NCBI GenBank assembly: GCA_009380075.1
Contig: WHSO01000026.1
Coordinates: 1-42,573, forward strand
Length of the DNA stretch: 42,573 bases
Source: Alphaproteobacteria bacterium
GTDB taxonomy: Bacteria; Pseudomonadota; Alphaproteobacteria; SMXQ01
Direction of reading: 5' to 3'
The position numbers and the translations under genes are program-made. The notes beneath the pieces were generated by a model. That model did not search any database. It saw only the letters and a program-made list of their open reading frames with translations, and had not been told where the DNA came from. Within the stretch, counting starts at the first letter, position 1. Every line of letters starts with the position of its first letter. Below are positions 1 to 42,573 of this stretch, piece by piece.

Positions 1-252
1 CCGACCTTCGTCGGGGTGTGGATCTGGTGCATGCTCCATGCGGTGCGCACCGCGGGCAAGCCGCTGGTCCTCTACGAAGGCTCGGAGAACCAGGTGCTGT
101 CCATCCTGATCTGGAACATGTGGGACGAGGGCAACATCGAGGCCGTCGGCGCCATCGGCACCCTGCTCATCATCGGCCTCCTGATCATCACCCTCGGCCT
201 CCGGGCCATGGGCTTCGGACGCGGCGCCGCTATCCAGAGCGCCAGCCACTAG
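1..252 (+). CDS. ABC transporter permease, ferric-type (3' end only)
   Basis: Only the last 83 codons are in the window; the frame is open from base 1 to the TAG at 250-252. The segment has two hydrophobic stretches around a polar loop containing ENQVLSILIWNMWDEGN. That is the usual C-terminal arrangement of FbpB/PotB-type inner-membrane permeases of ferric-iron, thiamine or polyamine-like importers. The fused permease at 31367-33106 ends in the same way (loop with IAVTIFDLWENG, then a last helix), so the two belong to one family. No ATPase or binding protein follows on this strand. The rest of its operon would lie to the left, outside the window. A short 6-bp hairpin (258-272) lies just past the stop, but it has no T tract. 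The permease call is fairly firm; the substrate is unknown. Confidence 0.75.
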   Translation, partial: PTFVGVWIWCMLHAVRTAGKPLVLYEGSENQVLSILIWNMWDEGNIEAVGAIGTLLIIGLLIITLGLRAMGFGRGAAIQSASH

Positions 253-328
253 GACCGGTCGGCACCGCCGACGGACGCGGGCACGGGGCCGACTGGCTGC
301 GCCCCGCCGTCCCGTGGCGCCAACCGTT

Positions 329-1144
329 TCACTCGTGAATGGCGAGGAAGACGCAGTTGTTGTCCGACATCTGATGCGGGGCGTAGGGCACGGTGGCGGC
401 GAACATCTCGCGTGAGCGTTCGCCTTCCGGGCCCATGGAGATTTCCCGCGGCGCGAGGTACGGGTTCCGGCCTGCCACGTCGGCGACATGGGCCTTGAAG
501 GCGTCCAGGTCCTCGACCCTGATGCCGATATGGTGGGGCCCCGCACCGACGATGCCGAAGCCTTCGTAATCCAGGATGTCCCATTTCATCAGGGTCAGGG
601 TCATGCGCCCGTCGGTGACGTAATAGTTGGGATCGCCCGCCGCCCTGTTGGCGAGCGCCAGGCCGAGCGCGTCGACGTAAAACTCCGCCATTTTCTCGGG
701 TTCCAGGGTGCGGATGCCGAAGTGGGTGATGCAGCGGTCCTGGGACCAGCCGCCCTTGGCCTCGGTTTCCTTGTAGATTTCGCTGCGGTTTTCCATCCGG
801 ATTTGCGACAGGTCGAAGATATTTCCGTCCGGATCATGGGTGGTGAGGCCGGCGAAGGGCCGGTTGCTTGGCCGCTTGAGGACGTGAACGGCCGGGTGCT
901 TGCGCTTGAACGTGTCGAGCACCGCGTCGACGTCGTCCACCTGGACGCCGAAGTGGTCGAGCCGCGCCGGACGGCCGGGCCGCCGTGGATTGATGTTCAC
1001 GCCGACGTAGCCGTCGCCCACGGTAATGGCACCGAAGTTCGTCTGGTGCGGCGGCGGCTGGAAGCCGAACACGGCCTGGTAGAACTGGGCGACCATGGCG
1101 AAGCTCTCGCTCATGATGGCGACGTGATTGATCATGGTGGCCAT
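329..1144 (-). CDS. VOC family protein with two domains (extradiol-dioxygenase-like)
   Basis: A 271-residue cytosolic protein made of two vicinal-oxygen-chelate (glyoxalase/bleomycin-resistance/dioxygenase) folds. The first starts at INHVAIM near residue 6 and the second at ITHFGIRTLE near residue 140. Candidate metal ligands in domain 1 are the His of INHVAI, the His of LDHFGVQV and the Asp of DPDGNIFDLSQ; an Asp sits where most family members have Glu. Domain 2 keeps the His residues of ITHFGI and HHIGIRV but ends without a clear acidic ligand. It is the last gene of the minus-strand operon amidohydrolase-SDR-AKR-VOC, 19 bases after the aldo/keto reductase. GGGAGA precedes the ATG. The architecture resembles two-domain catechol 2,3-dioxygenases, but substrate and activity are not readable. 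A close relative in layout is at 10730-11578. Confidence 0.8.
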   Translation of the reverse strand: MATMINHVAIMSESFAMVAQFYQAVFGFQPPPHQTNFGAITVGDGYVGVNINPRRPGRPARLDHFGVQVDDVDAVLDTFKRKHPAVHVLKRPSNRPFAGLTTHDPDGNIFDLSQIRMENRSEIYKETEAKGGWSQDRCITHFGIRTLEPEKMAEFYVDALGLALANRAAGDPNYYVTDGRMTLTLMKWDILDYEGFGIVGAGPHHIGIRVEDLDAFKAHVADVAGRNPYLAPREISMGPEGERSREMFAATVPYAPHQMSDNNCVFLAIHE

Positions 1145-1163
1145 GGCGGTCTCCCGGCTTGAT

Positions 1164-2159
1164 TTAGCGGTTGAGTTCCTTGAGCCGCGCCTGGGTCACG
1201 CGGGCCCCGGCGGCGGCGCCGTCGCGCGGAAAGATGGCGTCGATACGCGCCAGGTCGTCGGCCGAAAGCGCGATGTCGGCGGCGGCGATATTGTCGTCGA
1301 GGTGGGGAATTTGCGACGTGCCGGGAATGGCCACGTAATCGGGCCCGCGCGCCAGGATCCAGGCGAGCGCCAACTGGCCGAGCTTGCAGCCCTTTTCGCG
1401 GGCGATCGCGGCGAGCTGTTCGAGGAGTGCGGCGTTGTGGCCGATGTTCTCCGGCTGCAGGCGGGGCTGGCGGCGGCGCGAATCGTCCTCGGCCAGCGCG
1501 TCGATCCTGCGGATCGCGCCCGCAAGAAAGCCGGATCCCAGCGGATAATAGGCGACGAAGCCGATACCGAGTTCCTTGCAGGCGGGCAGGGTGTCGGCCT
1601 CGTAATCGCGCGTCCACAGGGAATAGTCGCTCTGCAGCGCCGCGATCGGGGCGACGCGGCAGGCGCGCCGCAGGGTCTCCGGCCCCGCTTCGGACAGGCC
1701 GATGTGGCGGATCTTGCCCTCGTCCTTCAGTCGCGCCATGGCGCCCACCGTGTCCTCGATCGGTACCTTGGGGTCGACCCGGTGCAGGTAATAGAGATCG
1801 ATGACGTCGGTTTGCAGGCGCTTGAGGCTCGCTTCGCAGGCCTTGGGCACGTAGTCGGGACGGCCGCAGATGCTCCGGCCGCCGTCTTCGTGCCGGACGA
1901 AGCCGAACTTGGTAGCGATTACCATTTTCTGGCGCTTGCCGCCGGCCAGAAGCCGCCCGAACAGCGACTCGTTGCGGGTGTCGTCATAGGAATCCGAGGT
2001 GTCGATGTGGGTAAGGCCGCGCTCGATGGCGTGATCGACCAGCGCCCGGGCCCGGGTGTCGTTGCCCCGGGTTTCGGTGTGGTCGTCCGACAGGCGCCGG
2101 CCGCCGAGGCCGATGGCGGATACCCTGAGCCCGTCCGGGCCGAGCGTGCGGTACTGCAT
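1164..2159 (-). CDS. Aldo/keto reductase
   Basis: A 331-residue NADPH-dependent oxidoreductase with the (beta/alpha)8 AKR fold. The catalytic tetrad can be read as Asp and Tyr in HIDTSDSYDD (about residues 51-60), Lys in ATKFG (about 83-87) and His in DLYYLHRVD (about 120-128). The cofactor-binding C-terminal part contains AIPGTSQIPHLDDNI, the usual motif of the L-fucose/D-threo-aldose dehydrogenase-like branch. The length is normal for the family. It starts 13 bases after the SDR stop and is followed by a VOC gene, so it is probably co-transcribed in a four-gene catabolic operon. GAGGGAG precedes the ATG. The reaction would be interconversion of a carbonyl and an alcohol; the natural substrate cannot be told. 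Confidence 0.88.
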   Translation of the reverse strand: MQYRTLGPDGLRVSAIGLGGRRLSDDHTETRGNDTRARALVDHAIERGLTHIDTSDSYDDTRNESLFGRLLAGGKRQKMVIATKFGFVRHEDGGRSICGRPDYVPKACEASLKRLQTDVIDLYYLHRVDPKVPIEDTVGAMARLKDEGKIRHIGLSEAGPETLRRACRVAPIAALQSDYSLWTRDYEADTLPACKELGIGFVAYYPLGSGFLAGAIRRIDALAEDDSRRRQPRLQPENIGHNAALLEQLAAIAREKGCKLGQLALAWILARGPDYVAIPGTSQIPHLDDNIAAADIALSADDLARIDAIFPRDGAAAGARVTQARLKELNR

Positions 2160-2172
2160 GACGGCTCCCTCG

Positions 2173-3003
2173 CTACGGCAGCATGATGCGACCGCCGTTG
2201 ATGGCGATGCTCTGGCCGGTGATGAACGCCGCGTCCTCGGACAGCAGGAGCCGCACCATGCCGGCGATGTCCTCGGGATGGCCGACGCGCCCCGCCGGGG
2301 TGGCGGTGCCGCGTCGGCGCAGGTCCTCCAGCGTCACGCCCACCGCCTCCAGCGGCTGGCGCGTCTCCGAGGCCGCCGGGATGATGGCGTTGACCCGGAT
2401 GCCGTGCTTGCCCCATTCGGCGGACAGCGTCTTGGTCACCGAGACGATGCCCGCCTTGGAGGCGGCGTAGTGGATGCCGTTGGGGGTCGCCTCGATGGCG
2501 CGGCCCGAGGCCAGGTTGACGATGGCGCCCCGGCCCGCCTTGATCATCGCCGGCGCGAAGGCCTGGGAGCAGAACACGGTGCCGCGCAGGTTCACGTTGA
2601 GGGTCCGGTCCCAGACCTCGACCGGCACGTCGAGCGCGGCATAACGCGGGTTGATGCCGGCGTTGTTGACCACCGCATAGACGGTGCCGTAGCGGTCCAG
2701 CACCGCCCGGGCGGCGGCGCGGATGTTGTCCACGTCGGCCATGTCGCAATGGAAGAACGCCGTCTCGGCGCCCGCGTCGCGGCACAGGCCGGCGACGTTC
2801 TCGCCCTCGTCGTCGATGACGTCGAAGATCGCGAGTCGGGCTCCCTCGCGCGCCATGCGCCGGGAAATGGCGCGGCCGAAGCCGCGCGCGCAGCCGGTGA
2901 CCACGACCACGTCGCCGGCGCGGAAGCAATCGCGCGTGATGCGCGCGCCCTCGCGCTCGATCAGCTCGTCCAGGTTCTGGGTATTGATGTCGACCACGCT
3001 CAT
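2173..3003 (-). CDS. SDR family NAD(P)-dependent oxidoreductase
   Basis: A classical short-chain dehydrogenase/reductase of 276 residues. The Rossmann motif TGCARGFG (about residues 36-43) binds the dinucleotide, NNAG is the structural motif, Ser of NLASG and Tyr/Lys of HYAASK form the active site, and the C-terminal ITGQSIAINGG is typical. An N-terminal extension of about 30 residues precedes the first beta strand. The aspartate in AIFDVID after beta-2 favours NAD over NADP. It lies between the amidohydrolase (27-base gap) and the aldo/keto reductase (13-base gap) on the same strand. GGGGGAAAC precedes the ATG. The role is probably oxidation of a hydroxyl in the same pathway. Confidence 0.9.
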   Translation of the reverse strand: MSVVDINTQNLDELIEREGARITRDCFRAGDVVVVTGCARGFGRAISRRMAREGARLAIFDVIDDEGENVAGLCRDAGAETAFFHCDMADVDNIRAAARAVLDRYGTVYAVVNNAGINPRYAALDVPVEVWDRTLNVNLRGTVFCSQAFAPAMIKAGRGAIVNLASGRAIEATPNGIHYAASKAGIVSVTKTLSAEWGKHGIRVNAIIPAASETRQPLEAVGVTLEDLRRRGTATPAGRVGHPEDIAGMVRLLLSEDAAFITGQSIAINGGRIMLP

Positions 3004-3030
3004 GTTTCCCCCTGCTCCTGTAAGACGCGG

Positions 3031-4077
3031 CTAAAGCCCGTAAAGCGCGCGCGCGTTGGTGTCGGTGATCTTCTCCAGCACCCCGGCCGAGAGATCGTTG
3101 CGCCGGCGGATGAGGGTGAAGGCGTTGATCTCCGTTGACGGGTCGTGATGGCCGTAGTCGGTGCCGACGACGATGTTGTCCTCGCCCGCGTATTGAATGA
3201 TGTAGGGGATGTCGTCCGTCACCTCGCAGGCGACATACATGCGGTTGTCCTTGAGCGGCAGATCCGGCAGCCGGCGGCCGAGACGGCGGAAGCGGTAGCG
3301 CAGGTCGTGGCAGACGTAGGGCACCCACTGGGCGCTGACCTCGACGAAACCCCAGCGCAGGCCCGGAAATCGCGCCGGGACGTCCTTCTCCAGCAGCGAA
3401 TGGAAGGCGCCGACGACCGCCAGTTTGAACTTGGTGAAGGTAGTGTCGTCGAGGAAGAAATCGTGGTGCTGGATGGAATTGTTGCCGGAATGGAAGCAGA
3501 TCGGCAGGCCGAGGTCCTGGGCCGTCTCGTACAACGGGAAGAAGAACGGATCGGCGACGTTGCGGTCCCATTCAAGGCCGCGCATGAACACGCCGACGGC
3601 GCCATGATCCTTCGCCCATGCCAGCTCGTCGCGCAGGGCTTCGGGGCTGAGAAGCGGCGGCATCGCCACCCAGCGCAAGCGCTCGGGCGCGCGTTTCCAT
3701 ATGGCGGCGAGCCAGCGGTTGTAAGCCTTGGTCAGTGCCCGTTCCGCCGCCGCGGTGCGCACGTCCGGGCGCAGGAACACGGTGGGGTAGAGCACCTGTA
3801 CGTCGATGCCGAGTTCGTCCATGTGGGCGAGCCGCGCCGCGACGTCCCGCATCTCGCGCGATTCGGGCGTGGTGTCGGTGCCGACGTTACGGTCCCGCGC
3901 GTGCAGGCGGTTGTCCATGAGCCAGTATTCGCTGGCGCGCCGGCCGTCGGGATCGGCCCGCTCGGCGCCCCAGGTCTGGGTCACGACCAGCGGCGTGAAG
4001 CGCGCGTCGGCCTCGGCCATATGGGCCCAGGTCAGCGGCGATTCGATCACATGCGCGTCGGCGTCGATGCTGCCCAT
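3031..4077 (-). CDS. Amidohydrolase family protein (amidohydrolase_2, ACMSD-like)
   Basis: A 348-residue metal-dependent TIM-barrel hydrolase or decarboxylase of the amidohydrolase_2 (ACMSD/OHCU decarboxylase-like) group. It begins MGSIDADAHVIES, the D-x-H metal motif; the barrel His is in CFHSGNNS and the Asp in VVGTDYGHHD. I chose the ATG at 4077 rather than an upstream in-frame TTG at 4092, because GGGGAGAG sits just ahead of it and the paralogue at 27012 starts at the same place (MGAIDSDAHV). The two paralogues share many stretches, for example HMDELGIDVQVLYPTVFLR here, and end alike in NARALYGL. It is the first gene of the four-gene minus-strand operon. Relatives decarboxylate aromatic acids or hydrolyse C-N or C-C bonds; which applies here is unknown. 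Confidence 0.88.
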   Translation of the reverse strand: MGSIDADAHVIESPLTWAHMAEADARFTPLVVTQTWGAERADPDGRRASEYWLMDNRLHARDRNVGTDTTPESREMRDVAARLAHMDELGIDVQVLYPTVFLRPDVRTAAAERALTKAYNRWLAAIWKRAPERLRWVAMPPLLSPEALRDELAWAKDHGAVGVFMRGLEWDRNVADPFFFPLYETAQDLGLPICFHSGNNSIQHHDFFLDDTTFTKFKLAVVGAFHSLLEKDVPARFPGLRWGFVEVSAQWVPYVCHDLRYRFRRLGRRLPDLPLKDNRMYVACEVTDDIPYIIQYAGEDNIVVGTDYGHHDPSTEINAFTLIRRRNDLSAGVLEKITDTNARALYGL

Positions 4078-4224
4078 GCGGGCTCTCCCCAAAGTTCCGG
4101 CGACGGACCGCGCGCGCCGGTTGGCGCCATTGTATCAAGCGGCTGCGGGCCTTGGCCAGCCGCCCCCGCGGGGCTAGACTTCGCCCCAGGTCAACGGGCC
4201 CGGATACGGCCGCGGGAGGAAACC

Positions 4225-4647
4225 ATGGGAATCGAGGTCATCAACTGCCCCGAGCTGGCGAAGTCCACCAAAAAGCGCACGGTGGTGATGAACACGCGCA
4301 AGATGCATGCCTGGGTCCATTACTATCCCACCCCGGGCGACCACGACGACATGCATTGCCACAATGAGGACCAGACCTTCTATTGCATCGAGGGCCAGTG
4401 CACCATGCACTTCCCCGACGGGGGAAAGGCGGTGCTCGATCCCGGCATGGCGGCGCTGATCACCGGCGGGTCCTTCTACATGCTGGAGAATTCCGGCGAC
4501 GGGCCGATGATCATGATGGGCAACCGTTCCGGAAACCAGAACAATATCAAGCACATCAATTACGATACCCGCAAGGACCTGCGCGCCGGCGGGGAGCCTT
4601 TCGAGGCGATCCACGAGACCTACACGAAGATGGGCAGGGACACCTGA
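4225..4647 (+). CDS. Cupin domain protein
   Basis: A small single-cupin protein of 140 residues. The metal site is visible as MHCHNEDQTFYCIEGQ (cupin motif 1, with His residues and Glu) and the later GMAALITGGSFYMLEN (motif 2, where the usual second His is absent). Small cupins of this kind act as dioxygenases, isomerases or ligand sensors in catabolic gene sets. The start at 4225 is supported by GGGAGGA just upstream; the longer open frame to the left is an artefact of GC-rich DNA. It is transcribed away from the amidohydrolase operon across a gap of about 150 bases, so a shared control region is possible. The exact reaction is unknown. Confidence 0.85.
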   Translation: MGIEVINCPELAKSTKKRTVVMNTRKMHAWVHYYPTPGDHDDMHCHNEDQTFYCIEGQCTMHFPDGGKAVLDPGMAALITGGSFYMLENSGDGPMIMMGNRSGNQNNIKHINYDTRKDLRAGGEPFEAIHETYTKMGRDT

Positions 4648-4938
4648 GCCTTTTCGGCTGCGATGGTCAGGGTTAACGCGGCATTAGCCAAAACGTGATT
4701 ATTCTAGATGGGCCGTATGATGACATCGGCGGTCGCCCAGGTCAGGATTATTCTTGACTGCGATTAGGCCGTTATCGCATAGGAGTTTTCGGCTGACGTC
4801 CCGGTTTGTGGGTGCAATTCGAGGGCCGGAACAGGGTCGTGCCCCCAGGCTGGCCGCGTTTCCTGATGGAAAAATTGACGGGCGGGTCCTGTCCTTCGGG
4901 GCCCTGCCCATTCACGTAGAGTCGGAGGTGCAGCCATC

Positions 4939-6009
4939 ATGACGTTGCCGCAGGACCACTTGATGGATGGCGCGTTGATTCGGTACATCGCCCCGCCGGA
5001 GGTGGGGAACGTCATCGCGAGCATGGGACGGACCGAGGACATGGCGTTCTCGCCGGACTACAAGTGGCTGGTCATCACCGGCTTCAAGAAGAACAAGCTG
5101 TATTTCTTTTCGACCAATATCCGCCAAAACGACAACATGCGGTCGATCGATATCCGGAAGTACAGCGTCATCAGCTCGAAGGGAATTATCCAGCCGCACG
5201 GCATCGCGTTTCTCGACAACGAGCACATCCTCATCGCGAACCGCGGTGGCATCGTCAATATATTCAAGGTTCCCGCGGAACTCGGCAACAACGCAGAAAT
5301 CGACCTCGAGCCTGTCGGCAGGATCAAGAGCGACTTCCGGTGCAGGGTCAAAGCGCCAGGGTCCATTGCCGTCGTGAAGACGGATTTCGGCAGTTATCGT
5401 GTGCTCGCCGCCAACAACTACATCCACACGATTACTTCCCACAAGGTCGACCTCGTTCATGGAATCAAGGTGAGGAACGAAAGGGTCCTGATCCGCAAGG
5501 AACTGGATATCCCCGATGGCCTTTGCGTGAGCCGCGACCGCAAATGGGTCGCGGTAAGCAACCATTCCACGGGAACGGTGCTGATCTACAAGCTCAACCT
5601 CGACCTGAACCGGAGGACGCCGCCGTGCGGCGTGCTGGAAGGCATCGTCTGTCCCCACGCGGTCCGGTTCTCCAAGGACGGCGATCTTCTGTTCGTGGTC
5701 GATTCCGCCAGTGCGTATTTCCATATCTACAAGTCGACCAATGGCGACTGGTCGTCCACGCGGAAACCATTCAAGACAATCCGGATACTAACCGACGACA
5801 TGTTCATCGACGGCCGGTACAATGCCCAGGAAGGCGGTATCAAAGGCCTCGACATCAATTTCAGGGACAACATCCTTGCCGTGACGTCCGAGCACCTTCC
5901 CTTGGCATTTTACGACGTGGACGAGTTCCTGCGCATGCCCACCGTCCAGGTCGATGAGGAGATCGCGGAAAAATCGCGGGAAAGGGACTACGAAATCGCG
6001 CGGATGTAA
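4939..6009 (+). CDS. Beta-propeller (YncE/lactonase-like) protein
   Basis: A 356-residue protein without signal peptide or membrane segment, built from repeated four-strand blades. Recurring motifs include DMAFSPDYKWLVITGF, PHGIAFLDNEHILIAN, PDGLCVSRDRKWVAVSN, PHAVRFSKDGDLLFVVD and IKGLDINFRDNILAVTS. Such repeats are typical of YncE, NHL or lactonase-like propellers. TCGGAGG precedes the ATG at 4939. The gene is followed on the same strand by a GT4 glycosyltransferase after a gap of about 410 bases. Codon use looks less GC-biased than the flanking catabolic genes, which may mean a different origin. The function is unrecognised; a carbohydrate-binding or scaffolding role beside the glycosyltransferase is a guess. 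Confidence 0.75.
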   Translation: MTLPQDHLMDGALIRYIAPPEVGNVIASMGRTEDMAFSPDYKWLVITGFKKNKLYFFSTNIRQNDNMRSIDIRKYSVISSKGIIQPHGIAFLDNEHILIANRGGIVNIFKVPAELGNNAEIDLEPVGRIKSDFRCRVKAPGSIAVVKTDFGSYRVLAANNYIHTITSHKVDLVHGIKVRNERVLIRKELDIPDGLCVSRDRKWVAVSNHSTGTVLIYKLNLDLNRRTPPCGVLEGIVCPHAVRFSKDGDLLFVVDSASAYFHIYKSTNGDWSSTRKPFKTIRILTDDMFIDGRYNAQEGGIKGLDINFRDNILAVTSEHLPLAFYDVDEFLRMPTVQVDEEIAEKSRERDYEIARM

Positions 6010-6421
6010 GCGAGGTTTCTTCTATTCTCCCGCGATTCGGTGCCGAATGCGAATTTCAGGGTCGCCGTAGCCATCGCAGCGGGCCAGCCAGGACGCCGGT
6101 GCGCGCTGCTCCAATCCAATTCTCCTCCGTCAAACGTAGTTAACGCCGGCTCGTTCGGACAAGTACCGCGGTGCCCCGGAGTTTGCTCGCCGTTGCTCCG
6201 GCCGGTAACCATATTTTTGACCTTGCAGATCGCTCAGGTTCCTTGATGGTGAATCATTTGCATTTTAGATAATCATGCTATCGTTATTTTCATTGCGCCC
6301 TTGCGAGAACTTGGGTGCCGCGGGCCCGGCTCTGGACCGGGCGGGAATGAGAGGTTGATTCCTCGGCTTTGCAATGGATGTCGAAACGTCCGAAACCTTG
6401 GAAAAACAATAAAAAGAAGCA
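6010..6421. other. Intergenic region between propeller and glycosyltransferase genes
   Basis: About 410 bases with no convincing gene. The right half is AT-rich compared with its surroundings and holds the promoter-like pair listed separately. A small inverted repeat (ATTCGG at 6035-6040 and CCGAAT at 6043-6048) lies just past the propeller stop but has no T tract. Short open frames here lack ribosome sites and family motifs. Confidence 0.6.
6243..6271 (+). promoter_or_regulatory. Possible sigma70-type promoter of the glycosyltransferase gene
   Basis: TTGATG (6243-6248) and TAGATA (6266-6271) are separated by 17 bases in an AT-rich stretch about 150 bases upstream of the glycosyltransferase ATG. 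The match to consensus is partial, so this is only a candidate. Confidence 0.3.
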
Positions 6422-7711
6422 ATGCCATCGAAAGAAACGCCTGGACCGCAGACGATTCTGGTCGTGGGCAAGTGGGGGGAAGTCGAGTTCGTCATGCTGC
6501 GGCAGCTTTTTCAATTTATCCGCGCGCCTTACCTGCATTCCCTCATCCCCGAGGGCCGGCGTGCGTTTCCCGACAGGTCTCAACTGAACATCGAGGTGGT
6601 CGGGTTTCATTCCCTTTCGGTCGGGATCGGCGTTTCGGCACGTCTCTGTGCGGAGACCCTGGCCGGCGCAGGCTTCAACGTGAACTGCCGCGACGTTGGC
6701 AAGGTCTTCTTGAAAAAGCCGGAACTGGCATGGAGCTGGCGCAGCCGGATCGCCGACGACCGGATCAACTGCCGCATCTTCCACCTCACCCCGTCGATGC
6801 TGCCGCGTGCAGTCTTTTCGATCGGGCGACGGAAATTCGAGTCCACCTACAATATCGGCTACTGGGCATGGGAAACCGATCTCCTGCCGCAGGAGTCCCA
6901 ACTCGCGGTCCGCTACATCGACGCCATTCTCGTCCCGTCACGGTTTACCCGGGATGTCTTCAGGAAGTACACCACCAAGCCAGTCCTTCTCGTGCCGCAC
7001 CCGGTTGCGGTTGGTTCCGTCGAAAAAAACATTCGCGACATGCTGGCGATTGGCCCTGATGATTTTCTCGCATCCTTCGTATTCAGTTTCGGTTCGTCGT
7101 TCGAGCGCAAGAATCCCCTTGCGGTCGTCGATGCGTTCAACCGTGCTTTTGCACACGTCGACAACGCCCATTTGGTTCTGAAATCGAGCCATGGCCGGCA
7201 GTATCCCTATGAGCTTGCCCGTCTGCAGGCGGCGATCGGTCTATCCCCCCGGATACGCCTGATTGACGACATATGGCCCACGCCGCGCGTCATGGGACTC
7301 ATTGCCGAATCGAACGCTTTCGTCTCCCTTCACCGCTGCGAGGGATTCGGCCTGCCAATCGCCGAAGCGATCGCGCTCGGGGTTCCCGTGGTCGCGACGG
7401 ATTGGTCCGGGAACACGGATTTCTGCGATCCGGACAACACCTGCCTCGTTCCCGCGGGCGAAACCACCGTCGACACATTCCACCCGGAATTCCGCGCGCT
7501 GGAGGGCGCGCGCTGGGCCGAGCCCGACATCGACCAGGCCGCCCGATGCCTGAAGGCCATCTTCGACGATCCGAAAGCCGCGAAGAAACGCGCCGTGCGC
7601 GCAAAGGCCTTCATGGAACGTTACCTTGCGAAGCACACCTATCCGAGTGCCATGGACGAGCTTCAGTCTGCCGGCAGTACCCGATACGCGCAGGATCGAG
7701 CCGAAGCTTGA
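6422..7711 (+). CDS. Glycosyltransferase family 4 (group 1)
   Basis: A 429-residue GT-B-fold retaining glycosyltransferase. The N-terminal half has GFHSLSVGIGVSARLCAETL, a Gly-rich acceptor-side loop after the first strand. The C-terminal half has FVFSFGSSFERKNP, the typical entry to the sugar-nucleotide domain, and SLHRCEGFGLPIAEAIALG followed by VPVVATDWSGNTDF. The latter contains the E-x7-E motif that contacts the nucleotide sugar. No signal peptide or membrane helix is visible, so it should act in the cytosol or at the inner face of the membrane. The ribosome site ahead of the ATG is weak (AAGAAG). It is probably involved in polysaccharide or glycan assembly. No other polysaccharide gene is adjacent, apart from the DegT-type aminotransferase at the far right edge of the window. 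Confidence 0.88.
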   Translation: MPSKETPGPQTILVVGKWGEVEFVMLRQLFQFIRAPYLHSLIPEGRRAFPDRSQLNIEVVGFHSLSVGIGVSARLCAETLAGAGFNVNCRDVGKVFLKKPELAWSWRSRIADDRINCRIFHLTPSMLPRAVFSIGRRKFESTYNIGYWAWETDLLPQESQLAVRYIDAILVPSRFTRDVFRKYTTKPVLLVPHPVAVGSVEKNIRDMLAIGPDDFLASFVFSFGSSFERKNPLAVVDAFNRAFAHVDNAHLVLKSSHGRQYPYELARLQAAIGLSPRIRLIDDIWPTPRVMGLIAESNAFVSLHRCEGFGLPIAEAIALGVPVVATDWSGNTDFCDPDNTCLVPAGETTVDTFHPEFRALEGARWAEPDIDQAARCLKAIFDDPKAAKKRAVRAKAFMERYLAKHTYPSAMDELQSAGSTRYAQDRAEA

Positions 7712-7905
7712 CCGTTGACCGCGCGCGTACCGAGGCATGATCCGCGGCCGCCCCTTTAACCATGGCACCGTCCGCGCGTCCGGGGGCCCTGGCGGGCGCT
7801 GCCCCGCGCTTTCCCTTGAGGACCAGTGGTGCTACCGTCGTTTCCTGCCGGGACGGCGCGCCCGGCGCAATCCGGTCCACAGACGCGCGCCGGGGAGGTT
7901 TATCC

Positions 7906-9621
7906 ATGGCTTTCGATCTGATCATCCGTGGCGGCACCATCGTCGACGGTGCCGGCATGCCCGGCTACCACGCCGATATCGGCGTCCGTGACGGTATCAT
8001 CGCCGAGATCGGCGACCTCAAGGGTCAGACTGCCGCCGAGGTCATCGATGCCGAAGGCATGGTGGTGGCGCCGGGCTTCATCGACGGCCACACCCACATG
8101 GACGCCCAGGTGTTCTGGGACGATATCGGCAGCAATTCCTGCTGGCATGGCGTCACTTCGGTGGTCATGGGCAACTGCGGATTCTCCATGGGCCCCTGCG
8201 CCGAAAAGGACAAGGACCTCGTGCTGCACAACTTCGAGCGCGCCGAGGACATCCCGCGACAGGCGATGATCGAGGGTATTCCGTGGAGCTGGGAAACCTA
8301 TCCCCAATACCTCGACGTGGTGGACGCGCTTCCCAAGGGGCTGAACTACGCCGGGTTCGTCGGCCATTCCGTCCTGCGCACCTACGCCATGGGCGCGCGT
8401 GCCATGGAGGAGGAAGCGACGCCCGAGGACCTGGACATCATGAAGCAGCAGCTCGCCGACAGCATGCGGGCCGGCGCGCTCGGGTTCTCGACCTCGCGCA
8501 CGTTTTCCCACCGCACGCCCGAAGGCAAGCCCGTCGCCAGCCGGCTCGCCAGTTGGGACGAGGTGGTACAGCTCACCAACGTGATGGCGGATCTCGGCAC
8601 CGGCATCTTCCAGATCGCCCGCGAAAACGTTATCGAGGACGACGAGGAGCGGGAGAAGGAGCACGAGCAGATCAAGGCCCTCGCGGTCGATACGGGAATC
8701 CCGATCACCTTCGGCGGCACCTGGTCCAAGCGCCACAGGCCCGACGCCTGGCGCACCCAGTTCCGCATGGTCGACGAGACCATCGCCGCCGGCGGCAGGA
8801 TGATGATCCAGGGCACGGCGACGTGGAACGGTTCGCTCCGGTCGTTCGAGACCGCGACCCCCTACGACATGATCCCGGTGTGGAAGGAGTTCCGCCAATT
8901 GCCCCTCGACCGGCAGGAAGCGGGGCTGCGCGATCCGGAGATGCGTGCCAGGCTGGTGGCGGCGGTCAAGGCCCACAAGCACAAGCCCGATCCGGCGCTG
9001 CCCAACCTGTTCCAGCGCCCGGTGGACTGGGACTGGGTCTTCCCGTATGACCGCACCCTGCCGCCCTTCAAATCCATCACCGAGGTGGCGGCCGAGCGCG
9101 GGGTCGAGCCCATCGACGCCTTCATCGACCTCGCCCTGGAACATCACCTGAAGCTGTTCTTCATCCAGCCCAGCTTCAACGAGGACCAGGACTACGTGCT
9201 GGCGCACATCCGCCACCCCCATTCGGTGGTGACGTTCTCGGACGCCGGCGCCCATGTGGCGACCACCTGCAGTCCCATCCACGGCCACCTGCTGGGCCAC
9301 TGGGTGCGCAACGCCCAGGCCATCCCGCTCGAGACCGCGATCCGCAAGGTCACGCTGGACATCGCATCGTTCTGGGGCCTGAAGGGACGAGGCTGGCTGC
9401 ACGAGGGCTACCATGCCGATATCGTCGTGTTCGATCCGGCGACCATCGCACCGACGTTGCCCAGGCTGCACCACGACCTGCCGTCCGGCGCGGCACGCAT
9501 CAAGCAGAAGACCGACGGCATCAAGGCCACCATCGTCAACGGCCAGGTGCTGATGCGGAACAACGAGCACACTGGCGCCTATCCGGGCCAGTTGCTGCGC
9601 GGGCGCCTGGCCCATAACTGA
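7906..9621 (+). CDS. N-acyl-D-amino-acid deacylase-like amidohydrolase
   Basis: A 571-residue amidohydrolase_3 / D-aminoacylase family enzyme. Motifs in order: LIIRGGTIVDGAG (N-terminal beta-sandwich), DGHTHMDAQ (H-x-H metal ligands, about residues 62-65), VMGNCGFSMGP (metal-bridging Cys region), a central barrel with TFGGTWSK, FSDAGAHV (catalytic Asp) and a C-terminal IVNGQVLM strand returning to the sandwich. The ATG at 7906 is chosen because GGGGAGG lies upstream and the family starts at this point; an open frame continues to 7762 without family sequence. The dioxygenase gene follows about 115 bases downstream on the same strand. Family members release the acyl group from N-acyl-D-amino acids or hydrolyse related amides and cyclic ureides. 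The true substrate is not readable. Confidence 0.87.
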   Translation: MAFDLIIRGGTIVDGAGMPGYHADIGVRDGIIAEIGDLKGQTAAEVIDAEGMVVAPGFIDGHTHMDAQVFWDDIGSNSCWHGVTSVVMGNCGFSMGPCAEKDKDLVLHNFERAEDIPRQAMIEGIPWSWETYPQYLDVVDALPKGLNYAGFVGHSVLRTYAMGARAMEEEATPEDLDIMKQQLADSMRAGALGFSTSRTFSHRTPEGKPVASRLASWDEVVQLTNVMADLGTGIFQIARENVIEDDEEREKEHEQIKALAVDTGIPITFGGTWSKRHRPDAWRTQFRMVDETIAAGGRMMIQGTATWNGSLRSFETATPYDMIPVWKEFRQLPLDRQEAGLRDPEMRARLVAAVKAHKHKPDPALPNLFQRPVDWDWVFPYDRTLPPFKSITEVAAERGVEPIDAFIDLALEHHLKLFFIQPSFNEDQDYVLAHIRHPHSVVTFSDAGAHVATTCSPIHGHLLGHWVRNAQAIPLETAIRKVTLDIASFWGLKGRGWLHEGYHADIVVFDPATIAPTLPRLHHDLPSGAARIKQKTDGIKATIVNGQVLMRNNEHTGAYPGQLLRGRLAHN

Positions 9622-9735
9622 CGCGGTCGAGGCGGTGCCGGGAGCGGCGCGGGCGGCGCATTGACCCGCCGCGCCGGGCTGGCTAGCCTTGTCGCAGGCG
9701 GGTGGGAATAGGCCCGCGTCCAGGAGGAATTTGCC

Positions 9736-10617
9736 ATGACCGTAGCCACCGCCATGAAGGTAACGCCGCTCACTCCCGCGATCGGGGCGGAAATCACCGG
9801 CGTCGACCTGTCGGGGACGCCGACCGGGTCCGACATCGCCGCCATCCACCGGGCGCTGCTGGACCATCTGGTGATCGTCATCCGCGATCAGAAACTTACC
9901 CCGCCCGAGCAGATCGCCTTCACCAAGCACTGGGGCAGCCTTGTGCGCCGGATTGCCACCGATTTCCTGCATCCCGAATACCCCGACGTGCTGGTGCTGT
10001 CGAACCGCGTGGTCGACGGCAAGCCCGCCGGCGCGACCGAGGCCTATGCCGGCTTTACCTGGCATGCGGACCTCACCTATGCCGAGCGTCCGAGCCTGGG
10101 TTCGATGCTGCACGCCCTCGAGGTGCCGGAGGAGGGCGGCGACACCGCCTTCGCCAACATGTACCGCGCCTACGAAACACTACCCGAGGCGATGCGCCGG
10201 AAGATCGATACCCTCAGGGCGCTGCACATCCGCGACCGTCGCAAGAACCCGCGCGCGCAGATCACGAAGAAGGAAGGCTTCGTCCACGACATCGACAAGT
10301 ACTTCGATATTCCGGCACCGGATTCCGTCCACCCCATCGTGCGTACCCATCCCGAGACCGGGCGCAAGGCGCTGTTCGTCAACCCGCGTTTTGCCGTCGC
10401 CATCGAAAACATGCCGGACGAGGAGGCGCAGCCGCTCCTGGACGAGCTGTTCGAACACCAGAAACGCCCGGAATTCACCTACCGCCACAAGTGGCGGCTC
10501 GGCGATCTGGTGTTCTGGGACAACCGCTGCACCATCCACCTCGCCTGCGGCGGGATCAAGCCGCCCGGCATCCGTACCCTGCACCGCACGTCCATCGCCG
10601 GCGACGTGCCGTTCTGA
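9736..10617 (+). CDS. TauD/TfdA family 2-oxoglutarate dioxygenase
   Basis: A 293-residue Fe(II)/2-oxoglutarate-dependent dioxygenase. The iron-binding H-x-D is in FTWHADLTY (about residues 111-119), the distal His is in DNRCTIHLA (about 267-275), and the 2-oxoglutarate-binding Arg is in RTLHRTSIAGD near the C-terminus. Length and spacing match taurine and 2,4-D dioxygenases. AGGAGG is placed correctly before the ATG at 9736. It probably hydroxylates a small organic acid or sulfonate, leading to its cleavage. It follows the deacylase-like gene on the same strand and converges on a VOC gene, with a minus-strand terminator between them. Which member of the family it is cannot be told. Confidence 0.9.
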   Translation: MTVATAMKVTPLTPAIGAEITGVDLSGTPTGSDIAAIHRALLDHLVIVIRDQKLTPPEQIAFTKHWGSLVRRIATDFLHPEYPDVLVLSNRVVDGKPAGATEAYAGFTWHADLTYAERPSLGSMLHALEVPEEGGDTAFANMYRAYETLPEAMRRKIDTLRALHIRDRRKNPRAQITKKEGFVHDIDKYFDIPAPDSVHPIVRTHPETGRKALFVNPRFAVAIENMPDEEAQPLLDELFEHQKRPEFTYRHKWRLGDLVFWDNRCTIHLACGGIKPPGIRTLHRTSIAGDVPF

Positions 10618-10666
10618 ACACGGGCGGCGGCTGGCCGCGCGAAACAGCGCGTCGTGGAACGACATT

Positions 10667-10684
10667 AAAAAAGGGCCGCCCTTT
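10667..10684 (-). terminator. Intrinsic terminator of the VOC gene at 10730-11578
   Basis: Read on the minus strand, a six-pair stem (AAAGGG / CCCTTT, three-base loop) runs straight into a T tract. It lies about 45 bases after the VOC stop codon. On the plus strand only three T follow, so any effect on the converging dioxygenase transcript would be weak. Confidence 0.75.
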
Positions 10685-10729
10685 GAGGCGACCCGTCGTC
10701 ACAGGGCCATCCCGAACCGGAAAAAGAGA

Positions 10730-11578
10730 TCAGTTGACCCGTTCCCAGATGTCCACGTCGACCTCCCAGCCCTTGTTCTGGGTCAGGTCGAAGCCGTTGC
10801 CGTCGGGGTCGAGCACGCGGTACTCGGCGTAGGGACGGACTTCCGGCCGGTCCGCCACCGGCACCTTGCCGTGGCTCAACTGGGCGACCTTCTGGCTCGC
10901 GTCGCGCATGAGGAAGCCGAAATGGTGGATGCCGAAGCGGCGTTCCTCGAAGCTCTCCTCGTTGCCGTCATGGCCGATGCGGTTGTAAAGCGCAAAGCCC
11001 TGCGGGTCGTGGGTGCGGTAATAGGGATGCAGGGCGAGGTTGGTCCGCCCGTCGCCCATGAAGCAGTTGAATCGTCCCTGGTTCCGGCGTTCCTGGGTCG
11101 TGCCCAGCTCACGCATGCCGAACAGCGCTGTGAAGAAATCGGCGCAGCGCTGGGGCTGGAGTGTGTGGATGGCGATATGGCCGATGCGGGGCAGGCGGCG
11201 CTCCGCAGTTTTGACGCCGAAGGCCCGTTCGGAGAGGGTCACCGGGTTGCACTCGGGATCGAAAATGCGGACTTCGCCGTAATGCGTGCCGCCGGGCTCC
11301 TTCAGCGCGACGCCCCCGGGGATCAGTTCGCGGTAGCGGCGTAGCACCTCGTCGATGTCGTCGACGGCCATGCCGATGTGATGAAGACCGGTATCGCGGC
11401 GCAATTCCATCAGCGACGCCCGCTGGCGGAACAATGTCAGGTTGAAATAGCCGTCGGTCAGCGAAATGTCGCCGTCCGCCGAACGGCCAAGCTCATCCAT
11501 CCCGATCTCGTCGCGATAGAATTCGGCCAGCCCGTCGGTATCCCGGCTGACGACCGCGAGATAGCGAATCTGTCCCAT
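10730..11578 (-). CDS. VOC family protein with two domains
   Basis: A 282-residue protein with two vicinal-oxygen-chelate folds, laid out like an extradiol dioxygenase. Domain 1 starts at IRYLAVVSRD, where the first His ligand is missing, and continues through LHHIGMAVDD. Domain 2 starts at IGHIAIHTLQ near residue 132, has IHHFGFLMRDA, and ends in DPDGNGFDLTQ. The full ligand set (His, His, Asp) is therefore in domain 2 only, as expected when the C-terminal domain is catalytic. The third ligand is Asp instead of the usual Glu, as in domain 1 of the VOC protein at 329-1144. It stands alone between converging and diverging neighbours and has its own terminator. GGGGAGG lies about 10 bases before the ATG. 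Substrate unknown. Confidence 0.8.
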   Translation of the reverse strand: MGQIRYLAVVSRDTDGLAEFYRDEIGMDELGRSADGDISLTDGYFNLTLFRQRASLMELRRDTGLHHIGMAVDDIDEVLRRYRELIPGGVALKEPGGTHYGEVRIFDPECNPVTLSERAFGVKTAERRLPRIGHIAIHTLQPQRCADFFTALFGMRELGTTQERRNQGRFNCFMGDGRTNLALHPYYRTHDPQGFALYNRIGHDGNEESFEERRFGIHHFGFLMRDASQKVAQLSHGKVPVADRPEVRPYAEYRVLDPDGNGFDLTQNKGWEVDVDIWERVN

Positions 11579-11725
11579 GCCGCTCGTCCTCCCCTTTCGA
11601 TCTTGATGCCGCGCGCTGCGGGGCGCGGCGGTTGGCGGCCATTATCGTCCCGGGCCTGGCGGCCGGTCAATCGCGCCCCATGGTGTTAGCACTCCTGAGG
11701 GGCTGCTGCTAAGACACTAATATTA

Positions 11726-11754
11726 TTGAGAAAAATAATGATCCGTGATGGAAT
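11726..11754 (+). promoter_or_regulatory. Possible promoter of usg
   Basis: TTGAGA (11726-11731) and TGGAAT (11749-11754) are 17 bases apart in the AT-rich part of the gap between the divergent VOC and usg genes, about 65 bases before the usg ATG. The -35 match is good and the -10 match is moderate. Confidence 0.35.
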
Positions 11755-11819
11755 TTACACGTTCGTAACGATGTCGTGCCAGCCTTATCGGGCAGGCTCT
11801 CGGATCAGGAGGTCTCGCC

Positions 11820-12110
11820 ATGGAACGTCCTAGACGCAGGTTGTCCGGAAACGCCCTGGAGCTTCAGCTCCTCGGCTATCGCCTTGCTACGGCCGAGATT
11901 ATTTACCGCATGCCCGATCACCGCGAAATCCTCCAGACCTACATCTGGCAAGACTTCGATATCGCGCCGCAATATCCCGTGCTGCGACGGTTCCTCGACT
12001 TCTGGCACCGTAACCTGGACGGTCCGCTGCACGCCATTCGCGTCGCCAGCAAGGGCATCGTGCAGCCGGCCGAATTCCGCTTCGTCGACGGCGACCTGCG
12101 CCTGAACTGA
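11820..12110 (+). CDS. usg: Usg family small protein
   Basis: A 96-residue protein that I recognise as Usg, a small protein widespread in Alphaproteobacteria. It has often been annotated as linked to tryptophan synthesis or as a supposed dehydrogenase subunit because of its gene neighbours in rhizobia. Family hallmarks visible are LEGY-like LLGYRLATAEIIYRMPDH near the N-terminus, LQTYIWQDFDIAPQYP in the middle, and FLDFWHRNLDGPLHAIRV toward the end. No catalytic motif, signal peptide or membrane segment is seen, and its biochemical role is unknown. No trp gene is adjacent here. GGAGG precedes the ATG, a promoter candidate lies upstream and a strong GC hairpin follows, so it is probably a single-gene transcript. 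Confidence 0.88.
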   Translation: MERPRRRLSGNALELQLLGYRLATAEIIYRMPDHREILQTYIWQDFDIAPQYPVLRRFLDFWHRNLDGPLHAIRVASKGIVQPAEFRFVDGDLRLN

Positions 12111-12149
12111 GTTCTACCGGTCAGCCTCCGTGACCCGTTCCCAAGGGTC

Positions 12150-12174
12150 CCCTCCGCGGGCTGCCCGCGGAGGG
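12150..12174 (+). terminator. Strong GC hairpin after usg
   Basis: An 11-base perfect inverted repeat (CCCTCCGCGGG / CCCGCGGAGGG) with a three-base loop, about 40 bases after the usg stop. No T tract follows on either strand, so it is an atypical terminator at best; a role in stabilising the mRNA end is equally possible. Confidence 0.4.
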
Positions 12175-12253
12175 CGCTGGCCTGCCCGAATCGTGCTAAA
12201 CAGGGGGCACAGCAGCCCGCCGCGCCCGCGGCGCATCAGGAAGCCTTCCCCGC

Positions 12254-13498
12254 ATGGCCACACCCGCGTCCCTCGAGCGCATTTTCCGTGTCTTCACCTA
12301 CCGGCAATACGCCCTGTTCATGTACGGGATGTCGCCCAACCTGATTACCCTGTGGATGCAACGGGTGGGGATCGGCTGGCTGGCCTGGGAACTGACCCGT
12401 TCGCCGACCTGGCTCGGCGTCATCGCCGCGGCGGACCTCGCGCCCATGATCTTCCTCGCACCGATCGCCGGGGCCTATACCGACCGCTCCAACCCGATCA
12501 TCCAGCAGATCGTCACCCAGTGGCTCAACGCCGCCCACGCCGCGGCGCTGGCCGTGCTGACCGCCTTTGGCTGGATGACCATCGAACTCCTGTTCGTCTT
12601 CGCGCTCTTCTACGGGATGGTCCATCCGTTCGCCTCGACGGCCCGTCATGCGATCGTGCCCAGGACCGTGCCGCACGCGGAATTCGCCACCGCCATCGCC
12701 GTCGATTCGGCGTCCTTCAACGCCTCGCGTTTCATCGGGCCGGCCTTCGCCGGGATTCTCATCCCCTTCGGCGGGGTCGAAAGCACCTTCGCCGTCAATG
12801 CCCTGACCTGCCTGTGGTTCGTCGCGGCGCTCAACATGATGCGCCTCGATTTTTCCGACCGCAAACCGCATGGAGGCCGGCGCATCCTCGGCGACGTGGC
12901 CGAAAGCCTGCGCTATGTCCGCGGCCATGCCGGCATCGGCCCGTTGTTCGTCCTCCTGGGGGCGGCGTCGGTCTTCCTGCGTCCGGTGCAGGATATGTTG
13001 CCGGGGTTCGCCGGCGCCGTGTTCGAGGCGGGCGCCACCGGACTCGCCTGGCTGACCTCGTCGATGGGGGTGGGGGCGACGCTGGGGGCGGTGTGGATCG
13101 CCGGGCGCGGACACGTCGGCGGGCTGACCACGGTTGCGGTTGCCGGTTGCGCCGGGCTCTGTCTCGCCACCTTCGGGTTCGTTGCGACGGCGAACCTGGG
13201 GGTGGCCGTCGCCTTCGGCGTGCTGTCGGGCTTTACCCTCAACATCATGTCGACGGGAACCCAGGCCCTGACCCAGTCGGCACTGACCGACGACCTGCGG
13301 GGCCGGGTCATGGGTCTCTATACCGTCATTTACCGCGGCCTGCCGGCTGTGGGGGCGCTCGGTGTCGGGGCGCTGGCGGAAACCTTCGGCCTGCGGGCGG
13401 CCTTCGCGGCCGCGGCGGCGCTGACGCTGATCGCCTGCATCTGGGTAATGCCCCGTCGGCTCGCCATGACCCGGGCGCTCGAGGTGGAGCGAAGCTGA
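12254..13498 (+). CDS. MFS transporter (EntS/MFS_3-like exporter)
   Basis: A 414-residue inner-membrane protein with about 12 hydrophobic segments in two halves joined by a basic loop (DRKPHGGRR near residue 205). The N-terminal FRQY-like FTYRQYALFMYG, the short loop AGAYTDRSNP after helix 2, and DDLRGRVMGLYTVIYRGLPAVGAL in the second half are typical of the MFS_3 group that includes the enterobactin exporter EntS. It most likely exports a small molecule using the proton gradient. A purine-rich AGGAAG lies about 10 bases before the ATG. It converges on the terminator of the binding-protein operon and has no obvious partner gene. The substrate is unknown. Confidence 0.88.
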   Translation: MATPASLERIFRVFTYRQYALFMYGMSPNLITLWMQRVGIGWLAWELTRSPTWLGVIAAADLAPMIFLAPIAGAYTDRSNPIIQQIVTQWLNAAHAAALAVLTAFGWMTIELLFVFALFYGMVHPFASTARHAIVPRTVPHAEFATAIAVDSASFNASRFIGPAFAGILIPFGGVESTFAVNALTCLWFVAALNMMRLDFSDRKPHGGRRILGDVAESLRYVRGHAGIGPLFVLLGAASVFLRPVQDMLPGFAGAVFEAGATGLAWLTSSMGVGATLGAVWIAGRGHVGGLTTVAVAGCAGLCLATFGFVATANLGVAVAFGVLSGFTLNIMSTGTQALTQSALTDDLRGRVMGLYTVIYRGLPAVGALGVGALAETFGLRAAFAAAAALTLIACIWVMPRRLAMTRALEVERS

Positions 13499-13525
13499 CC
13501 GTCCCGACGGGAAATCCCGGGGCGC

Positions 13526-13552
13526 AAAAAAACGGGCCCCGAAAGGGGCCCG
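13526..13552 (-). terminator. Intrinsic terminator of the VOC-Rieske/binding-protein operon
   Basis: On the minus strand an eight-pair GC stem (CGGGCCCC / GGGGCCCG) with a four-base loop is followed by seven T. It lies 22 bases after the stop of binding protein 1 and marks the end of the long minus-strand operon that starts near lysR. Confidence 0.9.
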
Positions 13553-13574
13553 CGAACGCCGTTGGACGACGCGT

Positions 13575-14966
13575 CTACTTGGATTTGCAGTCGATCTTGA
13601 CGGCTTCCTCGTTATTGCCGGGGTAGGCGATCTCGCAGGTCATGCCGGGCTTGAGCTCGGCGCGCATGGCGTCGGTGCCGTCGACCTCGATCCCGGTGCG
13701 TGAGCCGGAAACCTTGGCCTTCTGCACCTTGCCGTCCACCGTGAACGTGACGTCACGGCCCTTTTTTCCGACCTTGTCGAGCGTGGACGTGACGACCTCC
13801 AGCTTCAATCCCCTGGCGGAGAACCACATCGGGTCCCAGAAACGCATCAGTTTCTTGAGGTCGTTTTCCATCGCCTCGGGCTCGCGGAAGGCGATCCTCT
13901 TGCCGAGGATCTCGTCGGGGAAGGCGAGGAATTCGCGCCGGTGCAGGTCCTTGTGCACCGGCGGCGCGTTGTTGGCGGCGAACTGGGAGACCTGGCCCTC
14001 CTTCGACATGAACCAGTTGATGAACAGGAGCGCCGCGTTCTCATGGCCGCCCTTCATGGCGAGCATTTCCGAGATCGCCATCGGTACCGGTTCCGGGCAA
14101 TGCCAGGCGATGGGGGCGCCCTTGGGGATCATCTGGCTGACGCGATAGGCCGCGGACGGCAATGCCACGTCGAATTCGCCCGCCGTCGCCAGGCTGATCA
14201 GGGCGTTCATGCCCTCCTTGCGCAACTGCGGCTTGACGTCGGTGAACAGCTTGCGCGCGTATTCGCGGATCGCGTTTTCGCCCTTGATGTCCCACATGGA
14301 CAGAAGCCACAGGTTCGGCCGGTTGCCCATGCCGATCTTGCCGTTGCGCAGCTTGGGGTTGGTCAGCAGGTCGTCCCAGGTCTTGGGCAGGTCGGATTTC
14401 TTGATCGCCTTGGTGTTATAGGACATGCACCAATACCGCAGGCGCTGGCCGATCCAACCGCCTTCCTTGTCCTTCATGCCGTCGGGCACGTTCTTCCAGT
14501 TGGGAATCTGCCGCAGGTCAAGGATGGCGCCCAGTTCCTTGAACGAGGAGAACTTGGCGCCGACGCCCGACAATACGTCCGTAACCACCCGGCCGCTCTT
14601 GAACGCGAGCAGGGGCTTGATCACCCGATCATGGCGCGTGGCGCGGGAATAGCTGAATTTTACGAAGGGGTAACGTTCGATGAACGGCGCCACCATCCGG
14701 TCGAACTGGTCCGCGTCCCAGGTGCCGCCGACGATCAGCTGCCCTTCCTTTTTGGCGCCGTCGATCCACTTCTGCGGCATTTTCAACTCGGCATCGAGCC
14801 CGGCAAGCACCTCCGCCGGCAGGCGGGTCTTCTTCATGATCGCCTGGGTCGCCTTGGGCAGGTCGGCTGCCGCCGCGTCCTGGGCAGGTACGCCCAGGCC
14901 GGCACCCGCGAGCAGGCTGGCCGTCACGAGCACCAAGCTGCCGGATGTGAGGATGTGTCGTGTCAT
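13575..14966 (-). CDS. ABC-type substrate-binding protein 1 with extra C-terminal domain
   Basis: A 463-residue periplasmic binding protein of the ferric/thiamine-like (type 2) fold. The signal peptide runs from MTRHILTSG to about residue 33 (ending near AAAADLP). The lobes contain WDADQFDRMVAPFIERYPFV, RYWCMSYNTKAI and WHCPEPVPMAISEM. After about residue 385 comes an unusual beta-rich domain of about 75 residues with KVSGSRT, LKPGMTCEI and a second Cys at the C-terminus. Binding proteins 2 and 3 share this domain. The ATG at 14966 has GGGAGA upstream and fits the signal peptide; the open frame beyond it has no family sequence. It is the last gene of the operon and is followed by a strong terminator. 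No permease or ATPase is encoded in this operon. Ligand unknown. Confidence 0.85.
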   Translation of the reverse strand: MTRHILTSGSLVLVTASLLAGAGLGVPAQDAAAADLPKATQAIMKKTRLPAEVLAGLDAELKMPQKWIDGAKKEGQLIVGGTWDADQFDRMVAPFIERYPFVKFSYSRATRHDRVIKPLLAFKSGRVVTDVLSGVGAKFSSFKELGAILDLRQIPNWKNVPDGMKDKEGGWIGQRLRYWCMSYNTKAIKKSDLPKTWDDLLTNPKLRNGKIGMGNRPNLWLLSMWDIKGENAIREYARKLFTDVKPQLRKEGMNALISLATAGEFDVALPSAAYRVSQMIPKGAPIAWHCPEPVPMAISEMLAMKGGHENAALLFINWFMSKEGQVSQFAANNAPPVHKDLHRREFLAFPDEILGKRIAFREPEAMENDLKKLMRFWDPMWFSARGLKLEVVTSTLDKVGKKGRDVTFTVDGKVQKAKVSGSRTGIEVDGTDAMRAELKPGMTCEIAYPGNNEEAVKIDCKSK

Positions 14967-15043
14967 GTGTGTCTCCCTGCGTTCTGGTTCTTCATTGCGG
15001 TCGTGGACGGGTGGGGCCACCGTGCGCCGAGCAGAACGGACGC

Positions 15044-15520
15044 TCAACCTCCGCCGCCGTGGCCGAGCGGTTGCACCTCGTTGTAGATTGCGTCTTCGTC
15101 GCGCCGCCACAGGACCTCGAGGAAATTGCCGGTGGGATCGCGGAAATAAACTGATTCGCCGAACGGCCCGTGCTGGGGATGGCTGACCGGACCTTCGAAC
15201 GGCACGCCACCGGCCCTGAGCTGATCGAGAATGCCGCCGAAGCGGCCCTTCGGCACACAGAAGGCATGGCGCACCCGGTTCTCGCCGCGCAAGGTTTCCG
15301 GCGGCGGTACGTCCATCCAGTCTTCGGTCAGCATCACCGCGAAAAGGTAGTCGTCGAGCATCAGCGAGGTGTGCACGGAGCGCCCCCGCAAGGCGTCCTG
15401 GGTCTTGAAGTTGACCCGGCTGTGCACGGTCGCGCCGAGGATCTTGCAGTAAAAATCCTCCGCCGCCTTGAGATCGTGTACGCAGATACCGCTATGGGAA
15501 ATGCTTTCGACTCCGGCCAT
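15044..15520 (-). CDS. Small VOC family protein 1
   Basis: A 158-residue single-domain VOC protein. A complete 2-His-1-Glu set can be read: His of ISHSGICVHD (about residue 9), His of RVRHAFCV (about 84) and Glu of DPTGNFLEVLWRR (about 137). It is therefore likely a metal-dependent dioxygenase, isomerase or lyase acting in the cytosol. It starts only two bases after the stop of VOC-Rieske fusion 1 (GGAGGG upstream), so the two are co-translated and probably work together. The same pair recurs at 21479-22771. Protein 2 of that pair shares the LSHSGI-type start, the KGRSVH-type middle and the DPSGNFLELLWRRDE-type end. The Gly-rich tail (HGGGG) is odd but harmless. Substrate unknown. Confidence 0.83.
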   Translation of the reverse strand: MAGVESISHSGICVHDLKAAEDFYCKILGATVHSRVNFKTQDALRGRSVHTSLMLDDYLFAVMLTEDWMDVPPPETLRGENRVRHAFCVPKGRFGGILDQLRAGGVPFEGPVSHPQHGPFGESVYFRDPTGNFLEVLWRRDEDAIYNEVQPLGHGGGG

Positions 15521-15522
15521 GA

Positions 15523-16380
15523 TCAGCCCTCCATTCGTGCGCTTTCGCGCGTTTCCTTTTCGTCGCGCGCGGGCAGCTCGGTCAGTCCCGCGGGATCGAA
15601 TTGCGCGCCCGGGCGCGCCGGCACCGCCTGTTCCGGCCCGTAGGCCTCACGGGCGAAGAACCGGTCGGTGTCCACCACGACCCGGCCCGCGCCATCCACC
15701 TGCACCGGGTTGAGGCGCATGGGCGCGCATCCCATGCGGCCATGGTAGCAGCCGGTGCGGTCGAACTTGGCGCCGTGGAACGGGCAGTAGAAATGCCAGC
15801 TCTCCTTCTGCCAGATGGTGATTCCGTTCTTGTGGGTGCACCATGACGATATCGCGAGGAAGCCGGCGTCCTCGCGCACCAGGAAGAACCGGCCCTTCCG
15901 GTAGGGTGTGACGCTGCCGACCGGGAAATCGTCGATGTGCCCCATCACCACAGTGCCGGTGCCCGAACGCAGCGCCTCGGTGCCTTCCTCGCCGAAGGCC
16001 TGGATCTGGAAGCGGTTGCCGTCGGGGTCGTGGATGTCCATGTTGTATTCACCGACCGCACGGAAGCTCTGGCGCGGATCGATCCCGGACTCATAGCCCG
16101 TGGCTTCCAGGCGGTCGCGCGCCTGCTTGAACTGCTCGATGGTCAGGAGCCAGGCGTGGTGGATCGACCCGCCCGACGCGGGGTAGGAAGGGACGTCGTC
16201 CACCTCGACCAGCAGCAGGCGCTGGCGCGTGTTCATGGCGAGCAGGGAATTGGGCCGGTTGTCGGCGACGAGGTTGCGGCCGAGCACGTCGAGCCCGATG
16301 ACGTCCCGATAGAATGCCTCGGAACGCTCGAGATCCGAACATTCGACCACCAGATGCGAAAACGCGCCGTTGAGCGCCAT
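15523..16380 (-). CDS. VOC-Rieske fusion protein 1
   Basis: A 285-residue fusion. Residues 1-130 form a VOC fold with His9 (AFSHLVVE) and His74/His75 (SIHHAWLL). Gln125 sits in DPDGNRFQIQ, where active family members have Glu. Residues 145-235 form a Rieske [2Fe-2S] domain with Cys181 and His183 (CTH) and Cys199 and His202 (CPFH), the spacing C-x-H-x15-C-x2-H. No signal peptide or membrane segment is seen, so it is cytosolic. AAGGAG precedes the ATG. It lies between binding protein 2 and small VOC 1 in the operon. A Rieske cluster joined to a VOC domain suggests electron transfer to a mononuclear metal site, but no reductase gene is nearby. A paralogue is at 21962-22771. The domains are clear; the function is unknown. 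Confidence 0.85.
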   Translation of the reverse strand: MALNGAFSHLVVECSDLERSEAFYRDVIGLDVLGRNLVADNRPNSLLAMNTRQRLLLVEVDDVPSYPASGGSIHHAWLLTIEQFKQARDRLEATGYESGIDPRQSFRAVGEYNMDIHDPDGNRFQIQAFGEEGTEALRSGTGTVVMGHIDDFPVGSVTPYRKGRFFLVREDAGFLAISSWCTHKNGITIWQKESWHFYCPFHGAKFDRTGCYHGRMGCAPMRLNPVQVDGAGRVVVDTDRFFAREAYGPEQAVPARPGAQFDPAGLTELPARDEKETRESARMEG

Positions 16381-16402
16381 GTCCTGTCTCCTTCCGTGCC
16401 GG

Positions 16403-16432
16403 CCCGGGGCCGGCTCGCATACCGGCCCCGGG
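16403..16432 (-). other. Intercistronic stem-loop between binding protein 2 and VOC-Rieske 1
   Basis: An 11-base perfect inverted repeat (CCCGGGGCCGG / CCGGCCCCGGG) with an eight-base loop lies in the 72-base gap. No T tract follows in the direction of transcription, so it is more likely an mRNA-stabilising or partly polar element than a full terminator. Confidence 0.6.
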
Positions 16433-16452
16433 GTCCGGAATGTCTGTTTGCG

Positions 16453-17820
16453 CTACTTGCAGGCGACGGCGGCCGCTTCCTTGCCGTTCTCCGGCGCCTC
16501 GATCACGCAATTCATGCCGGCCTTCAGCTTGCTCCGGCTTTCCTTCTTGCCGCCGATCGTCAGCTTGGTGCGGCTGCCGGACACCTCGACCTCCCGGGTC
16601 TTGCCCTCATGCTTGAAGGATATCGTCCGCCCGCGCTGCCGGACCGCGTCGAGGGTGGTAGAGACCGTGATCAGCTTGGTCTTGTCCTCTCCGGCGTTCT
16701 GCTTCCACAGCACGTCCCAGGCCTTGAACAGATCCTTGGTGATCAATTCCGCTTCGGGCCCGCGGAAGGCGATCTTCTTGCCGAGGATTTCATCGGGGAA
16801 GGACAGGAACTCCTTGGTCTGCAGGTCCTTGTGGACGGGCGGCGCCTGGTCGGCGGCGAACTGGGCGATCTGGCCCTCCTTGGACAGGAACCAGTTGGTG
16901 AAGATCTTGGCCGCCGCCGTGTTGGGCGTGCCCTTGACGATGCCCATTTCCGACACCGCCAGCGGTACCGGCTCCGGACAGTGCCAACTGATCGGCGCGC
17001 CCTTGTCGACATACTGCTTGGTGCGGTAGGCCGCCGACGGCATTGCGGCCTGGAATTCGCCCGCCACCGCCAGCGCCACCATGGCGTTGGTGCCTTCCTT
17101 GCGCATCTGCGGCTTCACCTTTTCGAGGAAGTCCTTCATGTAGCGCTTGGTCCAGTCGGGACCCTTCTCCCCCCACAGCATCAGCAGCCAGAGCTGCGGA
17201 CGGTTGACCAGGCCGATCTTGTTGCCGTGCCAGGCGGTATTGGTGAGCAGGTCTTCCCATGTCCGGGGCAGGTCCGCTTTCTTCACCATCTTGGTGTTGT
17301 AGGAGATGCACCAGTAGCGCAGGCGCTGGCCGACCCAGTGGCCATTGGGATCCTTCATGCCGGTGGGGATATTGTTCCGGAAGGCGGGGACGTCGCTCAT
17401 GTCTTCGAGCGCATTGGCATCGCGGAAAAGGAAATAGCCGCCGCCGAATCCGGTGACGATATCGGCGAGATAGCGCTTTTCCTTCCACGCAATCAGCGTC
17501 TTGACCACCCGCTGGTTGTAGGACGCGCGGGAATAGCTGATGTTGAGGAATGGGTAGCGGCCTTTGAACGGCTCTATCATCTTGCGGAACTGGTCGTTGT
17601 CCCAGGTCGACAGGATGATGAGCTTCTTGCCGGCCTTGGCTTCGTCCAGCCACTTGGCGGGCACCTCGAGCTCCTTGTCGAGGCCCGACAGGATGCTTTC
17701 AGGCAGCTTCAACTCGCTCAGCATGGCCTTGGTCGATGCCGGCAGCTCCGCCGCCGCCACGGGTGCCGCCGCCAGCCCGGCCGCGGCCAGCGCCGCGAAC
17801 AGTTTCGTCTTCCGGTTCAT
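16453..17820 (-). CDS. ABC-type substrate-binding protein 2 with extra C-terminal domain
   Basis: A 455-residue periplasmic binding protein, paralogous to the proteins at 13575 and 17874. The signal peptide is MNRKTKLFAALAAAG through AAPVAAAELP (cleavage near residue 24). Shared family marks are YPFLNISYSRASYNQRVVKT, RYWCISYNTKMV, LPRTWEDLLTN and WHCPEPVPLAVSEM. The C-terminal beta-rich domain (from about residue 375) has VSGSRTKLTIGGKK, LKAGMNCVIE and a terminal Cys-Lys. GGGAGAG precedes the ATG at 17820. It lies 53 bases after binding protein 3 and is followed by a strong hairpin. The paired cysteines in the ligand lobe (YWC and WHCPEP) and in the tail domain could form disulfides in the periplasm. 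Ligand unknown. Confidence 0.85.
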   Translation of the reverse strand: MNRKTKLFAALAAAGLAAAPVAAAELPASTKAMLSELKLPESILSGLDKELEVPAKWLDEAKAGKKLIILSTWDNDQFRKMIEPFKGRYPFLNISYSRASYNQRVVKTLIAWKEKRYLADIVTGFGGGYFLFRDANALEDMSDVPAFRNNIPTGMKDPNGHWVGQRLRYWCISYNTKMVKKADLPRTWEDLLTNTAWHGNKIGLVNRPQLWLLMLWGEKGPDWTKRYMKDFLEKVKPQMRKEGTNAMVALAVAGEFQAAMPSAAYRTKQYVDKGAPISWHCPEPVPLAVSEMGIVKGTPNTAAAKIFTNWFLSKEGQIAQFAADQAPPVHKDLQTKEFLSFPDEILGKKIAFRGPEAELITKDLFKAWDVLWKQNAGEDKTKLITVSTTLDAVRQRGRTISFKHEGKTREVEVSGSRTKLTIGGKKESRSKLKAGMNCVIEAPENGKEAAAVACK

Positions 17821-17873
17821 GATGCTCTCCCTTTGCAATCGTTTTCCCAGATCCTGTGCCCCGGCGGGTACGT

Positions 17874-19247
17874 CTACCGGCACGACAGTTCCTGCGCCTC
17901 CTTGGCGCCTTCGGCCATGGTGACCTTGCACGTCATCCCCTGCTTGAGGGTGCTGCGGCTTTCCTTCTTGCCGGCGATGGTCAGCCTGGTGCGGCTGCCG
18001 CTGACGCCAAATTCGACCGTCTTGCCCTCGTGCTTGACCGTAACCAGCGCACCCCGCCTCTTGACGGCGTCGAGACGGGCGTCGAAGGTGACGATGCGCA
18101 GCTTGTCCTCGCCCGTACCCTTCTTCCAGATCGGCTCCCACACCACCGATAGCCGCCGGGTGTCCTCGCGGTCATCGGAGCGCCGGAACGCGATCTTGCG
18201 GCCCAGAATCTCGTCGGGGAAGGCGAGGAACGCCTTCGTCTGCAATTGCGGGTGGATCGGCGGCGCGCCGTCCGCGGCGAACTGGGCGATCTGGCCTTCC
18301 TTCGACAGGAACCAGTTGGTGAAGACCTTCGCCGCGTGCAGGTGCGGCGCGTTCTTCAGGAATCCGAGGCCCGATACTGCGAGCGGCACCGGTTCCGGGC
18401 AATGCCAGCCGACCGGCGCGCCTTTCCTGGAGTATTGCGCGACGCGGTAGGCGGCGGACGGAATCGCGATGTCGAATTCGCCCGCGACGACGAGCGAGAT
18501 CAGCGCATTGGTGCCTTCCTTGCGGAGCTGCGGCTTGACGTCGGTGATCAGGTGGTTGACGAAATTGGCGACCCACGGCTCGCCCTTTGCGCCCCACAGC
18601 ATCAGCAGCCACAGCTCGATGCGGTTGGCGACGGCGATCTTGCCGTTGAAGAACTTCTTGCTGGTCAGAATGTCGTCCCAGGTCTTCGGCAGGTCGGCCT
18701 TTTGGACCTTGTCGGTATTGTACGACATGCACCAGTAGCGCAGGCGCTGGCCCAGCCACTTGTGCTTGGGATCGTGCATGCCCTCGGGAAGCAGCCTGTA
18801 ATTGGGGATATCGGAAAGATTCTCCAGCGCGTCGGCTTTGTCGAACATGTCGTAGCTGGTGTCGAAACCGGTCAGGATATCGGTGACGTAGCGCCCTTCC
18901 TTGAATGCGATCAGAGTCTTGATGACGCGGGCGTTGTAGCTCGCGCGGGAATAGTTGAACTTGATGAACGGATAGCGTTCCTGGAACGGCCCAACCAAGG
19001 CGCGGAACTGCTTGGGATCCCAGGTCGAGAGGATGGTGAGTTCGCCTTCCTTTTTCGCCTTTTCGATCCAGCCGGCCGGGACCTTCAGTTCTGCATCGAG
19101 GCCCTGAAGCAGGCTTTCAGGCAGGTTCGTCTGTTTCAGGATGTCCCGGGTGGCCTTGGGCAGGTCTGCCGCGCCGGCTCCGGCGGCGGGGAGGGGGACC
19201 AGGCCGAACGCGACGAGTACAACGCAGACTCTCAGCAATCGTTTCAT
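17874..19247 (-). CDS. ABC-type substrate-binding protein 3 with extra C-terminal domain
   Basis: A 457-residue periplasmic binding protein, the first of the three paralogues to be transcribed. The signal peptide is MKRLLRVCVVLVAFGL through GAGAADLP (cleavage near residue 26). Diagnostic stretches are ELTILSTWDPKQFRALVGPF, RYWCMSYNTDKV, LPKTWDDILTSKKF and WHCPEPVPLAVSGLG. The tail domain has GVSGSRTRLTIAGKK, LKQGMTCKV and ends SCR. The ATG at 19247 follows a GGAGG-type site. It is 37 bases downstream of the M24-fold gene and 53 bases upstream of binding protein 2. Tandem copies of a binding protein usually mean several related ligands or a dosage effect. No dedicated permease is seen in the operon. 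Confidence 0.85.
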   Translation of the reverse strand: MKRLLRVCVVLVAFGLVPLPAAGAGAADLPKATRDILKQTNLPESLLQGLDAELKVPAGWIEKAKKEGELTILSTWDPKQFRALVGPFQERYPFIKFNYSRASYNARVIKTLIAFKEGRYVTDILTGFDTSYDMFDKADALENLSDIPNYRLLPEGMHDPKHKWLGQRLRYWCMSYNTDKVQKADLPKTWDDILTSKKFFNGKIAVANRIELWLLMLWGAKGEPWVANFVNHLITDVKPQLRKEGTNALISLVVAGEFDIAIPSAAYRVAQYSRKGAPVGWHCPEPVPLAVSGLGFLKNAPHLHAAKVFTNWFLSKEGQIAQFAADGAPPIHPQLQTKAFLAFPDEILGRKIAFRRSDDREDTRRLSVVWEPIWKKGTGEDKLRIVTFDARLDAVKRRGALVTVKHEGKTVEFGVSGSRTRLTIAGKKESRSTLKQGMTCKVTMAEGAKEAQELSCR

Positions 19248-19284
19248 GGTTTCCTCCCTTGCGGTCGACCGCCCCGTGCAGGCC

Positions 19285-20505
19285 TCAGCCGCCGGCGATA
19301 GCGAGGTCGTGTGGCCGTTTGCCCATGCGCCGGCCGCCTTTGGCGGTGACGATGGTGGTATCGCCCCAGGTGCAGATGTGGCTGCGGTTGGCGGTCTGGG
19401 CATGGGGCTTGAAAATGAACACCATGTTCTCTTTCATCTGGGTCGCGAGCTGTTCCGGATCGCGGGCATGGCTGGTGATGATGGGGCCGTCGTCGCCGGC
19501 GCCGCGGCCGTGCATGGTCAGTCCCGCGACGGCGCCGGCGGCGGGGCCGGTCGACGGTGCCGCCTGCTTGCCGGCGGCGGAGGCGGCGTCGGACAGTTCC
19601 TTCACCGTGGCGCCGGGGCGCAGCATCTCGCGCACCGTTTCGAACACCTCGCGCTGGATCTTGATCAGCTCCTTGTGCACCGGGTCGGCGACCTCGACGA
19701 ACACGGGCTGCACCGCCTGGGAGCGATAACCCATCCAGTTCGCCTCGAGCTCGTTGATGATGAGATCGCCGCGCTGGAGGATGCGGTGCGACGGGCGCGT
19801 CAGGGTACGGACGACATTGGGACCGGAAATCCAGTTGCAGTGCACTGGAATCTCGGACCCGTTCTTCATCATCGCGTACTGCGCCGCGGCCCAGACCTCC
19901 CAATCCTTGACACCGGGCCGCGCGGTGGCGACCTTGGCCTTGATGCCTTCCTCGATGATGTCGATGGATTTCTGCAGGGCGGCGACTTCCTCGTCGCTCT
20001 TGACGTAGCGCGCCTCGACCAGGATGTTCGACGCATCCACCAGCTTGGCCTTGGGGAAGGCCTCGCGGATCTGGCGCCAGAAGCCGAGGCCGACCGTGCC
20101 CTCCGGGGTGCGGGTGCCGGGGATTTCGCCGAGCCCGGTGATGCCGATGGTGCCGTTCTCGACATTCAGTTCCTTGAGGCGTTCGACGGCAACCTTGCCG
20201 TAGTTGCGCCGCGCCTCGCGCACGTCCTTGGTCCAGTCTTGCACCGTCGGCCAGCGCGGCGCGGCCGAGGTCGCGATTGCCGTGATCTCATCGTGCAGGG
20301 GGAAGACGACGGCGATGTCGGCATCGCTGCCGCCGCCGACATGGCTCAGCCAGCGGCAGTTGGCCTGGAAATCCGTGGAATGGCCGGTGTTGTTGGGGCA
20401 GACGATGACGTCGATGCCCTGGGCGGCCATGGTGGTGCGGACCAACTTCCAGCGGCGGTCGCGTTCGGCAATGGAAAAGCGCGGGTATTCGTGAAGCTGG
20501 GTCAT
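19285..20505 (-). CDS. M24-fold (creatinase/aminopeptidase P-like) protein lacking the metal ligands
   Basis: A 406-residue pita-bread-fold protein: an N-terminal domain (residues 1-160) with AQGIDVIVCPNNTGH, then a catalytic-type domain. Aligned by eye with aminopeptidase P and prolidase, the usual metal ligands are replaced. The two Asp of the D-x(10)-D region become Glu and Gln (INELEANWMGYRSQ). The two Glu near the end become Lys (NMVFIFKP) and Gly (TWGDTTIVT). The His of MHGRGAG remains. A metallopeptidase role is therefore unlikely; creatinase, the known metal-free member, is the better comparison, which would mean C-N hydrolysis of a small molecule. It lies inside the VOC-Rieske operon, between the double VOC and binding protein 3. 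The actual reaction is unknown. Confidence 0.8.
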   Translation of the reverse strand: MTQLHEYPRFSIAERDRRWKLVRTTMAAQGIDVIVCPNNTGHSTDFQANCRWLSHVGGGSDADIAVVFPLHDEITAIATSAAPRWPTVQDWTKDVREARRNYGKVAVERLKELNVENGTIGITGLGEIPGTRTPEGTVGLGFWRQIREAFPKAKLVDASNILVEARYVKSDEEVAALQKSIDIIEEGIKAKVATARPGVKDWEVWAAAQYAMMKNGSEIPVHCNWISGPNVVRTLTRPSHRILQRGDLIINELEANWMGYRSQAVQPVFVEVADPVHKELIKIQREVFETVREMLRPGATVKELSDAASAAGKQAAPSTGPAAGAVAGLTMHGRGAGDDGPIITSHARDPEQLATQMKENMVFIFKPHAQTANRSHICTWGDTTIVTAKGGRRMGKRPHDLAIAGG

Positions 20506-20548
20506 GGTGTTCTCTCGGGGCTCCCTGTTGATGTTCTTGCCGGGCGGT

Positions 20549-21469
20549 TCACGCGTCGGCGCGGACGCAAAGCTCGATGAAGTTGCCGCCGGGGTCCTTG
20601 AAGAACAGGGCCTGCCGGACCGGGCCGTCGGTTTCCGTCCTGGGGCCGACGAAGGGCCAGTTTGTCTCCGCCAGCCGGCGGCGGGTTGCGTCGAGGATCG
20701 ATTCGGTCACCGCGAAGGCGGTCCGCGGCGTGCCGACCAGCGCCTCTTCGGGCGGTTCCTGGAAATGCTGGTTGGCAAGGTAGAGCGCGAACGGGACCTC
20801 GCCGATCCGCAGGTAGATCTGCAGGTTGACGCGCGGCACCGCGCGCTGGTTGACCATCGAGGTGTAGCGCTTGTCCATGCGCCGCGTGCCGGGCGCCATG
20901 TCCTCCTTGCCGTCGGCCCAGAGCTGGGCGCGGGCGTAATCCTCGGTCTTCCAGCCGACGCGGTGCTCGACCGCACAGGCGAGCGTCCCGATATAGAAGG
21001 TTTCCGCCCACCACATATTGGCGACCTGGATCGCCGCGTGGTCGAGGGCAGGCGCGCCGCCGTTGCGGGCGGCAGAGGCGACGAGCTGGACCCGGTTGCC
21101 CGCGGGATCGAAGAAATAGAAATTGTCCCTCTCTTCGGCCGGGCGGTCTTCCTTGTAGGTCCTGACTTCGATGCCCTGGACCGCAAGCCTCTCTTCGATG
21201 CGCCGGCGCGCGTCGTGCCCGACGGCGTAGGCCTGATGGACGCCGGTGGCGCTCAGGTCGGGGCGGTCTTTCCTTTCGCTCAGCACGAGAAACGTGCCAT
21301 CCGCCCCGCCCAGCGCAACCGAGCTGCCGCAATCGCCGATCATATCGGTGCCCGCGGCGGTGAAGCCCAAGGTGTCGCGGTAGAAATCCGCGACCGCGAG
21401 GTCGTCCACCTCGACGACGAGATGCGACAGACCGGCCGCCTTCAGTCCGTGACCATTGACGGGCAACAC
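20549..21469 (-). CDS. VOC family protein with two domains (operon member)
   Basis: A 306-residue protein with two VOC folds: the first starts at LSHLVVEVDD (about residue 15) and the second at LDHAAIQVANM (about 153). Domain 1 ends DPAGNRVQLVAS (Gln in place of Glu) and domain 2 ends DPGGNFIELCVR (Glu present). The central His of domain 2 is not obvious (TAFAVTES), so the metal site may be incomplete. The start is a GTG at 21469, with GGGAG upstream, only nine bases after the stop of small VOC 2. The M24-fold gene follows 43 bases later. The close spacing argues that it is part of the same pathway. It is distinct in sequence from the two other two-domain VOC proteins in the window. Confidence 0.8.
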   Translation of the reverse strand: MLPVNGHGLKAAGLSHLVVEVDDLAVADFYRDTLGFTAAGTDMIGDCGSSVALGGADGTFLVLSERKDRPDLSATGVHQAYAVGHDARRRIEERLAVQGIEVRTYKEDRPAEERDNFYFFDPAGNRVQLVASAARNGGAPALDHAAIQVANMWWAETFYIGTLACAVEHRVGWKTEDYARAQLWADGKEDMAPGTRRMDKRYTSMVNQRAVPRVNLQIYLRIGEVPFALYLANQHFQEPPEEALVGTPRTAFAVTESILDATRRRLAETNWPFVGPRTETDGPVRQALFFKDPGGNFIELCVRADA

Positions 21470-21478
21470 CGCGCTCCC

Positions 21479-21946
21479 TCAGCCGACGTCCAGATCGGGC
21501 GCTTTGGCGTAGGCGACACCTTCATCGCGCCGCCACAGGAGCTCGAGGAAATTGCCGCTCGGATCCTTGAAGTAAACCGACTGGCCGAACGGGCCCTTTT
21601 CCGGGTGGTCGACCGGGCCCTTGAACGGCACGTGGTGTTCGCCGAGCCGAGCGAGCGCGGCGTCGAAATCCGCACGGCGGATGGCAAAGGAATGCCGGAA
21701 TCCGTTGACACCCATCAACTTGTCCCCGGGCGGCATGGGCATGAAGTCGGGCGCCAGCACGAGCGCGAACAGGAAGTCGCCGAGGGTATAGCTCTGATGG
21801 ACGGAACGGCCCTTCAGCGTGTCCTCGGTGACGAAGTTGACGGCGCCGTGCACCTCGGCGCCGAGGATGCCGCAATAGAAGCTCTCCGCCTCCTTGAGGT
21901 CATGCACCGAAATGCCGGAATGGGACAGGGTTTCGACGTCGGCCAT
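21479..21946 (-). CDS. Small VOC family protein 2
   Basis: A 155-residue single-domain VOC protein, paralogue of the one at 15044-15520. The full 2-His-1-Glu set is visible: His of LSHSGISVHD (about residue 8), His of NGFRHSFAI (about 83) and Glu of DPSGNFLELLWRR (about 137). It follows VOC-Rieske fusion 2 after 15 bases, with GGAGAAAC ahead of the ATG, repeating the gene order of the first pair. It is the more conventional VOC enzyme of the pair, likely a dioxygenase, lyase or isomerase with a divalent metal. Substrate unknown. Confidence 0.83.
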   Translation of the reverse strand: MADVETLSHSGISVHDLKEAESFYCGILGAEVHGAVNFVTEDTLKGRSVHQSYTLGDFLFALVLAPDFMPMPPGDKLMGVNGFRHSFAIRRADFDAALARLGEHHVPFKGPVDHPEKGPFGQSVYFKDPSGNFLELLWRRDEGVAYAKAPDLDVG

Positions 21947-21961
21947 GGCGGTTTCTCCGGT

Positions 21962-22771
21962 TCAGGCGGTCTGGGGTTCGGCGTAACGGCTGGATGCGCC
22001 GGCGTGCGCGGGCACCGCCTGGTCGGGATGATAGCCGTCGCGCTCGATGGCGGTGTCGGGATCGACGGTGATGCGGCCGTCGGCCCCGATGGACAGGGGG
22101 TGCAGGCGCAGCGTCGGGCAGTGCCGCGAACAGGGCAGGGATTCGCCCTTGCGGTTGAACATCGCTCCGTGCATCGGGCAGTAGAAGTGCCAATGCTCCT
22201 TCTTCCAGGACAGGAGCCCGTTCATGTGCGTGCACCAGCGTGACACGGCGAGGAACCCGTCATCCAGGCGGACGAGGAAGAACTTGCCCTTGACGTAGGG
22301 CTTGACCGTACCGACCGGGAAATCATCCATGTGGCCGCAGGCGATGGGACCGACGTGCTCGTTCACGATCGCCGTGGCCTCGGGGCCGTAGGCCTGAATC
22401 TGGAAGCGGTGGCCGTCCGGGTCGAAAACGTCGAGGGAGTTCTCGCCGGTCGCGCGGAATTGCGCCCGGCTGTCGGAGATATCGAAGCCCGCCTTGGCCA
22501 GCCGTTCCTTGGCGCGTGCGAATTCGTCGATGGTCAGCAGCCAGGCATGGTGAATGGACGACGAATTGGGGCGGATGGCGACGACCTCGGGCGCCTCGAC
22601 CAGGAGGACGCGCTGGCGCGTGTTCATGGCGAGCAGCGAGTTGGGCCCTTCGTCGGTCACAAGGTCGCGGCCGATGACATCGAGGCCGAACACGTCGCGG
22701 TAGAACTTCTCCGACCGGTCGAGATTCGTCACATGGAGGACGATGTGCGAAAATCCGTCGATCATGGCCAT
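21962..22771 (-). CDS. VOC-Rieske fusion protein 2
   Basis: A 269-residue fusion, paralogous to the protein at 15523-16380; both contain the identical segment PNSLLAMNTRQR. The VOC part has His9 (GFSHIVLHV), His74/His75 (SIHHAWLL) and Gln124 in DPDGHRFQIQ in place of the usual Glu. The Rieske part has Cys180 and His182 (CTH) and Cys198 and His201 (CPMH), again spaced C-x-H-x15-C-x2-H. It is the first structural gene after lysR, whose stop is about 155 bases upstream on the same strand. GGGGAGG precedes the ATG at 22771. That the Glu-to-Gln change is shared by both copies suggests a feature of the subfamily and not decay. The fused Rieske domain probably delivers or accepts electrons; partner and substrate are unknown. 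Confidence 0.85.
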   Translation of the reverse strand: MAMIDGFSHIVLHVTNLDRSEKFYRDVFGLDVIGRDLVTDEGPNSLLAMNTRQRVLLVEAPEVVAIRPNSSSIHHAWLLTIDEFARAKERLAKAGFDISDSRAQFRATGENSLDVFDPDGHRFQIQAYGPEATAIVNEHVGPIACGHMDDFPVGTVKPYVKGKFFLVRLDDGFLAVSRWCTHMNGLLSWKKEHWHFYCPMHGAMFNRKGESLPCSRHCPTLRLHPLSIGADGRITVDPDTAIERDGYHPDQAVPAHAGASSRYAEPQTA

Positions 22772-22866
22772 TGCCGGCCTCCCCGCCGTTGCGTGCCTGT
22801 CAGATCGTGCGCCTGTTTCGCGCCTTTTGAACAGGATAGCGTCGCCTTGCCGCGGCCCGGTACCTG

Positions 22867-22907
22867 CTATTTGTGAAATTCTCTATTTGCCGGACATGGC
22901 CTATTTC
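22867..22907. repeat. Three spaced CTATTTG-type repeats between lysR and the VOC-Rieske operon
   Basis: CTATTTG occurs at 22867-22873 and 22883-22889, and CTATTTC at 22901-22907, that is, every 16 to 18 bases. They lie in the 155-base gap between the lysR stop and VOC-Rieske 2, in an AT-richer patch. The arrangement suggests protein-binding half-sites for operon control, possibly for the LysR protein. Confidence 0.4.
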
Positions 22908-22926
22908 GCAGCCCCATCCATCGGGT

Positions 22927-23847
22927 TCACGCCGCGCCCGCCACCTTCCGCCCCTCGGGTTTGGACGAGTTCAGGTAACGTTGAAGGAAATCGAGCAGCA
23001 GAGCGACCTTGGGCTGTGGATAGCGGGTCCGGGTGTAGAACGCGCGGATGCAGCGGTCGGACGTGTGCTGGCCGTCGAAGATGGAAATCAGCCGGCCTTC
23101 CTTCAGGTGCCGCAGCGCCGTGTAGCTCGGCAGCGGGCAAATGCCGATCCCCAGAAGCACCGCCTTCTGGAGGACGGCACCGGAATTGGTCGCGAAACTG
23201 CCGTGGACGCGCACGACGTAGGGGCCGTCCGGGCCGTTGAACGACCATTCATGGGGCGTGCGCCGTCCCTTGTGCACGAGGCAGTTGTGTTCAGGGAGAT
23301 CCACCGGTTTTTCCGGGTACCCGTGTTTATCGAAGTACTCCGGCGTGCCGACGATGTGGTAATCGACCGGCATCAGGATGCGCGATTCGATGCTGGCGTC
23401 CTTGAGATCGGCGCTGCGGATCACGACGTCGATGCCGTGCTCGATCAGGTTCACCGGCTCGGTGCCGATCATCAGGTCGACCGAGACTTCGGGATAACGT
23501 TGGGCGAAGGCAAGAATCCCTCCCGAAATGATTCGCAGGCCGACGCCGAAGGTCGAATAGACCTTGATCTGCCCGGAGAGCCTGTCGGCGAAGGACGCAG
23601 CTTCCCCCGCCGCCTGGGCCATATCCGACAGAGCCTTGGAGCAACGGCGGTAGAACTGGGTGCCCGCTTCGGTCAACGACAACCGGCGCGTGGAGCGGTT
23701 GAGCAACTGAACTCCGAGCCGCTCCTCCAACGCCGTGACGCGCTTGGAGACCACCGAGGGCGACAGATGCAGTTCCTTGGCGGCGGCGGAAAAGCTCTTG
23801 CGTTCCACGACACGCGCATAAATCGCAATCTCATTGAGATCGTCCAA
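22927..23847 (-). CDS. LysR family transcriptional regulator
   Basis: A 306-residue LysR-type regulator. The N-terminal winged helix-turn-helix is clear: DDLNEIAIYARVVERKSFSA, AAAKELHLSPSVVSKRVTAL and LGVQLLNRSTRRLSLTEAG (about residues 1-60). The periplasmic-binding-like effector domain follows (IKVYSTFGVGLRIISGG and later VDLMIGTEPVNLIEHGIDVV). I place the start at a TTG (23847) preceded by GGAAAGG. The open frame continues upstream to 23949, but that part has no family sequence and a promoter-like element lies within it. It is encoded directly upstream of, and on the same strand as, the VOC-Rieske operon, so control of that operon is likely. The effector would be a pathway intermediate or the imported compound. 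Confidence 0.88.
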   Translation of the reverse strand: MDDLNEIAIYARVVERKSFSAAAKELHLSPSVVSKRVTALEERLGVQLLNRSTRRLSLTEAGTQFYRRCSKALSDMAQAAGEAASFADRLSGQIKVYSTFGVGLRIISGGILAFAQRYPEVSVDLMIGTEPVNLIEHGIDVVIRSADLKDASIESRILMPVDYHIVGTPEYFDKHGYPEKPVDLPEHNCLVHKGRRTPHEWSFNGPDGPYVVRVHGSFATNSGAVLQKAVLLGIGICPLPSYTALRHLKEGRLISIFDGQHTSDRCIRAFYTRTRYPQPKVALLLDFLQRYLNSSKPEGRKVAGAA

Positions 23848-23889
23848 ATCGGGGCCCTTTCCACCGGCAAATATTGGCTTGGAAAGGGG

Positions 23890-23919
23890 ATAATAGACCA
23901 ATATTACGTATTTTTGGAA
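23890..23919 (-). promoter_or_regulatory. Probable lysR promoter
   Basis: On the minus strand a -10 box TATTAT (23890-23895) and a weak -35 TTCCAA (23914-23919) lie 18 bases apart, about 40 bases before the chosen TTG start of lysR. This placement is one reason for choosing the shorter start. Confidence 0.4.
23898..23917. promoter_or_regulatory. Imperfect palindrome over the lysR promoter (possible operator)
   Basis: A 20-base inverted repeat (CCAATATTAC against GTATTTTTGG, eight of ten positions matching) is centred on CG and fills the spacer and part of the -35 region of the lysR promoter. Autorepression by the LysR protein at such a site is common in the family. Confidence 0.4.
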
Positions 23920-24018
23920 GGGTAATCGTTGTGTGCTGCCGACAATCAAGGTGGGCTCTGCCGTCCGTCAGGAGCCGGTCTATCCCGCTTCCCGCGGATT
24001 CGCGGGCCGTACCAAATC

Positions 24019-24441
24019 TCAAGCCGGGGTGAATTTCGGCAGGCTGACCCCGGGGCTGACGTCGTCGAAGGTGACCCTGACTTTCAGGTCGCAGGTAACC
24101 TGGTCTGCCGGAATCCCGACGATGTTGGACAGCAGCCGCGGCCCCTCGTCGAGCTCGATCACCGCGACCACGTAGGGTATCTCTCCCTCCCAGCCCTTGT
24201 GGTAGAGCCGTTGGTAAGTGACGAAGCTGAACACCCGGCCGGTGCCTGTCACCTCGGTCCAGTCGTGATCGCCCGACAGGCAGTGCACGCAGCGCTGCGA
24301 TGGCGGGAACCAGAACTTCCCGCAGGCGCGGCATTTTTGCAGGACCAGTCGGTGGTCGCGGGCGGCGTCCCAGAACGGCTGCGATTCGGCGGACGGCCGG
24401 GGCAGGGGCTTGAGGTAGGTGTCTTGCGTTTCGGCGCTCAT
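24019..24441 (-). CDS. DUF35 Zn-ribbon/OB-fold protein
   Basis: A 140-residue OB-fold protein with an N-terminal zinc ribbon: Cys-x2-Cys in KCRACGKFW and Cys-x2-Cys in QRCVHCLSG (about residues 36-54). The OB part contains GRVFSFVTYQRLYHKGW and PYVVAVIELDEGPRLLSN. DUF35 proteins bind acyl-CoA and pair with SCP2-type thiolases, as in the ChsH2-DUF35/Ltp2 steroid side-chain aldolase and in archaeal HMG-CoA synthase complexes. Its ATG overlaps the thiolase stop by four bases (ATGA), which indicates translational coupling and a complex. It is the last gene of the trio CoA-transferase, thiolase, DUF35. Confidence 0.9.
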   Translation of the reverse strand: MSAETQDTYLKPLPRPSAESQPFWDAARDHRLVLQKCRACGKFWFPPSQRCVHCLSGDHDWTEVTGTGRVFSFVTYQRLYHKGWEGEIPYVVAVIELDEGPRLLSNIVGIPADQVTCDLKVRVTFDDVSPGVSLPKFTPA

Positions 24442-25625
24442 GTGGCGGTTCCGAGGATCAGGGTGGAATGGCATACGGTATTGCCGCCGTGGCCGGAGAC
24501 GATGCAGGTTTTGGCATCCTTGACCTGCCGGTCGTTGCCATAGATGCCCTGCAACTGGCGCACGCCCTCGACGATCTGCAGCACCCCTTCGCAGTGGGCC
24601 TCCGACAGCTGGCCGCCCGAGGTGTTGGTTGGCAGCCGGCCGTCGAGCTTGAGCGCGCCGGAAGCGACGAAGGGGCCGCCCTCGCCCTTCCTGCAGAAGC
24701 CGTAATCCTCGATCTGCGTCATCACCATGTAGGTGAAGCAGTCGTAGATCTGGGCGCAGTCGATGTCGTCGGGGCCCAGGCCGGCCATGGCGTAGGCTCG
24801 CGCGCTCGACGGCCCCGCCGCGGTATTGACCATGTTGTCGTCGGCGAACCAGCCGGTGAGGTTGTTGTGGGTGCCGAACCCCTTGATCAGCACCGGCCGC
24901 CGGCGCAGGTCCTTCGCCCGCTCGCGCGTCGTCACGATCATGGCGCCGGCGCCGTCGGAACGGAGCGAACAATCGAGCAGGCCGAACGGCTCCACGATCA
25001 TGCGCGCTTCGCGGTAGTCCTCCAGCGTCAGCGGCTTTTTCATCATGGCTTCGGGATTGCGCAGCGCGTGCTCGCGGAAGGCCACGGCGATGGCGCCGAA
25101 CTGGTCGCGCGTGGTGCCGTAGAGGTGCATGTGCCGACGGGCGCCGAACCCGTGCATGGCCGGGGCGCCGAACAGGCCGTATTCGGGGCCAAACTCCGAC
25201 GATTCCATTTCCTCCGAGCGGGTAGCGGAGCGCATCCGCGCCTCCTCGCTGCGGTGGGTGCGCGACCAGGAATCGCGGCCGTAGCCGCACAGCACGGTAG
25301 TGCACAAACCGGCCTCGATCGCCATGACGGCGAGGATGACCGAGAGGATCTGGCTGGCGCCGCCGTTGGTCGCCGTGGTGGAGAAGTTGGCGTTGATGCC
25401 GAGCCGTTCGCCGATCAGCTGGTGGAAGGTGTAGATGTCGTCGGGCCCGCGGACCAGGAGGCTGTCGATGTCGCGGGCCCTGAGCCCGGCATCGTCCAGC
25501 GCGTTGACGCAGGCCTGTTCCACCAGCCCGATGGCGCTCATGTGCGGAACCTTGCCGAGCGGCGAGTTGCCGACGCCGACGATGGCGTATTTGTCGCGGT
25601 AGGCGGTGTTGGGCTCGATGTTCAT
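24438..25625 (-). CDS. SCP2-type thiolase-like protein without catalytic Cys (probable aldolase partner of DUF35)
   Basis: A 395-residue thiolase-fold protein starting MNIEPNTAYRDKYAIVGVG. The usual nucleophile position (Cys-Ala-Ser) reads ATNGGAS, so the first Cys is Gly, and the C-terminal Cys-x-Gly-Gly loop reads SGHGGN without Cys. Such Cys-less SCP2 thiolases, paired with DUF35, include the Ltp2 retro-aldolases that release a short acyl-CoA from a beta-hydroxyacyl-CoA. Other fold marks are YDCFTYMV and NTSGGQLSEAH. Its start overlaps the CoA-transferase stop by four bases, and its end overlaps the DUF35 start by four. A carbon-carbon-cleaving role on a CoA-activated substrate is inferred; condensation would need a cysteine that is absent. 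Confidence 0.85.
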   Translation of the reverse strand: MNIEPNTAYRDKYAIVGVGNSPLGKVPHMSAIGLVEQACVNALDDAGLRARDIDSLLVRGPDDIYTFHQLIGERLGINANFSTTATNGGASQILSVILAVMAIEAGLCTTVLCGYGRDSWSRTHRSEEARMRSATRSEEMESSEFGPEYGLFGAPAMHGFGARRHMHLYGTTRDQFGAIAVAFREHALRNPEAMMKKPLTLEDYREARMIVEPFGLLDCSLRSDGAGAMIVTTRERAKDLRRRPVLIKGFGTHNNLTGWFADDNMVNTAAGPSSARAYAMAGLGPDDIDCAQIYDCFTYMVMTQIEDYGFCRKGEGGPFVASGALKLDGRLPTNTSGGQLSEAHCEGVLQIVEGVRQLQGIYGNDRQVKDAKTCIVSGHGGNTVCHSTLILGTAT

Positions 25626-26775
25626 TCCGCCGCCTTTCCCGCCCGGATGCCATAGCGCGCGAGGATTTCCGCGGTGTGCTGGCCGTGGGTGGGGGCGGGG
25701 CTGACGATCTCCGACGGCGTGTCGGAGAACGTGACCGCCCCGCCAAGCAGCTTGACCTTGCCGACCTTGGGATGGGGCAGTTCCTTGACCATGCCGAGGT
25801 GCTCGACCTGCGGGTCGGCCAGCGCCTCGTCGAGAGTGTAGATCGGTGCCGAGGGGACATCGGCGGCGAGCAACAGGTCGAGCCAGTGCTGCCGCGGCCT
25901 GGTGGAAAACACCGCCTGAAAGCCCTGGTGCAGGGTGTCGTAGGCCTTGCGCCGGTCGGCCTTGGCCTTGAAGCGCGCATCCTCGATCCATTCGGGATGG
26001 CCGGCGACCCGGCACAACCCTTCCCAGAACTTGGGCGGCGACGACAGGTGCACGACGAAGGCCTTGCCGTCGCCGCCGACGAAGGCATAGACCTGCGCTG
26101 TCTGGGTCCGGGTCTTGCGCTTGGGCACGTCGCCTTCCTCGAAATAGCGCGCCGCGTTCTCGCCGAGGAAGGCGAGCGTGGCGGCGAGAAGCGACGTCTC
26201 GACCCGCTGACCCTTGCCCGTGCGCTCACGCGCCATCAGCGCGCCGAGCACGCCATAGGCGGCCATGATCCCGGTCAGGTGGTCCGACAGCGACACGCCC
26301 ATCGGCTTGGGGTCGTCGAGGTCGGTCAGCACCGACAGCAGCGCCCCCATGGCCTGGCCGACGGTGTCGTAGCCGGCCGCTGGGCGTAGGGGCCTGTGCC
26401 GCCGAAGCCGGTGATGGAACAGTAGATCAGGCGCGGATTCGCCTTCGACAGCTCGTCCCAGCCGAGTCCGAGCCGGTCCATCGTTCCGGTGCGGTAGTTT
26501 TCGATGATGACATCGGCCTTTTCGGCGAGCGCGCGCGCCGCGGCGATGCCCTCACTGGTCTTGAGGTCGAGGATCACGCTTTTCTTGTTGCGGTTGACCG
26601 AGCCGAAAGTGGCGGAATAATCCGCCGCGCCCCAGCCGCGGAACGGGTCGCCGGTCTTCGGGTCCTCGATCTTGATGACCTCGGCCCCGAGATCGCCGAG
26701 CAGCATGCCGGCATAGGGGCCGGACACGTAGCTGGCGAGTTCCAGAACGGTCATGCCGTCGAGTGCATGGGGCAT
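25622..26775 (-). pseudogene. Family III (CaiB/BaiF) CoA-transferase gene with a one-base frameshift
   Basis: The reading frame from the ATG at 26775 (AAGGAGG upstream) encodes the N-terminal 133 residues of a CaiB/BaiF CoA-transferase: LELASYVSGPYAGMLLGDLG, IKIEDPKTGDPFRGW, and the region up to GFGGTGPYAQRP. At about 26374-26376 one base appears to be missing. The protein continues in the next frame with GYDTVGQAMGALLSVLTD and ends IRAGKAAE at 25622. The two pieces joined give a normal family length of about 383 residues. The catalytic Asp of the family lies in the second piece or at the join and cannot be placed safely by eye. The stop overlaps the thiolase ATG by four bases. The frame break could be a real mutation or a sequencing error. 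An intact enzyme would transfer CoA to a carboxylic acid. Confidence 0.85.
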
Positions 26776-27011
26776 GAAACGCCTCCTTGTGGCGCGGTGC
26801 GGCGGTTCCTGGGCGGCCCGCCGTTGGTTGGGTGCCTCCCGCCCGGGCCGGTACCCAAGCCGGTCCGAGGTTATCGCCGCGCCGCGCTCCCGACAATAGG
26901 CGGGACGGGCCTTGTGACGGGCCGGGGCCCGGGATTACCATGCGTTCACGCGGGCGAGGTACGGCACCGTTCCCGTCCGGCAGGCGAATCAAGAACGAGA
27001 AAGGCAGAGTT

Positions 27012-28061
27012 ATGGGAGCTATCGATTCCGACGCCCACGTCGTCGAATGCGAAAGGACTTTTGACTACATCGACCCGGAATTCTACGACCTCAAGCCGCG
27101 GGTGATGGTGCAGAAGACCTCGGACAATGTGCAGCTCGACAACGAAGGCTACGCCCAGAAGGAATACTGGGTGATCGACGGGCGCATCCAGCCCAAGGAA
27201 GGCAACATCGGTCACAACACCACCAAGGAATCGCGCGAGATGGCGGACGTGAAAGGCCGTCTCGCCCACATGGACGAACTCAAGATCGACGTCCAGGTCC
27301 TGTACCCGACCGTGTTCCTGCGCGCCTGGACCCAGGATCCAACGGTCGAATACGCCTTGTGCAAGTCCTACAACCGCTGGCTGGTCGATATCTGGAAGAG
27401 CGCGCCTGACCGCCTCAAGTGGGTGGTCATGCCGCCGCTGCTGTCGCTCGAAAAGACCATGGAGGAGATCGAGTTCGCCAAGGAAAACGGCGCGGTGGGC
27501 GTGTTCCTGCGCGGGCTCGAATGCGAACGCCGGCTCGACAACCCCTATTTCTTCCCGCTGTACGAAAAATGCCAGGACCTCGACTTGCCGATGTGCCTGC
27601 ACTCGGGCAACAATTCCTTCAATGTACGCGACATCTATGCGACGGAGGCCGGCTTCGGCCGCTCCAAGCTGCCGGTGGTGTCGGCCTTTCATTCCCTGCT
27701 GATGGCGGGCATACCGGCGAAGTTCCCCAAACTGCGCTGGGGCTTCATCGAAGTCAGCTCCCAGTGGATTCCCTATGTCCTCAACGACCTGATGATCCGC
27801 ATGCGCCGCAAGGGCAAGCGCATGTCGCCCGATATCCTGGCGGAGAACAATTTCTACGTCGCCTGCCAGGTCACCGACGACCTCGAATACGTTCTCAAAT
27901 ACGCGGGTGAAGGGCAGCTTGTCGTCGGTACCGACTACGGTCATGCCGATACCTCGACCGAGATCGAGGCGCTGCGCAAGATCAAGGACGACGGCAAGAT
28001 TCCGGCCCACGTCGCCGACAGGATCCTCGATTCCAACGCGCGCGCTCTCTACGGACTCTGA
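27012..28061 (+). CDS. Amidohydrolase family protein (amidohydrolase_2), paralogue
   Basis: A 349-residue TIM-barrel metal enzyme starting MGAIDSDAHVVECERTF (D-x-H motif). The barrel His is in CLHSGNNS and the Asp in VVGTDYGHAD. It is clearly paralogous to the protein at 3031-4077: both contain HMDEL-IDVQVLYPTVFLR, RLKWV or RLRWV followed by MPPLLS, GAVGVF-RGLE and the end NARALYGL. The ATG at 27012 matches the start of the paralogue; the ribosome site (AAAGGCAGAG) is moderate. It is divergent from the CoA-transferase gene, with a gap of about 235 bases that may hold both promoters. Members act as decarboxylases or hydrolases on ring acids. The substrate is not readable. Confidence 0.88.
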   Translation: MGAIDSDAHVVECERTFDYIDPEFYDLKPRVMVQKTSDNVQLDNEGYAQKEYWVIDGRIQPKEGNIGHNTTKESREMADVKGRLAHMDELKIDVQVLYPTVFLRAWTQDPTVEYALCKSYNRWLVDIWKSAPDRLKWVVMPPLLSLEKTMEEIEFAKENGAVGVFLRGLECERRLDNPYFFPLYEKCQDLDLPMCLHSGNNSFNVRDIYATEAGFGRSKLPVVSAFHSLLMAGIPAKFPKLRWGFIEVSSQWIPYVLNDLMIRMRRKGKRMSPDILAENNFYVACQVTDDLEYVLKYAGEGQLVVGTDYGHADTSTEIEALRKIKDDGKIPAHVADRILDSNARALYGL

Positions 28062-28150
28062 GGCGCGCCGGTAGCGGGCGGGGATTGGGCGAGGTTCCGG
28101 CGGCGCCCGCTCGCGCTGCCTGAACGGGTGCCGCGCGGGAACAACCGCGG

Positions 28151-29158
28151 TCAGGGGGACGTGCCGATCCCGGGCGATGGCCTGTGTGGATAGGCCGGGC
28201 CCATGCCGACCGATGCGGGCGGGATCGTTTCGGACCGCGGATCCGAACGCATCAGCACGATTTCCACGCGGCGGTTCGCGCGGCGGCCAGCGGCGGTGTC
28301 ATTGCTGGCGATGGGACTGTTGTGGCCGTAACCGATGGTCAGGATGCGGGTTTCGGCGATGCCCATGTCCACGAGACGAGCCTTGACCGATTCAGCACGG
28401 GCGTTCGATATCCGGATATTTTGCTGGGGGTCGCCGCTATCGTCGGTATGGCCGTTGACGACGACCTTGCGGTCCAAGTTTTCCTTGAGGACTTCGACGA
28501 GCGGACTGAGACGGTCGCTGACCTTGGGGTCGAGCGTTGTCGTGCCGGGAGGAAAGCTGGTTTCCGGCAGAGTAATGACGGTATTGCGCTTGTCCACCTG
28601 CACCTTGAAGTCGGGCAGGGTCTGTTCGAGCCGGCGCACCTGGGCCGTATCCCGTTCAGCGGCCGCCGCCGCCGCCGCAACCGCGGCGCGCGGCGCGTCG
28701 TCGTCGGGACCCGCTGGCGTGGCGGTGCCGCCCCTGCCTTCGGCCTGCGGCGGGGGCGCCATCGGCTGGATTTGGGGCGGCGGGGCCGCGGTCGCGCGCC
28801 GCGCCTTCGCCGCGGCAGCCCTCGCCTGTCTGGTCAGGATTTCCAGCCGTGCTTCGGCCCCGCGTGTCTCTGCGACGGCGCGGGCGATATCGACCTGCTT
28901 GCGGCCCAGGTAGGACAGATGGCGCAGTTGCGCGAGGTCTTCCGCCTCCTGTGCCTGGGCCAGCGTCCTTGCAGCAGCGTTCAGCGGAACCCGGGCATGG
29001 CGCGACACGTCCGGATCGGCACGCGATTCCGCGAGGTGCCGGCTGGCGTCGACGTAGACCTCGTCCTTGGCAGGCTCGATCCCGGCGCAGGCGGCGACGG
29101 ACAGGGCGAGGACGATCAACAGCCCGCCCGACCCTGGGTGCAATGCGCCATCATGCAT
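28151..29158 (-). CDS. OmpA-family lipoprotein with DUF4398 region
   Basis: A 335-residue envelope protein. The signal peptide ends in a lipobox (LSVAAC, Cys24), so it should be a lipoprotein, probably of the outer membrane. Residues 30-120 are helical, with a DUF4398-like pattern (LNAAARTLAQAQEAEDLAQL and ARAVAETRGAEARLE). A Pro/Ala-rich linker follows, then a C-terminal OmpA/Pal-type peptidoglycan-binding domain (VVNGHTDDSGDPQQNIRISN, RAESVKARLVDMGI, GRRANRRVEIVL). Its role is to tie the outer membrane to the cell wall. It follows the smaller DUF4398 lipoprotein gene by 22 bases, the usual pairing in this family. GGGAG precedes the ATG at 29158. Confidence 0.88.
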   Translation of the reverse strand: MHDGALHPGSGGLLIVLALSVAACAGIEPAKDEVYVDASRHLAESRADPDVSRHARVPLNAAARTLAQAQEAEDLAQLRHLSYLGRKQVDIARAVAETRGAEARLEILTRQARAAAAKARRATAAPPPQIQPMAPPPQAEGRGGTATPAGPDDDAPRAAVAAAAAAAERDTAQVRRLEQTLPDFKVQVDKRNTVITLPETSFPPGTTTLDPKVSDRLSPLVEVLKENLDRKVVVNGHTDDSGDPQQNIRISNARAESVKARLVDMGIAETRILTIGYGHNSPIASNDTAAGRRANRRVEIVLMRSDPRSETIPPASVGMGPAYPHRPSPGIGTSP

Positions 29159-29180
29159 CGTCGCTCCCTTTCATGATTGG

Positions 29181-29636
29181 TTACCGCGCCGGTGCCGGAG
29201 AACCCCCCGGCGGGGACGCCGGCGGTACGGGTGCGGCCATGGTTGCCTCCTCGAGCTTCGCCTTGGCGCGGGCCGCATCTACCTTGGCGCGGGCGAGGAC
29301 GAGATTGACCTCGGCCTCGGCCAGAAGACGCTCGGCCAGCACGACGTCATCACGGTCGAGCGCATTGCGGCATTCGGCGAGTTTCTCCGCCGCGACGGAC
29401 AATTCGCTCTGGGCGTAAGTCTGAGTTTCCGAAGACCGTGCGACGTCCACCGCGAACCGCATTTCGCCAAGGGATTTGGACAGGTCGCGGCTGCGGTCGT
29501 CGCTGGAACAGCCTGCAAGGGATGCCAGCATGCCCAACGCCACCATGCAGGTGAGGGCATGGCGATATCGGGGCCAGGTGGTCGCGCGGCACATCGCGGG
29601 CGGACTCCGCCCGTACCGGTCGTTTTCAGACGTCAT
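29181..29636 (-). CDS. DUF4398 family lipoprotein
   Basis: A short lipoprotein of 151 residues from the ATG at 29636, or 137 from an ATG at 29594. The lipobox LAGC is at Cys43 of the longer form. The shorter form gives a more normal signal peptide (MCRATTWPRYRHALTC onward) and may be the true start; neither has a good ribosome site. The mature part is mostly helical with ETQTYAQSELSVAAEKLAEC and LAEAEVNLVLARAKVDAARA, the DUF4398 pattern. The C-terminal tail is rich in Pro and Ala. It is encoded directly ahead of the OmpA-DUF4398 lipoprotein and is probably co-transcribed. An envelope-stability role is inferred from the partner. Confidence 0.8.
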   Translation of the reverse strand: MTSENDRYGRSPPAMCRATTWPRYRHALTCMVALGMLASLAGCSSDDRSRDLSKSLGEMRFAVDVARSSETQTYAQSELSVAAEKLAECRNALDRDDVVLAERLLAEAEVNLVLARAKVDAARAKAKLEEATMAAPVPPASPPGGSPAPAR

Positions 29637-29697
29637 ACCGGAAAGACGGCGTTTGGCGGCGCCTTATTCCGGCCGATCCGGGCGGCGGATTAGGCCT

Positions 29698-30198
29698 TTA
29701 ACCCTGGCCGTAGTAGGCGCCGTCCTTATATTTGACGTCGCGGGACACGAAGGTCTCATCGCGGCCGCGGCGTACTTTCCAGTCGTTGTCGTCCATGATG
29801 CGTGTGTCGGGGTGTTTGTCGGCGGCGACGGTGGCGCCGACGCGCAGAAGGACCAGGGGTTCTTCGCTTACGGTCTGGAACCAGTAGAAACAGCCCTTGG
29901 GCAGGAAGATGCCGTCATTGACGCCGAGCTCGCGTTCCTCGCCCCGGGGGCCGTGGAAGCGCGCGCGCCCCGCCAGCACGATGAAGCTGTGGTCCTGGTA
30001 CGGATGCGCGTGCAGCTTGTTCTCGCCGCCCCTGGCGTAAACCTTGATCTTGAGCCACAGGTGTTCGCCGACGGCGAGCGGCGTTTCCGTGTTGCCCGCA
30101 TCGAGCAGTTGGGCGTGCATGCGGAAGAAGCTCGGCTTGACGGCGCTGTCGCCGTCCCAGGGGGCGGGGGTGCTGGCGGGTTCGGTCTGGCTCGACAT
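29698..30198 (-). CDS. Cupin domain protein at the end of the ABC importer operon
   Basis: A 166-residue single-cupin protein. The metal-binding motif 1 reads ENKLHAHPYQDHSFIVLAG (two His ligands, then His again), and motif 2 reads GVNDGIFLPKGCFYWFQ. I choose the ATG at 30198 because AAGGAGA lies five bases ahead; an upstream in-frame ATG at 30222 has no such site. It follows the ATPase gene by about 40 bases on the same strand and is therefore the last gene of the importer operon. Cupins of this size are often dioxygenases or sugar-acid-modifying enzymes. A role in processing the imported compound is plausible but not shown. Confidence 0.82.
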   Translation of the reverse strand: MSSQTEPASTPAPWDGDSAVKPSFFRMHAQLLDAGNTETPLAVGEHLWLKIKVYARGGENKLHAHPYQDHSFIVLAGRARFHGPRGEERELGVNDGIFLPKGCFYWFQTVSEEPLVLLRVGATVAADKHPDTRIMDDNDWKVRRGRDETFVSRDVKYKDGAYYGQG

Positions 30199-30238
30199 CT
30201 CGGTCTCCTTCGAAACGGGCATGCGGTGCGTCCGGACA

Positions 30239-31357
30239 TCAATCCTCGATCAACGCCAGGCTATGGGCAACCGGAAAGACCAGGGTGGCCGTATTACCCG
30301 GCCCGACGTCGGTGTCGGGACGGGTGCGTACCAAAATCAGGGTACCGCCGACCTTGACCTCGTATTCCGAAATCTCGCCAAGGAAAGTTTCGCTCGTCAC
30401 CCGGCCTTCGAAACGGTTCTCCGCCGGCAAGGACGCTGCCGCTGGGCCGCCTGCTTTCGCAATCAGGATGTTCTCCGGCCTAATGACGACGCCGAGCCGA
30501 GGCGTCGCACGCATGGCGGCGGCGAAGGTGCAGGCGACGGGCCCGATCTCGGTCTCGACCCGGGCTCCGGCTCCGGCTGCGATGTCGGTCGCGAGCCGAC
30601 CCCGCAACAGGTTGGTGCGACCGATGAACTGGGCGACGAATTCCGATGTCGGGCGGCCGTAGATATCGCGGGGTGTGCCGAGCTGCATGATCAGGCCGTC
30701 CTTCATCACGGCGACGCGGTCCGAAATGGCCAGCGCCTCGGACTGGTCGTGGGTGACGTAGATGGCGGTGACGCCGGTCTCTTTCTGCAAGCGCTTGAGT
30801 TCGGCGCGCATCTGCTCGCGTAGCTGCGCATCCAGGTTGGACAGCGGTTCGTCCAGCAGCAGAAGCGCCGGTTCGCGGCACAGTGCGCGAGCGAGCGCGA
30901 GGCGCTGCTGCTGGCCACCCGAGAGCAGTGGCGCGGGGCGTTCGGCGAAGCTCGCCAGCCCGACGAGATCGAGCGCGGCCATGACCTTTTCCCGCACCTC
31001 GCGCCGGTTCATGCGTTTTCGCCCGACGGTGAGCGGATAGGCCGCGTTCTCGATCACCGTCATGTGCGGCCAGATGGCGTAGGACTGGAACACCATGCCG
31101 ATGTCGCGCTCGTACATCGGCACGTTGAGGCCGGTCGCGGCGTTGTAGATGTCGCGCCCGGCCAGCGCGATGCGCCCGCCCTCCGGCTTTTCGAGCCCGG
31201 CGATGGCCCGTAGCGTCGTCGTCTTGCCGCAGCCCGACGGGCCCAGCAGGGTGAACAGCTCGCCCTCGCGGATGTCGAAGCTTACGCCGAAGACGCCGCC
31301 GCCCGGGGTGCCGTCGGCGCTCTGGTACTGCTTGAACAGGTCGGTGACGTCGAGCAC
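30239..31357 (-). CDS. ABC transporter ATP-binding protein (FbpC/PotA type)
   Basis: A 372-residue ATPase subunit. Walker A is GPSGCGKTT (about residues 39-47), the Q-loop is VFQSYAIWPH, the signature LSGGQQQRLALARAL (about 142-156), Walker B LLLLDEPLSNLD and the switch His in VTHDQSEAL. A C-terminal TOBE-type regulatory region follows (LGVVIRPENILIA and FEGRVTSETFLGEISEYEV), as in ferric, polyamine and thiamine importers. The start is a GTG at 31357, nine bases after the permease stop, with AGGGAT ahead of it. Together with the permease and binding protein upstream it makes a complete importer. It could also energise orphan binding proteins elsewhere in the window, but that is speculation. 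Confidence 0.93.
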   Translation of the reverse strand: MLDVTDLFKQYQSADGTPGGGVFGVSFDIREGELFTLLGPSGCGKTTTLRAIAGLEKPEGGRIALAGRDIYNAATGLNVPMYERDIGMVFQSYAIWPHMTVIENAAYPLTVGRKRMNRREVREKVMAALDLVGLASFAERPAPLLSGGQQQRLALARALCREPALLLLDEPLSNLDAQLREQMRAELKRLQKETGVTAIYVTHDQSEALAISDRVAVMKDGLIMQLGTPRDIYGRPTSEFVAQFIGRTNLLRGRLATDIAAGAGARVETEIGPVACTFAAAMRATPRLGVVIRPENILIAKAGGPAAASLPAENRFEGRVTSETFLGEISEYEVKVGGTLILVRTRPDTDVGPGNTATLVFPVAHSLALIED

Positions 31358-31366
31358 GCTTAATCC

Positions 31367-33106
31367 CTATCTGAGGTTGAGGCCGTAGCGTCGCGCCAGC
31401 AGCGAGAACAGGATACTGACCACGGTCATCATCGCGGTCCAGATGATGCCCATGGCCGAGAGCTCGCCGACGACGCCGTTTTCCCAGAGATCGAAGATCG
31501 TCACCGCGATGACCCGCGACTTGGGTCCGGCCAGCAGGATGGGGATGGATACCGCCTTGACCGCCACCAGAAAGACGAACAGCCAGCACGTCGCCAAGGC
31601 CGGGGCCACCAGCGGCATGACCACCCGGCGGAAGGTGGTCGCCTGGCGTGCGCCCGACAGGGCCGAGGCCTCCTCCAGCTCCTTGTGGATCTGGAGAATG
31701 CCCGCGTAGGAATAGCGCATGCCGTAGGGCAGGTAGCGCACCATGGAGGCGATGATGATGGACAGCAACGTGCCGTAGATCAGCGGCACCTGGAGGAACA
31801 CCTGCAGGTAGGCGACGCCCATGACGATGGCGGGGAAGATCAGCGGCGCCGAGGCGAGCTGGTCGAGGAGCTGGCCGCCGCGCTGGCGGCGCACGGCGAG
31901 CCAGGCACACAGCGCGGTAACGGGCGCGACGATGCTGGCGCAGGCGGCGCCCAGGATCAGCGTGTTGGCCAGTGAATCCTGGAACAGACCGCCGTGGATG
32001 ACGGTGCGGTAATTAGCGAGCGACATCAGCTTGAGCGCGCCCGCGTGGATACCGTCGTAGTAGGGCAGGAACGAGACCCACATCACGATCCCGACGGGAA
32101 AGCCGATGATGATGAAGAAGAACAGCACCAGCACCCCCGCCGTCAGCCACCGCCACCGGCCGAGGTCCATCACCCGCGGCCGGAAGCCCTTGCCGGTGAT
32201 GGTCTGGAACTTTTCCGCGTGACGCGACAGGCGGTTGTAGCCATAGAGCAGTCCGACGACGATGAACAGGAGCATGACCGAAAACGCGCCCGCCTGGCCG
32301 TAGTTGGCTGGAATTTCCAGCGCCACGGCGGCATAGATGTCGGTGGTCAGCACGCTGACTCCCCCCGGCCGGCCGACAAGCGCCGGGGTTTCGAAGGATT
32401 CGAAGGCGCGGATGAAGATGAGGATGAGGAGCGCCAGGATTCCCGGCATGGCAAGCCGCAGCGTGATGCGGCGGAAGGTGGTGGCGATGCCGGCGCCTGA
32501 CATCATCGAGGCTTCCTCGAAGGCGGCATCGTTCGAGCGGAAAACCGAGGACAGGAGCAGGAACGAGAGCGGCGCGAACTCGATACCCTCGACGATCACC
32601 ATGCCCCACAGGGAATAGATGTTGAAAAGCGGCGTGGACGCGCCCGTCGCCCACATCAGGAACTGGTTCAGCGGCCCGGTCTTGCCGAGCAGCAGAAGGA
32701 AGGACACGGTATAGAGCACGCTGGGTATGCCGAGCGAGATGATCGAGATAATGAAGACGAGGTTCCGGCCTGGCGTGTTGGTGCGCTCGACGATCCACGC
32801 CTGGGTGATGCCCAGCGTGATCGCCACCGCGGCCGAACCGCAGGCATAGAGCGTGGCGTTGATCAGGTTCTGCAGGAAGCGGTCGTTGGCGAAGACCTCG
32901 GCGTAGTAGCGCCAGGTGAAGTCGCCGAAGGAGCCGTCGAAGTTGGTTTCGTACAGGCTCGACTGCACCAGGAACACCGCCGCGGGCACGATCAGGGCGG
33001 CAAGGGCGACAGCCAGCGTCGCCCCTACCGACGACAGCGCGAGCCGGGCGCGCAGCCGCGCGCCTCGGCCGAGGGGCGCCGGTTTCACGTGGTCAATGAC
33101 GGCCAA
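31367..33106 (-). CDS. ABC transporter permease, fused double (FbpB type)
   Basis: A 579-residue inner-membrane protein with about 12 helices, made of two permease domains fused in one chain, as in ferric (FbpB) and related importers. Each half carries an EAA loop that docks on the ATPase: FEEASMMSGAGIATTFRRIT (about residues 193-212) and LEEASALSGARQATTFRRVV (about 475-494). The start is assigned to a TTG at 33106 with a modest purine-rich site; a GTG six codons later is an alternative. It lies between the binding-protein gene and the ATPase gene on the same strand. The C-terminal helix-loop-helix resembles the truncated permease at the left edge of the window. The substrate is probably a small anion or chelate. 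Confidence 0.92.
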   Translation of the reverse strand: MAVIDHVKPAPLGRGARLRARLALSSVGATLAVALAALIVPAAVFLVQSSLYETNFDGSFGDFTWRYYAEVFANDRFLQNLINATLYACGSAAVAITLGITQAWIVERTNTPGRNLVFIISIISLGIPSVLYTVSFLLLLGKTGPLNQFLMWATGASTPLFNIYSLWGMVIVEGIEFAPLSFLLLSSVFRSNDAAFEEASMMSGAGIATTFRRITLRLAMPGILALLILIFIRAFESFETPALVGRPGGVSVLTTDIYAAVALEIPANYGQAGAFSVMLLFIVVGLLYGYNRLSRHAEKFQTITGKGFRPRVMDLGRWRWLTAGVLVLFFFIIIGFPVGIVMWVSFLPYYDGIHAGALKLMSLANYRTVIHGGLFQDSLANTLILGAACASIVAPVTALCAWLAVRRQRGGQLLDQLASAPLIFPAIVMGVAYLQVFLQVPLIYGTLLSIIIASMVRYLPYGMRYSYAGILQIHKELEEASALSGARQATTFRRVVMPLVAPALATCWLFVFLVAVKAVSIPILLAGPKSRVIAVTIFDLWENGVVGELSAMGIIWTAMMTVVSILFSLLARRYGLNLR

Positions 33107-33141
33107 GGCGTTCGTTCCGGTTCTTCTTGTGGTGGGGTCCT

Positions 33142-33178
33142 GTTGCCCCCGCCCGCCGATCGTGGAGGGCGGGGGAAC
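33142..33178 (-). other. Intercistronic stem-loop between binding protein and permease genes
   Basis: A GC stem (CCCCCGCCC at 33146-33154 with GGGCGGGGG at 33167-33175), extended by GTT/AAC across a one-base bulge, fills the 76-base gap. There is no T tract. In ABC operons, such hairpins after the binding-protein gene commonly keep its mRNA more abundant than the permease mRNA. Confidence 0.6.
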
Positions 33179-33182
33179 GGTC

Positions 33183-34268
33183 TCAGCGGAAATACTTCCG
33201 GTAGAGCGCTTCGGACTTCTTGCGGTTGTCGAACAGAACTTCCGGCGAGATGAACATCTCCTTGACGCCGGTGACCTTCGGCACCAGCGGTTCCAGTTCC
33301 TTGCGCGGCTTCACGTCGCTCCGCACCGGGAAGTAGCGCGCCTTCTTCAGCACGTCCTGGCCTTCCCTGGACAGGTAGTAGTCCACGAACAGCATGGCCG
33401 CGTGGGGACGGGCGACGCCCTTCGGAATCATCATGGTGCCGTTGATGGACGGCACCGGTTCGAGCGGGTGAGGCGCCACCGGTGCGCCCTTTTGTGCGCT
33501 GATGGTGGCGTGGTGCATGAAGATATTGACGGCGATGGGGTACTCGCCCTCGATGACGCGGTTGACCAGGGTGCGGGCCGAGCCGGTGAAGCCGATGATT
33601 CCCTGCTCCTTGAGCTTCCTGAAATAGGCATCGGCCTTGGCGTCGCCCATGAGGAGGCGCAGCGTCGTCACCATCAGGAGCGCGCCGCTTTCCGATTCCG
33701 CGCGCCAGGCGATCTTGCCCTTCCACTTGGGATCGAGCAGGTCTTCATAGGTCTTGGGCTGGCTCCCCGGCGGGACCAGCTTGGTGTTGTAGGCGATGCC
33801 GAAGTAGGAAAACCGGCTCGGCACCCACTGGCTTTCCTTGTCGCGGTATTCGGGGGCGATGGCGTCGATCGCCGGGGTGTGGAATTTCTCGATCGCCTTG
33901 GCCTTGACCATGATCTCGGCGAGGCCCGAACCTTCGAGCACGTCGCCCACCATGGTCCCGGCGCGGATTTCGGCCAGCGACTTTTGCGCGATCTTGCGCG
34001 ATTCGGCGCGCCAGAACTCGACCTTGAGGTAGGGGTACTTCTTCCGGAACCCCTCGGCGAGAGGCCGCAGCGCCTGGTTGATGGTCAGCGCCGAATAGAG
34101 GTTGAGGCTCCCCTCCTTCTTGGCGCCGGCCTCCAGCATTGCTTGGCGGTCGGCGCCGCGGTAGTTGAGGATCTCCTGGACCGTGGCGGCCGAAACCGCG
34201 ACGGGCGCGGCACAGACGACGCCCGCCAGCAGGCCGATCACTGCCCGATTGATACGCCGGTTCCACAT
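33183..34268 (-). CDS. ABC-type substrate-binding protein of the complete importer
   Basis: A 361-residue periplasmic binding protein of the ferric/thiamine-like family. The signal peptide MWNRRINRAVIGLLAG ends near VAVSAATV. The mature part has EGSLNLYSALTINQALRPL, RKKYPYLKVEFWRAESRKIA, FGIAYNTKLVPPG and YEDLLDPKWKGKIAWRAESE. It lacks the C-terminal beta-rich domain of the three binding proteins at 13575-19247 and is only distantly related to them. The ATG at 34268 has AAGGGAGG ahead; the frame open to 34331 has no family sequence. It is followed by permease, ATPase and cupin genes and preceded by an enolase-superfamily gene. The ligand may be an organic acid or a metal chelate. Confidence 0.9.
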   Translation of the reverse strand: MWNRRINRAVIGLLAGVVCAAPVAVSAATVQEILNYRGADRQAMLEAGAKKEGSLNLYSALTINQALRPLAEGFRKKYPYLKVEFWRAESRKIAQKSLAEIRAGTMVGDVLEGSGLAEIMVKAKAIEKFHTPAIDAIAPEYRDKESQWVPSRFSYFGIAYNTKLVPPGSQPKTYEDLLDPKWKGKIAWRAESESGALLMVTTLRLLMGDAKADAYFRKLKEQGIIGFTGSARTLVNRVIEGEYPIAVNIFMHHATISAQKGAPVAPHPLEPVPSINGTMMIPKGVARPHAAMLFVDYYLSREGQDVLKKARYFPVRSDVKPRKELEPLVPKVTGVKEMFISPEVLFDNRKKSEALYRKYFR

Positions 34269-34354
34269 GATGACGCCTCCCTTCGGCTTATTGTGCGGTA
34301 CGAGCATGGTACGCCGGGCGGACCTTGGCAATAGCCACCGGCGGCGTCAGAAGG

Positions 34355-35464
34355 CTATTCGGCGGCGCGGGCACCGAGGCTGCCGGGGCGCGGGCGTACG
34401 CCGCAGCCGGGCGTCTCGGGCAGGCGGACCATGCCGTTGTCGACCTCAAGCCCTTCGAACGGGTCGTCGAGCAGGCGGTCGAACTCCGTCAGTTCGCAGG
34501 CGTACCAGATGCCCGGCAGGGTCGCCGCCATATGTACTGCATTGGCCGCGAGCAGGCGTGAGCCGACATGGGCACCGATGCGGTAGCGCACGCCGCCCGC
34601 CTCGCAGATGCGCGCCGCGGCGATGGTATTGCGCAGACCGCCAAGCTTGGTGATCTTGAGGCTGACCGCGTCCACCATGCGGCCCTGCACCAGGGTGAAG
34701 ACCTGATCGAGGGAATCCGCGGCCTCGTCCGCCTCAACGACCACCGGCACCGAATCGGTGACGAGCTTGAGCCCGCGCAGGTCGCCCGCCGCCACCGGCT
34801 GTTCTGCCAGCGCAATGCCGAATTTCGCCATCTCGGTGATGGCGCGGATGGCATCCTTGGGCGAGTACGACTGGTTGGCGTCGATCGTCAGCCCGGCGTC
34901 GGGACCGCATTCCTCCCGGATCGCGGCGACGCAGGCGACGTCTTCGGCGACATCGCCGTGCACCTTGATCTTGAAATGGCGCACGCCCTTGTTCATCAGC
35001 CTGCGGGCGTTGGCTGCCATGTCGGCGGGCGTCTTGATCGGCAGGATGCGCAGGGATTCGAACTCGGTGCGGACGGCGCCGCCGAACAGGTCGCAGAGCG
35101 GCACGCCGAATCGCCGCGCCTGCAGGTCGTGCAGGGCGCAGTCGATGGCCGCCTTCGCCTGGTTGTTGCCGAGCACCTTCTGGTCGAGCCGCTGCAGGAT
35201 GGCGGCGATGGCGGCCGAATCGGCGCCCACCAGGATCCTGGAAAATCCCTCGATATTGGCCCGCACCGCTTCCAGCGGCGCGCCGTAGTGGGGCATGGCA
35301 GAGGCGTAACCGTAGCCGCAGTCGCCTGCGTCGGTCACCAGGGTGACGATCCAGCCTTCCGAATTGGGATTGGCCGCAAGGGCGAATTTCCACTCCGGAT
35401 CGTCCTTGGGCAGGATGCAGGGGTCGATGCGGACTTCGGCGATCGTGTGGGCACGTTGACCCAT
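34355..35464 (-). CDS. Mandelate racemase/muconate lactonizing enzyme family protein
   Basis: A 369-residue enolase-superfamily enzyme. The N-terminal capping domain covers about residues 1-125. In the barrel, the catalytic Lys pair is in HFKIKV (about 165-170), and the Mg ligands are Asp of LTIDANQS, Glu of LAEQPV and Asp of EADEAA. The second-side Lys is in KITKLGG. All key residues are present, so it should be active, abstracting a proton next to a carboxylate. GGAGG precedes the ATG at 35464. Downstream are the importer genes and upstream is the sterol-desaturase-like gene. A dehydratase, racemase or cycloisomerase for the imported organic acid is a fair guess. Confidence 0.9.
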   Translation of the reverse strand: MGQRAHTIAEVRIDPCILPKDDPEWKFALAANPNSEGWIVTLVTDAGDCGYGYASAMPHYGAPLEAVRANIEGFSRILVGADSAAIAAILQRLDQKVLGNNQAKAAIDCALHDLQARRFGVPLCDLFGGAVRTEFESLRILPIKTPADMAANARRLMNKGVRHFKIKVHGDVAEDVACVAAIREECGPDAGLTIDANQSYSPKDAIRAITEMAKFGIALAEQPVAAGDLRGLKLVTDSVPVVVEADEAADSLDQVFTLVQGRMVDAVSLKITKLGGLRNTIAAARICEAGGVRYRIGAHVGSRLLAANAVHMAATLPGIWYACELTEFDRLLDDPFEGLEVDNGMVRLPETPGCGVRPRPGSLGARAAE

Positions 35465-35496
35465 GGTGGCCTCCTGTCGGCGGCGCCCGGTCCCGT

Positions 35497-36363
35497 CTAG
35501 CTGCGGGCCGCCACCGCGTTCGTTTCCGGCACGAAAGGCTGGCGCAATTGGCCGAGGAAGTCCTCCGCCATCGGTTCGTCGATGCCGATATTGGCGGGCG
35601 GGCGCCGTGCCGGAAAGAGGAATGTAGCGAACAGGTGGTCGAAAATCATCAGGTTCTCGCCGTAGTTGGCATTGCCTTCCGCGGCCTTGCGGGAATGATG
35701 CCAGCGGTGAAGCTCCGGCGTGTTGAAAACGTACCCGAGCAGGCGCCACCGCATGTCCACGTTGCAATGGGTGAGGATGCCGATGAAGGCGGTGACCGCG
35801 GCAACCCACAGGAACACGACCTGCGGCGCGCCGGCGACGTAGAGCAGCGGCTGGCTCAGTGCTACGGAAACGATCGTATCGACGAAATGAAACCGTCCGG
35901 TGTTGATGATCCACAGCCGGCGCACGCTGTGGTGCACGGCGTGGAACCGCCACAGCCGGCGCCACTGATGGGCGAGACGGTGGGCGGCGTAGAATCCGGC
36001 CTCGGCGACGATGAGGCCGAGAGCGACCTGGGCCGCCAGCGGCCACGTATCGGGCCACAGATCACCCGGCATCGGATCCACCGCCCGGGCAATGCCCATG
36101 GACGTGATGGCGGTGGCGAAGGCCTGGATCACGCCCTTGTTGAGGAACGTATGCAGCAGGTCGGGCGCGACCTGTCCGTCGCTTTCGAGCCACGTCCGCT
36201 CATGGGGCATGAGCCGTTCGAGTGAAAACAGCGCCGCCGCCAGACCGAAATAGATCATGTTAAAATAGAGCATCGGCCGGCTGCTCGCCATGGCCCATGC
36301 ATTGAGGGCGATGCACGTGGCCATCAGTCCGGGCCACAGCAACGCCGAAATCATACGCCTCAT
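35497..36363 (-). CDS. Sterol desaturase / fatty acid hydroxylase family protein
   Basis: A 288-residue integral membrane di-iron enzyme. The His boxes of the superfamily are visible: HRLAH (about residues 128-132), HAVHH (about 141-145), a lone His in THCNVD and HRWHH (about 219-223). About four to five hydrophobic segments surround them, and the active site faces the cytosol. It would hydroxylate or desaturate a lipid or sterol-like substrate using oxygen. It is the first gene of a same-strand series with the enolase-superfamily enzyme and the ABC importer; the 32-base gap suggests co-transcription. The ATG at 36363 is near a second ATG at 36354 and the exact start is uncertain. Confidence 0.88.
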   Translation of the reverse strand: MRRMISALLWPGLMATCIALNAWAMASSRPMLYFNMIYFGLAAALFSLERLMPHERTWLESDGQVAPDLLHTFLNKGVIQAFATAITSMGIARAVDPMPGDLWPDTWPLAAQVALGLIVAEAGFYAAHRLAHQWRRLWRFHAVHHSVRRLWIINTGRFHFVDTIVSVALSQPLLYVAGAPQVVFLWVAAVTAFIGILTHCNVDMRWRLLGYVFNTPELHRWHHSRKAAEGNANYGENLMIFDHLFATFLFPARRPPANIGIDEPMAEDFLGQLRQPFVPETNAVAARS

Positions 36364-36531
36364 ACGACCGTCCGCCCCCTCGCACTATTCGGGCCGCGTG
36401 TTGGGGCGGTTGGGGCCGGCCCCGGGGCGGCATATTAGTGTCTTGGACGGCGGTGCGGTAGTATCGTTTCGACCCTGCCGGAACAATTTCGTTCAAATAC
36501 GCGGAATATTCGGGTCGAGGAACCCGCCGTC

Positions 36532-37281
36532 ATGCCGTTACGCCCGATCACCCTGTTCGTTTTTCTGGCCCTGGCGGCAGCGCTTGCGGCGGGGCTGGTG
36601 GCTGTGACCCTGCCCAGGGGTACCGGACCCGACACCGGCGGATTCGACCGCCGGGTGCGCGTGTATCTGATGGCTCATCCGGAAATCATCGCCGATGCGG
36701 CCGCCGTGCTCCAGCGGCGCGAGGCGACCGCCGCCTCCGCGGCCCGGCGCGAGGCCGTCCGCGCCAACCGCGCGGCCGTCCTCTCCAGCGGGCCCCTGCC
36801 GGTGGCGGGAAACCCCGACGGCGACGTCACCGTGGTGGAGTTCTTCGACTACAACTGTCCCTACTGCCGCCAGGCATTCCCCCAGATCGCGTCTCTGCTG
36901 GCAACGGACGCCAACGTTCGAGTGGTGTTCAAGGAATTCCCCGTGCTTGGCCCCGGGTCCGTCTTCGCGTCGCAGGCGGCGATCGCCGCATCCCTGCAGG
37001 GAAAATACCTCGCCTTTCACGATGCGCTCATGACGCAGGGGGGTGAGCTCACCCCGCCGGCGGTCCTCGAAGTCGCCCGCGCCACGGGCCTTGATGTGGA
37101 ACGGCTCAGGGCCGACATGACGAAGCCCGAAATTTCCGCAATGATCGATGAATCCCATGCGCTCGCGCGTCGCCTGCTGATCACCGGCACGCCGACCTTC
37201 ATCATCGGCGACGAACTGATTGCGGGGTTCGCAGGAATCGACGAGATCCGGGCCGCCGTCGCCCAGGCACGATCACGATAG
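36532..37281 (+). CDS. DsbA-like thiol-disulfide protein (thioredoxin_4)
   Basis: A 249-residue periplasmic thioredoxin-fold protein. The N-terminal hydrophobic segment LFVFLALAAALAAGLVAVTL acts as signal or anchor. A helical part follows (VYLMAHPEIIADAAAVLQRR, the Com1/DsbA N-terminal motif). The active site is CPYC in FFDYNCPYCRQAF (about residues 107-110), and the cis-Pro loop reads ITGTPTFIIGD near the end. It should oxidise or isomerise disulfides in secreted proteins. GAGGAA lies upstream of the ATG. It is divergent from the sterol-desaturase-like gene and converges on the M42 peptidase gene with only 20 bases between. A link to the Cys-rich binding proteins is possible but not shown. 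Confidence 0.9.
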   Translation: MPLRPITLFVFLALAAALAAGLVAVTLPRGTGPDTGGFDRRVRVYLMAHPEIIADAAAVLQRREATAASAARREAVRANRAAVLSSGPLPVAGNPDGDVTVVEFFDYNCPYCRQAFPQIASLLATDANVRVVFKEFPVLGPGSVFASQAAIAASLQGKYLAFHDALMTQGGELTPPAVLEVARATGLDVERLRADMTKPEISAMIDESHALARRLLITGTPTFIIGDELIAGFAGIDEIRAAVAQARSR

Positions 37282-37301
37282 GCTCCTGCGTTCGCGAACG
37301 G

Positions 37302-38429
37302 TCAGCCCTGATCGACCTCGGTCGGAACGACCGGCTGGTAGGGAAATCCCTCGATCGGCGCCAGCGCCTTCTTCTCCCGTGAGAACAGGGGAGCGCTTTT
37401 CAGGTAATGCACCAGCAGCCGCGCGACCGATTCGATGGAATCAATATTGGTGCGCTCGTAGCCGTGGGACGCATCGATGCCGAAGGTGACCAATGCGGTG
37501 CGAATATCATTGCCGGCCTCGACCGCCGTCGCGCTGTCCGAACGGTAATAGCGGAAGACGTCGCGCTGGTGGACGATGGCCTCGCGCCGGCAGATATCGA
37601 TCAGGTGCCGCGTGAGGTGATAGTCGAAGGGTCCCGTCGAATCCGCCATGGCGATGGTCACGCCGAACTCCCGGGAGGCCTGCCCGGGCGCGACGGTGCC
37701 GTTGTCCACGGATACCATTTCGGCCACGTCGCCGTGCAGGACGGCGGACGCGCCGGAGCCGACCTCCTCCGAGATGGTGAACAGAAGATGGCAATCGACC
37801 GGCAGGTCCGCCTTCGAGGTCACGAGGCCCTGGGCCGCCGTCAGCACGGCCGCCGCGCCCGCCTTGTCGTCGAGGTGGCGGGAATTGATGTATCCGTCGG
37901 GCGAGATCTCGACGCTGGTATCGAAGGCGATGATGTCGCCGATGTTGATGCCGAGGCGCGAGAGGTCCGAGGCCCGGCTCACATCCGCATCGATGCGGAG
38001 CTCGACGTATTCCCAGCCCACCGGCTGGGAATCCACCTCCTTGTTGAAGGTGTGGCCGGACGCCTTGAGTGGCAGGATCGTGCCGCGATAGGTGGTCTCG
38101 TCGGTGAACAGCGTCACCCGCGCGCCTTCGGCGAAGCGCGCTGACCAGTGGCCGATGGGGGCGATGCGCAGGCGTCCGTTGCCCTTCAGCTCCTTGACCA
38201 GCGCGCCCAGGGTGTCGATGTGACTGACCACGGCGCGGTCGGGACTCGGTTGGCGGCCCTTGAGGGTGGCGCGAATGGCGCCGCGCCGCGTCAACTCGAC
38301 ATGCGCACCGATGCGTTCCAGTTCATCGGTGACAAACCGGACGATGCCATCGGTATAGCCGCTCGGGCTCGGAATCTCGAGCAGGCGCAGCAGCATATCG
38401 CGCAAATAGTCGGAATCCAGCGTGGTCAC
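37302..38429 (-). CDS. M42 family metallopeptidase of the NAGGN osmoprotectant operon
   Basis: A 375-residue M42 (glutamyl aminopeptidase-like) dinuclear metal peptidase. Ligands and catalytic residues are visible: His/Asp of VSHIDTLG (about residues 70-73), Asp of SRHLDDKAG, Glu-Glu of ISEEVGSG and the C-terminal His of DASHGYERTN. This peptidase is the third gene of the known three-gene set with asnO and ngg, where it is thought to trim or recycle the dipeptide. It starts with GTG at 38429, overlapping the ngg stop by four bases (GTGA). Its distinctive start is TTLDSDYLRDMLLRLLEIPS. The cytosolic location fits a housekeeping role in osmoprotectant turnover. Confidence 0.92.
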   Translation of the reverse strand: MTTLDSDYLRDMLLRLLEIPSPSGYTDGIVRFVTDELERIGAHVELTRRGAIRATLKGRQPSPDRAVVSHIDTLGALVKELKGNGRLRIAPIGHWSARFAEGARVTLFTDETTYRGTILPLKASGHTFNKEVDSQPVGWEYVELRIDADVSRASDLSRLGINIGDIIAFDTSVEISPDGYINSRHLDDKAGAAAVLTAAQGLVTSKADLPVDCHLLFTISEEVGSGASAVLHGDVAEMVSVDNGTVAPGQASREFGVTIAMADSTGPFDYHLTRHLIDICRREAIVHQRDVFRYYRSDSATAVEAGNDIRTALVTFGIDASHGYERTNIDSIESVARLLVHYLKSAPLFSREKKALAPIEGFPYQPVVPTEVDQG

Positions 38430-40210
38430 GGCGTGGCACTCCCGCTCTGCTGTCGGTTCCTGGCCAGGCGGGAGACGGTCTGGGGGAACAGGAGGTCGAT
38501 GAACCGCTCCGCCGTCGGCTGTGGCTCGTGATTGGCCAGACCCGGCCGCTCGTTCACCTCGACGATAACGTAGTCCTTTCCCTCGACGGAAGGAACGAGC
38601 ATGTCGATCCCGGCGACCGGAATGCGGATGGCGCGCGTGGCGCTGAGGGCGGCCTCGGCCAGCGCCGGGTTGAGCCGCGCCGTGACGTCGTTGATGGTGC
38701 CGCCCGTATGCAGGTTGGCGGTGCGGCGCACGAGAAGCTTTTCGCCATAGGGAAGAACCTCGTCGAGGGAATGACCATGGGCGGCGATGCATGTCCGCGT
38801 CGTGTCGTCGAGCGGTATGCAGCTTTCACCGCGCGTCGCCGCCGCACGGCGGCGGCTCAGGTGCTCGATCAGTTCCGCCACCGTATCGGTGCCGTTGCCG
38901 GTGATTTCGGGCGGGCGCCGCACCGCGGCGGCGACCACGTCATCGCCGATCACGACGAGCCGGAGGTCGGTCCCGGCGACGAATTCCTCGATCAGGACCG
39001 TGTCGCAGACCCGCCGCGCCGCCTCGATCGCCGGCGAAAGGCCGTACCGGTCGGTAATGCCGACGGTGATTCCGCGGCCTTGCTCACCGCGGGCGGGCTT
39101 GATCACGACCTCGCCGTGGCGAGCGAGAAACGTGGCGTCGGCCTCCTCATCGTCACCCGCGCGGGCCTGATCGGGAACGTTGAGCCCGGCATCGGCCAGC
39201 ACCCGCCGGGTGGCGGCCTTGTCGTCGCACAGCGACATGGCGACGGCGGATGTCAGGTCCGACAGGGATTCGCGGCACCGGATGGAACGGCCGCCGAATT
39301 CGAGGGCGAAAAACCCCCGGGCGGCGTCCTCGATCGCGACTCCCATGCCGCGGCGCCGGGCCTCGTCGACGATGATCGAGGCATAGGGATTGAGCTTCTC
39401 CTCGGGCTTCGGGCCGGTGAACAGTTGCTCGTTGATCGGGTTGCGGTTCTTGATGGCGAAGGTGGTGACGCGCTGGAAGCCGAGCTTTTCGTACAGCGTG
39501 ATGGCGTCCGTGTTGTCGTGCAGGACGGAAAGGTCCATGAACGCCCGCCCCCGCGCCTTGAACCGTTCGCCCAGCCGGCGCGAGAGCGCCTCGCCGATGC
39601 CGGGATGGCGGCACTGCGGATCCACGGCGAGGCTCCACAGGCTGGAGCCTCCCTCCCGGTCGTCGAAGGTGGCGACGTGATCGACCCCCATGACTACGCC
39701 GACGACGGCGCTGGTTTCTTCGTCGCGGGCGACGAGGATGAGGCGACGTCTCCCACGGCGGTCCTGCATCAGTGGACCCGGGTCGAGAGGCATCATGCGC
39801 CGTGCCAGGTAGATGCGGTTGATGGCTTCGATGTCATCGGGCAGGCGGGCCGGCGTAATGAAGAATCCGCCGTTGCGGCGCTTCCCCGCCCGGTAGTCCG
39901 AAAGCCAGAGACGATAGGTATCCGATGGATCGAGAAACAGGTCGAGCGGTGCGCGCGACAGCACCACATGCGGGTCGGCGACGTAGAAGGCGATGTCGCG
40001 CCGGCCCGCGCCCTCGCGCGACAGTTCCTGGGCGATGGCGTCGGGGCTCGAAAACGTGTGGGCGAAGATAAGGCGGCCCCAGCCGCAGTCGAGCACGGCA
40101 CCCGGCGCCGGCTTCACCGCATAGTGTCCGCCACCGAGTGAAGCGCCGGACCGGCGTTCCAGCCGGGCCTGGGTTGTACCCCGGGGCGTTCTCGAAGCCA
40201 CCGGCTTCAT
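38426..40210 (-). CDS. ngg: N-acetylglutaminylglutamine synthetase (GNAT plus ATP-grasp)
   Basis: A 594-residue two-domain enzyme. The N-terminal part contains a GNAT acetyltransferase (LWSLAVDPQCRHPGIGEALS and ITLYEKLGFQRVTTFAIKNR, about residues 180-270). The C-terminal part is an ATP-grasp ligase (DDKAATRRVLADAGLNVPD, EVVIKPARGEQGRGI and DYVIVEVNERPGL, about 330-580). Together they acetylate and join two glutamine units in synthesis of the NAGGN osmoprotectant. The ATG at 40210 overlaps the asnO stop by four bases, like the overlap at its other end; an upstream ATG at 40234 in the same frame is an alternative. It belongs to the operon asnO-ngg-peptidase. In Sinorhizobium and Pseudomonas the homologous set makes the dipeptide under salt stress. 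Confidence 0.93.
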   Translation of the reverse strand: MKPVASRTPRGTTQARLERRSGASLGGGHYAVKPAPGAVLDCGWGRLIFAHTFSSPDAIAQELSREGAGRRDIAFYVADPHVVLSRAPLDLFLDPSDTYRLWLSDYRAGKRRNGGFFITPARLPDDIEAINRIYLARRMMPLDPGPLMQDRRGRRRLILVARDEETSAVVGVVMGVDHVATFDDREGGSSLWSLAVDPQCRHPGIGEALSRRLGERFKARGRAFMDLSVLHDNTDAITLYEKLGFQRVTTFAIKNRNPINEQLFTGPKPEEKLNPYASIIVDEARRRGMGVAIEDAARGFFALEFGGRSIRCRESLSDLTSAVAMSLCDDKAATRRVLADAGLNVPDQARAGDDEEADATFLARHGEVVIKPARGEQGRGITVGITDRYGLSPAIEAARRVCDTVLIEEFVAGTDLRLVVIGDDVVAAAVRRPPEITGNGTDTVAELIEHLSRRRAAATRGESCIPLDDTTRTCIAAHGHSLDEVLPYGEKLLVRRTANLHTGGTINDVTARLNPALAEAALSATRAIRIPVAGIDMLVPSVEGKDYVIVEVNERPGLANHEPQPTAERFIDLLFPQTVSRLARNRQQSGSATP

Positions 40211-41979
40211 GGGATTCCGTGTTCTTGCAGCCATTTTTCCAGCACCGCCATTTGCCAGAGATGCGATCCGTTCAGTGGAGAGATGTGTTCATCCGGTGCG
40301 TTGAGCGCGCGGGCGACGTAGCCGGGCGCGAACAGGCCGCGCCGGCGCACCGCGTCGGGCGACAGGAGGTCACCGACCATTTCGAAATAGGGCCCGCGCA
40401 GGTACTTGAGAGCGGGCACCGGGAAATAACCCTTGGGCCGGTCGATGACTTCATTCGGAAGAATCCGTCGTGCGCCGCGCTTGAGGATGCCCTTGCCACC
40501 CTCGGCGATCTTGAGATCAACGGGAATCCGCGCCGCCAGTTCCACCAGCTCGTGATCGAGGAAGGGCACGCGCGCCTCGAGCCCGAAGGCCATGGTCATG
40601 TTGTCCACCCGCTTGACCGGATCGTCCACCAGCATGACCGTGGCATCGAGCCGGAGCGCCTTGTCGACGGGATCGTCGGCGCCGGGGGTGTCGAAGTGCC
40701 GGGCAACGAATTCGCCGGCCGCGTCGCCGTCCCGATAGGCCGGTGCCACCGCGTCGCGGTATCCCGCGTGATCGCGGTCGAAGAACACGCGGGCGTAGTC
40801 CGTCGCCGGATCGTTGGAGCGCGCTAGCGGCGGATACCAGTGATAGCCCGCGAAGACCTCGTCGGCGCCCTGTCCGGACTGCACCACCTTGACGTGGCGG
40901 GAGACTTCCTCGGACAGCAGGTAGAAGGCCACCGCATCGTGGCTCATCATCGGTTCGGACATCGCCGCGATGCAGCCGTCGAGGGCGGGCAGGACGCGCG
41001 CCGTATCCACCTTCATGCGCGTGTGGTCGGTCCCGAAACGCTGCACGATGGCATCGGAATACTGGAATTCGTCGCCGCGTTCCGCATCGACGGAATCGAA
41101 ACCGATGGAAAAGGTCCTGAGATGCGCGCCCGCCTCGGCGAGAAGGGCGACGATCAGGCTCGAATCGAGGCCGCCCGACAGGAGTGCGCCGACCGGCACG
41201 TCGGCGACGAGGCGGCGTTTCACGGCCCGCCGAAGGCCGTCGAAAACCGCTTCCTCCCAGTCATCGGCATCGTAAACGCGTTCCTCCGGATGCGGCCCGA
41301 AGGCGAGCGCCCAGAATTTTTCCTGACGGGCCGTGCCGTCGGCTTCGACCGTCATCACCGTGGCGGGCGGAAGCTTCTCGACCCCGGTCAGGATCGTGTC
41401 GGGCGCCGGCACGACGGCGTGGAAGGTCATGTAGAAGTTGAGGGCGCGGGGGTTGATCGAGGTGTCGACCTCGCCGGCCGCGAGCAGGGCGGGCAGGGTG
41501 GAAGCGAAGCGCAGGCGGTTCGGCGCGCGGGCGAGGTAGAGCGGCTTGATGCCGAGCCGGTCGCGCGCGAGAACGACGCGCCCGGAATCGCGTTCGCGGA
41601 TGGCGAAGGCGAACATGCCGTTGAGCCGCTCGACGAAACGCGTGCCCCAGGCGTGATAGGCCTTGATCAGGACTTCGGTGTCGCCGGAGGAGAAGAAGCG
41701 GTAGCCCTTGCCCTCCAGCTCGGTGCGCAATTCGCGGTAATTGTAGATGGCGCCGTTGAAGACGATGGCGAGACCCAGTTCGGGATCCACCATCGGCTGG
41801 GACGACATCTCGCTGGTATCGATGATCTTGAGCCGGCGGTGACCGAGGGCCGCCGCCCCCTGCGCCAGCACGCCGCCGGCATCGGGACCGCGTCGGACGA
41901 GCGCAGCCACCATGCGCGCCATGGCCGCAAGGTCGGGCGTGCCGCCATCGGTCCGGATCTCACCGCAAATTCCGCACAT
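40207..41979 (-). CDS. asnO: NAGGN amidotransferase, asparagine synthase family
   Basis: A 590-residue glutamine-hydrolysing amidotransferase. The N-terminus MCGICGEIRTDGG gives the Cys2 nucleophile after Met removal; this fixes the start at 41979 and rules out an upstream TTG at 41991. The glutaminase half has RRGPDAGG, VFNGAIYNYRELR and SSGDTEV. The synthase half has the PP-loop LLSGGLDSSLIVALL (about residue 265) and VPFLDHELVELAARIPVDLK. In the NAGGN pathway it adds the C-terminal amide to the dipeptide. It is the first gene of the operon. An AT-rich leader of about 160 bases with a good promoter precedes it. The ribosome site is weak. Confidence 0.93.
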   Translation of the reverse strand: MCGICGEIRTDGGTPDLAAMARMVAALVRRGPDAGGVLAQGAAALGHRRLKIIDTSEMSSQPMVDPELGLAIVFNGAIYNYRELRTELEGKGYRFFSSGDTEVLIKAYHAWGTRFVERLNGMFAFAIRERDSGRVVLARDRLGIKPLYLARAPNRLRFASTLPALLAAGEVDTSINPRALNFYMTFHAVVPAPDTILTGVEKLPPATVMTVEADGTARQEKFWALAFGPHPEERVYDADDWEEAVFDGLRRAVKRRLVADVPVGALLSGGLDSSLIVALLAEAGAHLRTFSIGFDSVDAERGDEFQYSDAIVQRFGTDHTRMKVDTARVLPALDGCIAAMSEPMMSHDAVAFYLLSEEVSRHVKVVQSGQGADEVFAGYHWYPPLARSNDPATDYARVFFDRDHAGYRDAVAPAYRDGDAAGEFVARHFDTPGADDPVDKALRLDATVMLVDDPVKRVDNMTMAFGLEARVPFLDHELVELAARIPVDLKIAEGGKGILKRGARRILPNEVIDRPKGYFPVPALKYLRGPYFEMVGDLLSPDAVRRRGLFAPGYVARALNAPDEHISPLNGSHLWQMAVLEKWLQEHGIP

Positions 41980-42128
41980 GTCGCGTTTCAACTGGGTCCG
42001 TGCGCCGGAGAGGTGGCGCGCCCGGCTCTCGCACCGCCACCGTGGTGCGAGGGGCGGAAACGGAATGGGTCTGCCGCCGTGCCGGCGGCGCCGCTGTTGC
42101 CTTCAGTAATTCATGGGGCTGTGGATAA

Positions 42129-42149
42129 GTATGAAGAATATTCTTATAC
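42129..42149. promoter_or_regulatory. Palindrome over the -10 region of the NAGGN promoter
   Basis: AAGAATATTCTT is a perfect 12-base palindrome (42134-42145) flanked by GTATG and ATAC, so that almost 20 bases are symmetrical. It overlaps the -10 box of the promoter read on the minus strand and could be an operator for a dimeric regulator. Confidence 0.4.
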
Positions 42150-42169
42150 AAAAATCGGTGTTATGTCAA
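42143..42169 (-). promoter_or_regulatory. Probable sigma70-type promoter of the asnO-ngg-peptidase operon
   Basis: On the minus strand a perfect -35 box TTGACA (42164-42169) is followed after 15 bases by TATAAG (42143-42148), in an AT-rich setting. The spacer is two bases shorter than ideal; TAAGAA two bases on would give 17. The predicted leader to the asnO ATG is about 155 bases. Confidence 0.5.
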
Positions 42170-42354
42170 CGACATATTGAGAATTTTGGAATATACTTGA
42201 AATAATACAGTAAACCAGTGACAAAATCGTGTCATCCATAACAAATATAAGTGTTAGATGGCTGTATAAAATACACAGCCACATCCTCTTAATATCAATA
42301 CTTGTTGGTTAAATTGGTTTTTTATACTGCCCGCGAAACTGCATTGGGCTTCGT

Positions 42355-42573
42355 CTATGCGGCGCGTACCGCCGCGATCGCCCCGCGCAGGCTGTCGACG
42401 ATGCGGTCCTGCAGCGGTTCCTCCAGATAGGGATGGAACGGCAGGCTCAGGACCGTTGCCGCCAACTCCTCGGCGACCGGCAGGCCGCCGTCGGCGCGCG
42501 GATAGCCGGTGTAGGGCGCATGCTGGTGCAGCGCCGTGTGGTAATAGATCGCCGTGGGAATATGGTCCTTCTC
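42355..42573 (-). CDS. DegT/DnrJ/EryC1/StrS-type aminotransferase (C-terminal end only)
   Basis: Only the last 72 codons are in the window, reading in from the right edge to a TAG at 42355-42357. The sequence has HIPTAIYYHTALHQHAPY, LPVAEELAATVLSLPFHPYL and a final helix. These are the C-terminal hallmarks of PLP-dependent sugar aminotransferases (DegT/DnrJ/EryC1/StrS family), which make amino sugars for polysaccharides or natural products. The active-site Lys lies outside the window. It probably belongs to a sugar-nucleotide cluster further right. The family call is strong despite the short length. Confidence 0.88.
   Translation of the reverse strand, partial: EKDHIPTAIYYHTALHQHAPYTGYPRADGGLPVAEELAATVLSLPFHPYLEEPLQDRIVDSLRGAIAAVRAA

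Follow-up and report, generated by a model that had tools for sequence, protein, structure and literature searches.

A conserved VOC–Rieske fusion protein and its VOC partners suggest a redox enzyme of several subunits, so far undescribed, in uncultured Alphaproteobacteria and Chloroflexi

A contig of 42,573 nucleotides from an alphaproteobacterial draft genome (WHSO01000026.1, assembly GCA_009380075.1; the whole stretch is hereafter called the window) encodes a protein, A, in which a VOC domain is fused to a Rieske domain. In nearly every case the gene adjoins genes for one or two further VOC proteins, B and C, which suggests a multi-subunit redox enzyme; the arrangement A+B(+C) points to an enzyme, so far undescribed, with which uncultured Alphaproteobacteria and Chloroflexi would degrade organic compounds that they import. 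Our leading reading of its chemistry, which we hold at somewhat less than an even chance, is a non-heme metal oxygenase of the VOC type whose Rieske electron donor is built in.

The gene for A lies at positions 15,523–16,380 on the reverse strand and encodes 285 amino acids from an ATG preceded by the Shine-Dalgarno-like sequence GGAAGGAGA. Residues 7–126 match the Pfam Glyoxalase family (PF00903; E 6.5e-12, 46.3 bits against a cut-off of 20.6) and residues 148–211 the Rieske family (PF00355; E 2.2e-6, 27.9 bits against a cut-off of 20.3), the domains extending over residues ~6–130 and ~142–255, respectively. A preliminary description had proposed a VOC fold at residues 1–130 fused to a Rieske domain with a complete motif (CTH and CPFH, spacing 15), and all of this is borne out. 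The motif reads C181-T-H183-x15-C199-P-F-H202, with C181, H183, C199 and H202 as cluster ligands. An AlphaFold2 model built from an alignment of 45 family sequences (mean pLDDT 91) contains two confident folds; residues ~1–130 match single VOC proteins with Z scores of 12–14, and residues 141–255 match the solved Rieske protein 9rk4 (Z 15.8, rmsd 1.9 over 110 residues). The paired beta-alpha-beta-beta-beta modules of the VOC fold are present by both PF00903 and the secondary structure of the model, and relative to the two-domain chain of the extradiol type A alone accounts for one VOC domain. Two identities were rejected. A is not an RHO alpha subunit, since the Ring_hydroxyl_A catalytic domain (PF00848, no match in A at E<=1) is absent and a VOC domain stands in its place; nor is it a FosA fosfomycin transferase, as the NCBIfam Fos-family models score at most 25.7 bits against cut-offs of ~170–300.

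The preliminary description had suggested searching for this architecture across genomes, and such a search recovered 45 homologues, down to ~31% identity, in twelve genomes from two phyla, namely one alphaproteobacterial family and four Chloroflexota genomes. The window's own genome holds two more copies, one at positions 21,962–22,771 (55% identity) and one on contig C106 (43%). A is present in eight of the 11 genomes of the organism's family, while outside it none was found among 385 genomes of the class and 299 of the phylum. The four Chloroflexota genomes yield 3 to 16 matches each, with up to about 15 copies in one; a sample of 400 Chloroflexota genomes returned A in four, all of them already in the set. 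Because the contigs were scanned by strict peptide patterns, further phyla may also carry A. Plasmids and viruses gave one partial, VOC-only plasmid match and no viral contig with A.

Each of the four Rieske ligands is invariant across the 45 members. The VOC columns are conserved almost as well, with H74 in 45/45, H9 in 44/45 and Gln (41/45) or Glu (4/45) at position 125. Purifying selection acts on both domains: between same-genus orthologues dN/dS is 0.09–0.14 for VOC and Rieske alike, and for the window's A it is 0.125 and 0.137, respectively. The invariant ligands, the low dN/dS and the fold matches of the AlphaFold2 model together argue that A is real rather than a chance motif. The window does come from a fragmented draft genome of 162 contigs, and one might suspect an artefact of assembly or annotation, or a chance joining of two genes; with the fusion recurring in 45 sequences from twelve genomes of two phyla under low dN/dS, the probability of this is negligible, and the homologues already refute it.

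In the tree of A, the alphaproteobacterial and Chloroflexota members are split by one branch with modest support (77/76), and the Chloroflexota members include a divergent clade of eight (loci L069–L072, three genes of L098, and L102), mostly followed by a single VOC gene resembling the C-terminal half of C and lacking C itself. At L098 (positions 7160–19766 of contig C277, Chloroflexota genome G690), six VOC–Rieske genes lie within ~12.6 kb, with main- and divergent-clade copies mixed. Two further loci, L074 (3897–4917) and contig C163 of genome G687 (19967–20743), hold VOC–Rieske genes that are apparently broken, either as pseudogenes or through assembly errors, with the VOC and Rieske parts in different frames and a TAA inside the match.

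The order of the operon is A (VOC–Rieske), B (single VOC) and C (double VOC). Immediately beyond A, starting 2 bp past its stop codon, lies B (15,044–15,520, reverse strand; 158 residues, Pfam Glyoxalase E 1.1e-10), and this A+B pair (15,044–16,380) is followed by a gene for a periplasmic solute-binding protein (13,575–15,110, reverse strand, true start probably within the ORF). The second copy in the window, at 20,549–22,771 on the same strand, is a complete A-B-C: a VOC–Rieske paralogue of 269 residues at 21,962–22,771, its single-VOC B at 21,479–21,946 (with H9, H85 and E135), and C at 20,549–21,469, a double-VOC protein of 306 residues with H75, Q125 and H141 (numbered by a 303-residue alignment row). 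Pfam recognises one Glyoxalase stretch in C, and the second VOC comes from an AlphaFold2 model (pLDDT 93) and its fold matches. A same-genus genome repeats this layout of the two copies. Across the family, B directly follows A in 34 of the 45 members, usually with a gap of less than 50 bp, and C follows B in 29 of 36; the remaining A genes belong mostly to the divergent clade, where the next gene also encodes a single VOC like the C-terminal half of C, or lie on short or broken contigs. The distance matrices of A and B correlate with r 0.82 and those of B and C with r 0.86, far above the permutation maxima (<=0.30); the three genes are thus inherited together, a correlation of trees that operon linkage alone would partly produce. 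With B and C conserved in the operon, a stand-alone enzyme was rejected as the main reading. The preliminary suggestion, an oxygenase of a different kind or else an enzyme under redox regulation, survives in part: it still names the best class of explanation, given the conserved metal and cluster sites and a Rieske domain mostly of the disulfide-less type, while the view of A as an enzyme on its own gives way to that of one subunit of an A-B(-C) VOC operon.

How these subunits might fit together is suggested by C. The profile of A fits the N-terminal half of C (median 29 bits, against 1 for the C-terminal half) and that of B the C-terminal half (median 32 bits, against 2 for the N-terminal half), so A+B resembles a C cut in two, to which a Rieske domain has been added. 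The model of C matches 1zsw, PcpA (4huz), 3oaj, GLOD4 and maize glyoxalase I over its full length with Z scores of 18–21 (PcpA 21.2). Its first and last parts jointly cover one BphC domain, and from these aligned ranges we infer that module 1 packs with module 4, and 2 with 3. The swapped site H75/Q125/H141 is intact in all 31 C proteins, with Gln or Glu allowed at 125, and the three other ligand pairings are intact in 0, 14 and 0 of 31. C was accordingly discarded as a standard extradiol or hydroquinone dioxygenase: the two-domain fold is present and the canonical His-His-Glu site is intact in 0/31.

VOC proteins bind metal through His, His and Glu on strands 1, 5 and 8. A profile alignment places H9, H74 and Q125 of A on the metal-binding His, His and Glu of FosA, and Gln probably replaces the usual Glu ligand in the predicted site. 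B-H9 is conserved in 36/36. By analogy with C, where only the swapped site is intact, A and B probably share one His-His-Gln metal site composed of A-H74, A-Q125 and B-H9, judging by residue conservation and the models of single chains. Most main-clade pairs also have a second site intact (A-H9, B-H85, B-E135); residue 85 is lost in 6/36 B proteins and in most divergent-clade partners, and with 30 of the 36 B sequences a His-His-Glu site could be restored in an A+B heterodimer.

The Rieske domain is probably of low potential in most members. In nearly all of the main clade, which includes the window's A, residue 186 is Gly and residue 201 mostly Phe, Met or Tyr; the cysteines of the bc1/b6f-type disulfide are missing from these two positions, and at position 204 most main-clade members have Ala in place of the hydrogen-bonding Ser. 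Rieske loops that have neither the disulfide nor this Ser are of low potential, as in Rieske ferredoxins and RHOs, and the same is predicted here. Cysteines at both 186 and 201 occur in six members of the divergent Chloroflexota clade only, and with these bc1-like residues the cluster potential may vary within the family. As to the source of electrons, the absence of a ferredoxin reductase from the window, noted earlier, holds for the whole contig in six-frame searches with profiles PF14759 and PF00970, and among the loci compared no dedicated reductase recurs near the cassette. PF14759 is the C-terminal domain of BphA4-type reductases. One such flavoprotein is encoded elsewhere in the window's genome (contig C128), and the profile matches in ten of the 11 genomes of the family, including three that lack A, the exception being genome G002, which has three A genes. 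Since PF14759 is so widespread in the family and yet not near the cassette, a shared housekeeping reductase is a possible electron source.

The neighbourhood suggests uptake and catabolism. Beside the solute-binding protein downstream of B, the window encodes two more on the reverse strand, of the SBP_bac_6 type (16,453–18,141, true start probably within the ORF) and the SBP_bac_1/8 type by Pfam (17,874–19,403); such genes recur near the cassette, and solute-binding protein and ABC-transporter genes surround it in both phyla. An M24-family hydrolase with the creatinase/aminopeptidase-P fold (19,285–20,505, reverse strand; Peptidase_M24 E 2.6e-19) recurs downstream of C, and M24-type genes are found near the cassette at 16 loci in 11 genomes. 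In some relatives the cassette is accompanied by a UbiD-type decarboxylase, benzoate-dioxygenase-like RHO alpha subunits, double cupins or a muconate-cycloisomerase-like gene, none of which stands beside it in the window. While not uniform, the context of transporters and aromatic-degradation genes suggests that aromatic or similar compounds are taken up and catabolised. A LysR-type gene (22,927–23,949, reverse strand; HTH_1/LysR_substrate) lies immediately upstream of the operon on the same strand, a candidate operon regulator as judged by position only. Next to it, at 24,019–26,350 (reverse strand) and upstream of the cassette, are genes for a CoA-transferase III, a thiolase and ChsH2-type OB-fold/zinc-ribbon proteins. 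Outside the cassette the window encodes two more proteins with two VOC (Glyoxalase) stretches each, at 329–1144 and 10,730–11,578, both on the reverse strand; the former adjoins an aldo/keto reductase, an SDR and an amidohydrolase.

In the reading that we favour, A would be the subunit that carries electrons in a multi-component metalloenzyme of the VOC fold, whose genes are arranged as A-B or A-B-C. Its VOC half and B would fit together in the manner of the two halves of C, swapped as in FosA, glyoxalase I and PcpA, and A-His74, A-Gln125 and B-His9 would form a facial site for a metal, probably non-heme Fe(II). A flavoprotein reductase encoded elsewhere would pass electrons to the Rieske cluster, and the cluster would pass them to the VOC metal for the activation of O2, whereupon an organic substrate, probably aromatic or heterocyclic and imported by the neighbouring ABC transporters, would be oxygenated or cleaved. 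C would probably be a second VOC component with a His-His-Gln site of its own. ChaP provides a precedent, being a VOC oxygenase that works with flavin-activated oxygen (PMC12281474). Against an oxygenase, a His-His-Gln site is unusual for an iron enzyme of this kind, and many VOC enzymes are non-redox catalysts (glyoxalase I, FosA, an epimerase); moreover, the operon has no dedicated reductase, and PF14759 also occurs in relatives without A and is absent from G002.

That missing reductase is less of a difficulty if the Rieske domain serves as a reactivator built into the enzyme. In that case the VOC component, be it A+B or C, would be a dioxygenase of the extradiol or hydroquinone type, which draws no outside electrons per turnover, and the cluster would re-reduce iron that had strayed to Fe(III); one electron per rescue suffices, so a reductase in the operon would be unnecessary. 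The full-length match of the C model to PcpA, a ring-cleaving hydroquinone dioxygenase (Z 21.2), speaks for this idea. Ferredoxin XylT likewise re-reduces the oxidised iron of catechol 2,3-dioxygenase. However, XylT is a plant-type ferredoxin, neither Rieske nor fused. The xylT gene of meta-cleavage clusters is described as a chloroplast-type ferredoxin gene (PMC6362003). In addition, the site equivalent to the His-His-Glu of PcpA is degenerate in C (0/31 intact) and in 6/36 B proteins, so PcpA-like chemistry is not a strictly conserved feature, and we regard reactivation as unlikely. Somewhat more improbable is a redox enzyme whose Rieske cluster and VOC metal act jointly on a substrate, reducing or oxidising it with no O2 incorporated, for instance by reductive cleavage or dehydrogenation. 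Both centres are conserved, and a His-His-Gln site, being neutral, would favour another metal or another redox state; yet some neighbours are genes of aerobic aromatic degradation, and all VOC redox enzymes known to us use O2. We give a similarly low probability to a Rieske domain that serves as redox sensor or structural module while the VOC subunits carry out ordinary glyoxalase-, epimerase- or lyase-type chemistry. The nearest folds of A (FosA, FosX, glyoxalase I and drug-binding proteins) are indeed mostly non-redox or non-catalytic, but all 45 members, diverse as they are, keep the cluster ligands, the Rieske part is selected about as strongly as the VOC part, and paralogues multiplied alongside transporters suggest catabolism more than regulation.

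In the open-access literature, covered mostly at the level of titles and abstracts, no description was found of Rieske and VOC in one protein. To our knowledge, Rieske oxygenases have one common catalytic fold, and the VOC oxygenases we know of take their electrons from the substrate, ChaP with its flavin-activated oxygen excepted. A categorically new class of oxygenase is possible, and the conserved VOC–Rieske operon would join the Rieske and VOC oxygenases in a testable new enzyme class. A broader proposal, held more doubtfully than the oxygenase reading itself, is a new Rieske-dependent architecture in which two subunits share a VOC His-His-Gln site fed by the Rieske domain fused to one of them, multiplied into many paralogues for the catabolism of resistant organic matter in uncultured bacteria. 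In SAR202, paralogue expansions have been linked to the oxidation of such matter; the ~15 copies of A in one Chloroflexota genome, many beside uptake genes, resemble them (PMC6946804), and by this likeness the family could matter for carbon turnover.

Several known systems share parts of this design. PcpA (PDB 4huz, 2,6-dichloro-p-hydroquinone 1,2-dioxygenase), 1zsw and 3oaj have, like C, four beta-alpha-beta-beta-beta modules with 1 packing against 4 (Z 21), and A+B seems to distribute this arrangement over two genes. The metal site of PcpA, which we take to be formed by modules 1 and 4, is the one degenerate in C; the site conserved here lies in modules 2 and 3 with Gln for Glu, and PcpA, unlike A, has no Rieske domain. 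RHOs, like the predicted A+B complex, bring a Rieske cluster together with a mononuclear metal site, but the partner domain is VOC here and not Ring_hydroxyl_A, and the Rieske domain is C-terminal here and N-terminal in RHOs; the enzyme would work like an RHO by analogy only, and belongs neither to that family nor, judged by which sites are intact, to the extradiol dioxygenases. The closest solved structures to the Rieske half are Kuenenia kuste4569 and kustd1480 (PDB 9rk4 and 9rk3; Z 15.8 and 14.2), whose solved chains contain no VOC domain and have a disulfide-type loop (CTHLGC/CPCHG) that is missing from the main clade of A. FosA-type VOC proteins (e.g. PDB 1npb) are nearest to the N-terminal half in both sequence and fold, whereas FosA itself, a glutathione transferase, has Glu as a ligand and lacks a Rieske domain. 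ChaP, from chartreusin biosynthesis, is like the proposed A+B a VOC enzyme in need of externally activated oxygen, and its fold matches A with Z ~12; where ChaP is a VOC oxygenase using oxygen activated by a flavin (PMC12281474), A has a Rieske domain fused to it.
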